Assembly (NCBI RefSeq): GCF_003946275.1
Contig: NZ_RHNQ01000015.1
Location: 1-43,306 of the forward strand
Direction: 5' to 3'
Origin: Loigolactobacillus backii
GTDB lineage: Bacteria; Bacillota; Bacilli; Lactobacillales; Lactobacillaceae
Length of the DNA stretch: 43,306 nt
The position numbers and the translations under genes were made by a program. The notes under the pieces were generated by a model that made no database searches, was not told the origin of the DNA, and saw only the letters and a list, made by a program, of their open reading frames with translations. This document shows, in pieces, positions 1 to 43,306 of the stretch; within the stretch, counting starts at the first letter, position 1; each line of letters starts with the position of its first letter.

Positions 1-172
1 AGTCCCCGGTAAAATACCGAGAACTCGCCGTTCAAAAAGCAGCTTAATAATTTGTCCAATTTTAAGGGTTCACTTCAAGCGCGCGTCTTTTTTAATTTCC
101 AAAATTTCGTAGTATTGGATTCTTCCGGTTAAATAAACCTTTAACTATTCCTGATCCCAAACACAAAAAAAG

Positions 173-191
173 CCTGGACAACTTGTCCAGG
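173..191 (-). terminator. Intrinsic terminator of the first small gene
   Basis: Perfect 9-bp inverted repeat (CCTGGACAA / TTGTCCAGG) centred on one base. On the plus strand it is preceded by an A-run, so on the minus strand the stem is followed by a T-run. It lies just past the stop of the minus-strand gene ending at 214. The upstream edge (1-165) shows nothing I recognise. Confidence 0.75.
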
Positions 192-213
192 TCTGCGTGA
201 ATTTAAATGAACG

Positions 214-558
214 TTATTGGCCGTCCTCCAACTGTAAGCGATGATCTTCAAACCACGTTTCCCATGGCTCAATTGGTGTTCCGTTTGCCAAATAGCTTTG
301 ATCAAGCTTAGTCATCAAACGAGAAAAATGTTCGCCGACGCGCTGTGTTAGGTAAGCCATTAGGTCTTTTTTATCGAAACGCGCACCACTCATCAAAATT
401 TTATTAATTGCCGGAATATCGCCTTCACTTTGACTGGCCTCAAATACTTCAAGGTTATTCCAGCGAAATTGATCAATGTAAGCCGACATAAAATCCTGAA
501 TAGCGGTTTGTTTGGCCTGATCGCTTAAGGTTGTAAACTTTATACCTTCATCTGTCAT
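214..558 (-). CDS. Hypothetical protein, 114 aa
   Basis: I do not recognise the family. The frame is open further upstream, but the ATG at 558 (protein start MTDEGIKFTTL) has an AAGAGGTG ribosome site just before it. A TATAAT -10 box with a TTGTCC -35-like box lies inside the would-be N-terminal extension, so 558 is the better start. The product is soluble, acidic and probably helical, with aromatic residues near the C-terminus (PWETWFEDH). It has no signal peptide or membrane segment. It is a single-gene unit with its own terminator. Confidence is good that it is a gene; function is unknown. Confidence 0.7.
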   Translation of the reverse strand: MTDEGIKFTTLSDQAKQTAIQDFMSAYIDQFRWNNLEVFEASQSEGDIPAINKILMSGARFDKKDLMAYLTQRVGEHFSRLMTKLDQSYLANGTPIEPWETWFEDHRLQLEDGQ

Positions 559-705
559 CACACACACCTCTTTTCTGTCACTACTAAGTCTATTATAGTC
601 CCGCCGGCACCAGATTGGACAAACTATTTCAAAGTTCATCTTTTAGCGGCCGTTTTCCAATTTTTTTAACCCAAATTTTAGTAACCGGATTACTGTATTC
701 TCGCA

Positions 706-860
706 GGGAGTGAGCCAAAAGTCGTCTTTGGGTTTACTGCGAAGCGTAGGGCCAACCCAATAACCGTAGTTAGGCACGTGAACCCAGACTTTTGGCCCAC
801 GTTCTAGAATAATGATCGGAAACAGTAAGAGGCTAGGACAAAAAGTCCTAGCCTCTTACT
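706..860 (+). repeat. Dispersed palindromic repeat family A, copy A1
   Basis: About 155 bp, starting GGGAGTGAGCCAAAAGTCG and ending in a 15-bp perfect hairpin (GTAAGAGGCTAGGAC / GTCCTAGCCTCTTAC, 825-859). The same order of segments recurs at 19312-19509 (+), 23248-23414 (-), partly at 34283-34360 and as a deleted form at 42960-43047. All copies are intergenic and carry no ORF. I infer a non-autonomous MITE-like or RNA-hairpin repeat. Confidence 0.75.
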
Positions 861-924
861 TAGAATTAAAACCTAGCTTAATTAATACTGCTCACCAATA
901 AGCCAAAGGTAGCAATCAACTGAA

Positions 925-1956
925 TTATACTTCTACTTTTTGAATCCAGCCTTCTGGCGCTTCTACATTACCAAACTGGATACCAGTTAACGTATCGTAT
1001 AATTTTTTCGTAACTGGTCCAACTTCAGTTTCAGAATAGAAGACGTGCTTGTCATCACCGTTAGTAATACTTCCGATTGGTGAAATAACGGCCGCCGTTC
1101 CACAGGCTCCAGCTTCCTTAAACTGATCAAACTGATCAATGAAGACGTCGCCTTCTTTAGTACCTAAGCCCAAACGCTCTTTTGCCAAGTAGAGCAAGGA
1201 GTATTTAGTAACTGAAGGCAAGATTGAAGGCGATTTTGGTGTCAAGAATACGTTATCCTTTGTAATACCAAAGAAGTTTGCTGAACCAACTTCTTCGACT
1301 TTACGGTGTGAAACTGGATCAAGGTAGATACAATCACTGTAGCCATTCTCGTGAGCGTACTGGCCTGGGAACAAACTAGCAGCATAGTTACCACCAACTT
1401 TGTTAGCACCAGTACCTTTATGTGCGGCACGGTCATATTCAGAAGTGATGAAGGCCGTTGGTGTTAAACCACCCTTAAAGTAGTTCCCAACTGGCATCGC
1501 GAAAATTGAGAAAATGTATTCTTCTGCTGGATGAACACCAATGTTACCACCAACACCAACCATATAAGGACGCAAGTACAAAGTTGCACCGTTACCGTAT
1601 GGTGGCACAAAGTCTTTATTTGCGACAACCGTTTGTTTAACAGCGTCGACAAATTTATCAACTGGATATTCGGGCATTAAAAGGCGTTCACATGAATGTG
1701 TCATTCGTTTAGCATTCTGTTCTGGACGGAATAAATTAACTTCACCATCTTTTGTCCGGTAAGCCTTTAAACCTTCAAAAACACCTTGACCGTAATGTAA
1801 AATGGTTGAACCTTCATTGATATGCAAATCTGGATCATCCGTTAAGCCTTCATTTTGCCACTTACCATCCTTATAATACGCACGAAAACGATAAGGTAAA
1901 TTCATGTAGGTGAACCCTAAATTATTAAAATCAACATCTGCTGCACTAACTGACAT
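925..1956 (-). CDS. ilvE: Branched-chain amino acid aminotransferase
   Basis: PLP-dependent class IV aminotransferase (about 343 aa) that interconverts Val/Leu/Ile and their 2-oxo acids, with glutamate/2-oxoglutarate as partner. The PLP lysine is expected in GANKVGGNY (about residue 186), followed by the class IV motif EVGSANFFGI. FEGLK and YLRPY near the substrate pocket also fit the family. The frame is open to a TTG at 1974, but that extension contains the ribosome site GAAGGGAG for the ATG at 1956, which I take as the start. It is divergent from ridA and next to the ilv operon, so it serves the last step of BCAA synthesis or the first step of catabolism. The same family is called bcaT in lactic acid bacteria. 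Confidence 0.95.
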   Translation of the reverse strand: MSVSAADVDFNNLGFTYMNLPYRFRAYYKDGKWQNEGLTDDPDLHINEGSTILHYGQGVFEGLKAYRTKDGEVNLFRPEQNAKRMTHSCERLLMPEYPVDKFVDAVKQTVVANKDFVPPYGNGATLYLRPYMVGVGGNIGVHPAEEYIFSIFAMPVGNYFKGGLTPTAFITSEYDRAAHKGTGANKVGGNYAASLFPGQYAHENGYSDCIYLDPVSHRKVEEVGSANFFGITKDNVFLTPKSPSILPSVTKYSLLYLAKERLGLGTKEGDVFIDQFDQFKEAGACGTAAVISPIGSITNGDDKHVFYSETEVGPVTKKLYDTLTGIQFGNVEAPEGWIQKVEV

Positions 1957-2025
1957 ATGTAAAACTCCCTTCAATAAATACTAAATTAAAAAATCAATGG
2001 TTTTTGTAAGCTAATTTTAATGTAT

Positions 2026-2054
2026 AGTTTAGTAATAACTTTGGTTTTTGTCAA
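2026..2054 (-). promoter_or_regulatory. Likely promoter of the aminotransferase gene
   Basis: On the minus strand a perfect TTGACA (2049-2054) is followed after 17 bp by TAAACT (2026-2031), about 70 bp upstream of the start codon. The surrounding 1975-2292 region is very AT-rich and also holds the divergent ridA promoter. Confidence 0.5.
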
Positions 2055-2228
2055 ACTCAATCTTAGCTATTCTTGTTTAATTATGCGTTAACATTACTGC
2101 TATAGTCACATAATATCTAATATTTTAAATTTTATAATGTTTTTCATTTTATTTTGAATAAGATAGTTATTAAATGTACTAATTAGTAAATTAATTTTTG
2201 GCTAGTTTAATTTATCATTTACTTTAAT

Positions 2229-2249
2229 CTAATTCTAATATAGAATTAG
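2229..2249. promoter_or_regulatory. Operator-like palindrome upstream of ridA
   Basis: Perfect 9-bp inverted repeat CTAATTCTA-ATA-TAGAATTAG, 44 bp before the ridA start, in the shared ridA/ilvE regulatory region. Related half-sites occur near ilvB (8886-8900), ilvD (10228-10237) and the hydroxyacid dehydrogenase promoter (15068-15080). I infer a transcription-factor site; the regulator is not identified. Confidence 0.4.
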
Positions 2250-2292
2250 CGCTAATTAAACTAATTCACACTAACTAAAGGAAGTCTTTCAA

Positions 2293-2676
2293 ATGAAAAA
2301 AGTTATCGCTACTAGCACTGCCCCAGCCGCGCTTGGCCCTTATTCACAAGCCGTTCTTGTTGATCAAACACTTTATGCTTCTGGTCAAATTGGCCTAAAA
2401 CCAGAAACCGGCAGTTTAAATGGCGCGGATGTTACTAGCCAGACTAAACAAATCATGGCCAATATGGGCGCTGTTTTGACTGCAGCCGGTATGAATTACG
2501 CTGACGTGGTTAAAACAACTATTTTTCTGACCAACGTTGCCGATTTTACGGTTGTCAATGATCTATACGCAACCTACTTTACTGACGCTAAATTTCTACC
2601 AGCACGCTCAACCGTCCAAGTCGCAGCCTTACCTGATGACGCACTCATTGAAATTGAATACACTGCTACTAAATAG
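2293..2676 (+). CDS. ridA: RidA family enamine/imine deaminase
   Basis: A 127-aa YjgF/YER057c/UK114 protein of standard length. The family hydrolyses reactive 2-aminoacrylate and 2-iminobutyrate, released by PLP enzymes such as threonine dehydratase, to 2-oxo acids and ammonia. The C-terminal signature PARSTVQVAALPDDALIEIE is present. Arg105, which holds the substrate carboxylate, and Glu120 are both conserved, arguing for an active deaminase. The ATG follows AAAGGAAG. It is divergent from the aminotransferase and close to ilvA, the enzyme whose intermediate it would clear. The gene is followed directly by the long hairpin repeat B1, which may end its transcript. Confidence 0.93.
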   Translation: MKKVIATSTAPAALGPYSQAVLVDQTLYASGQIGLKPETGSLNGADVTSQTKQIMANMGAVLTAAGMNYADVVKTTIFLTNVADFTVVNDLYATYFTDAKFLPARSTVQVAALPDDALIEIEYTATK

Positions 2677-2678
2677 GA

Positions 2679-2790
2679 GTGTTTGAAAAAGCGGTTAGAT
2701 TCCTGCGGTTAGCTACAGTAGGCGCTTTGGCCGTGCAACGGCCGAAGTGACTGCTGTAGCTAACCGCAGGAATCTGCTTTTTCAAACACG
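2679..2790. repeat. Long hairpin repeat, family B copy B1
   Basis: Near-complete palindrome of 112 bp. The outer arms read GTGTTTGAAAAAGC and continue as AGATTCCTGCGGTTAGCTAC; the left arm has a 4-base bulge. The stem is roughly 38 bp. It starts two bases after the ridA stop. The ends match B2 (2920-3081), B3 (19579-19794) and the mini copy at 17540-17576. Confidence 0.8.
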
Positions 2791-2919
2791 TTCACACCAA
2801 ATTAATCAGATAAATACTAATAAGGACATTTTCCGACCTAGATTCTGAGGATTACTGACGTTGTCGATCGGACTAGGATGAACCGAAGTCCGAATCGCAG
2901 CCTAAACAGACGAATTAAC

Positions 2920-3081
2920 TTTGAAAAAGGTGATTTGGCTGTTGTAGCTACTATTCCGCAACTGAGAATTATTAGCTAAGTACGCTAATAATTTTGATGC
3001 TTCATACGTTGTCCATTCAACTAAGGCGAAAACCGCCAAGTTGAAACATGGCAACCGCAGGAAGCTGCTTTTTCAAACACG
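2920..3081. repeat. Dispersed repeat family B, copy B2
   Basis: About 160 bp, opening with TTTGAAAAAGG and closing with GCTTTTTCAAACACG. The interior contains GTTGTCCATTCAACTAAGGC and a GCTAATAAT-type small hairpin. The reverse complement matches B3 at 19579-19794 over most of its length. B1, B2 and their spacers fill 2677-3204, where I see no gene. A short sequence (near 2800 and again near 3085, CTAATAA-GG-ATTT) is duplicated beside both copies. Confidence 0.75.
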
Positions 3082-3204
3082 CACACTAATTAGTTAGGAA
3101 AATCCTAATAAAGGTATTTCCTAAACACGAACTAATTTCTACAATTAAGGTTAACAATTTTCAAACGCGCTCTTAGAATAATTTTCAGAAATACCCCACT
3201 TTTT

Positions 3205-3987
3205 CTATGTAGGGTACACAGCCACACGTTCTTTGCCAAGTTTTAGTGTTTGAATCGGTTCGCGGTAAAATTTTGATAAGGTTGCTTCATTTAAAAGTTC
3301 TTGCCGACTACCTTTTTCGACAATCTCCCCATTTCGTAGTAAGAGCAGATTTTTAAAGCACGGTAATAACTCTTCTGTATAGTGTGAAACGAATAGTAAC
3401 GCTGGGCTGTTCGGTTCGGCCGCAATTAATGCCACCCGTTGCAATAGTTGTTCCCGGGCAAATAAATCTAGACCATTACATGGTTCATCTAAAATTAGTA
3501 ATTCCGGTTTTGCCATTAAGGCACGGGCTATCAATACTAGTTGGCGTTCACCTTGTGATAAGACACGGTAAGGCTTACCAATTAGACGTTTGCCACCCAA
3601 ACGATTTAAAATCGTCTTGGCCTGATCCATTTCGGCCTCGGTATAGTGTTCGTAAACGCCAATACTGGCAAATTTTCCTGACAAAACAATACTTTCCACT
3701 AAATCACCTGGATGTAACCAATCCTGCAGGGCAGTACTTACCCAACCAATTTTTCGTTTTAATTCTGGAATTGAGGTATGTCCAAAAACACCACCAAGAA
3801 CCTTTAGTTGCCCGCTAGTTGGCCAGATATCGCCGTGGATTAGTTTTAATAAAGTCGTCTTTCCCGCACCATTTAATCCTAGAATTGCCCAATTCTGTTT
3901 TTCATGAATTGTCCAGTCAATGTGTTTCAAGATAATATGGTCACCGCGTTCTAATGAAACATCCTTAAACGAAAGGATCTCGCCCAT
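3205..3987 (-). CDS. ABC transporter ATP-binding protein, YlmA/ModF-like
   Basis: A 260-aa nucleotide-binding domain. It has Walker A GLNGAGKTT (37-45), Q-loop region near GWVSTALQDW, signature LSQGERQ (about 143-149), Walker B LLILDEP (163-169) and the H-loop histidine in VSHYTEE (about 202). The sequence type (NWAILGLNGAG, GDIWPTSG) resembles the YlmA/ModF/PhrA group, which often stands without a permease. There is no permease here, so the transported substrate or role is unknown. It begins 38 bp after ilvA with a strong AAAGGAGGTG site, so it is probably the last gene of the ilv transcript. Its link to BCAA metabolism is only by position. Confidence 0.85.
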   Translation of the reverse strand: MGEILSFKDVSLERGDHIILKHIDWTIHEKQNWAILGLNGAGKTTLLKLIHGDIWPTSGQLKVLGGVFGHTSIPELKRKIGWVSTALQDWLHPGDLVESIVLSGKFASIGVYEHYTEAEMDQAKTILNRLGGKRLIGKPYRVLSQGERQLVLIARALMAKPELLILDEPCNGLDLFAREQLLQRVALIAAEPNSPALLFVSHYTEELLPCFKNLLLLRNGEIVEKGSRQELLNEATLSKFYREPIQTLKLGKERVAVYPT

Positions 3988-4025
3988 TAGGCCACCTCCT
4001 TTTGAGGTTCAACATAGTGTTGTTA

Positions 4026-5306
4026 TTAAACCAACATGGTGTACAACATTTGATTGTCCTTTAAGTTAATGTAATGTGGGTCGAACATTGTTAGTCGATC
4101 CAACAAATCCGGTAATGTCGTTTTATCGCCTAATCGAACTCCAATTAGAACTGGCCCTTTACCGCGGTTAACTTTCTTTGTGTACTCAAATTTTGTAATA
4201 TCGTCATCTGGTCCCAGAATTTCGTTAACAAATTCGCGCAAGGCTCCTGGTCGTTGAGGAAAATCAACGACAAAATAATGCTGGTAGCCTTCGAAGATTA
4301 AGGAGCGTTCCTCAATTTCCTGCATTCGGTTAATGTCGTTATTTCCACCGCTAATCACACAAACAACCGTTTTTCCGCGAACCTCATCTTGATACTGTTC
4401 CAAGGCAGAAACGCTTAAGGCTCCAGCCGGCTCAGCAACAATTGCCTCTTTGCTATATAAATCTAAAATAGTACTGCAAACTTGGCCCTCTGGCACAGCC
4501 AGCATATCATCAACGTAGGCCTTAACGTTAGCGTAGGTTAATTCGCCAACCGTACGAACGGCCGCGCCATCAACAAATTTCTCTAGTTCATTTAACGTTA
4601 CTGGGTGGCCCACTTCCAAAGCCTTGGTCATTGACGCCGCACCTGCTGGTTCAACGCCAACAACTCGGGTTCGGGGACTAACTGCTTTAATGTAAGCCGC
4701 AGTCCCACTTAACAAACCGCCACCACCGACAGCGGCAAGAAAATAATCAACATTAACGTTTTGCTGCTCCGCATCGGCAAGTACTTCAACGGCCAAGGTT
4801 CCTTGACCGGCCATCGTTCGCTTATCATTAAATGGTGCAATAAAGGTCTGCTGCTTTTCCTGACAAAATTTTTCTGCCGCTTCAGCTGAAGCATCAAAAG
4901 TATCTCCGACCAACTTAATCGTTACGTCATCGCCACCAAAAAAGGCAACTTGGCTAACTTTTTGTTGTGGTGTCGTAGTTGGCATAAAAATCGTTGCTGG
5001 TACTTTCATATTATGACAAGTCCAAGCAACCCCTTGAGCATGGTTACCGGCGCTGGCATAGACAACTCCTTTTTCCCGTTCAGCTGCCGGTGTAGCGTGA
5101 ATTGCGTAGTAGGCGCCACGGATTTTGAACGAACGTACGGCCTGTAAATCTTCACGTTTAAGGTAAACTTGACAATGATACTTCTGGGATAAATAGACAT
5201 CATACTGTAACGGTGTGTGCCGAATAATTGGTGCCAACACCTCGTTTGCCTTTTCTACATCCTCTTTTGTCAATAAAGCTTGATCTGTCTTCGTTTTTAA
5301 ATCCAT
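4026..5306 (-). CDS. ilvA: Threonine dehydratase, biosynthetic
   Basis: PLP enzyme that deaminates L-threonine to 2-oxobutanoate, the first committed step to isoleucine. At 426 aa it is the shorter form with one C-terminal ACT-like regulatory region (about 335-420, from YQHYFVVDFPQRPGALREF). The PLP lysine is K61 in SFKIRGAYY, the phosphate loop is GGGGLLSG (194-201), and SAGNHAQGVA is the substrate/cofactor loop. The regulatory region suggests isoleucine feedback. The start has AAAGGATGG upstream. A 210-bp gap from ilvC contains an imperfect hairpin (5403-5409 with 5429-5435) without a T-run, so I keep ilvA in the operon. The enamine it releases is the natural substrate of the nearby RidA. 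Confidence 0.95.
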   Translation of the reverse strand: MDLKTKTDQALLTKEDVEKANEVLAPIIRHTPLQYDVYLSQKYHCQVYLKREDLQAVRSFKIRGAYYAIHATPAAEREKGVVYASAGNHAQGVAWTCHNMKVPATIFMPTTTPQQKVSQVAFFGGDDVTIKLVGDTFDASAEAAEKFCQEKQQTFIAPFNDKRTMAGQGTLAVEVLADAEQQNVNVDYFLAAVGGGGLLSGTAAYIKAVSPRTRVVGVEPAGAASMTKALEVGHPVTLNELEKFVDGAAVRTVGELTYANVKAYVDDMLAVPEGQVCSTILDLYSKEAIVAEPAGALSVSALEQYQDEVRGKTVVCVISGGNNDINRMQEIEERSLIFEGYQHYFVVDFPQRPGALREFVNEILGPDDDITKFEYTKKVNRGKGPVLIGVRLGDKTTLPDLLDRLTMFDPHYINLKDNQMLYTMLV

Positions 5307-5516
5307 TTTGCCACCATCCTTTCGTTCAAATTAAAAAGGAGTTGACTGAATAAAGGGTAAATTCCAAATCCAGAATCTACCTATTGAATGTGAGTTTAAC
5401 AATCATTCCGCAACCATTTTTTAGTTAGGGAATGAACGTTTACTCGCCTTCAAGGCTTTATTTCAATCTCGTCCTTTCCGCTAGAGCTCACTTACCTACT
5501 TATCATAAAAGATCTT

Positions 5517-6572
<1,056 letters not shown>

Positions 6573-6661
6573 CTATTTATAACAAATTTCACTTTTCTTC
6601 CTATTATATAGATAAAAAGAAAAGGAAATGTGATACCACTTTTAACCAGATTTTTTGGGGA

Positions 6662-7153
6662 TTAATCAGAAGTGCTTTCTGCCCGGGGAAAACCTGCAAC
6701 CCCTGTTCGAACTAATTTTAAAATACCATATGGTTTCACTACGCGAAGCAATGCCGCAACCTTAGAACGTGTCCCCGTGATTTGCACCACCACGTCTACT
6801 GATGAAACATCCACAATAGCAGCCCGAAATGGTTGAATCATTGCCAGTAACTCCGCCCGCTTTTCAGGTAGTGCACTGATCTTGATTAAAACCAATTCTC
6901 GTTCAATGTGCGGAACATCGGTGATATCTTTAACTTCAAAAACATCAACTTGTTTCTCTAATTGGCGAAGTAACTGCGTACTGGCGGCCTTATCGGCTAA
7001 ATAAACGGCCATTGTTACTCGTGAAACGGCCGGATCAACTACTGGACTAATTGAAATACTATCAATGTTGACCTGGCGACGATTAAGCGCACCAGTAAAA
7101 CGATTTAAAACCCCTGGATTATTAGTCATCATACAAGTAAGTACCCGCCGCAT
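6662..7153 (-). CDS. ilvN: Acetolactate synthase small (regulatory) subunit
   Basis: A 163-aa ACT-domain regulatory subunit. It binds valine and stimulates the catalytic subunit. The N-terminal ACT domain reads LTCMMTNNPGVLNRFTGAL and continues with NIDSISISPV; a second conserved domain follows (about 80-155, with VDVSSVDVVVQITG). The ilvB stop codon is immediately followed by this ATG (TAAATG, no spacer), so the two subunits are probably translationally coupled. The ribosome site is weak and lies within the ilvB end (GGGGTGAAG). Confidence 0.94.
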   Translation of the reverse strand: MRRVLTCMMTNNPGVLNRFTGALNRRQVNIDSISISPVVDPAVSRVTMAVYLADKAASTQLLRQLEKQVDVFEVKDITDVPHIERELVLIKISALPEKRAELLAMIQPFRAAIVDVSSVDVVVQITGTRSKVAALLRVVKPYGILKLVRTGVAGFPRAESTSD

Positions 7154-8857
7154 TTACTTCACCCCAATCATTTGATCGTTAGATTTCCCTGGCGCAATCA
7201 TCGGGAAAACTTGTTCTAGTGCTGGAATATCGGCCTCAATCAGCATTGCGTGTGGCGAACTAAAGGCTCGTTCTAACTCGGCCGCTACTGTTACTGGCGA
7301 AGTTACCTTTAAATGACGAAGTCCGTACGCGGCAGCAAGCTTCATGAAATCCGGTTGGTGATCAAAGACCGTTTGGGAACGGCGTTTTTCGTAAAATAAA
7401 TCTTGCCATTGACGAACCATTCCAAGCGTCCCGTTGTTTAACAAAATAACTTTAACGTTGAGATCGTAAGCTGCTAAAACATCTAATTCTTCACTAGTCA
7501 TCTGTAGCCCCCCATCGCCCACGAATAAGACAACGGTTTTATCTGGAGTGGCAAAGGCAGCACCAATCGCGGCTGGTAAACCAAAACCCATTGTTCCTAA
7601 ACCACCACTAGTAATTAATTGTTGTGGTCGGCTAAAGGGGTAAAACTGGGCGGTCCACATTTGATGTTGCCCAACGTCGGTCACCACCGTAGCATCACCT
7701 TTGGTTAAACGACCAACTAATTCAATCACTCGTTGGGGTTTTAATTCAGTACTACTTTCTTGATAACTGTAGGGATGAGCGGCCTTTCTTTGCTGTAAAA
7801 GTTGTAGCCAAGTTTGATCGTGCGCTGGCTTCATTGGTTGTGCCAGGCAGTACTCTAAGGCCACCTTTGCATCGGCCACAATCGGATAATCCGCCGCAAT
7901 CACTTTACCAAGTTCGGCCGGGTCAATATCAATGTGCGCAATCTTAGCATTTGGTGCAAACTGTTTTGGCGCCGTTGCTAAGCGATCATCAAACCGAGCA
8001 CCAATACATAGAAGAAAATCACATTCGGTGAGTGCCATATTAGCGGTATAAGTGCCATGCATGCCACCCATTCCTAAAAATAGTGGTTCATCAGTTGGCA
8101 TATCACCTAATCCTAATAAACTAGCAACAACTGGCAACTGAAAATCTTTACTGAATTTTCGCAATTCGGTACTCGCTTGGGCGGCCCCAATACCACCACC
8201 GGCAAGGATGACTGGTTTACTTGCTTGCCGTAAAGCAAGTAGCATTTCGTCCATTGCAGCTTGATCCAATGGCCGCTTTGCCTGATAACTGGTTAAATGA
8301 ACTTGATCATCGGTAAGCTCCGTTACTTGTTCTTGTGTAACACTCTTGGGAAGGTCAACAACGACTGGCCCTTTCCGCCCAGTTGTTGCTACGCGAAACG
8401 CCTCAGCAACAATTCGGGGTAAATCGGCAACACGCCGTACTTGATAATTATTTTTGGTAACGGGCGCCGTCATACTCAGTACATCTGCTTCTTGAAAGGC
8501 ATCCGTTCCAATGGCACCAACTCCAACTTGGCCAGTAAAGACAACAATTGGCGTTGAATCTGACATTGCGTTAGCTAGGCCAGTCATTGCGTTAGTTGCA
8601 CCTGGTCCGCTAGTAACAAAGACAACGCCTGGTTTTCCGGTTACTTTCGCATAACCTTCAGCCGCATGAACTGCGCCCTGCTCGTGTCGAACCAAGATAT
8701 TTTGAAATTTCATTTGGTACAACGCATCGTAAAGTGGAAGAACAGCCCCACCAGGATAACCAAACAACAGATTAACATTTTGCTTTTTCAAAGCCGTAAG
8801 TAAAACTGTCGCGCCAGTTTGTTGTTGAACATTGCTCTGTGTTTCTTTTTCTAACAT
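7154..8857 (-). CDS. ilvB: Acetolactate synthase large (catalytic) subunit
   Basis: ThDP-dependent acetohydroxyacid synthase, 567 aa, making acetolactate from two pyruvates or acetohydroxybutyrate from pyruvate plus 2-oxobutanoate. The catalytic Glu59 lies in VRHEQGAVHAAEGYA. The ThDP/Mg motif starts at GDG (447-449) and ends with NN (474-475). TLGMVRQWQDLFY is the signature of the anabolic FAD-containing type, rather than catabolic AlsS. A strong AGGAGGTGAG precedes the ATG. It is the first structural gene of ilvBNCA, behind an isoleucine-type T-box leader with its own promoter. Confidence 0.96.
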   Translation of the reverse strand: MLEKETQSNVQQQTGATVLLTALKKQNVNLLFGYPGGAVLPLYDALYQMKFQNILVRHEQGAVHAAEGYAKVTGKPGVVFVTSGPGATNAMTGLANAMSDSTPIVVFTGQVGVGAIGTDAFQEADVLSMTAPVTKNNYQVRRVADLPRIVAEAFRVATTGRKGPVVVDLPKSVTQEQVTELTDDQVHLTSYQAKRPLDQAAMDEMLLALRQASKPVILAGGGIGAAQASTELRKFSKDFQLPVVASLLGLGDMPTDEPLFLGMGGMHGTYTANMALTECDFLLCIGARFDDRLATAPKQFAPNAKIAHIDIDPAELGKVIAADYPIVADAKVALEYCLAQPMKPAHDQTWLQLLQQRKAAHPYSYQESSTELKPQRVIELVGRLTKGDATVVTDVGQHQMWTAQFYPFSRPQQLITSGGLGTMGFGLPAAIGAAFATPDKTVVLFVGDGGLQMTSEELDVLAAYDLNVKVILLNNGTLGMVRQWQDLFYEKRRSQTVFDHQPDFMKLAAAYGLRHLKVTSPVTVAAELERAFSSPHAMLIEADIPALEQVFPMIAPGKSNDQMIGVK

Positions 8858-8974
8858 CCACTCACCTCCTAAAACAATTGATTAAAATTCTATTAGAAAT
8901 TATGTTATTCACTATACATTAGTTTTTGTGGTTGTCAACACCTTTTTAAAATAATTTTTAACTCATTTGGGAAA

Positions 8975-9246
8975 AATAAAAAGCGCCCGCCAAGATATTT
9001 AAAATCTTGAAGGACGCTTATTTGCGTGTTACCACCTCTATTCATAGCACCATTACTGGTACTACCTCTTCACGTGCAGCAATAAAAATAATTGCGATAC
9101 GCTAGCGGGATAATGGTGGCAGCCAATAAACTTACTTAAATTTCGGTTCATCACTCGGGGAGGATTTTCTTAAGACGTCTGCTTGTTTCCTTTCACCTAC
9201 TGAAACTCGCTTTAAGGCAGAACATCGAAATACTCTTTCCCGTCAA
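8975..9246 (-). promoter_or_regulatory. T-box leader 1 (isoleucine-type) of ilvBNCA
   Basis: On the minus strand this carries the T-box hallmarks in order: GGGAAAGAGTA at the base of Stem I, the AGCGAG / GGTG distal region, a candidate specifier, the T-box sequence AGAGGTGGTAACACG (9025-9039) and a GC-rich terminator (8975-9019) ending in a T-run. I place the specifier by the pattern GAA-A-NNN, giving AUC (Ile) at 9173-9175. TGGT in the T-box bulge fits a tRNA ending in ACCA. The terminator lies about 115 bp before ilvB. Uncharged tRNA-Ile would allow readthrough into the operon. Class confidence is high; codon choice is moderate. Confidence 0.9.
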
Positions 9247-9295
9247 CATGATTATTTATGGTGCTGAAATAAATCAACACATTTGCTTGGTTATT

Positions 9296-9324
9296 AATAT
9301 ACTTGTAGTAATCATGAATGTCAA
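9296..9324 (-). promoter_or_regulatory. Promoter of the ilvBNCA T-box leader
   Basis: On the minus strand TTGACA (9319-9324), a 17-bp spacer and TATATT (9296-9301). Transcription would start about 9290, just ahead of Stem I of T-box 1. The ilvBNCA operon therefore has its own promoter, downstream of the zinc-ribbon gene. Confidence 0.75.
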
Positions 9325-9467
9325 TTACTTTTTTACTTATTTTTGTTTTTGTTTATTCTTGCAGGTAGTTAAAAGGTCATACAGATCTATGTCCTTTCAA
9401 ATACATTCGTGCTAAATCAGTCAAAATGGTTACTAGTACAATTTAGTTCCAGGTATTCGCTAATACT

Positions 9468-9680
9468 TTAGAAGTAATGGTCGTAATCCTTTTCGTAACC
9501 ACAAATACTACAGTACTTAGTTGCCGGGGTTAGCGCGCCACAGTTAACGCAAAAACTTGTTGTGATATTAACCTGCCCTTGAATGGTGAAAAGCTGTTTA
9601 CCACAATTACTACAGTAGACACCAGTTGGAACTTTCTGTTCACAGTGGGTACAAGTAACTAATTCAAATGCTGTTTTCAT
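9468..9680 (-). CDS. Small double zinc-ribbon protein
   Basis: A 70-aa protein with four CxxC knuckles (C10/C13, C23/C26, C44/C47, C57/C60), enough for two zinc ribbons. It has no membrane segment or further domain. The start is supported by AGGAGGTT before the ATG. It lies between T-box 2 and T-box 1 on the same strand, so it is the first gene that T-box 2 can control. A weak hairpin (9372-9381 with 9388-9397) follows the gene before the ilvB promoter. No function can be assigned; double zinc ribbons often mediate nucleic-acid or protein contacts. Confidence 0.8.
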   Translation of the reverse strand: MKTAFELVTCTHCEQKVPTGVYCSNCGKQLFTIQGQVNITTSFCVNCGALTPATKYCSICGYEKDYDHYF

Positions 9681-9810
9681 ATTTTTAACCTCCTAGCGCG
9701 AACTTCGCGCACTCGAAACGTGCATGGCTGTAATCTTTTTGTAAGTTTATAAGTGCCTTCTTCTATTCAATTGTCAAAGGACAATCTAATTCAGAGAGCT
9801 TACGCCAACA

Positions 9811-10146
9811 AAAAAAGCGCCCACTGTGATCTTAGATAAGACCACAAGGACGCTTTCGCGTGTTACCACCTCTTGTTTTACATTTGCGTCTCCGCAAATG
9901 CCTCTGCCGCGCACATATAATTAAAAGCAGAATGTGACTTCTTTATAAAACCGATAAACCAGAAGGCAAACGAGCAAGCTCATTCTTCTAATTATTGATG
10001 CGTTGGTGCGATAATGGGCACTCCCAATCCCGCCTACTTCATTCAGCAGATAGCTCAAAGGTTACTTTCGTCACTTCCAGTACTGCCCCTCTCAGCTTAC
10101 AGAGCTCTCTGTTTATCTACTGGAAATCACTACTCTTCCTCGTCAA
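9811..10146 (-). promoter_or_regulatory. T-box leader 2 (valine-type?) before the zinc-ribbon gene
   Basis: Second complete T-box on the minus strand. It opens with GACGAGGAAGAGTAG and has a Stem I with CAGAGAGCTCTG and CCAGTA/TACTGG pairing. A strong ATTTGCG/CGCAAAT hairpin precedes the T-box sequence AGAGGTGGTAACACGCG (about 9857-9873), and a terminator with a T-run ends at 9811. Using the same register as T-box 1 (GAA-A-NNN-A), the specifier reads GUA (Val) at 10063-10065. The downstream gene is the zinc-ribbon protein; readthrough might also reach ilvB. The codon assignment is tentative. Confidence 0.88.
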
Positions 10147-10182
10147 AGCATTTAAATTAGATTAGCATTAAAAGTTAAAATA

Positions 10183-10212
10183 AATTTATCATGCATTAGT
10201 TACCTATGTCAA
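10183..10212 (-). promoter_or_regulatory. Promoter of T-box leader 2
   Basis: On the minus strand TTGACA (10207-10212) with a weak -10 (TAAATT, 10183-10188) at 18 bp. It lies about 40 bp ahead of Stem I of T-box 2 and back-to-back with the ilvD promoter. Confidence 0.45.
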
Positions 10213-10245
10213 GCTGTTTTTAAAACTATTTCTAATAAAACAAAG

Positions 10246-10273
10246 TTGACAAACATTTTATAAGTGATAGTCT
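10246..10273 (+). promoter_or_regulatory. Candidate ilvD promoter
   Basis: TTGACA at 10246-10251 with only a poor -10 match (TAGTCT, 10268-10273). ATTTCTAATA just upstream (10228-10237) resembles the half-site near ridA and ilvB. No T-box precedes ilvD on this strand, so it is controlled separately from ilvBNCA. Confidence 0.35.
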
Positions 10274-10340
10274 TCTAATCATTCGCACCACAAATTTTAA
10301 TCTAAACGAATAAAATCTAATCTTCAGGAGATGGTTATCT

Positions 10341-12107
10341 ATGAGCGACACCTTAAATTTCACAGTCACTGGTAAAGACATGCAGAAGCGTAGTGACGAA
10401 ATTAAAGTCGGTGCTGATCGTGCCCCTGGTCGTAGTTTACTGTACGCAACTGGTCGGGTTAAGAACACTGACGACATGAAAAAGCCCTTTATTGCTATTT
10501 GCAATTCATATATTGAAATCGTTCCAGGACACATTCATTTACGTGAATTAGCCGAAATTGCTAAAAAGGCCATTCGCGAGGCCGGCGGTATTCCGTTTGA
10601 GTTTAATACCATCGGGGTTGATGATGGGATTGCCATGGGCCACATTGGCATGCGCTATTCGTTACCAAGTCGTGAGATCATTGCCGATTCAGCCGAAACA
10701 GTTATTAACGCCCATTGGTTTGATGGTGTCTTATACATGCCAAACTGTGACAAAATCAGTCCTGGCATGTTAATGGCCGCCGCCCGTACCAATGTGCCAG
10801 CCATTTTCTGTTCTGGTGGTCCAATGAAGGCAGGCCTTGATCCAAATGGACACGCTGTTACCCTTTCAAATATGTTCGAGGCCGTGGGTGCTTTTAAATC
10901 AGGCAAATTAAACAAGGATGACTTCCTTCAACTCGAGCAAAACGCCTGTCCAGGCTGTGGTTCTTGCGCCGGAATGTTCACCGCTAATTCAATGAATTGC
11001 CTGATGGAAGCGATGGGGATGGCATTACCTTATAACGGCACTGCACTCGCCGTTTCCGAGCAACGGCGGGACTTGATTCGCGCAGCTGCTAAACAGCTCA
11101 TGACATTAGTGAAAAATAACGTCAAGCCACGGGATATTATGACCAAAGAAGCCTTCGATGATTGTATCGCACTTGACATGGCCATGGGCGGATCAACCAA
11201 TACTGTTTTACATACATTAGCGATTGCACACGAAGCCGGCGTTAAATATAGCGAACGTGACGTCAACGCCATTGCTGAAAAGACACCATTCCTGGCCAAA
11301 ATTGCCCCATCATCTTCTTGGACTATGGAAGACGTACACAACGCTGGGGGAATTCCGGTAATTCTGAATGAATTAATCGAAAAAGGTGGCATTTTACACC
11401 CAGATCGGCAAACCGTCACTGGTAAAACAATCCGGGAAAACGTTGCTGGTGCCTACACTAAAAATGAAGAGGTTATCCATCCCTTAAGCAATCCATATTC
11501 TAGCGAAGGTGGTCTATCTGTACTTTACGGTAACATTGCTAAAGATGGTTCCGTAATCAAAGTTGGTGGTGTTGATCCCGATATTCACGAATTTACCGGA
11601 ACAGCAGTCTGCTTTGATTCCCACGATGATGCGGTTAATGGCATCGATGATGGTACCGTAAAAAAGGGTGACGTCGTTGTTATCCGTTACGAAGGTCCCA
11701 AAGGTGGTCCCGGCATGCCAGAAATGCTAAACCCAACTTCTGATTTAGTCGGGCGCGGACTTGGTCGCGATGTTGCCCTGATTACTGATGGTCGTTTCTC
11801 CGGTGCTACTCACGGAATTTGCGTTGGTCACGTTTCACCTGAGGCCGCTGAAGGCGGTGAAATTGCGCTAATCCATGACGGCGATCAAATCACGATTGAT
11901 CTAAAAAACCGAACGCTAAACGTTGCCGTTTCCGCTGCTGAACTACACAACCGCCAAAAGGAATTAAAACCCTTTAAACCTAAAGTTACCACCGGCTACC
12001 TGGCTCGTTACACGGCCCTAGTAACCTCGGCCAACACTGGTGGCGTTATGAAGGATCCAAGTGAGATCATTGCCCTTGAAGAACAAGCTCGTCAGAATAA
12101 GCTCTAA
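10341..12107 (+). CDS. ilvD: Dihydroxy-acid dehydratase
   Basis: Fe-S dehydratase, 588 aa, converting the dihydroxy acids made by IlvC to the 2-oxo acids of valine and isoleucine. Cluster cysteines are C54 ([16 protein letters not shown]), C136 ([14 protein letters not shown]) and those in [18 protein letters not shown] (203-209). The C-terminal catalytic region includes [13 protein letters not shown] and [20 protein letters not shown]. The start has AGGAGATGG upstream. It diverges from the ilvBNCA operon. The next gene, 37 bp downstream, is an Fe-S assembly factor, fitting this enzyme's cofactor. Confidence 0.96.
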
Positions 12108-12144
12108 TTAGACTTAAATCTTTAATTGTAGGAGGCCCGTGCTA

Positions 12145-12471
12145 ATGACAGAAACAAATACTGCAGATAACCTAAAAGACCGCATGTTAGACGCTTTAGA
12201 AACTGTCATTGATCCTGAATTAGGTTGTGATATTGTCAATCTTGGCCTGATTTACGGTCTGAGTATGACCGAAGATGGCGAATGTGCCGTCACGATGACG
12301 TTAACAACAATGGGCTGTCCAATCTCGGATATCCTTGAGCAAATGATTGATAACGCCCTTTCTATTATTCCAGAGGTTAAAAAGGTCAAAATCAACCTTG
12401 TCTGGTACCCAGCGTGGACAGTTGCAAAGATGAGTCGTTACGCCCGAATTTCATTAGGTGTTCATTATTAG
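12145..12471 (+). CDS. MIP18/DUF59 family Fe-S cluster assembly protein
   Basis: A 108-aa stand-alone DUF59 (PaaD/SufT-like) protein. Family signatures are DPELGCDIVNLGLIYG and TTMGCPISDILEQMI, with Cys in both. The family helps load or mature Fe-S clusters. An upstream in-frame GTG at 12139 is too close to the GGAGG site (12131-12135), so I choose the ATG at 12145. The spacing of 37 bp from ilvD implies co-transcription. I infer that it helps assemble the IlvD cluster. Confidence 0.85.
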   Translation: MTETNTADNLKDRMLDALETVIDPELGCDIVNLGLIYGLSMTEDGECAVTMTLTTMGCPISDILEQMIDNALSIIPEVKKVKINLVWYPAWTVAKMSRYARISLGVHY

Positions 12472-12556
12472 TTGAACTTTGCGACCATTTTAAATTCTAT
12501 TTTTAATATCAAAATAACAAAAAATTAATGACTTGAATTACGAAAGGAAGATGTAT

Positions 12557-13533
12557 ATGAAACATGCTGAAATGGTTGGTAATTGGGTGAGTAAGTGGTT
12601 TACCTGGCTAGTCGTAGCTGTGGCCGCGTTTAGTTTCTTTGTTCCTAGTATTGGAGTCGCAATCGCACCGCACACATCGCTATTATTAGGTATCGTCCTA
12701 TTTGGAATGGGCCTAACGTTAACGCGTAAGGACTTTGCTAGAATATTTCGGCATCCGTGGCCTGTCTTCGCCGGTACAGTTGCCCACTACGTCATCATGC
12801 CCGGCATTGCCTACCTACTCTGCCTAATTTTTCACCTTAACGGACCAACTGCCGTCGGTGTTATCCTTGTTGGTTCTTGTCCAAGTGGAACGTCATCAAA
12901 CGTTATGGCCTACCTTGCTGGTGGCGATGTTGCCTTAGATGTTTCGATTGGCATGTTATCAACATTGCTAGCGCCAATAATGTTACCAACACTTTTACTT
13001 CTTTACGCTGGTAATTGGGTGACCGTCCCTGCTACTTCACTTTTCCTTGGCGCTATTCGAATTGTTTTACTACCAATTTTCTTAGGCGTTTTGGTTCACA
13101 CTATTTTCGGTAAAAGGATCGAGACCGTTAATCGCATCTTACCATTGGTTTCCCAAACTGCTATTTTATTAATTGTTGCTTCCGTTTTTGCAGCCAACCA
13201 AGCTCACTTATTTACCGCAGAAACTGCCTTGGTTATCCCAGTTGTAATCTTACATAACCTTTCCGGCTACGGGCTTGGCTTCTTATTCTCTAAGCTCATC
13301 CGCTTAAATGATCCTCAGAGAAAAGCAATTACTTTTGAAGTTGGTATGCACAAGATTCTGCCTTAGGGGCAACGCTGGCAATGAAGTACTTCCATCCAGC
13401 AGCCGCTATCCCTTCAACCATTTTCAGTATCTGGCATAATATTTCTGGCTCAATTCTTTCGACTTATTGGCGCAATAAATTAAATACTGATAAATCGGCG
13501 GAGCCAAAAACGACAAAGTTACAAGAAAATTAA
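12557..13533 (+). pseudogene. Frameshifted bile acid:sodium symporter (BASS) family transporter
   Basis: The first frame (12557-13366) encodes most of a BASS-family membrane transporter, with about eight hydrophobic segments and the motif GSCPSGTSSNVMAYLAGGD. It then ends abnormally at VGMHKILP. Reading the -1 frame from about 13354 gives the expected C-terminal end: DSALGATLAMKYFHPAAA, a last membrane segment, and a stop at 13533. The break coincides with a CACA where CA is expected (13349-13352), so a 2-bp duplication explains it. The start ATG at 12557 follows GAAAGGAAG. The substrate is unknown; the family carries organic acids, including pantoate and keto acids. A sequencing error is possible. 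Confidence 0.8.
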
Positions 13534-13787
13534 GTAGCAATTAAGACGACTTCTGGTCGCTATTAATCCTTGATCGATACTCATTTGAAAAAGAAGTGGA
13601 CACAAAAAATCGCAATCCGTCTGGCTAACAAGCACTAATTGGCTAGAATTTACGGATAAAGCAATCTTTTGGCCCACTTTTAATTTTTCTATCATTAAAT
13701 GGTATTTATAGAATTGGTTTAATTAAATATAAATTGTAAACTGAGTATAACTTGAAGCAATCGATTAATTTTTAGGGGGCATTTGCG

Positions 13788-15038
13788 ATGATCAATCAAT
13801 CTATTAAAGAGCAAAAGCCTTCTTGGCGGCAAAACTTAACCTTTCTTTGGTTTGGCAACTTTATGACCGGAATGGGTTTTTCAATGACAATGCCCTTTTT
13901 ACCACTTTTCATACAAACATTAGGTAATTTCAATAAATGGCAACTTAATCTTTACAGTGGCACAGCCTTTGCAATTACTTTTCTCGTAAAGGCAATTGTC
14001 TCACCATTTTGGGGAAAGTTAGCCGACGAACATGGCCGCAAAATCATGTGCTTGAGAGCAGCACTGGGAATGACCTTTACGATTACTGCTTGTGGTTTCG
14101 TACCTAATATTACAGTCTTAATTATTTTACGTGCCTTACAGGGCGGTTTCTCCGGCTACATTAATAACGCCAACGCGATTATTGCTGCCGCGGTCCCTCG
14201 GGAAAAAAGTGGCCAGGCAATGGGCACTTTGGCCACTGGAAACGTTGTTGGCACTTTGCTTGGCCCCTTACTAGGGGGCGTTTTGGCCGGCATTGCAGGC
14301 TATCGTAGCACCTTTTACGTCACTGGTGCATTAATGTTTATCGTCTTTTTAATGACACTATTTTTTGTTCACGAAAAATTTAGTCCTTTAGCTAAAGGGG
14401 ATTTAACCCCAACACGCCAGGTTTTCCGTGAACTACGTTATCCAAAATTAATTACCGGAATGTTTATCACCACTTTAATTATTCAAGCGGCCAATATGTC
14501 AGTTACCCCAATTGTCAGCTTATTTGTTGGCGAATTATTGCATCACCACGGCCCAATTGCGCTTATTAGTGGCGTTGTTGCCGCCTTACCAGGCGTTGTA
14601 ACCTTATTTGCCGCGCCATTGTTAGGCAAACTAAGCGATCACGTTGGGCCAGAACACGTTCTCCTTTTTGGCTTGCTATTTGCTACCGCCTGCTTTATAC
14701 CAATGAGTTTTGTTCGTAACATCTGGCAATTTGGTGCCTTACGCCTATTAGTTGGGGTTTCTGATGCCGCGCTATTACCAGCCGTTCAGGCAATCATGAC
14801 CCTTTATATTCCTAGCAAAGCCTTTGGTCGTTTATTTAGCTGGAATCAATCCTTTCAAGCGTTAGGCAGTGTTTCTGGACCAATGCTCGGTGCAGTTATT
14901 TCCAGCGTTAGTGATTATCGCGGTGTTTTTGCCATGACCGCAATTTTTGAGTTAATTAATTTCGGTTTACTCCTGCATGATACCCACGAACTCCGGCAAG
15001 ATAAAAAACACCAGTCAGTTACGCTTAATAGTGATTAA
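13788..15038 (+). CDS. MFS transporter, MdtG-like multidrug exporter
   Basis: A 416-aa major facilitator with 12 predicted membrane segments. The motif-A loop GKLADEHGRK follows the second segment, and RALQGGFSGYINNANAI and GTLLGPLLGGVLAG are typical of the DHA1 drug-efflux group. A second-half motif, GKLSDHVGPEHV, repeats motif A. The AGGGGG site precedes ATG at 13788. The 254-bp upstream gap holds an imperfect inverted repeat (AAGTGGACACAAAA against TTTTGGCCCACTTTT) but no gene. It is monocistronic; the true substrate cannot be told from sequence. Confidence 0.88.
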   Translation: MINQSIKEQKPSWRQNLTFLWFGNFMTGMGFSMTMPFLPLFIQTLGNFNKWQLNLYSGTAFAITFLVKAIVSPFWGKLADEHGRKIMCLRAALGMTFTITACGFVPNITVLIILRALQGGFSGYINNANAIIAAAVPREKSGQAMGTLATGNVVGTLLGPLLGGVLAGIAGYRSTFYVTGALMFIVFLMTLFFVHEKFSPLAKGDLTPTRQVFRELRYPKLITGMFITTLIIQAANMSVTPIVSLFVGELLHHHGPIALISGVVAALPGVVTLFAAPLLGKLSDHVGPEHVLLFGLLFATACFIPMSFVRNIWQFGALRLLVGVSDAALLPAVQAIMTLYIPSKAFGRLFSWNQSFQALGSVSGPMLGAVISSVSDYRGVFAMTAIFELINFGLLLHDTHELRQDKKHQSVTLNSD

Positions 15039-15061
15039 TATTAAAATAGTCTTGCAATTTT

Positions 15062-15089
15062 TTTACTAATTCTTAGAATTGTGTATACT
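15062..15089 (+). promoter_or_regulatory. Promoter with operator-like palindrome before the hydroxyacid dehydrogenase
   Basis: TTTACT (15062-15067), 16 bp, TATACT (15084-15089). The spacer contains the palindrome AATTCT-T-AGAATT (15068-15080), a classic position for a repressor. The half-sites resemble those of the ridA palindrome at 2229-2249. Confidence 0.5.
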
Positions 15090-15166
15090 TAATTAGGAAT
15101 ATAAAATATTTTCCAAACTAAACTAGATTTATATCAAACTTAGCAAGCTATTAGGGAGGCTTTTTT

Positions 15167-16093
15167 ATGCGAAAAATGGCAGTTATTGGTCTTGGCCACG
15201 TTGGTCGTGAAGTTGGTTACACAATTGTTACTAAGGGGATTGCGGACGATTTAACCTTATTTGATAAGTCAGATAAGATCGCAAAGGCAGAACAACTAGA
15301 CTTACAGGATGCCCAAGGACAATTAACAACGCACACTAATGTAGCGATTCAGGACTACGCACAATTACAAGATACTGACGTTATTATTTTTAGTGCCGGC
15401 GATATTACAGCGCTTTATGACCACGCTGGTGATCGTTTGGCCGAATTACGTGTAACTAGTAAAATTGTCGAAGAAGTTGGTCCTAAGATTAAAGCATCTG
15501 GTTTTAATGGTATTATCATTGATATTACAAACCCATGTGACGTTATCACCACATACTTACAAGATTTGACTGGTTTACCTAAAAAACAAGTCTTCGGCAC
15601 TGGTACCTCGTTGGACACATTGCGAATGAAACGTGCCGTTGGTGAAAAACTCAACGTTGAATTAACGAACGTTGCCGGTTTCAACTTAGGTGAACACGGT
15701 GAAACTCAATTTACGGCCTGGTCGACAGTCACTGTTGGCGGAAAACCAATTAGTGTTCTCGCTAAAGAGCGGAACCTTGACGTCAATCAGCTTAGTGAAG
15801 ATGCCCGCCTAGGTGGCTGGTACATCTTTAATGGTAAACGCTACACAAGCTATGGTATTGCCACGGCTGCGGTTACCCTAGCTGAGGCTGTCTTTAGTGA
15901 CGCCCGGGTTATTCGGCCAGTATCTAACTGGAACGAAGAGCTTGGGATTTGTATTGGCCAACCAGCCATTGTTGGCCGTGAAGGCATCGTCGCTACTTAT
16001 CCAATTACCTTACCGGCAGATGAACAGGCACTTTTCCAAAAATCTGCCGACACAATCAAACATAATTACAGTACTTTACCCTCAAAGAGCTAA
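15167..16093 (+). CDS. L-2-hydroxyisocaproate dehydrogenase-like 2-hydroxyacid dehydrogenase
   Basis: NAD-dependent LDH/MDH-family enzyme of 308 aa. The nucleotide motif is GLGHVG (8-13); catalytic D150 and R153 (GTSLDTLRMKR) and H177 (NLGEHGETQFTAWST) are present. Its overall sequence is closer to L-HicDH than to ordinary LDH (GDRLAELRVTS, YTSYGIATAAV). L-HicDH reduces branched 2-oxo acids such as ketoisocaproate, regenerating NAD+. This fits the BCAA genes in the region. GGGAGG precedes the ATG. Its end overlaps the convergent sfsA gene by 12 bp. The exact substrate would need assay. Confidence 0.85.
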   Translation: MRKMAVIGLGHVGREVGYTIVTKGIADDLTLFDKSDKIAKAEQLDLQDAQGQLTTHTNVAIQDYAQLQDTDVIIFSAGDITALYDHAGDRLAELRVTSKIVEEVGPKIKASGFNGIIIDITNPCDVITTYLQDLTGLPKKQVFGTGTSLDTLRMKRAVGEKLNVELTNVAGFNLGEHGETQFTAWSTVTVGGKPISVLAKERNLDVNQLSEDARLGGWYIFNGKRYTSYGIATAAVTLAEAVFSDARVIRPVSNWNEELGICIGQPAIVGREGIVATYPITLPADEQALFQKSADTIKHNYSTLPSKS

Positions 16094-16819
16094 TTCATCA
16101 GCCGTTAATTCGTGAAATTGCCGGGCAAGATTTAGCTTAACTGGATAAACTGCTTTAATCTCTCCGGGCGTTACTGCGCAGCCATAGGCCAAAACAGTGA
16201 CGCCCGCTTTTTGTGCGGCCAAAATTTCTTGATATAATTTCAGATCACGTTGCTTATAAACGGTCATTTCACGAATACCACTCATTTGAACAATAAAACA
16301 TAAATAAGCGCCATAACCAGATGCGCGTGCCGCCATCAAAGTTCGAACGTGTTTTTCAGCGCGAATTGTTGGTGCATCAGGAAATGCCGCAAAGTCGGCG
16401 TTAGCTAATGTGACGCCTTTAATTTCAACAAAAAAGGATTCAGTTGCGGTGCTCCCAAATAAATCAAAACGTGAATCAGAGAAAACTACCTCTGGACGTA
16501 ATGTTGTGATCGGTTCGGCCAACCCAGGTAACTGAATAGTCCCATCCAAGATACTTTCATAGGCAATATGGTTAGGTGCCTGACTATCAATGTTGATCCA
16601 GCGTTCACCACACAGTGCAGCAACTAAATCATACTTTGTTTTACGTTTAGGATTATTGCTTTTCACTAGCGCAACTTGAACCTGTGGCCGCAAAATTTCT
16701 TTATTTCTTCCGGTATTTTTTACGTGGACTGCCTGGACACTACCGGCAATTTCACAGTTGGCAATGAATCGGTTAGGTCGAGCAAGAAACGTCCCAATCG
16801 TGATGTTAGCGTATTTCAT
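16082..16819 (-). CDS. sfsA: SfsA family protein (sugar fermentation stimulation)
   Basis: A 245-aa SfsA homologue of usual length. The N-terminal OB-like part has RFIANCEIAG and HVKNTGR; the C-terminal nuclease-like part has EIKGVTLAN and FPDAPT, then KHVRTL. The conserved D/E...EIK pattern matches the restriction-endonuclease-like fold attributed to this family. The biological role is unsettled: a sugar-metabolism regulator in E. coli by name, possibly a nuclease. The open frame extends to 16834, but that stretch is the ribosome site (GGAGG), so ATG 16819 is the start. Confidence 0.9.
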   Translation of the reverse strand: MKYANITIGTFLARPNRFIANCEIAGSVQAVHVKNTGRNKEILRPQVQVALVKSNNPKRKTKYDLVAALCGERWINIDSQAPNHIAYESILDGTIQLPGLAEPITTLRPEVVFSDSRFDLFGSTATESFFVEIKGVTLANADFAAFPDAPTIRAEKHVRTLMAARASGYGAYLCFIVQMSGIREMTVYKQRDLKLYQEILAAQKAGVTVLAYGCAVTPGEIKAVYPVKLNLARQFHELTADELAL

Positions 16820-16874
16820 GTTAATTTCCTCCAAAATAATTCCTACTCAACTACACTGCTGTTAAAAATAAAGA

Positions 16875-16917
16875 ACAAAGAATAGTAGCAATCATGACTT
16901 TTGCAACTACTCTTTGT
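16875..16917. terminator. Hairpin between sfsA and the universal stress gene
   Basis: Stem of 17 bp with two imperfect positions (ACAAAGAATAGTAGCAA against TTGCAACTACTCTTTGT) around a 9-base loop, with T-rich sequence on either side depending on the strand. It follows the minus-strand universal stress gene and can end that transcript. Confidence 0.6.
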
Positions 16918-16948
16918 CCTATTTTGATTTTAAATTAATTAAACAACA

Positions 16949-17440
16949 TTACATATCATTAGCCCGAACAACAATTACCGAGCACGCCGCATTTTGCGCC
17001 ATATAACTTGCTTGCGAACCGATAAATAATCGATTCTTGTCAGTCGTTTCTGACCCAACAATTAAAAGATCTGGCCGCCAATCAGGAATAATCTTATTTA
17101 CAATAATATTTCCTGGCTTGCCTTCACCAATTAATGGCGTTACGTCTGTGACACCAAAATCCTTAGCCTTGGCTGCATACTGGTTAATTTTATCTAACAC
17201 TTCTTGTCGGTGATCTGACAAAACGTCTGGTGATAATGAATCATAAATATTCAGATCACCAGTCTCCAAGATTGTAACAATTGCTAACGGCACACGATAA
17301 GTTTTGGCCAGCGTCACAGCGTAGTTAAACGCACGAATTGATGACGTTGAATCATCTTCATCTACTGCCACCAATAAACGATGAAAGTTCATGTTTTCTA
17401 CTTCAAAATCTAACGTGTTCTTTGGGTCTTCCGTACTCAT
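16949..17440 (-). CDS. Universal stress protein, UspA family
   Basis: A 163-aa single-domain USP. The fold begins at FHRLLVAVDEDDSTSSIRAF, and the nucleotide-binding loop near the C-terminus reads GSETTDKNRLFIGSQASYM, matching the G-2x-G-9x-G-S/T ATP pattern only loosely. Starts further upstream are possible, but AAAGGTGGGG sits before ATG 17440. An acidic 25-residue N-terminal tail precedes the fold. The role is general stress response. A related but different USP lies at 31980-32456. Confidence 0.85.
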   Translation of the reverse strand: MSTEDPKNTLDFEVENMNFHRLLVAVDEDDSTSSIRAFNYAVTLAKTYRVPLAIVTILETGDLNIYDSLSPDVLSDHRQEVLDKINQYAAKAKDFGVTDVTPLIGEGKPGNIIVNKIIPDWRPDLLIVGSETTDKNRLFIGSQASYMAQNAACSVIVVRANDM

Positions 17441-17539
17441 CCGTTTATCCCCACCTTTGTTGGTCATTAATAATGCTGCAACTAAGTTCATTTTTGGAAA
17501 ATACCTTTACGCGTATTGCCCAGACTAATTTAGTGTAAC

Positions 17540-17576
17540 CGTGTTTGGAAAAGCAGGAACCTGCTTTCCAAACACG
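17540..17576. repeat. Minimal family B hairpin
   Basis: A 37-bp palindrome made only of the B-element ends: CGTGTTTGGAAAAGCAGG facing CCTGCTTTCCAAACACG, with one bulged A. It may be the smallest unit of the B family. It lies upstream of the universal stress gene. Confidence 0.75.
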
Positions 17577-17644
17577 CCCTAAGTTCATTATAGCTGTAAC
17601 AAATTAAAAATAGCAAGTTGAAACTCCACACCACATTTGTTTAG

Positions 17645-17848
17645 TTATTCTTTATGGACACTAATCGAGAGAATATCACGAAATGAGCCGTCTTGATTGC
17701 CCAGCTTATTATTTATTAAATAGTTAAACATTTGCTCTTTTGCTTCACGTTTCGTTGTATTATGCATAACACACTGTTCAGTCTTTTTCCCGCTAGCCAA
17801 ACGATAAACACCAACTACCAAATAATCCATTGTTTTATTAAATAACAA
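17645..17848 (-). CDS. Hypothetical small protein, 67 aa
   Basis: I do not recognise this. The frame starts at a TTG (17848) 8 bp after GGGGGG; an internal ATG at 17830 has no ribosome site. The protein is mixed and basic, with the core YLVVGVYRLASGKK and an AKEQMFNYLINNKLG helix, and no membrane segment. It lies alone between the usp and ThrE-type genes. It could be a spurious frame. Confidence 0.45.
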   Translation of the reverse strand: MLFNKTMDYLVVGVYRLASGKKTEQCVMHNTTKREAKEQMFNYLINNKLGNQDGSFRDILSISVHKE

Positions 17849-17921
17849 AACTGTGCCCCCCTTACCTGATTCAACCCACGTTATAACACCCTAACACTTA
17901 TTGCGCAACACCTTTAACTCA

Positions 17922-18368
17922 CTAACTATTTTTGGCCGGGCGCCGCAGACCAACAAACTGAGCCAACATAAATCCAACGGCAATTGCCCCAGAAATCATC
18001 ATTACCTGAATGGCAAACCCAATGCCCTGCGTATAATTACCAAGGACAAGTGCCCGAACACAACGATAAGCAACGCCACCAGGGACTAGCGGCACTAAAC
18101 TCGGAATATTGAAAATAATAACCGGAATTTTTTTCATTCGCGCAAAGAATAAACTAACTGATGCAATTACAAATGCACCAATTAAATTAGGTAACATATG
18201 TCCTAAATCTAATTGCACAAGTAGCCAATAAACAAACCAGCCCGCGGCACCAGTCAACCCACAAGCATTCAATGCTCGGTGTGGCACATTAGTACAAATA
18301 CCAAAGGCTACCGTGGCTATGTAACTAAAAACAAGTTGTAGCAAGACTTTTCCAAATAAAGTGATCAT
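17922..18368 (-). CDS. Threonine/serine exporter, ThrE C-terminal part (YjjB-like)
   Basis: A 148-aa membrane protein of the DUF3815/ThrE_2 type, with four or five hydrophobic segments and the motif FNIPSLVPLVPGGVAYR. The N-terminus AFGICTNVPHRAL is typical of YjjB. The frame extends to 18389, but GGGGAG lies just before the internal ATG at 18368, which I choose. It pairs with the YjjP-like gene upstream (107 bp gap) to make a two-subunit exporter of the ThrE superfamily; in the E. coli pair, succinate export has also been proposed. Confidence 0.85.
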   Translation of the reverse strand: MITLFGKVLLQLVFSYIATVAFGICTNVPHRALNACGLTGAAGWFVYWLLVQLDLGHMLPNLIGAFVIASVSLFFARMKKIPVIIFNIPSLVPLVPGGVAYRCVRALVLGNYTQGIGFAIQVMMISGAIAVGFMLAQFVGLRRPAKNS

Positions 18369-18474
18369 CTCATAGCTCCCCGTAGCCATTACAGCTAATT
18401 TTTGCCTAGAATGTTTTCAATTGATCTAGCGCAAACTTACTCAGAATCCAGATGTCTTTTTAGACAGGCCTTAA

Positions 18475-19227
18475 TCAAAAAAAGCGAAAAATCAGTGCAA
18501 TGCCAACACCAATTGCACTAACACTAAAAATAGCGTCCATTCCTCGAGCAATTCCCGATAATAAATGGCCCGCTAAAACATCACGGACAGCGTTAGTTAT
18601 TGGTACACCAGGAACCAACGGCATCACACCGCCAATGATAATCATGTCAATACTCCGCCCTAAATGTAGCCGGACCGCTATCAAAGCAAGTAATCCAATC
18701 GTAAATGCCGCCAAAAACTCATTAAGGTAGCTAATATTCAAGCGATCGCGCACCCAGTAGAAGACCGCATAACCAGTGGCACCAATCACGGCCGTACTAA
18801 TAAAATCTTGCCAGTAACCGCCATAAATAATCATTAAAGTACAGCTAACCAGTGCCGCCGCAATGATCTGAAGCCAGACGGGAAAGAAAGGCACATCTCG
18901 GTCCAGTGAGGCCAGGCGCTGATGAAGTTGACCAAGATTAATTGTTTGAGCCGCAAATTCACGGGATAATGCATTAACGTGCTCAACCTTTTCTAAATTA
19001 ATTGTTCGGCTTGTAATCTGGCGAATCTGAACCGCTCCGCTATCCCCTAGTTCCATAAAAATCCCCGTCGGCGTAGTAAAGGTGATACTCTGTTTTTCAC
19101 CAGCGTTTTGGGCAATTCGGTTCATTGTATCTTCTACCCGGTACATCTCCGAACCACTTTCAATCATAATTCTTCCGGCCATTAGACACGTATCCAACAA
19201 TTCACTGCTTTGCTGCTGTTCACTCAT
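18475..19227 (-). CDS. Threonine/serine exporter, ThrE N-terminal part (YjjP-like)
   Basis: A 250-aa DUF1212 protein. The cytoplasmic N-terminal half carries the family pattern MIESGSEMYRVEDTMNRIA and FTTPTGIFM; the C-terminal half has five hydrophobic segments with GGVMPLVPGVPITNAVRD, equivalent to the PLVPG motif of its partner. Starts at 19287 or 19248 are possible; I choose ATG 19227 (MSEQQQSSELLD) because GGGTGG precedes it and homologues begin near there. Threonine efflux would compete with IlvA for substrate; that link is speculative. Confidence 0.87.
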   Translation of the reverse strand: MSEQQQSSELLDTCLMAGRIMIESGSEMYRVEDTMNRIAQNAGEKQSITFTTPTGIFMELGDSGAVQIRQITSRTINLEKVEHVNALSREFAAQTINLGQLHQRLASLDRDVPFFPVWLQIIAAALVSCTLMIIYGGYWQDFISTAVIGATGYAVFYWVRDRLNISYLNEFLAAFTIGLLALIAVRLHLGRSIDMIIIGGVMPLVPGVPITNAVRDVLAGHLLSGIARGMDAIFSVSAIGVGIALIFRFF

Positions 19228-19311
19228 CAGGCCACCCACTTTACTCATTTTATTCACTAGTATAGCGACAAACCAATTCCGCTGCAACGCTCCAAAACTA
19301 AAAAAGCATCA

Positions 19312-19509
19312 GGGAGTGGGACAGAAGTTGGTTTTGGGTTCACTGCGTAACGTAGGCCCATCCAATAATGGTACTATGGTTATTGAATTATCCTTTGAAA
19401 AAGTAGCTTCCTTTGCTTTTCCAAACACTCCCGTAAGGTACGTGACCCCCCAGACCTTTGGCGTACGTTCCGGAAACAGTAAGAGGCCAGGACTTTTGTC
19501 CTGGCCTCT
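19312..19509 (+). repeat. Family A repeat, copy A2, interrupted
   Basis: Begins GGGAGTGGGACAGAAGT and ends in the hairpin GAGGCCAGGAC / GTCCTGGCCTC. It is longer than A1 and A3 because a foreign hairpin occupies about 19390-19432, between the TTGAATT and CCGTAAGGTACGTGA segments that are adjacent in A3. Confidence 0.75.
19390..19432. repeat. Family B-like hairpin nested inside A2
   Basis: TTTGAAAAAGTAGC facing GCTTTTCCAAACACTC; read on the minus strand it begins GAGTGTTTGGAAAAGC, as the B ends do. It breaks the A consensus at one point, so it entered an existing A copy. Confidence 0.6.
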
Positions 19510-19578
19510 GGTGTTTTTTGATTTAGAGCTTATTAAGAAAATACGCTTACTTGTATCCCTCGGCTAATTTGGTGGAAA

Positions 19579-19794
19579 CGTGTTTAAAAAGGCAGGTTCC
19601 TGCGATTGCCATATTTCAACTTGGCGTTTTTCGCCATAGTTGAATGGACAACGTATGAAACATCAAGATTATTAGCGTTTTATGCTAATAATTCTCAATT
19701 GTGGAATAGTAGTTACGATCGCCAAATAATCCACTACGTGAATCATTTGTCAATCTAGACTAATGCTCAGAACCTGGACGCCCTTTTAAACACT
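19579..19794. repeat. Family B repeat, copy B3
   Basis: Starts CGTGTTTAAAAAGGCAGG and ends CCCTTTTAAACACTC. The reverse complement of B2 aligns through TTTCAACTTGGCG, GTTGAATGGACAACGTATGA and GGAATAGTAGTTAC. An extra approximately 55-bp tail is unique to this copy. A2 and B3 fill 19288-19799; no gene is seen there. Confidence 0.7.
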
Positions 19795-19799
19795 CTAGC

Positions 19800-20474
19800 T
19801 TAATAAGTCATCGCTCGGTGCTTCTGTGATGCTGCTACCGTCCAAAAACGTTGGCTGGACATCTGTTGCCGACCCTTACCGGTAAAGGGATCATTATAAA
19901 TGATCGTATCATGATCGTAGCCGGTTAATAAAATAGCGTGGGCAACAAAACCGTGCATGTGGACCCAAGCAACGATTGGTTTTCCCTTTGCTAATTGACC
20001 TTTCAACTTAGTCACTGATTGGCCTGATAAGTCGGTAAAACTACCAAGCTTTTTTTCAAAAATCGGACGCCAACCTGGTGGATACATCGTATAACCAGTT
20101 CCGGTAAAAGGATCACCCCAGAAGCCAGTCTCTGGATTATCAGTGTACGGAAGCGAATTCGCCAAAGTGGCTAAATCCGTTGGGTGACCACGGTAATCAA
20201 ATAACATGGCGACATCCGCAATTTCACAGCCAGTTGGCAAAGTTGGAAATTGCGAGCGTGCCTTAACTGGCATTTCAATACTAACCGGCTGCTGACCAAT
20301 TAATTTCAACGCCCCATTTTCTACTGTAGTTGGAAAGCTAATCTCCTTTGTAGCGTTTTCCCGTCCTAAAAGGGATAAACACCCAATAATGCCAATCAAG
20401 AGAAGCACACAAATCAGAAATAAGCGTGAGTTGCGCTGCTTAGGCTGATGCCGATTTGTTTGTTTTCGTTTCAA
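19800..20474 (-). CDS. C39-like family protein, membrane-anchored or lipoprotein
   Basis: A 224-aa protein with a basic N-terminus, one hydrophobic segment (about 18-37) and an extracellular papain-like C39-type domain. Candidate catalytic residues are C83 (LPTGCEIADVAML), H179 (GFVAHAILLTGYD) and D195 (IIYNDPFTG). FWGDPFTGTGYTMYPPGW is typical of the YvpB-like group. The segment IIGC (C32) also fits a lipobox. The start is a TTG at 20474 behind TGAGG. The family name implies a peptidase, but many members lack a known substrate. It lies 75 bp behind the metallophosphoesterase, likely in one transcript. Confidence 0.8.
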   Translation of the reverse strand: MKRKQTNRHQPKQRNSRLFLICVLLLIGIIGCLSLLGRENATKEISFPTTVENGALKLIGQQPVSIEMPVKARSQFPTLPTGCEIADVAMLFDYRGHPTDLATLANSLPYTDNPETGFWGDPFTGTGYTMYPPGWRPIFEKKLGSFTDLSGQSVTKLKGQLAKGKPIVAWVHMHGFVAHAILLTGYDHDTIIYNDPFTGKGRQQMSSQRFWTVAASQKHRAMTY

Positions 20475-20549
20475 TCACAAAGCCTCATTCACTTAAATTT
20501 TGACTCAATAACTGCATTATACACAATCAGTAAAAAGTTACCAGCCTAC

Positions 20550-22271
20550 TTAGCGTATCCAAGATAAATTTAAGATAAAGGGCCCCCTCAGCGTTGTTAG
20601 TCGCTGTGTTGTTAACCAAACATCACCATTGGGCTCAATTCCCAGTTGGGCCTGGTCACCACTAATGCTCTGAATTGGCATTAGCAATAGCTGCTTAGGT
20701 CGGTATGGTAGCGGAACTGTCGCTACCCGTTCTTGTTGTAAATCGTTGACCTGTGGTAAGTGCAGTTGGCCACTAAGAAAACAAATTAATCGACCACTCA
20801 TGGTTTGCTCGATTTGCAAGTTCAAACGCTGATGCCCACTAAAATAGCTAGCCACTGGTAAAACTCCAGTATCACCAATTGCTGGTAAAGTTGGGTGGAC
20901 ACTTGAAATTGTAAAAGTTCGTTTTGGTGTGGCCGCACCGTAGCCTAAAACAGTCAGACGACCCTTCAAATTATTAACATCAATCGCATAGCCAGCCGAT
21001 TCCGTTAGCGTTCCTTGTTGCCGATCAAAATTCTGATTAAATTGATTAACGTTAGGTTGGTTAGCGCTAATAAGTGCACTGCAGTTTAACACAATATATT
21101 GAATATCATCTACTGCAAACGCACCTTCATCATGCAAGTGCCCACAAATGTAGGCCGATACCTTCGACTGACCAATCTGACTAAAATCATACCGTAAGTT
21201 AAGCGCAAATAAAGCGTCCGAACTATGTCTGACCAAACGGCCGCGCTGATGTTGATTAAAATAGTGACACAATTCCTGTAAGGCCCCACCATTTTTAACA
21301 ATATCTTCGTGACCAGCAGCATCAACTAAAGGCGCGTGCCCAAAGAAAACAATGTTTTTATCTAAACTCCGCTGTAAAATTGCAATAATTTCCTGCATTT
21401 GTCCACCACGAATGGCGTGCATTTTTTTAGTATCATAGCGCTTAGCACCACTACTAGTCAGTTCGTATGGAACATCACTTGTATTAATAAAAATAATTCG
21501 TACCGGGCCTTTATCAAAATAGCCAACACCAAAGCGAGCTGATACCGCATGAATCTGTGCCTGGGCGTACATTTTTTTCCAAACCAGATCCGCAAAATCA
21601 TTTGGTCCAAAGGCGTCACTTACTTGTTTCTTCGACTGATGTATCGCGTACTTATCATTCTCATCATGATTACCCTTTGTCACAAAAAATGGCGTTTTCG
21701 ATTGATTTAATGTACCAATAATTTGACCCAAACGCACGCGCGATACAGAAGGTTCATTAGCGCCATCAATCAAATCACCTAAATGACCAATCGCATCAAA
21801 CACACCAAAATTATCTAATAACTTTAATTCTTCAACGTGCTGCAATCCATTAGTACCATAAAATTGATAATTTTTTCCAGCGCGGTCATGTGTATCCGTT
21901 ATCACACCCATCGTTAGTGAATTTTTAGTTGCAACTTGGGTAATCCGACTAACAAATTTAGCCATGAATTGTGCCATAAAAACGCGCGCATTGTCCGCCA
22001 CGCGAACAAACGAGTTATAGCGCTGAAAATGCCGTGACCAACTCCGATAGAGTAGATTACCACCAAGTCGATCAGCACGCTCGGCGGGAAATAATAACTG
22101 AAAAGGACTGTGCTGGTAGTTTTCGCCAACATAAAGTGTGTAGCTCTGTCCATCAGGGGTCTGATTGTGGTGATTAACCCAGTAAAAACCAACCACCGTT
22201 AAATCATCCACTGATTTTTCTGTTTTATTTGTACTTACTCCTGCTTTATTGATAGCCTTAGAATCTGTCAT
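20550..22271 (-). CDS. Calcineurin-like metallophosphoesterase, large
   Basis: A 573-aa protein with a central metallophosphoesterase domain (about 120-400). It carries all metal-binding motifs: TDTHDRAG, GHLGDLIDG, TKGNHDEND, FFGHAPL and GHLHDEG. A roughly 110-residue N-terminal region and a beta-rich C-terminal region (about 420-573) surround it and are unknown to me. It has no signal peptide or membrane helix, so it is probably cytoplasmic. Strong AAGGAGG precedes ATG 22271. The three-domain size resembles some phage-derived or poorly characterised Lactobacillaceae proteins, but no phage genes are nearby. The substrate is unknown. Confidence 0.85.
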   Translation of the reverse strand: MTDSKAINKAGVSTNKTEKSVDDLTVVGFYWVNHHNQTPDGQSYTLYVGENYQHSPFQLLFPAERADRLGGNLLYRSWSRHFQRYNSFVRVADNARVFMAQFMAKFVSRITQVATKNSLTMGVITDTHDRAGKNYQFYGTNGLQHVEELKLLDNFGVFDAIGHLGDLIDGANEPSVSRVRLGQIIGTLNQSKTPFFVTKGNHDENDKYAIHQSKKQVSDAFGPNDFADLVWKKMYAQAQIHAVSARFGVGYFDKGPVRIIFINTSDVPYELTSSGAKRYDTKKMHAIRGGQMQEIIAILQRSLDKNIVFFGHAPLVDAAGHEDIVKNGGALQELCHYFNQHQRGRLVRHSSDALFALNLRYDFSQIGQSKVSAYICGHLHDEGAFAVDDIQYIVLNCSALISANQPNVNQFNQNFDRQQGTLTESAGYAIDVNNLKGRLTVLGYGAATPKRTFTISSVHPTLPAIGDTGVLPVASYFSGHQRLNLQIEQTMSGRLICFLSGQLHLPQVNDLQQERVATVPLPYRPKQLLLMPIQSISGDQAQLGIEPNGDVWLTTQRLTTLRGPFILNLSWIR

Positions 22272-23034
22272 TCGATCGCCTCCTTCATCAAAAAATTATC
22301 GGGTAAAAATTACCTATTCCCCACCATTCTTCCATGTTTTACGGAGGTTGTAAATATGTTTGCTAAATTTACATTATTAACCAGCCAATGTCTTGAAATA
22401 ATTTTTCACTAGTACCTCCTAATTAACCTAGGGAATGCTTGGAAAGGCGCCCAGGTTTCAAGCCATCAGTTACAATATTTATTCGTCAAATTAAGCTAGT
22501 GTTCAGAATTTAATCACTATATTCACTGACCTTAATTAAGGACACAAAAATAGACGTCAAGTTTCGATTATTCATCAATACTTAACGCCTATCAAATGTT
22601 CGGAAGAGCCAATAGATTAATTTGTTGCTTAGGGAAACGACTAACACATTGGTTTAAATCTAAAATATCTTTCGCCTCATTCTAAAAATTTGCTACTTAT
22701 TCAATTGTACGACAACCTCACCTGAGCAAGCGTACATTTTTGTAAAATACATCTGCTATGATTCTGTCCACGTACTCGGATTAAGAATCCTGTATTACGC
22801 TATCGCTGATGTTTGTTGTCTTTTTGGAAATACCTGACACATCTTACTTGACATGCACCTCCGTTGGACATCTTTGTTACTTAAGGTAAAACAACTACGA
22901 TTCTTCGTGAATCCGAAACGGTACTACCTTACTAACCAGTACTACACTGAAACAGTATCCAGAAGAACTATTTGTAAATTTGTTACTCAATCTATTGGTT
23001 TACCTCTTCCTTACAAACACAGTATAGCAGCATC

Positions 23035-23049
23035 GGTAAGCGTTTGCAA
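23035..23049 (-). promoter_or_regulatory. cre-like catabolite-repression site
   Basis: Minus-strand TTGCAAACGCTTACC matches the CcpA consensus WTGNAANCGNWNNCW at every fixed position but the last. It is also part of an 18-bp near-palindrome (23038-23055). No gene now lies immediately downstream. Confidence 0.4.
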
Positions 23050-23111
23050 CCGCTTCGCTTAAATTATTTTAGCTACCTTTTATTTAGGTCTGCTTAACAT
23101 TCTCGCTACTC

Positions 23112-23190
23112 TAAAAATAGGCCCTAACAGGAGTTCGTCCTGGTAGTAAAGCTATCAACTTACCCACATTATTTTAGGGGCCAGCCACTT
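23112..23190 (+). ncRNA. Possible small three-way-junction RNA
   Basis: GGCCCTAA (23120-23127) pairs with TTAGGGGCC (23174-23182). Inside are CAGGA-GTTCG-TCCTG and GGTAGTAAAG against CTTACC. T-rich sequence follows (CCACTTTTATATTTT). The fold is compact and the loops include TTCG. No known RNA family is recognised and no promoter is clear. Confidence 0.35.
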
Positions 23191-23247
23191 TTATATTTTA
23201 CACTGCACTCGTAAATATTGAATCAGCTGCCCGATTACCACAAAAAA

Positions 23248-23414
23248 AGAGCGGCCGGGACAAAAAGTCCTAGCCACCTATTATTTCCGAACATTACGCT
23301 AGAACGTGCGCCAAAAGTCTGGATTCACGTACCTAACTACGGCCAATTCAATAGCCATAGTACGGTTATTGGATTGGTTCCATTACGCAACCGACTTTTG
23401 TCCCACTCTCTCTT
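23248..23414 (-). repeat. Family A repeat, copy A3 (inverted)
   Basis: The reverse complement reads GAGTGGGACAAAAGTCGGTT and continues through GTTAGGTACGTGAATCCAG, GCGCACGTTCTAG and a final hairpin. It is the most complete uninterrupted copy, and shows what A2 looked like before the nested insertion. Confidence 0.75.
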
Positions 23415-23500
23415 TTCCGATACTACCTATCTTTAATGCTAACCTGCAGTAAAGAATTGCTTATCCGCAGATCGTATTTATACTTTAAGTCTTTTACCTG

Positions 23501-23767
23501 CTACTTTGCGTCTACTAATTTTTCTAAATGATCATAATTGACAACGTAACGGCCGTTCATTTCTTCCATAACTTGTGCGGTTACTTTATCGCCTTCGTGC
23601 AACTTAACCATTGCACTATTTGTGTATTTTTTAGAGATAACACCGACGCAATCTGGAATACCTTTTTCCTTGGTTACTTTAACTTGGTCGCCAATTTCAA
23701 ATCCACTATTCTTTGCGTTTTCAACAACGTCACTAATACCATTTGCGTTATAGCCGCTTTGTTTCAA
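23501..23767 (-). CDS. DUF2187 family protein
   Basis: An 88-aa small soluble protein. Residues 25-65 (GDQVKVTKEK and GVISKKYTNSAMVKL) match the DUF2187 pattern, a KOW/SH3-like beta fold of unknown function in Firmicutes. The start is TTG 23767 behind GAGAGGGG; no better start is available. It is a single gene. Confidence 0.8.
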   Translation of the reverse strand: MKQSGYNANGISDVVENAKNSGFEIGDQVKVTKEKGIPDCVGVISKKYTNSAMVKLHEGDKVTAQVMEEMNGRYVVNYDHLEKLVDAK

Positions 23768-23910
23768 CTAAAAAACCCCTCTCTGTTTTTACATTTTAAC
23801 ACTTTTAACTGATGTTCCGTTAGCATTTGCCTGTGATAGCGCTTGACTTGCCTAACAAAAGCGCTATATTCAGCTTAACTAACAGTTTTTATCAGAGGAG
23901 GATTTTCCAA

Positions 23911-24774
23911 ATGAAAAAAGTTGTCTTAATTACTGGAGCCTCATCAGGTATTGGTGAAGCAACTGCCATCCGACTCAAAAGGGCTGGCTTCATTGTTTAC
24001 GCCGCCGCTCGCCGAATGGAACGTATGCGCCACTTAGTTGGTCTTGGTATCAACATTATTAATCTCGATGTCACTGTTGCAGAATCCCGCGAGAATGTTA
24101 TTAAAACAATTTTAGCAAGCGAAGGACGCCTAGATATTCTGATCAATAACGCTGGCTACGGTGCTTACGGTGCCGTTGAAGATGTCAGTTTAGCTGAGGG
24201 TAAAAATCAATTTGAAGTAAACGTCTTCGGCGCGATTGCTTTAATCAAACTCGCACTACCAATTATGCGCCACCAAGGTAGCGGGCGAATTATTAACACC
24301 TCCTCAATTGGTGGTAAAATCTATCAACCAATGGGCGCCTGGTACATGGGAACAAAACACGCATTGGAGGGAATGCTCGACTCACTACGGACAGAGGTCA
24401 GCCAATTTGGAATCGACATTGTTATTATCGAACCAGGTTGTACCAAAACTGAATGGCCAGGAATTGCTCGTAAAAAATTACTAGCGGTCTCAGGACAGAC
24501 GGCTTACGCAAAAACGGCTCAAAAAGCCGGTGCCATGCTCAGCTTATTTAACCAATTCGGTTCTGACACGTCAGTTATTGCCAACGTTATGGAAAAGGCC
24601 GCCTGCGCACGTCGTCCAAAAACTCGCTATGTTGCCGGTGCCGGAAGCACAATTTCCTTAGTTGGACGTAAATATTTATCTGACCGTACTTTCGATGCAC
24701 TATTAGCTGGCACACTTACGCTATGTTGGCAGCTTTACCAACATCAACAAAATAAGGCTATTACTGATGAGTAA
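23911..24774 (+). CDS. Short-chain dehydrogenase/reductase (SDR)
   Basis: A classical SDR of 287 aa. The cofactor motif is TGASSGIGEA (8-17), followed by NNAGYG (79-84), Ser 131/132 and the catalytic YxxxK pair Y145/K149 (WYMGTKHALEG). The long C-terminal part fits the oxidoreductases related to YusZ/retinol-type enzymes. AARR after the second strand suggests NADP(H). The open frame reaches 23827, but AGAGGAGG lies just before ATG 23911. The substrate is unknown. Confidence 0.88.
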   Translation: MKKVVLITGASSGIGEATAIRLKRAGFIVYAAARRMERMRHLVGLGINIINLDVTVAESRENVIKTILASEGRLDILINNAGYGAYGAVEDVSLAEGKNQFEVNVFGAIALIKLALPIMRHQGSGRIINTSSIGGKIYQPMGAWYMGTKHALEGMLDSLRTEVSQFGIDIVIIEPGCTKTEWPGIARKKLLAVSGQTAYAKTAQKAGAMLSLFNQFGSDTSVIANVMEKAACARRPKTRYVAGAGSTISLVGRKYLSDRTFDALLAGTLTLCWQLYQHQQNKAITDE

Positions 24775-25018
24775 TCTACGGCAAACTAACTAAAGTATCC
24801 CTTAGACCATTCTTGCATCGTCGTTTCGTCATCAAATTGAATTAAGCATGTGGCGCAATTTCTGGCGCATCAAGATTATGTACTTGACCGCAAAGTGGTC
24901 ACAAGCTAAAGGTAGTCTTAGACACGCTCTACAAAAGTTAAGCGTTTTAATTGCTTTTAAATGGCTTTAATTCTATCCTTAGTGGTGTACGTAAATATAC
25001 TTAAAGGAGACTTTTACT

Positions 25019-25501
25019 ATGAGTGAACTTAATTACAATTTTCCAAAAACTAAGGTCCAACTGAATCAATTAGTTGCAGATATCAGCCAATTAACAGTTA
25101 TCATTCACCAAACCCACTGGTACATGCGCGGCACCGAATTTTTCCGGTTACACCCATTAATGGATGACTACATGGATGAATTAAACGAACAGTTAGATCA
25201 AATCGCTGAACGTTTGATTGCTCTTGGCGGCTCACCTTATGGCACAGTTCACGAATTCATTGAAAATACTGGCCTAACAGAAGAAAAGGTAACATTTGGT
25301 CAGTATACCCTTAAAGAATATATGGAACGTTTGGTCAAGGACTATGAATATCTTCGCGATCAATACCAAAAGACGATCACCATTAGTGGTGAAGAACATG
25401 ATGATCCTACTCAAGACATTATGAATGGCTTTAAAGAAGCTACTGATAAGAATATCTGGATGCTAAAGGCCTACTTAGGTAAAGGTCCTTTTGACGACTA
25501 A
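25019..25501 (+). CDS. dps: Dps family ferritin-like protein
   Basis: A 160-aa mini-ferritin that oxidises and stores iron, and protects DNA from peroxide. Intersubunit ferroxidase ligands are present: H33 (QTHWYMRG), H45, D49, D60 and E64 (DQIAERLI). Length is typical. AAAGGAG precedes the ATG and a good terminator follows. The next gene is a VIT-type Fe/Mn transporter, also linked to metal handling. Confidence 0.93.
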   Translation: MSELNYNFPKTKVQLNQLVADISQLTVIIHQTHWYMRGTEFFRLHPLMDDYMDELNEQLDQIAERLIALGGSPYGTVHEFIENTGLTEEKVTFGQYTLKEYMERLVKDYEYLRDQYQKTITISGEEHDDPTQDIMNGFKEATDKNIWMLKAYLGKGPFDD

Positions 25502-25531
25502 CCTCAATATTTAAATTTAAGCTAACAAATA

Positions 25532-25577
25532 AAGTGGCACAACAGTCTGAGCAATGCTCATTTGTTGTACCACTTTT
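25532..25577 (+). terminator. Intrinsic terminator after dps
   Basis: AAGTGGCACAACA facing TTGTTGTACCACTT, with an inner GAGCAATGCTC hairpin, followed by a T-run. A B-type end sequence (GTGTTTGAAAAAGC, about 25603) lies just after it. Confidence 0.8.
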
Positions 25578-25682
25578 TAAATTGTTTAACCCTATCTAGA
25601 GAGTGTTTGAAAAAGCACCCCTAAGTAGCTTTTAAAATTATTATAATCAAAAAATAATGGTCTATAACCTACGCTATTATCT

Positions 25683-26393
25683 TTAAATCGCAAACAAATG
25701 ACCAACGGCATAAGTAACCGCCATTGTTAACAGCCCGACAACTAAATTGCGTAAAACTGCTTTACGCCGCCTCGTTTGGCCAAGTGTTGCACTGACGTAG
25801 CCGGTTAATAATAAAGCACAGCCGACGGCGAAAAAGGTAACAGCTACTTTCCATTTAGCCGGCACTAAAGTAATTGTTAGTAGCGGTAAAATTGAACCAA
25901 CAAAAAATGAAAAGAACGATGAAATGGCAGCGTGCCACGGATTAAAATAATTACCTAATTCAATATTATATTTTTCGCGACAGGTTGCACTTAGGCCATC
26001 CTTGGCCATTAATTCAATCGCTACCTGCTGGGCTAATTCCGTTGAGATACCCTTAGCGGTATAAACCCGAGTTAATTCCGCTAATTCTTTCGGGTAATCG
26101 TCGCTGATAGCCTGGCGCTGTTTGGCCGCCGTTGCCCGCTGCATATCCCGTTGCTGGCCAACAGAAACAAACTCCCCACCGCCCATGGAAAAGGCGCCGG
26201 CTAACATTCCCGAAATTCCGGCAATAAATAACATAAAGGAACTTTGCTGGGCACCCGCTACTCCTAGAACGATTCCGGCAGTTGAGATAATCCCATCATT
26301 CATCCCCAAAACACCTGCTCGCAACACATTAAGCCATTCAGACAAGCGTAATGACGGCTTAGTTGGTGAACGGTGAATATGTAAATCAATCAT
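25683..26393 (-). CDS. VIT1/CCC1 family Fe2+/Mn2+ transporter
   Basis: A 236-aa membrane protein with five hydrophobic segments. The first, with GMNDGIISTAGIVLGVAGA, and the second, with AGAFSMGGGEFVSVGQQRD, are diagnostic of the VIT family. The cytoplasmic linker is rich in acidic residues (EL, E and D from about 95-135) as in metal-binding loops of this family. It would export Fe/Mn from the cytosol. GGGG lies before ATG 26393. It is convergent with dps. Confidence 0.9.
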   Translation of the reverse strand: MIDLHIHRSPTKPSLRLSEWLNVLRAGVLGMNDGIISTAGIVLGVAGAQQSSFMLFIAGISGMLAGAFSMGGGEFVSVGQQRDMQRATAAKQRQAISDDYPKELAELTRVYTAKGISTELAQQVAIELMAKDGLSATCREKYNIELGNYFNPWHAAISSFFSFFVGSILPLLTITLVPAKWKVAVTFFAVGCALLLTGYVSATLGQTRRRKAVLRNLVVGLLTMAVTYAVGHLFAI

Positions 26394-26595
26394 TCTAATC
26401 GCCCCTTTTTCAACCCATCTAGCTAGAAACTAAATTAAAGCGTGCTTCAAAATTAACCGCACATTTGCTTACGTTCTAATTGAGAATTCCTCTCAATAGT
26501 AACACCAATCTGAAAACGAATACAGGGCCAATAATTCGACTTTGGTGATTCTTTTAGAAAGAAATTTATGGTACGCTACTGAAGAGGTGGCTATC

Positions 26596-27531
26596 ATGAA
26601 AAAATTGCTTTGTGTTGCTGGTATCCTAATTCTTTTAATTGTTATTGGCCTATTTGGTGCTGGTCTATATTTTTACAATGTTGCTATTGTTCCTGGTCAA
26701 AAAAGTTTCATTAGCGAAAACACAACCCTAAAACGTTCTGATCCTCTATATTCGGAAAAGAAATGGTTTCAAGATGTTCCTAAGAAAATATGGTTTGAAA
26801 CTTCGGCCACCGGAAATTTACGTTTGGATGCAGACTACATCAAGGCTGCTAAGCCAACAACCAAAACAGCAATTATTGCCCACGGTTACATGGGTAGCAA
26901 AGAACAGATGGGTCAGTACGCGGCACTTTTTCACGATCTAGGTTATAACGTGTTACTACCTGATTCTCGTGGCCAAGGTGCCAGTCAAGGTAAAGTTATC
27001 GGCTATGGTTGGCTGGACCGTTTAGACTACATTAAATGGGCCAAACAAGTTGTTCAAAAAAATGGCCAGAACTCCCAGATCGTACTTTTTGGTATCAGCA
27101 TGGGTGCTAGTGGCATGACAATGGCCAGTGGCGAATCATCGTTACCTAGCCAAGTTAAGGCCTTTGTTGTTGATAGTCCCTTTACTACTGCAGACGCCGA
27201 AATTAGCCATCAGGCCACGACCTTATACCACCTACCACGCTTTCCGCTAGTTCCCATTACTAGTGCAATTACCAAAGTTCGGGCCGGTTATAGTTTTAAG
27301 GAGGCTGACGCGTTAGCACAAGTTAAAAAAAATAAAACGCCAATCATGTTCATCTCAGGCAGTGCTGATACCTTTGTTCCCCACGCAATGACTAAAACAC
27401 TCTATCAGGCAACTAAGGCACCTAAAAAAATGCTGACCGTTAAAGGAGCCAAACACGTTGGCTCATTTTCCAAAGAGCCTGAGCGTTATCGAAATAGCAT
27501 TCAAACTTTCTTAGCACATTACATTCATTAA
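26596..27531 (+). CDS. Membrane-anchored alpha/beta hydrolase
   Basis: A 311-aa protein with an N-terminal membrane segment (about 5-27) and a serine-hydrolase domain facing outside. The nucleophile is S168 in GISMGASG, the acid is D258 (SGSADTFVP) and the histidine H287 (KGAKHVGS); the oxyanion HGYMG is at 96-100. The group includes lactobacillus esterases and YqkD-like proteins. The ATG at 26596 has GAAGAGGTGG upstream; earlier starts would spoil the signal anchor. The substrate is unknown. Confidence 0.87.
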   Translation: MKKLLCVAGILILLIVIGLFGAGLYFYNVAIVPGQKSFISENTTLKRSDPLYSEKKWFQDVPKKIWFETSATGNLRLDADYIKAAKPTTKTAIIAHGYMGSKEQMGQYAALFHDLGYNVLLPDSRGQGASQGKVIGYGWLDRLDYIKWAKQVVQKNGQNSQIVLFGISMGASGMTMASGESSLPSQVKAFVVDSPFTTADAEISHQATTLYHLPRFPLVPITSAITKVRAGYSFKEADALAQVKKNKTPIMFISGSADTFVPHAMTKTLYQATKAPKKMLTVKGAKHVGSFSKEPERYRNSIQTFLAHYIH

Positions 27532-27604
27532 AAACAAATCTGAAACTAGAGGGCGCTTATGCCGCTTGCCACGGAATGACACGTGGGCAGATTTAGTTAG
27601 GTTC

Positions 27605-27894
27605 CATTCCGGCGCTGGCGTATGGAACGCGTGCGACTTGGACTTGCCGGGCTTCGGCTTAGTCCAATCGACAACGGGAAACAAGTCCTGTTTAGCGAAT
27701 ATGTTCTAGTAATTAATACTTGCTAAAATTAGTTGTTAAGAATGAGCGACAGTGGCGCGGTGACAAGCTAATTTTCTTTCCGATTAAACCCGTTCGGAAA
27801 AGAAAATGGATCTTGTCAATCACGCAAGGTACTAAATGACCACAATTCGGTCATCAAGTACCTTCGACACGGCTGATACGCCAGCGCCGGAATG
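27605..27894 (+). ncRNA. Candidate structured RNA, family C core, copy 1
   Basis: Outer helix of 19 perfect base pairs: CATTCCGGCGCTGGCGTAT (27605-27623) with its complement at 27876-27894. Inner helices are TTGGACT/AGTCCAA with inner GCCG/CGGC (27638-27667), GACAAG/CTTGTC with an A/T-rich inner stem (27772-27817), and AAGGTACT/AGTACCTT with an inner ATGACC/GGTCAT stem (27826-27864). Compared with the other copies, helices change on both sides while joining sequences such as TAAATG and TCGACAC stay. G-U-compatible changes favour the plus strand as the RNA. It is not recognised as a known family. Confidence 0.6.
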
Positions 27895-28110
27895 AAACCT
27901 TGGCAGTAGTTGAGCTCTAATTATTGAATCATTTAATTGTTTAATTAGTCCAATTGAGTAGAAACCACAGCTTTAATGCTGCGCAACTTATTGATGATCT
28001 TAATTAGCCAGCAACACTGACAAAGGTAGTTTTCACCTATTTGCAACACAATAACTGGTTTACTGCAATAGACACAAATAACATTTAAATGTGCTACGGC
28101 GGCCAGATCT

Positions 28111-28276
28111 CATTTCGGGGCGCGAGGATCAGCTGTGTCGATGATTCTTAATGGCGGTCTGGGCCATTTAGAATCATGTGGGCTTGGCGAGATCCACTTT
28201 TATTCCAGCTTTGCCTTTATCTGGTAAAAGTTAGCTCGCCAACCCGCCACGCGTTCCGTCCTCGCGCACCGGAATG
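28111..28276 (-). ncRNA. Candidate structured RNA, family C core, diverged copy 3
   Basis: The minus-strand fold mirrors copy 1 without the second helix. The outer helix CATTCCGGTGCGCGAGGA pairs with TCCTCGCGCCCCGAAATG (16 of 18). It also has GGCGAG/CTCGCC, with ACTTTTACCAG against CTGGAATAAAAGT inside, and ATGATTCT/AGAATCAT with inner ATGGC/GCCAT. Joining sequences GCTAA, TGGATCT, CTAAATG and TCGACAC are shared with copy 1. Helix sequences differ at many pairs, with pairing kept. Confidence 0.6.
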
Positions 28277-28352
28277 GAATCTAAACTGTTCTGCCTTGTT
28301 CCAGTTAAGTTCTGGCGTTCTGAAAACTAGCTAACAGTTTTAAATATAAGGG

Positions 28353-29273
28353 CTACGATGTACTAGCCGCAACTAATTTTTGACACAGTTCATGCGTTAA
28401 AATACTGGAGGCTGGGCTGACTGGGTTAGTGTGAGCAGGATCGGCAACTGCTGCAACAAAAGCCTTAATAAGTGGTTCAAACCCGCGGCGTTGTAAATTA
28501 GGTGTCCAATCAGGGAACGTTGTTATTTGTTCACCTTCTGGGCTGCGTTTACTAAAAGAATTAAGGTCAACGACTCGATAACTACCCTGAATATTTTGCA
28601 GTTCGGCCGTCTCACTGTTGGCCCCGGCGTGCATGTTCATCAAAGCGTGAGCTGTCATATTTGGTAACTCCAAAGTTAAACTACAGTGATCTAGATTACC
28701 TTGCAAAGTAGAAACCTGATAGTGACAAGTTAGTGCCGCGTCCGTTTCAATTCCCGCCAAAAATAAAGTTGTATCGACAACGTGGGTCATTAAATCAAAT
28801 ACGGCAAACTTAACTGGTTGGTCTGCCGCAATGCGATTTTTTTGAACTAACAAAACATTTGCCGGTCCAATTTGCTGTAAGCGTTGATTCATTGGTGCAA
28901 AGCGTCGGTTAAATCCAGCCGTTAATAATAATTTTTTTGCCGCCGCTAAAGCATATAAATGCTTAACCACCGCCAAATCATCACTGACTGGCTTATCAAC
29001 GTAAACGTGACTACCAGCTTGTAAAAATTGCTCAATTAATTGTGCGTGGGTTTCAGTTGGTGTATGTATAAATACTGCCGTCGGTGCCAATTCAAGTAGC
29101 TCTGTTACTGAATGAACGACCTTTTTAAAACCGTAACGCTGTTGTAAGTACTGTAATTTTTCATTATTGCGGGTACATAAAATCCACTCAACTTGATCTT
29201 GCATCCCTGCCATCACCGGCAAGTATGCTTTTTGGGCAATGTTGCCAAGACCAATAACGCCGATTTTTAACAT
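28353..29273 (-). CDS. Gfo/Idh/MocA family oxidoreductase
   Basis: A 306-aa NAD(P)-dependent oxidoreductase. The Rossmann motif is IGVIGLGNIAQKAY; the catalytic lysine motif is YVDKPVSDD (in place of EKP). The C-terminal substrate domain follows from about 125. GGGAGCG precedes ATG 29273. The last two codons and stop lie in the end of repeat C, so the C-terminus may have been fixed by that insertion. The substrate is unknown; sugars or cyclitols are common in the family. Confidence 0.85.
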   Translation of the reverse strand: MLKIGVIGLGNIAQKAYLPVMAGMQDQVEWILCTRNNEKLQYLQQRYGFKKVVHSVTELLELAPTAVFIHTPTETHAQLIEQFLQAGSHVYVDKPVSDDLAVVKHLYALAAAKKLLLTAGFNRRFAPMNQRLQQIGPANVLLVQKNRIAADQPVKFAVFDLMTHVVDTTLFLAGIETDAALTCHYQVSTLQGNLDHCSLTLELPNMTAHALMNMHAGANSETAELQNIQGSYRVVDLNSFSKRSPEGEQITTFPDWTPNLQRRGFEPLIKAFVAAVADPAHTNPVSPASSILTHELCQKLVAASTS

Positions 29274-29318
29274 TAGATCGCTCCCTTTTAAAATAATTTT
29301 ATCGTGGAATAATATACT

Positions 29319-30044
29319 TTAATTTTCCGCCAGCCAAAAACGTTTAAGATTAGCTACTAATTGTGCGGCCAATTGGTCCGAAGTTAAATGATGAATTTGC
29401 GCTAAAGTTCGAATACAAGCGGCCAATCGCTGTGGGTAGGCGGCCAATGGTAATTCTTGATTTAAGGCCCAGCCCATTCCGCTTAGACCATCAGATTCAA
29501 CCAGTACTTTTTCTAGTGGCACCTGGTGCATCACCTTTATAACGTTAGCATCCCTAGCGAAAGAAGGGCCAATACTGACGTAACAACCTAGGGCCAAAAA
29601 ATCGTTAAGGTAGGTCAAATCATCATACCAGTGAATTAAAAAAGTGGTGAAATATGGCCGCATAATTTTCAAGGCCGCTGGCGCCATTCCTTTAACATGA
29701 ACGATCACTGGTTTATGTGCTTGTTCGGCATAACTTAACTGCTTAGAAAAAACTTGTTGCTGCAAAGCTAAATCAGTTTTAGTCCAAACGTTGTCCAGAC
29801 CAATTTCACCAATTATCGGTACTTGCTGCAAAATTGGCATCATTTGGTTTAGCGAAACCTTATCTACCTGCCACGGATGAACTCCTGCAGATAATCTTAG
29901 ATAGCGCGATCGGCCAACCCACGTTTGATTTTGCGTGAATTCTGCCGGCGTCGCACAGTTAATTGTCGTAAAAATATGCTGACGCTTTAATTGTTGTACA
30001 AAAGCACGATCAGCTACGTGACAATGCGCGTCACTCAATTGCAT
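29319..30044 (-). CDS. TatD family metal-dependent hydrolase
   Basis: A 241-aa amidohydrolase-fold protein of the TatD group. The metal-binding DAHCH is at the N-terminus, with Glu in IGEIGLDN, His in VIVHVKG and IHWYD, and Asp in VESDGLS. TatD proteins are Mg-dependent 3'-5' DNA exonucleases or DNases. An in-frame GTG at 30053 overlaps the AAAGGAG ribosome site, so I choose ATG 30044. It lies 45 bp upstream of the oxidoreductase gene and is likely co-transcribed. Confidence 0.86.
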   Translation of the reverse strand: MQLSDAHCHVADRAFVQQLKRQHIFTTINCATPAEFTQNQTWVGRSRYLRLSAGVHPWQVDKVSLNQMMPILQQVPIIGEIGLDNVWTKTDLALQQQVFSKQLSYAEQAHKPVIVHVKGMAPAALKIMRPYFTTFLIHWYDDLTYLNDFLALGCYVSIGPSFARDANVIKVMHQVPLEKVLVESDGLSGMGWALNQELPLAAYPQRLAACIRTLAQIHHLTSDQLAAQLVANLKRFWLAEN

Positions 30045-30140
30045 TAATTCCACTCCTTTTACTCCGTAACCCCTTTTTGCACCACAACCCTTAATTTGCT
30101 AAACTTAAGACTGCAATCGATTTCTAAGGAGGACTCTATT

Positions 30141-30512
30141 ATGCACCGTTTTATTAAGGGATTATTCACCATTGTCTTCGGCCTAGCACTAATTACAAGT
30201 AACCTAGTTCCGGCTGCCGCCGCAGGTCAAAGTGTTAAAGCAAAGATCACGCTGCAACAAAAACACAAAACCTTCAAAACTAAGCAGATTAAAACAACGA
30301 CTAAAACCAACCTAATGAAAGTTTTAAAAAAGAACTTTAAAGTTAAAGAAAAGCAGGGCATGATTACAGATATTGCTGGTCATAGCCAAAATAAAAAAGC
30401 GAGCAGCTACTGGCTCTTCAAGGTAAACGGCAAAATGGCTTCAAAAGGCGCGACACAAACGTACTTAAAGAATCATGATTCGGTAACCTTTAATCTTGCG
30501 CCAACCAATTAA
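30141..30512 (+). CDS. Secreted DUF4430 (transcobalamin C-terminal-like) protein
   Basis: A 123-aa exported protein with a clear signal peptide (MHRFIKGLFTIVFGLALI, cleavage likely after AAA, about residue 26). The mature part is very lysine-rich and ends in a DUF4430-type domain (SSYWLFKVNGKMASKGATQ). This domain resembles the C-terminal domain of transcobalamins. AAGGAGGA precedes ATG 30141. It overlaps the following ECF S component by 17 bp, suggesting coupled expression and a shared ligand, possibly a cobalamin-like vitamin. Confidence 0.8.
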   Translation: MHRFIKGLFTIVFGLALITSNLVPAAAAGQSVKAKITLQQKHKTFKTKQIKTTTKTNLMKVLKKNFKVKEKQGMITDIAGHSQNKKASSYWLFKVNGKMASKGATQTYLKNHDSVTFNLAPTN

Positions 30513-31023
30513 GTATTCAACGCGTTATATTACCTTTATTGCCGTAGTAACCGCTATCTGCGTGGTTGGTCGCTACTTATTTCAATTTTTACCCAACGTC
30601 CAACCGGTAACCGATATCATTATTTTTATCACCATTTATTTTGGTTTCACCACCGGTTTTTACGTCGCAACGCTGTCAATTCTGATTTCCAATCTATTGT
30701 TAGGCTTTGGGATTTGGACACTACCGCAAATACTGGCCTATAGTGCGGTTGTTTGCTTAAGTTATGGCCTAGCGCATTATGCTTGGTTTCAACAACACTT
30801 GCTCGGACAGGCAGCTTTCAGCTTATTTGCCGGTTACTTCTACGGTTTTGTCGTTAGCGCCGGCCAAATTCCATTTATTGGTGGCCCGCGGGCCTTCATT
30901 CCTTACTACCTTGCGGGGCTTTACTTTGACAGTCTTCACGCAATAGGTAATTTTGTAATCTATCTCGCTCTGATACCGGCACTTCACCGGATTATTAAAC
31001 AATTTAATTTAGATTTTAGTTAG
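30496..31023 (+). CDS. ECF transporter S component
   Basis: A 175-aa integral membrane protein of about six segments, typical of vitamin-binding S components. YFGFTTGFYVATLSILISN is like the ATPase/T-interacting region of the family. The TTG start (30496) is inside the end of the preceding gene; no independent ribosome site is clear. It has no energising EcfA/EcfT here and would use a shared ECF module elsewhere. With the DUF4430 partner, B12 or a related compound is the best guess, at low certainty. Confidence 0.82.
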   Translation: MRQPIKYSTRYITFIAVVTAICVVGRYLFQFLPNVQPVTDIIIFITIYFGFTTGFYVATLSILISNLLLGFGIWTLPQILAYSAVVCLSYGLAHYAWFQQHLLGQAAFSLFAGYFYGFVVSAGQIPFIGGPRAFIPYYLAGLYFDSLHAIGNFVIYLALIPALHRIIKQFNLDFS

Positions 31024-31184
31024 TGTGTGTTTGAAAGGTGCTCAGAAACCCGATTATTTGCTACAATCTACCCCTTTACAAACAAGTACCCTCATAAAAC
31101 TAAAAACGTTAGGATTAGGGACTTAATAATCCCAAAACTTAATGCACTTTATTTTAAATACGATCAGACCTAATAATCAATCCA

Positions 31185-31823
31185 TTAAATTCCCACTAAG
31201 TGCATTAGTTTAGGGGTAATTAAAGCTTCAATAAAACCCGCAATAATTAGACCCGGTAGCACGATAAATAGATACTGCCGGAACAAAGCGTATAAAAATG
31301 GCCTTAACGGTAATTGGCCAACCCAATCATCTTTTTGATTGCGCATATTATGTGTTCGACTACGAATATAGTAATTAAGTTCTCCAGCAATCCCTAAGGT
31401 AATCGCAAAACAAGACAGCTCAATAATTCCGTGGGGAAGGAGCCCAGTAGCGATTAACAGCCAAATATTCTGGTGAGCAATTGCCCCGACATAGATGACC
31501 ATCCCAATACTGGCGGCCGTTGCTACAGCGTTATACCAATAAAGCAACGGGACTGGAATCAGTCCCAGCGCCAGAACAATCAGAACGGCCAATTCATTAT
31601 GCCAGGCAATTTGGCCCCATAGTTTGATTCCACTAACTGGCTTAATACCACTTAGGGCCCGCCGCAAAGGAAGCATAACCTGACGAGCGGAAGGGTGCCA
31701 GAGCTGTAACGCAAAAAAGGCCAAGGCAGCAACGCAAAGAATCAGCAACCAAGCTGCTATGAAAGTTCGGCGCATTCGCTTGGAACGCCACTGCTTAAAT
31801 TGTTGAATTTGGATGGTATTCAC
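31185..31823 (-). CDS. Stage II sporulation protein M (SpoIIM/DUF95) family
   Basis: A 212-aa membrane protein with about five hydrophobic segments and the diagnostic GLLPHGIIELSCFAITLG. In spore formers SpoIIM joins the DMP engulfment complex; homologues in non-sporulating lactobacilli have unknown roles. The start is GTG 31823, eight bases after AAAGGAG; the in-frame GTG at 31832 overlaps the ribosome site. The gap 31024-31184 before the gene end has a degraded B end (near 31025) only. Confidence 0.83.
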   Translation of the reverse strand: MNTIQIQQFKQWRSKRMRRTFIAAWLLILCVAALAFFALQLWHPSARQVMLPLRRALSGIKPVSGIKLWGQIAWHNELAVLIVLALGLIPVPLLYWYNAVATAASIGMVIYVGAIAHQNIWLLIATGLLPHGIIELSCFAITLGIAGELNYYIRSRTHNMRNQKDDWVGQLPLRPFLYALFRQYLFIVLPGLIIAGFIEALITPKLMHLVGI

Positions 31824-31894
31824 AAGTTTCACTCCTTTTGCCCTTTAGTATACACTATGATTTAAAGGGCACGTGAATTCTAAATTACACAAAG

Positions 31895-31967
31895 ATAGGA
31901 CAAAAGATAGGATTACTAGCAATTAGGTCTAATCGAATTAATTACTAGTATTTATCTTTTGTCCTAT
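31895..31967. terminator. Long hairpin between SpoIIM and the stress gene
   Basis: Perfect 15-bp arms ATAGGACAAAAGATA and TATCTTTTGTCCTAT, with a second imperfect repeat inside, and a T-run after it on the plus strand. On the minus strand it follows the universal stress gene and may end it. The GGACAAAAG words resemble family A, but the rest does not. Confidence 0.5.
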
Positions 31968-31979
31968 TTTTTCCGTTAA

Positions 31980-32456
31980 TTATTTTTCTTGTGCTTCTTT
32001 GTTATTAAGCCTAGTCTTAACGACTAAAACATCAGTGATCGCATTACGATTAACGTATGATGCTACTGAGCCAACCAGAACTCGTTCAACTGCATTTAAA
32101 CCAGTGGCACCAATCATGATTAAATCATTTTTGTGCTCTTGAGGAAAGTCACGGGAAATAATAGTCTTAGGATTACCAAAACGAATGTGGATTGTAACGT
32201 CGTTAAAATCAGATTTTTCCTTTATATCATTTGCCAAACGATCTAAGTATTTCTTAACATCCTCGGACATTTTATAGATAACGTCACCGTCAATAAAACT
32301 AGAGTAACTGACTTCAAACTGCTGCGTTGCAAGCACATCCAGAATGTCTAAGTGTGCGTTATTCCGCTTGGCAACAGCAACCGCCTTTTGCAAAGCTAGT
32401 TCTGCTTCCTTTGAACCATCAACCGGAACTAAAATATTATGGTATTCTTGTAACAT
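31980..32456 (-). CDS. Universal stress protein, UspA family (ATP-binding type)
   Basis: A 158-aa USP with the complete nucleotide loop GATGLNAVERVLVGSVASYV (G-2x-G-9x-G-S) and the N-terminal ILVPVDGSKEAELAL. It belongs to the ATP-binding class. GAGGGGGT precedes ATG 32456. It is separate from the usp at 16949-17440, whose loop is less regular. It lies next to DUF421/DUF3290 and other stress genes. Confidence 0.92.
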   Translation of the reverse strand: MLQEYHNILVPVDGSKEAELALQKAVAVAKRNNAHLDILDVLATQQFEVSYSSFIDGDVIYKMSEDVKKYLDRLANDIKEKSDFNDVTIHIRFGNPKTIISRDFPQEHKNDLIMIGATGLNAVERVLVGSVASYVNRNAITDVLVVKTRLNNKEAQEK

Positions 32457-32535
32457 TTTAATACCCCCTCACTTACCTCTATTATAAGTTGTTCGTCAAT
32501 AAATTTCATTCAAAACACAAGAAGTCGTCTAATTT

Positions 32536-33195
32536 TTATTTTTTTACGGTCTCGTGACCGGGATACGGAGCCACAACTAGACTGCCGCCACGGTAAACTG
32601 CATAATAAACATCCGCCAGTTCGTAACCTTGTTGTGCTAAAATTGCCGCCACCCAGTCTTCATCCTTGTCAATTAACTCTAAAATATCCTGATCAATAAC
32701 CGTATCTAAAATAACGGGGTACTTTACAGAATCGGCACCAACTAACGTAACCGTTAACTGACCATTTTGCTCTAAAACAGCGCGCTTCACCAAGCTAACA
32801 TCGGTTACACCGGCTGTTCGTAACTTAAGTGATAAATCCCCTGCTGATAAACCAAAGCGCGTGGCAACTGCGACCAGGATTCGGCCATCGCGAACAATTG
32901 TATGGGGTTCTCCATTTACTAAGCGGCGTAAATAACGATTATGATTACTACCAAATTTAATTACCATCACAATTAAAGTCCAAATAACCAAGATCAGGAA
33001 AAATTCTAAGGCAGTAATATCTGAGTTATAAATCATACCCCCGATAATTCCACCTAAAACATAATTTTGAATTTGATCAACTGCGTTTGCTGGCGCTAAG
33101 TTTCCTTTTCCTAACAAATTAATTTGAATAATAACCGTAACTAAACCAATAAATAACTTTAAACCAATATCTGAGTAAGAAAAGATTTTAATCAC
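32536..33195 (-). CDS. DUF421 family membrane protein (YetF-like)
   Basis: A 219-aa protein with three N-terminal membrane segments, including NYVLGGIIGGMIYN, and a cytoplasmic domain (about 90-205) with the duplicated DUF421 pattern EPHTIVRDGRI. The start GTG 33195 overlaps the end of the DUF3290 gene (GTGATTAA), which indicates translational coupling. DUF421 proteins are of uncertain function and are often linked to stress or spores. Confidence 0.87.
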   Translation of the reverse strand: MIKIFSYSDIGLKLFIGLVTVIIQINLLGKGNLAPANAVDQIQNYVLGGIIGGMIYNSDITALEFFLILVIWTLIVMVIKFGSNHNRYLRRLVNGEPHTIVRDGRILVAVATRFGLSAGDLSLKLRTAGVTDVSLVKRAVLEQNGQLTVTLVGADSVKYPVILDTVIDQDILELIDKDEDWVAAILAQQGYELADVYYAVYRGGSLVVAPYPGHETVKK

Positions 33196-33628
33196 CCGCC
33201 GTTTCAGGGGTTATCAACTGAGTTTTAATTAATTGATAACTTCCAAATGAACTATCAAAGTTGACCTGGTAGTACGTTTTCTTAACTCTAATAATCATTT
33301 GATCCGTTAGGGTTGTTGTATTGGCAGAAATGTATTTCAACGGTACCTGTTTTGTTTTACTAACTGAACGTAAAAAAGCAACGATTTGCGCATTTTGCGA
33401 AAGACTATTCTGAAATTGTTTATAATTATTAATTTGAATTCCGATCATCAAAACTGCGCTTAAAACAACAATAATCAGTAGATCGCGGTACTTACTATCA
33501 TTTCTGTGGCGCAGAAACATAAACAAGAGTAGAATAACCAGAATACCCAATAGAACCAGAAAACCATAGCGCCAAACAAGTGCGCGATTAGTCTGTTGCA
33601 GTAACTGCCGATAAGTATAGAAATTCAC
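33188..33628 (-). CDS. DUF3290 family membrane protein
   Basis: A 146-aa protein with two membrane segments (about 20-40 and 50-68) and an extracytoplasmic C-terminal domain ending in YYQVNFDSSFGSYQL. It matches the DUF3290 type commonly paired with DUF421 in lactobacilli. The start is GTG 33628 behind AAAGGG. It overlaps the DUF421 gene by 8 bp and is its likely partner subunit; function is unknown. Confidence 0.82.
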   Translation of the reverse strand: MNFYTYRQLLQQTNRALVWRYGFLVLLGILVILLLFMFLRHRNDSKYRDLLIIVVLSAVLMIGIQINNYKQFQNSLSQNAQIVAFLRSVSKTKQVPLKYISANTTTLTDQMIIRVKKTYYQVNFDSSFGSYQLIKTQLITPETAGD

Positions 33629-33788
33629 CTAATCACACCCTTTAACTTTGTAATTTGTAACTATTCTTTATAAACGCTATCGTATTTGACGATAAATTTC
33701 AATCACCAACACTCAGTTTACTAGACAGAAGCCGCTAAGCATGCTATAACGCTGGTAGCAACCTTAAACTTCGAAAGGAAGTCTCTTG

Positions 33789-34271
33789 ATGTCAATATAT
33801 GATTATACAGTTACCGAGATGAATGGCCAGCAAGTTTCCATGGCTAAATACCGCGGAAAAATTGTTGTCATTGTTAATACTGCAAGCAAATGTGGTCTAG
33901 CACCACAACTAAAAAGTCTCGAAAAAATCTACGAGGATTATCATGATGACCCCGTCACCGTTCTCGGCTTTCCTTCTAACCAATTTCTTCAGGAACTGAA
34001 AGATAACGCGGAAATTGATGATTACTGTGCTTTGAATTATGGTGTTACTTTTACAATGCACAAGAAAATTCACGTTAACGGTAAAAATACTGAACCGTTA
34101 TTTCAATATCTAAAAGACGAAACAGATCACAAACGAATTAAGTGGAATTTTACTAAATTTTTGATCGATGGTTCTGGTAACGTAGTTAAACGCTATGAAC
34201 CAACGACTAAACCCGATAAAATTCGACCAGATATTAAACGATTACTGGCCGATGAACACGTGAATAGCTAG
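33789..34271 (+). CDS. Glutathione peroxidase family protein (Cys type)
   Basis: A 160-aa thiol peroxidase. The peroxidatic cysteine C35 is in NTASKCGLAPQ, with Q65 in FPSNQF and W119 in KWNFTKF. It is not a selenoprotein. In bacteria such enzymes usually use thioredoxin. The frame also allows a TTG three bases earlier, but AAAGGAAG is best spaced for ATG 33789. A family A hairpin follows as a terminator. Confidence 0.92.
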   Translation: MSIYDYTVTEMNGQQVSMAKYRGKIVVIVNTASKCGLAPQLKSLEKIYEDYHDDPVTVLGFPSNQFLQELKDNAEIDDYCALNYGVTFTMHKKIHVNGKNTEPLFQYLKDETDHKRIKWNFTKFLIDGSGNVVKRYEPTTKPDKIRPDIKRLLADEHVNS

Positions 34272-34282
34272 CAACCTATCTT

Positions 34283-34360
34283 AAGAGGCACAAAGAGGCC
34301 AGGACTTTTGTCCTGGCCTCTTACTGTTTCCGAACATTACTTTAGAACGTGTGCCTCTTC
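34283..34360. repeat. Partial family A element serving as terminator
   Basis: Contains the A terminal hairpin GAGGCCAGGAC / GTCCTGGCCTC and the CCGAACATTAC-TTAGAACGTG segment. Its own outer arms AAGAGGCACA / TGTGCCTCTT fold the whole unit. It lies between convergent genes (glutathione peroxidase and the ATPase) and could end both. Confidence 0.65.
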
Positions 34361-34368
34361 ATTTGTTC

Positions 34369-37152
34369 TTATTTTCTTAACCGCAACCATACTTCCTTGA
34401 TTCCCGATATTATAAACGTCGGTAATGATGGTAATAGAATAACGGCTAGGTACAGCGGCGCCGTAAGTGGCACTGTTCCCATCAATTCATTGAAGAAGGG
34501 TAATAAAGTGGCCAATAATGAGCTAAGTGCCGCAAAACTGACTGCCGTCAATAAGCGCCAGTTAGTAAACGGATTACGCCGGAATAACGTCGTGGAGCTT
34601 CGAGCATCGAAAACGTGCCAAAGTTGGCCAAAAACTAACGTTAAAAAGGCAACCGTTTGCGCCTCTTCGGCGGCCATCCCGGATGAAGCTGCCCAGATGA
34701 AGGCAATAAAGACCGTGAAACCCATGACACTACCACGAACAATAATTCGGCGCAACATGCCATCCGCTAAAATTGACTTCTTGGTATCCCGTGGTTTGGC
34801 CTCCATCAAATCGGCTTCTGGCTCGTCATAGCCTAACGCAAGTGCGGGCAAAGAATCACTAATCATATTAACCCACATCACCATTAAAGTAGTTAAGGTT
34901 GGTGTTGTTGCAGAGACATTCCCGATTGATCGGTGAATAAGTAAAATACCTAATAACAAGGCCAAAACTTCAGCCACATTCGTAATTAGTTCTTGCCGAA
35001 TGAAGTTACGGATATTACTAAAGATGGTCCGCCCGGCCTCAACCGATCGTTCAATGGTTGTAAATTTATCATCTAATAAAACTAGGTCGGCGGAATCTTT
35101 AGTTACTTCGGTTCCGTTAATCCCCATTGCAATTCCAATATTCGCCGCGCGTAATGCAGGTGCATCATTGACCCCATCACCCGTCATCCCAACGACTTCC
35201 CCGTGTCGTTGCAGTTGCCGAATAATCCGCTGTTTATGCTCCGGTGTCACCCGGGCGTATACTCGACAATCTGGTACAATTTTGTACAGATCATCATCAC
35301 TCATTTGCTCCATATCTTTGCCCTCAATCACTTGCGCGGCCTGATCGGTAATAATGCCTAAGCGGAGCGCAATCGCCCGGGCCGTTGCGGCGTGATCACC
35401 AGTAATCATGACAACACTGACTGAAGCCGCGTGTAATTCTTTGATTGATTGGCGAACTTCTTCCCGGGGTGGATCAATGATACCGGCAATCCCAATTAGA
35501 TTAAGCTTTTGCTCTAACTCATCCATCGTCGCATTCTCGGCCTCATCTAGACTAATATCCCGCTCCGCAATTGCCAACGTCCGTAGTGCATCATTGGCAA
35601 AGTCTAAAATTTGCTGCTCAACGGTCGCTTTAGCATCCTTTAACGCGACACGTTGATTATCTTCTTGAATAGTTTCCGTTCGTTGTAAAATAACGTCTGG
35701 GGCCCCTTTAGTTAGCACTTTGTATTGCCCATCTTGTTTGACCACAACACTCATCATCTTACGCGTACTATCAAACGGCAGGACCCGCAGCAAATCAATG
35801 TGGTGGCCTTTTTTATTTTCCAACAACTGGCTACGTTTAAAACCAGCCTTTTCACCAAGAACAACCAGCGCAACGTCAGTTGGATTTCCTAACGGTGTCA
35901 TCCGACCGTCTTCATTTTCTTCAATGCTGGCCTCATTATTTAACACAGCCGCCAACATAAAATCATGGTAACTAACTTCGTCGGCTTCCTCATCGGCAGT
36001 TGTAATTTCACCCACGGGCTCGTAGCCATTGCCTTCAACTGTGAAATTCTGACCGTTGGCATAAAAACGAACTACAGCCATTTGATTTCGGGTTAGCGTT
36101 CCCGTTTTATCCGAAGCAATAAACGTAGTGGCCCCCAACGTTTCAACACTGCTTAGTGATTTGATTAAGCCATTATTCTTGGCCAATAAACGAGCCCCAA
36201 TGGTTAAAACAATCGATAGAACTACTGGTAAGGCATCAGGAATTGACGCAACGGCTAAAATAATGGTCGTTGAGATTACCGAGGCAACCGTTTCAATCGT
36301 CAACTGACCAGTTAGTACAAATTCCTTTGCCAGCATAAAGACTAACGTAAAGGTTGCTAAACAAGCAGATATGACTAACAAACGTTTGGTCAATCGGTTA
36401 ATGGTTTGTTGTAAGGGAGTTTTTTGATCAGTTACCTGGGTCAACATTTCGGCAATTTTACCTAACTCGGTATTTTGCCCCGTTGCAACAACAATTCCAA
36501 TCCCATTACCGTTGACTACAGTTGAACCTGCATAACCCATATTGCTGCGTTCGGCCAAGGCACTATCGGCCGCCAATTCATCGGTTTGCTTACTAATTGC
36601 ATCGGCTTCCCCAGTCAAATGGGTTTCACTAACCTGCAATTCGGCCACTTTCAACCAGCGAACATCCGCATCAATGAAGTCACCCATTTTAACACTTAAA
36701 ATATCTCCAGGAACAAGTTTTTTACCAGGAACTTTCTGCCAATCATTGTCCCGTAAAGTCATTGTTTGGTGCTCCGCTAATTGTTGCAGTGCGGCCAATG
36801 ATTTTTTGGCACTATTTTCCTGCCAAAAGGCCAAAGCGGCATTCCCTAAAATTAAGATACCAATCGCAATTGCCTCGTAAAGTGACGTTCTACTATGGGC
36901 CATATTGTCGGTAATAAAAAAATCATAACTGGCGCTAAATAAAGAAAGAACTACGGCACCCATCAATACAATCACTAATGGATCTTTAAAGGTTTGGAGA
37001 AAAATCCGCCAAGCTGGCCGTTCCTTTTTTTGTTGAACTTCATTAACACCATACTCTTCTAATCGCTTGGCTGCCTCTTCAGAAGTCAGGCCCTTAGATC
37101 GATTACTTTCAAGCGTGCTAATAATGGTTTTTTTATCCTGATCATAATACAT
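34369..37152 (-). CDS. P-type cation-transporting ATPase (P2A, Ca2+-like)
   Basis: A 927-aa pump with an N-terminal cation-ATPase domain, ten membrane segments, phosphorylated D348 in SDKTGTLTRN, TGDHAATARAIA and GDGVNDAPAL. It resembles the Ca2+ pumps of Gram-positive bacteria: the M5 motif NVAEVLALLLG and M6 motif WVNMISDSLPALALGYDEPEADLM preserve Glu, Asn and Asp of a Ca site. Unusual features are TGEA in place of TGES, and IPDALPVV in M4 in place of PEGLP. The ion is not certain (Ca2+, Mn2+ or Na+). AAGGAGGCG precedes the ATG. A terminator-bearing leader precedes it. Confidence 0.88.
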   Translation of the reverse strand: MYYDQDKKTIISTLESNRSKGLTSEEAAKRLEEYGVNEVQQKKERPAWRIFLQTFKDPLVIVLMGAVVLSLFSASYDFFITDNMAHSRTSLYEAIAIGILILGNAALAFWQENSAKKSLAALQQLAEHQTMTLRDNDWQKVPGKKLVPGDILSVKMGDFIDADVRWLKVAELQVSETHLTGEADAISKQTDELAADSALAERSNMGYAGSTVVNGNGIGIVVATGQNTELGKIAEMLTQVTDQKTPLQQTINRLTKRLLVISACLATFTLVFMLAKEFVLTGQLTIETVASVISTTIILAVASIPDALPVVLSIVLTIGARLLAKNNGLIKSLSSVETLGATTFIASDKTGTLTRNQMAVVRFYANGQNFTVEGNGYEPVGEITTADEEADEVSYHDFMLAAVLNNEASIEENEDGRMTPLGNPTDVALVVLGEKAGFKRSQLLENKKGHHIDLLRVLPFDSTRKMMSVVVKQDGQYKVLTKGAPDVILQRTETIQEDNQRVALKDAKATVEQQILDFANDALRTLAIAERDISLDEAENATMDELEQKLNLIGIAGIIDPPREEVRQSIKELHAASVSVVMITGDHAATARAIALRLGIITDQAAQVIEGKDMEQMSDDDLYKIVPDCRVYARVTPEHKQRIIRQLQRHGEVVGMTGDGVNDAPALRAANIGIAMGINGTEVTKDSADLVLLDDKFTTIERSVEAGRTIFSNIRNFIRQELITNVAEVLALLLGILLIHRSIGNVSATTPTLTTLMVMWVNMISDSLPALALGYDEPEADLMEAKPRDTKKSILADGMLRRIIVRGSVMGFTVFIAFIWAASSGMAAEEAQTVAFLTLVFGQLWHVFDARSSTTLFRRNPFTNWRLLTAVSFAALSSLLATLLPFFNELMGTVPLTAPLYLAVILLPSLPTFIISGIKEVWLRLRK

Positions 37153-37330
37153 ATAAGTTTCGCCTCCTTAGTTCTTGAAAGATTATTCTTTGCAAATTTT
37201 TATTGGTAGGTCAATATAGTTAAACAACGTTAACACCTGGGAAATCTTTAGAAAGGCATTTAAACAAAATTGGTCAGAAAAACACCAATCAAGGTGTTCT
37301 CCCACTACATTTCCCACCTACTTTTGCAAA

Positions 37331-37392
37331 AAAAGGCGAACACCAAGGAAATCCTTGCCATTGGGTAAGTGATCTTCTCAATATTCGCCTTT
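37331..37392 (-). promoter_or_regulatory. Terminator-type leader element of the P-type ATPase
   Basis: On the minus strand AAAGGCGAA pairs with TTCGCCTTTTTTT, enclosing CAAGGATTTCCTTGG and an unpaired GATCACTTACCCAATGG. It begins about 17 bases after the predicted transcription start and leaves about 180 bases of leader before the gene. This suggests attenuation or a riboswitch, but it does not match the yybP-ykoY motif as I know it. Confidence 0.5.
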
Positions 37393-37415
37393 AATCTTTG
37401 ATAATTATTATAATA

Positions 37416-37445
37416 AGTATAACTTTATTATTAAACTAGAGTCAA
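37416..37445 (-). promoter_or_regulatory. Promoter of the P-type ATPase transcript
   Basis: On the minus strand TTGACT (37440-37445), 18 bp, TATACT (37416-37421). A divergent candidate for the family C element lies at 37450-37480. Confidence 0.6.
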
Positions 37446-37449
37446 TTAA

Positions 37450-37480
37450 TTGTATTTATTATTTACAGTGTGCTTATAAT
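37450..37480 (+). promoter_or_regulatory. Candidate promoter toward the family C element
   Basis: TTGTAT (37450-37455), 19 bp, TATAAT (37475-37480). A start near 37487 would transcribe the C element at 37623. The spacing is longer than ideal. Confidence 0.35.
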
Positions 37481-37622
37481 GATCGCATCATTAACTAGGA
37501 GGGAGTTGGCCTAAATTGGTCAGAAATTCTGGCCCGTGTGATTTTCAAATCGGTTCTACTAATCAATTTCAGTGGGCGGCTAGTGGAGTTTTAAATTAAA
37601 TTATATCGCTATTAAAAATAAT

Positions 37623-38194
37623 GCTTATGCCACTTGTCACTGAATTACACGCGATCAGATTTGGTTAGGTTCCATTCCGGCGCTGGCGTATGGAACGCGT
37701 GCGACTTGGACTTGCCGGACTTCGGCTTAGTCCAATCGACAACGGGAAACAAATCCTGTTTAGCGAATATGTTCTAGTAATTAATACTTGCTAAAATTAG
37801 TTGTTAAGAATGAGCGACAGTGGCGCGTTGACAAGCTAATTTTCTTTCCGATTAAACCCCTTCGGAAAAGAAAATGGATCTTGTCAATCACGCAAGGTAC
37901 TAAATGACCACAATTCGGTCATCAAGTACCTTCGACACGGGTGCGACTTGAACTTGGCGGTCCTCGCCTTAGTTCAATCGACAACGGGAAGCGAGTTCTG
38001 TTTAGCGAATAGGAACTAGCAACTGATACTTGCTAGAAAGTGTTGTTTAGAACGAGTAACAGTGATACGCCAGCGTCTCCATTCCACCTTGGCAGTGGTT
38101 GAGCCTTGATTATTGATTAATTTAATCGTTTAGTTAGGCCTTAGCGTTCTGAAAACTGGCCAATAGTTTTAAATATGGTCGCTACGATGCACTA
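37623..38194 (+). repeat. Large intergenic element, family C copy 2
   Basis: About 570 bp. It is nearly identical to copy 1 from AGATTTGGTTAGG to TTCGACACGG (about 37660-37939), then has a diverged second unit (37941-38062) and the shared right end. No protein frame is seen. It fills much of the space 37153-38289; the rest holds the ATPase leader and promoters. Confidence 0.85.
37673..38085 (+). ncRNA. Candidate structured RNA, family C core, copy 2
   Basis: The outer helix is CATTCCGGCGCTGGCGTAT (37673-37691) with ATACGCCAGCG and CATTCC at 38065-38085, three bases of which no longer match. The core hairpins are as in copy 1. The second unit repeats GTGCGACTTG, but its hairpin is TTGAACT/AGTTCAA and GGCG/CGCC (37948-37977) where the first has TTGGACT/AGTCCAA and GCCG/CGGC. 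These are paired changes within one element. CTAGCAA/TTGCTAG likewise replaces CTAGTAA/TTGCTAA. Confidence 0.6.
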
Positions 38195-38289
38195 TTCCTA
38201 TTCCACTAAAGTACTACCAGTAACAAGTATAAGTTTGCTTTTTGCTACCAATGACAGCAATTAACTCTGCAGTAAATAGTTGGCAAAAC

Positions 38290-39453
38290 TCAAGCTTTGC
38301 GAATCTTGCTAATCGCGTGACGTAATAAAAATGGGGCAATTAGCGTAGTGGCAATAATGGCACCAATTACTGCCGAATAACGATCGGCCGATAATAATTT
38401 CGCCTGAAAACCTATTTGAGCGATAATCAAGGCCATTTCCCCGCGTGAAATCATCCCGGCACCAATCATATAAGAACTATTTAACGAAAAGCCTGAGATG
38501 TAAGCTCCAAAACCAGCACCAACTAATTTTGTGAACACGCCGACAACGGTTAAGGCCAATAAAAACCAAATATCCTTACCTAATGATGAAAAAGTCATGT
38601 TTAAGCCAATACTAACGAAAAAAACCGGAATGAATATGGCGTACCCAATCGGCTCAATACTCTGATCAACTACCTTTCGATAGGAAGTTTGCCCAACTGC
38701 GATTCCAGCAAAGAAAGAACCCACAACAGCGCTTAAACCAACTAGATCGGCCAGGTAAGCCATACTGAGACATAACACCATTGAAGTAATGGTCACCGAG
38801 ACTGGTACCAACAACTGCTCACCTATTCGTAATAGATAGGGCGCCAGCCAGCGAACAACGATGTAAATTCCAACAAAATATAAAACTTGTTCTAGCAAAC
38901 TAATCCCAATTGGTGTAGGTGCGGCGTTACTTGTGCTTAATTGTGATCCAACCAAACTGACCATAACACTCAAAATAACAACGGCTAACACATCATCAAC
39001 CACCGCGGCCCCCAGAATTGTCGTTCCTTCTTTACTATCCAGTGCCTTCATTTCCTTCAAAACTTCCACGGAAATCGAAACGGAAGTGGCTGCAAAAATT
39101 ATACCTAAAAAAAGGCTCTCCACTTGACTGAGTTTGAACCAAAGACTAGTTAAATAAATTAAACCAACTGGTAAAATGACACCCGCCGTCGCAACAATCA
39201 CGCTTGGACGTAAATAACGTTTTAATAATTCCAAGTTACTCTCCAGACCAGCGATAAACATTAAAATAATGACACCAATCTCAGAAAAATCATGCACAAA
39301 GGCATTCGGCTGAACCCAATTGAGCACCGCTGGACCAACTATGATACCAACTAATAATTGCCCAATTACGGCCGGAATCCCAATCCGGGCACTAAAATGT
39401 CCCGCTAATGCCGTGGTCACCAAAATTAAACATAAAGTTCCTAAAAATGCCAT
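38290..39453 (-). CDS. CPA2 family Na+(K+)/H+ antiporter
   Basis: A 387-aa membrane protein with about 12 segments, of NapA/KefB-like type. Two adjacent aspartates (D153, D154 in GAAVVDDVLAVVIL) mark the ion-binding site of electrogenic antiporters, in contrast to the ND of some K+ systems. IGIPAVIGQLLVGIIVGP and FFAGIAVGQT are also family motifs. No TrkA-N domain is present. GAAGGGA lies before ATG 39453. It would aid Na+ and pH homeostasis. Confidence 0.9.
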   Translation of the reverse strand: MAFLGTLCLILVTTALAGHFSARIGIPAVIGQLLVGIIVGPAVLNWVQPNAFVHDFSEIGVIILMFIAGLESNLELLKRYLRPSVIVATAGVILPVGLIYLTSLWFKLSQVESLFLGIIFAATSVSISVEVLKEMKALDSKEGTTILGAAVVDDVLAVVILSVMVSLVGSQLSTSNAAPTPIGISLLEQVLYFVGIYIVVRWLAPYLLRIGEQLLVPVSVTITSMVLCLSMAYLADLVGLSAVVGSFFAGIAVGQTSYRKVVDQSIEPIGYAIFIPVFFVSIGLNMTFSSLGKDIWFLLALTVVGVFTKLVGAGFGAYISGFSLNSSYMIGAGMISRGEMALIIAQIGFQAKLLSADRYSAVIGAIIATTLIAPFLLRHAISKIRKA

Positions 39454-39681
39454 TTAATCAATTCCCTTCACAAACAAAAAAAGCCACTACTAACAAGAAT
39501 CCCGCCAACCCAAAACAGGATAAAATTCTTGAAAGCAATCGCTTCAACCAGTTATTACTATATTTAGTTAAACTATAGCATAGATTTTTCAAAATACATA
39601 ACTTAAACTATTCAGCTTGCACCAATTAACCATCCTGCGTAAAATCAAATCAGAGAGATTAAAAAGAAAGAAGGTTATCGC

Positions 39682-40020
39682 TTGGCAAAGAAAACAGAGT
39701 TTGAAAAATTACGTAATATGCTCAAAGAAGGTGCCCGTGAGTCGCCATTACTCATCTTTCGGGCAACCAATAAAGCAACCGGTGAAAGTTTTCGCGAAGT
39801 TTCTAATCGCCGCCGCTTCAAAGACTTGGAACAAATGCTAGCAACTAAATACCAACTGATTGTTGATAACGATGAGCTCTTCGTTACTGATAATGTTGTT
39901 CGTTGGGCCATTGCCGAAAATAAGTTACATGATCAACCAGAGGACCCGCAAAATAAGCAGGCTTTCAAAGAAGCAACAAACGCTGTCTTACGGGACCATA
40001 ATTTACCAATCAACGTCTAG
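39682..40020 (+). CDS. Hypothetical protein, 112 aa
   Basis: Not recognised. Highly charged soluble protein (K-rich N-terminus MAKKTEFEKLRNMLKEGARE; C-terminal helix with QAFKEATNAVL). No membrane segment or Cys. The start is TTG 39682 seven bases after GAAGG. It has its own terminator at 40045-40081, which supports it as a gene. Upstream 39454-39681 holds no gene. Confidence 0.7.
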   Translation: MAKKTEFEKLRNMLKEGARESPLLIFRATNKATGESFREVSNRRRFKDLEQMLATKYQLIVDNDELFVTDNVVRWAIAENKLHDQPEDPQNKQAFKEATNAVLRDHNLPINV

Positions 40021-40044
40021 GTAGCTATTTTAATACATAAAGCA

Positions 40045-40081
40045 AGTGTTATAACCGACAAATTTTGCCGTTTATAACACT
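40045..40081 (+). terminator. Intrinsic terminator between convergent genes
   Basis: AGTGTTATAA facing TTATAACACT, followed by seven T. It ends the hypothetical gene at 39682-40020 and lies just before the end of the Gls24 operon. Confidence 0.85.
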
Positions 40082-40091
40082 CGTTTTTTTA

Positions 40092-40520
40092 CTATTGATT
40101 ATCTTCATCTTTTTTATTCTGTTCTTGCGATTCACGCCATTCCTCTTTAGTAAGCATATCCTTCACGGTCATTTTAATTTCCGTTATAGTTACGTCCGTC
40201 ATATTGCTGATTGCTGCTTGAATTTTGTGAATTGCTTCATCGAAAACTCTTGGCGCGTTTTTTCCATATTCTAACGTTGTTTCAAGGTCAACCGTAGCGG
40301 TATGGTTATCATTATCCAAATCAATTTTAACGCCCTTGGTTGGGTCCTCATCACTTCGAAAACGATCCGCAATATCATCAATAACGTTCCCTTGAACCGC
40401 TAAAATGCCCGGAACATCATTAATCGTTTTACCGACGATCTTGGCAAGAACGGATTCAGTATAAACTAATTGACTTTCAACATGGTCTACCTTTGGTGAA
40501 TCTTTGACTACTTGTGCCAT
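40092..40520 (-). CDS. Asp23/Gls24 family envelope stress protein (2)
   Basis: A 142-aa protein with the Asp23 core: VGKTINDVPGILAVQGN and VDLETTLEYGKNAP. The highly charged C-terminal tail (KDEDNQ, with many E/K) follows TEIKMTVKDMLTKEEW. It is similar to the preceding gene product, so the pair arose by duplication. In staphylococci Asp23 forms fibres near the membrane, anchored by AmaP. The ATG 40520 follows GAGAGG. It is the last gene of the operon. Confidence 0.9.
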   Translation of the reverse strand: MAQVVKDSPKVDHVESQLVYTESVLAKIVGKTINDVPGILAVQGNVIDDIADRFRSDEDPTKGVKIDLDNDNHTATVDLETTLEYGKNAPRVFDEAIHKIQAAISNMTDVTITEIKMTVKDMLTKEEWRESQEQNKKDEDNQ

Positions 40521-40546
40521 TAAAATCATCCTCTCGTCTTTCAAAA

Positions 40547-40957
40547 TTAGCTGACGCGATCTTTAGTCTCTTCTTTGCCCTCTTTAGTGTGATTGGCCCA
40601 TTCGCGTTTAGACATAATGTCAATCACGTTTAGATTAAGCTCAACTAATTCCAGCCCCGTCATTTGTTTCAACGATGTGTGAATTTGATCGCAGAGTTGG
40701 TCAAAAATTTGTTGCGCATCGGCGCCGTACTCCAGAGTTGCCTCCATATCTAAGGCAACTTGCCGTTCGCCAACTTCAGCACCAATCCCTTTCGTTGGGT
40801 TAGTATCACTGCGGAAACGATCCGCAATATCACTAAGGAATCCACCGTTCATCGATAGGATTCCTTCAATATCACTGGCCACTGTGCCAGCAATTTTTTT
40901 AATAACACTATCGTCAAACGTTAATTTACGATTCTTAACTGACGTTGTTGTATCCAT
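40547..40957 (-). CDS. Asp23/Gls24 family envelope stress protein (1)
   Basis: A 136-aa Asp23/Gls24 protein: IAGTVASDIEGILSMNGGF and ALDMEATLEYGADAQQIFD. It shares GFLSDIADRFRSD and NPTKGI words with its neighbour at 40092-40520 (DDIADRFRSDEDPTKG). The ATG 40957 follows AAAGGAG. The 26-bp gap to the next gene, and the 22-bp gap from DUF2273, place it in one operon with AmaP and GlsB. Confidence 0.92.
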   Translation of the reverse strand: MDTTTSVKNRKLTFDDSVIKKIAGTVASDIEGILSMNGGFLSDIADRFRSDTNPTKGIGAEVGERQVALDMEATLEYGADAQQIFDQLCDQIHTSLKQMTGLELVELNLNVIDIMSKREWANHTKEGKEETKDRVS

Positions 40958-40979
40958 TGCCACAGCTCCTTTCATCTAT

Positions 40980-41159
40980 CTAACGATCTAGTAATTGGTT
41001 AAGCCAAACTCTGATTGTTTGCCCACCTTTAACGTACTTACCAATCAGAAAACCGACCAACGCTAGTAACGCAATAATGATTAAATCAATAAAGCCCAAC
41101 ATAATCCAAATTAATCCAACAATAACGCCAATGATTGCGCCGATTGTACCGTTCGTCAT
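40980..41159 (-). CDS. DUF2273 family small membrane protein
   Basis: A 59-aa protein that starts at ATG 41159 behind GAGGTGAT and ends with TAG at 40980-40982. It begins MTNGTIGAIIGVIVG, has two membrane segments (about 5-22 and 24-40), then KYVKGGQTIRVWLNQLLDR. This is the small integral membrane protein usually found in Asp23 operons. The gap to the upstream amaP is 15 bp. It probably helps anchor the Asp23/AmaP complex. Confidence 0.88.
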   Translation of the reverse strand: MTNGTIGAIIGVIVGLIWIMLGFIDLIIIALLALVGFLIGKYVKGGQTIRVWLNQLLDR

Positions 41160-41174
41160 AATATCACCTCATCA

Positions 41175-41720
41175 CTAGACAACGCGGACGCCGCGTCCAC
41201 GTTCAGCCGGTTTCAAATTAACCGTTACCTTTTTCACCGGGACACCTAAACTAGCGCTCAAAGTCTTACTTACCGTTTGCTCAATTTGCTGGCTTTCGTG
41301 AACTAAACTTTTAGTGTCACTAGTTACGGCCTCAACTAGGGCAGTGGCGGTCTTCTTACGCTTATTTAGCCGAACAGTTGCACTAACATTTCTTGCATTA
41401 TGTTTACTAGCAACTGCATACTGAACGGATTTTTCAACGGATTTTTGATTGATATTAAGTTGCCCCCGATCAGTTTGGTAGGTCAGCTGATTAGTTGTTT
41501 GTCGGCGAAACAACGCAATTAACAGTAGGCCTAAAAATATTAAGCCACTGATAATACCAAGAATTAGACCAATCCAGCGTACCCAATCATACGTGTTTTG
41601 CCACTGAATAATTTCATTGGACAGATAAGGTAATGGATAGATCAGTGCTGTAAACCAAACTGTCTGCAAGATGCCAAGTAGACTGAGTAAAAGGAGCGCG
41701 CCCTTTGTTCTACCGCGCAT
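41175..41720 (-). CDS. amaP: Alkaline shock response membrane anchor protein AmaP
   Basis: A 181-aa protein with two N-terminal membrane segments (about 8-30 and 52-75), followed by a cytoplasmic domain ending in a basic KVTVNLKPAERGRGVRVV. AmaP recruits Asp23 to the membrane in staphylococci; domain order and operon position agree. The frame extends to 41774, but GGGAGGTG lies before ATG 41720. It follows glsB by 13 bp. Confidence 0.88.
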   Translation of the reverse strand: MRGRTKGALLLLSLLGILQTVWFTALIYPLPYLSNEIIQWQNTYDWVRWIGLILGIISGLIFLGLLLIALFRRQTTNQLTYQTDRGQLNINQKSVEKSVQYAVASKHNARNVSATVRLNKRKKTATALVEAVTSDTKSLVHESQQIEQTVSKTLSASLGVPVKKVTVNLKPAERGRGVRVV

Positions 41721-41733
41721 AGTAGCACCTCCC

Positions 41734-41991
41734 TTAAGATTTCCTCTTTCGTAGACCGAACAAGAACGAAACAATTAAGACAAGCACAATTGCACCAAGA
41801 ATCGAAGGGAAAATCGCCATATCAGCAATGTGCGGGCCCCAGCTACCTAACAGACTTTCACCTAACCAGGAACCAACTAAACCGGCGATAATGTTTCCAA
41901 TCCAGCCTAGTGGCATATCACGACTTGTAATAGCACCTGCTATTACACCAATAACAGCACCTATAATAAGAACCCAGATCATATGAAGCAT
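41734..41991 (-). CDS. GlsB/YeaQ/YmgE family membrane protein
   Basis: An 85-aa protein with three membrane segments and the family pattern GLVGSWLGESLLG (transglycosylase-associated family, often stress-induced). The GTG at 42000 overlaps the AAAGGG ribosome site; I choose ATG 41991. It is the first gene of the glsB-amaP-DUF2273-asp23-gls24 operon. The promoter lies in 42001-42100 but is not clear. Confidence 0.87.
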   Translation of the reverse strand: MLHMIWVLIIGAVIGVIAGAITSRDMPLGWIGNIIAGLVGSWLGESLLGSWGPHIADMAIFPSILGAIVLVLIVSFLFGLRKRKS

Positions 41992-42102
41992 TCTAATCAC
42001 CCTTTCTTTTAAAAGCCTATTCTTCTCTGCTACAATCTAAGCTTAAGGGATTGCGCCACCACCAAGCAATTAATATGCTGATTGGGCATTAAGTGAGCTT
42101 CT

Positions 42103-42357
42103 TTAAAGATACTGAGTTAATGTCTGATCAGTAACATAAAGTTCTTTAGTTGGTTTATCATTTTGCGAAGTAACCACGTGGTTTAAAACTTCAATTCGTG
42201 CACCAAGTGGTAAAAAGCAAACCCGGCCAATTAAATGAATTAAGTACTGCATACTGCTGCAGCTAACCTCGTAAATAACTTCATCCTGTTCTGAACTAAG
42301 TTGCTGAACCAATTTATTGCCACAAAAATGAAAATTCTGGTACTGATTTTCAAACAT
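42103..42357 (-). CDS. Hypothetical protein, 84 aa
   Basis: Not recognised. A soluble protein with an aromatic start (MFENQYQNFHFCGNKL), three cysteines and a central YEVSCSSMQYLIHLIGRV. Strong GAGGAGG precedes the ATG. It is in a separate transcript just ahead of the Gls24 operon on the same strand and may belong to the same stress group, by position only. Confidence 0.65.
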   Translation of the reverse strand: MFENQYQNFHFCGNKLVQQLSSEQDEVIYEVSCSSMQYLIHLIGRVCFLPLGARIEVLNHVVTSQNDKPTKELYVTDQTLTQYL

Positions 42358-42448
42358 AGATTAGCCTCCTCGTATAATTATGATTATGCTTATCTTAATC
42401 TGTCAGGCCATTTAATTATAGAAATATGCTGTCTTTCTTTATCGAATT

Positions 42449-42494
42449 AAAAAGAAGGCTACGACTAGGTAATTTCTGTCGTAACCTTCTTTTT
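42449..42494. terminator. Intrinsic terminator, usable in both directions
   Basis: AAAAAGAAGG-C-TACGAC facing GTCGTA-A-CCTTCTTTTT, with T-rich ends on both strands. It separates the two hypothetical genes at 42103-42357 and 42597-42830. Confidence 0.8.
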
Positions 42495-42575
42495 ATTTTT
42501 CTGGACCATAGCTGAAGTATAGGCGGCCGCCTTCGCCAATCCTTGAAGTTGTTTAAGAACCAGCATCTTAGGCAC
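42465..42575 (-). pseudogene. In-frame coding remnant after the 77-aa gene
   Basis: Reading the same frame past the stop of the gene at 42597, after TGA CAG TAA, the translation looks protein-like: VPKMLVLKQLQGLAKAAA, then YTSAMVQKNKKKVTTEIT, stop TAG at 42465-42467. It may be the lost C-terminus of that gene, or a tiny separate gene from GTG 42575. Its end overlaps the terminator stem. Low certainty. Confidence 0.3.
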
Positions 42576-42596
42576 ATTTTCTTCAGTAAATTACTG

Positions 42597-42830
42597 TCAT
42601 TCATCAAACAAAGTTGTATAGCTTTGTTTGAATGTCCCTCCTTGTAAAAAATTCTTGGCGTCATTAAATAATTGATAGCTAATCTTTTGAAAAGTCGTTA
42701 ATGCTAATAACTGACTTGAGTACAATCGGTTAACCTTAACAATGCCATTTTGCAATAAAATAATTTGTGTTTCAGATAAATTCATTAAAATGAACTCATC
42801 TCCAATCGTTAAATCAACCGTAGCTTCCAC
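42597..42830 (-). CDS. Hypothetical protein, 77 aa, perhaps truncated
   Basis: Not recognised. The start is GTG 42830 eight bases behind AAAGGAG; the frame is open further upstream without a better site. The product is mixed: TIGDEFILMNLSETQIILLQ, VKVNRLYSSQLLALTTFQ and a Phe/Lys-rich C-terminus. Two closely spaced stops end it, and the same frame continues beyond as a coding-like remnant, so it may be a truncated form of a longer protein. Confidence 0.6.
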   Translation of the reverse strand: MEATVDLTIGDEFILMNLSETQIILLQNGIVKVNRLYSSQLLALTTFQKISYQLFNDAKNFLQGGTFKQSYTTLFDE

Positions 42831-42959
42831 ATCTAGTTCTCCTTTCAAAAAACATGGGCCCCTTCTTAGCATCTACTTTAGAGCAATGTAGTATCCGTAA
42901 CTAATCTGCAACCTTATCATCATTTGCTTGATTCAAACAGCGTCAAGTAAATGATGATA

Positions 42960-43047
42960 GAGCAGAGTGGAACAAAGTCGGTTTTAGGTTTACGTTCTAG
43001 AGTAATGCCCGGGAATAGTCAGCGGCCAGAACTTTTGTCCCGGCCGC
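42960..43047 (+). repeat. Family A repeat with internal deletion, copy A5
   Basis: GAGTGGAACAAAGTCGG and TTTTAGGTTTACGTTCTAG run directly into GTAATGCCCGGGAATAG and the end hairpin GGCCAGAACTTTTGTCCCGGCC. The roughly 65 middle bases of A1 and A3 are missing. The rest of 42873-43129 has no gene. Confidence 0.6.
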
Positions 43048-43163
43048 GACAAACAACGTATCTTATAAATAAGATACGTTGAATTAATTAATTTATTTTA
43101 AAAAAACAAAAAACGTAAAAAGTATTCTTGGCTCTCTGTCAAATCCTGTTGATAGCCAATTTT

Positions 43164-43203
43164 ACAGCGTTAGAAGTTAGGCAACTTCTAATGCTGTTTT
43201 TTT
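43164..43203 (+). terminator. Hairpin blocking transcription into the IS element
   Basis: ACAGCGTTAGAAGTT facing AACTTCTAATGCTGT, then seven T on the plus strand. It overlaps the last codons of the transposase. It would stop transcription entering from the flanking DNA on the strand opposite the transposase. Confidence 0.7.
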
Positions 43204-43306
43204 ATTTGGTTTGGTGCGCATTTGTTGTAGTTTGATCCGTGAAACTAAATGGTGATAGTTACGAAAACCAAAAGCCGTTCGCTGGATCTGTTTGATCATA
43301 CGATTG
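43177..43306 (-). CDS. ISL3 family transposase, C-terminal fragment
   Basis: The last 43 codons are visible: NRMIKQIQRTAFGFRNYHHL, then VSRIKL, a lysine-rich tail and stop TAA at 43177-43179. The N-R-x-I-K-x-I-x-R-x-A-x-G-x-R-N pattern is the conserved C-terminal region of ISL3 (DDE) transposases. Whether the gene is intact cannot be seen here. Confidence 0.85.
   Translation of the reverse strand, partial: NRMIKQIQRTAFGFRNYHHLVSRIKLQQMRTKPNKKTALEVA

Follow-up and report, generated by a model that had tools for sequence, protein, structure and literature searches.

A BOX-like modular mobile repeat in Loigolactobacillus with a folded core unit common to an ISLre2 insertion sequence

Background

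Modular hairpin repeats, BOX among them, are long familiar, and their structure is not known to have a clear role. In Lactobacillus salivarius, a noncoding RNA that is both long and abundant is the subject of one paper (PMC5643018). The repeat bcr1 is a dispersed intergenic repeat of a Firmicute with a predicted fold, made up of a single short unit and lacking composite halves. In the available part of a survey of stem-loop families, bcr1 of Bacillus cereus is given as 167 nt long, and one Lactobacillus, L. johnsonii, is covered (PMC2267715). The accessible text on the BOX elements of Streptococcus pneumoniae and S. suis describes repeats of 67-637 bp, some of them expressed, with a modular boxA-boxB(n)-boxC order, bounding terminal inverted repeats (TIRs), optional tandem middle modules and a predicted RNA fold (PMC3049150).

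The element described here lies in Loigolactobacillus backii, on a stretch of 43,306 nucleotides (contig NZ_RHNQ01000015.1) that is called the window below. It can be classed as a modular, BOX-like mobile repeat from a new lineage; its core unit has no Rfam match and is common to an insertion sequence. It is probably a non-autonomous, MITE-like mobile repeat assembled from structured modules, of which one, the C unit, is perhaps an outward-reading RNA. An initial annotation of the window had marked positions 27605-27894 as an unrecognised, folded noncoding element, with a perfect outer helix as its leading evidence.

Layout and folding of the element

The 290 nt of 27605-27894 fold with an energy of -127.4 kcal/mol on the plus strand (z -11.2) and -120.0 kcal/mol on the minus strand (z -11.3), and none of 200 shuffles reached these energies on either strand. 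With z about -11 on both strands, the description of this stretch as a multi-branched folded element and not simple spacer is borne out. The stretch is the left half of a longer, ORF-less composite repeat with its right end at 28365, and this repeat lies between convergent ORFs at 26542-27531 (+) and 28353-29273 (-). No ORF of at least 80 aa is found within the element, in agreement with the earlier statement that the left half holds no protein frame. The features of the window are as follows.

27532..28365 (+): whole composite element; left TIR apparently lost, end read by eye
27605..27623 (+): 5' arm of the outer stem, CATTCCGGCGCTGGCGTAT
27612-27623: portion of the 5' arm common to other copies, GCGCTGGCGTAT
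27632..27752 (+): module B (TGCGAC...GACAG, 121 nt), which may be missing or repeated in tandem; includes hairpin 27638-27667
27752..27870 (-): core of the C unit, two hairpins, each with an internal loop
27755..27825: first hairpin of the C unit, with CTA (27768-27770) facing GGAT (27808-27811) in its internal loop
27826..27864: second hairpin of the C unit, with AA facing CA in a 2 x 2 internal loop
27876..27894 (+): 3' arm of the outer stem; final 8 nt unlike other copies and matching the 5' arm
27895..28112: spacer separating the two inverted structured halves
28113..28278 (-): right half, homologous to the left half in inverted orientation (identity about 70%)
28120-28250 (-): C unit of the right half (2621-2751 of fetched locus L086)
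28351..28365 (-): right TIR, TAGTACATCGTAGCC, with 2 mismatches to TAGTGCATCGTAGCG
37581..38194 (+): second window copy of the element, with two B modules; left end by eye
37942..38062 (+): additional B module of the second copy, following its C unit

Likeness of the window copy to other copies starts at 27555. A second TG follows module B at 27753-27754, and the C unit is closed by GTG (27752-27754) and CAC (27868-27870). The second window copy has an exact TAGTGCATCGTAGCG right end at 38180-38194. Two of the three hairpins originally placed inside the outer helix, 27638-27667 and 27826-27864, were recovered; the middle one, drawn at 27772-27817, is larger and extends over about 27755-27825. 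The joining motifs TAAATG (27833-27838) and TCGACAC (27864-27870) are in the sequence as reported.

Several other structured features were seen in the window. A T-box leader lies at 9007-9255 (-); it scores 101 bits, above the gathering threshold of 93. Another dispersed family of hairpins (AGGCTAGGACAAAAAGTCCTAGCCT-like) occurs at 794-858, 19471-19509, 23250-23312 and 34294-34355; its flanks are conserved and both orientations occur. A near-palindrome of 38 nt is located at 2697-2775, and an inverted repeat pair of 149 nt, 87% complementary, at 2933-3086 and 19579-19727. These last features carry AACCGCAGGAA.CTGCTTTTTCAAACAC motifs and perhaps represent another repeat family.

The outer stem

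The 19-bp outer helix is present as annotated, CATTCCGGCGCTGGCGTAT (27605-27623) being complementary to 27876-27894 at every position. The chance expectation of such stems in 290 nt is about 1.6e-7, and the window has just one other perfect inverted repeat of at least 19 nt within 400 nt, at 2697-2775. Among 39 left-half copies, identified by a motif search in loci L086-L150 (the closing side of L099 may be wrong), all 8 outer positions are paired in one copy and at least 7 in two. Among these copies, the perfect 19-bp stem is private to the window copy.

The ortholog of the window locus in the sister species L. iwatensis (L106) is 97.6% identical over 4,780 aligned positions. It reads CC-TCCATTCC-ACC where the window reads CC-GGAATGAA-ACC, and 22 of the 23 positions of the window version match the reverse complement of the 5' arm. 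The 19-bp stem of the window therefore looks like the product of a DNA template switch between the arms. Template switching creates stems in RNA hairpins and may help to maintain them, according to the available portion of a published study (PMC8794818). Because its closing 8 nt copy the other arm in template-switch fashion, the stem is uninformative about RNA: what had been offered as the leading evidence is the weakest part of the case, being private to one copy and template-switch-like. The window copy is a concrete case of this kind, in which a long perfect stem can mislead RNA prediction.

Module B

Module B is 121 nt long and is absent, single or double in copies of the L. backii genome, with three tandem modules at L135. 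Of 93 matches to B, 75 were counted, these being near full length, above 60 bits and in fetched loci; they include one solitary copy in another genus. The module is found after GGAACGCG, after CGACACAGC, in tandem, or inside a second element type in one genome (G005). The B model matched in 17 of 301 Lactobacillaceae genomes and 7 of 40 genera, the source genome included, and many of the matches outside the genus are short (about 58 nt), corresponding to the first hairpin alone.

Covariation in module B, assessed in an alignment of 68 rows from which near-identical rows had been removed by hand (A1), is weaker than in the C unit. Six of 29 pairs are changed on both sides, a number that 309 of 500 shuffles equal or exceed; doubly changed cells number 68 against 32 in shuffles, and both the cells and the score exceed every shuffle. 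The plus strand is paired in 93.2% of cells and the minus strand in 81.6%.

It is conceivable, although we lean against it, that module B moves on its own, duplicating 2 bp on insertion. Its presence or absence is precise (the orthologs L087 and L108 differ by one B module), and the dinucleotides flanking it, TG/TG in most copies, are CG/CG at L143 and TA/TA at L165. Yet TG/TG in 67 of the 75 copies would be given likewise by a fixed module end, the flanking dinucleotides are unequal in six copies, and no inverted ends of B were seen. A group II intron origin, considered since B starts with GTGCGAC in one context, was rejected: the first base depends on context and no intron model matched. Group II intron matches do occur in G005, at 104-426 and 1857-1927 (+) of locus L158, near the B copy and outside it.

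In another family of the order, the B model matched weakly (E 3e-5 to 8e-4) in four genomes, all from a single genus. At these loci (L234-L237), a B-like first hairpin, GCGACTTCAACTAGGCG..TGCCGTAGTTGAATCG, was observed with weak scores, in tandem in some. A blast search with a stretch of this type returned Enterococcus and Listeria records that matched the first 73 query letters only, leaving the hairpins unmatched. The second composite repeat type of G005 (L151-L161) has modules CCATTCTTGTGGC..GCCGCAAGAAACATGG and GAGCGTAGTTGC..GCAACTACG that host B, and part of this repeat matches nine lactobacillus plasmids.

Copies and insertion sites

Searches of the L. backii genome gave 50 matches to the left half and 46 to the right half, clustered into about 24 places. 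The left-half query matched in 7 of 60 genomes (the source genome included; six of the same genus and one of another), and the right-half query in 6 of the 8 genomes of the genus, again with the source genome included. The genus set includes Loigolactobacillus iwatensis JCM 18838 and L. binensis 735-2. Reduced copies are also present, consisting of ends alone or having modules missing.

The right-end pattern TAGTGCATCGTAGCG, allowing 2 mismatches, occurs at 17 sites in the L. backii genome against 1 for a reversed-pattern control, and at 13 against 2 in its nearest relative, L. iwatensis; the six other genus genomes jointly have 18 against 25. Since there is no TIR excess in these six genomes, most of their elements must have other ends.

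Thirteen element sites of L. backii were mapped by their flanks in L. iwatensis: seven are without the element, three retain an arm or end scar, and three are ambiguous. Several of the seven element-free sites adjoin further sequence differences, and the pair L089/L177 could be a deletion between short repeats. The scars indicate that some absences are losses, not insertions. Only one filled and empty junction is base-exact, that of L096/L187, with a TA duplication (..CATTACTC-TA..TA-GAACG.. vs ..CATTACTTTAGAACG..); L095/L195 agrees with a TA junction on its left side, and the other site pairs are inexact.

The element thus has the TIRs, the target-site duplication (one exact pair) and the multiple copies without a transposase gene by which MITEs are recognised; a parent element with matching TIRs, which also belongs to that definition, was not found in the searches that follow. 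Inspection by eye revealed no gene-bearing element bounded by the TIRs among 48 TIR-like sites in 7 of the 8 genus genomes and no autonomous parent with a longer TIR pattern in 3 genomes, and the L. backii genome has no DDE_3 (IS630-type) transposase gene. Searches of plasmids and phages for the window element, and of viral contigs for the pattern designated C2, gave no match.

A C unit inside an ISLre2 insertion sequence

Three L. backii plasmids have an 86% match to the C-unit repeat of another genome (G268). It lies next to an annotated ISLre2 transposase, which scores 315.6 bits against a family cut-off of 200. The ISLre2 element is 1723 bp long and is flanked by 9-bp duplications at two sites (TTCTTGTAC and GTAGTTTAA); its C unit lies inside the element, 27 nt downstream of the transposase stop. 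An identical, intact copy is present on another contig of the source genome (C106) at the first (TTCTTGTAC) site, 9-bp duplications included. A genome of another genus (G086) has the same flank and C unit. The same element with the same left flank was observed at L310 (C106 of the source genome, G000), L309 (contig C91 of G086) and L301 (plasmid NZ_CP014625.1), an arrangement that points to a shared plasmid. In NZ_CP014625.1, this element lies beside acc/fab fatty-acid genes.

In the G268 repeat, a match to the left end of ISLre2 (225 positions, 86%) abuts a match to its right end (78 positions, 96%); on this sequence comparison, the repeat is an internally deleted ISLre2 carrying a C unit. 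In G219, a transposase remnant (56% over 57 aa) stands beside a C unit in the same arrangement.

A C unit was present in 3 of the 30 fetched ISLre2 loci and so is no general feature of the family; of the 19 loci over the cut-off, two have one, both in the same element, and the third C unit lies beside a 28-bit fragment. The ISLre2 element has other TIRs and 9-bp duplications, and for this reason cannot simply be the parent of the window element, in which no ISLre2 transposase was found.

Covariation and strand preference of the C unit

The C-unit model matched in 29 of 301 Lactobacillaceae genomes and 5 of 40 genera, the source genome included; in a scan of 295 genomes from the order, Lactobacillaceae among them, it gave no match in any other family. 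Covariation was assessed in two alignments. The first (A2) holds 62 distinct copies out of 71, with a structure taken from the minus-strand fold and so leaning to that strand. The second (A3) holds 66 matches (63 distinct) in 49 loci outside the model set, with rows aligned to the C model and thus leaning towards its structure. Fifty loci had been fetched, and L289 was omitted as it overlaps L247; four loci (L251, L277, L278 and L292) are from G006, of the same genus, some rows are weak (E up to 0.0047), and one of these, in L282, overlaps another row on the opposite strand.

In A2, 23 of 40 pairs are changed on both sides, with 248 doubly changed cells, where shuffles give 85 and none of 500 reaches the observed number; the score of 0.265 compares with at most 0.108 in slid controls, every one of which is lower. 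Further pair types were no more numerous than in shuffles, 458 of 500 of which gave as many or more. In A3, 37 of 40 pairs are changed on both sides, with 486 cells against 151 in shuffles (0 of 500), and the score is 0.438 compared with 0.143 shuffled and at most 0.103 slid. In the wider alignments, where the initial annotation had proposed looking for uncompensated helix mutations, helix changes are compensated, most strongly in the C unit.

In left-half orientation, A-C cells outnumber G-T cells by 152 to 29 in the genus set, where they are 6.2% of cells, and by 73 to 13 in A3 (3.5%). The minus strand is paired in 96.4% / 88.9% of cells and the plus strand in 91.4% / 86.0% (genus set / A3). 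Per-column sign tests of the strand preference are not significant (p 0.13, 0.13, 0.17). The C unit leans to the minus strand, which is suggestive, and module B prefers the opposite strand. In the ISLre2 element, the favoured strand of the C unit runs in the same sense as the transposase message. Two C units occur in the order -> <- in 15 of 49 loci (in four of these one member has E above 2e-4) and never in the reverse order; in these 15 convergent pairs, as in the window element, the favoured strand reads outward at each end. This outward reading, together with the run in common with the transposase message, suggests a role for the C unit in transcripts leaving the element.

The hairpins might instead act as DNA, being cruciforms or single-stranded hairpins used by a transposase or recombinase, with no role as RNA. 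The fold is stable on both strands, pairs in A3 are mostly Watson-Crick (1766 of 2069 cells), C units are found as inverted pairs, and the window copy has its template-switch-like change, all of which would fit a DNA structure. Such a role is nevertheless somewhat unlikely given the excess of A-C over G-T in both sets (A-C being G-U on the other strand) and the single C unit of the ISLre2 element. In DNA too, G-T is more stable than A-C. The near-absence of wobble pairs was considered as proof of a process at the DNA level and set aside, as the A-C cells are G-U pairs of the other strand.

A further explanation would dispense with structural selection altogether and regard the covariation as a by-product of template switching and the history of copy lineages. 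The perfect stem of the window is itself a template-switch case, the published process can create and may maintain stems, as far as the available text goes (PMC8794818), and the loop motifs vary in about half of the A3 copies: GCTA with GGATCT is found in 33 of 63 rows, TCGACAC in 31 and all three in 22. What makes this explanation clearly improbable is the internal loop of hairpin 1. Its CTA/GGAT columns do not vary in any of the 62 A2 copies, even though the adjoining stems change, and they are mostly kept in A3 where present (C 52/52, T 44/51 and A 48/50; G 45/46, G 45/46, A 43/47 and T 50/50), these columns having gaps in 11 to 17 of the 63 rows. Template switching would erase asymmetric internal loops, so that invariant ones count against an absence of selection.

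A stand-alone noncoding RNA gene, which the strong fold and heavy covariation could suggest, is very improbable for an element that is dispersed, modular, TIR-bounded, missing from some orthologous sites and located in a region with one promoter-like match against 1.9 expected.

Proposed nature of the element

The initial reading is upheld in part: the feature is folded and is not spacer, but in place of a self-standing folded RNA it is half of a dispersed, TIR-bounded mobile repeat. We propose that the element would be moved as DNA by a transposase supplied in trans. The C unit would work as a folded single-stranded nucleic acid, most likely RNA, in outgoing transcripts. The long stems may occasionally be re-perfected by template switching during DNA replication, as the 19-bp stem of the window would have been.

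A more far-reaching reading, offered tentatively and rather unlikely to hold in full, is that bacterial mobile DNA has in the C unit a new, transferable part made of structured RNA: a three-way junction with covarying stems and largely fixed loops, used by unrelated elements in five Lactobacillaceae genera and reading outward at their ends. If so, its users would be the TA-flanked composite repeats and an ISLre2 insertion sequence that makes 9-bp duplications, and it would control or insulate the transcripts leaving the element. Rather than a lone RNA gene, the C unit seems to be a structural component of mobile DNA, shared and so far unnamed. As one structured module is common to repeats and to an autonomous insertion sequence, where it adjoins the transposase gene, the role of the structure becomes testable.

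Comparison with known families

Rfam 15 holds GOLLD, ROOL, HEARO and the group II intron. None of these, which had been suggested as candidates, matched the element. At the gathering threshold, Rfam gave no match on the element or its relatives, the matches obtained there being other RNAs nearby, and a relaxed search of 27500-28400 gave four matches, all far below the gathering score. A search covering mainly literature outside subscription gave no published description of the element among the matches listed. Within these limits, the element is unrecognised as first stated, neither Rfam nor the literature among the matches listed having yielded a counterpart.

Four described groups come closest. 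The short repeat bcr1 is alike in being dispersed, intergenic and folded, and the window element differs from it by its composite halves. ISLre2 is related through one element, found in the source genome, in G086 and on L. backii plasmids, which has a C unit with similar arms; window-type elements differ in having other ends and 2-bp TA duplications in place of 9-bp ones. MITEs, including RUP, are similar with respect to TIRs, insertion duplication, multiple copies, absence of coding capacity and strong folding. In contrast to these, the window element has no transposase parent found with the same TIRs and is built from shared structured modules.

The closest likeness in build is to BOX: both have TIRs, a variable number of B modules (0-3 here) and a fold. 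The window element is distinguished from BOX by its length of about 800 bp and its two inverted homologous halves, and by a structured unit that is common to the window-type element and the ISLre2 element. It also differs in distribution, as C-model matches stay within Lactobacillaceae among the 295 genomes of the order and the B model reaches, only weakly, one genus of another family.
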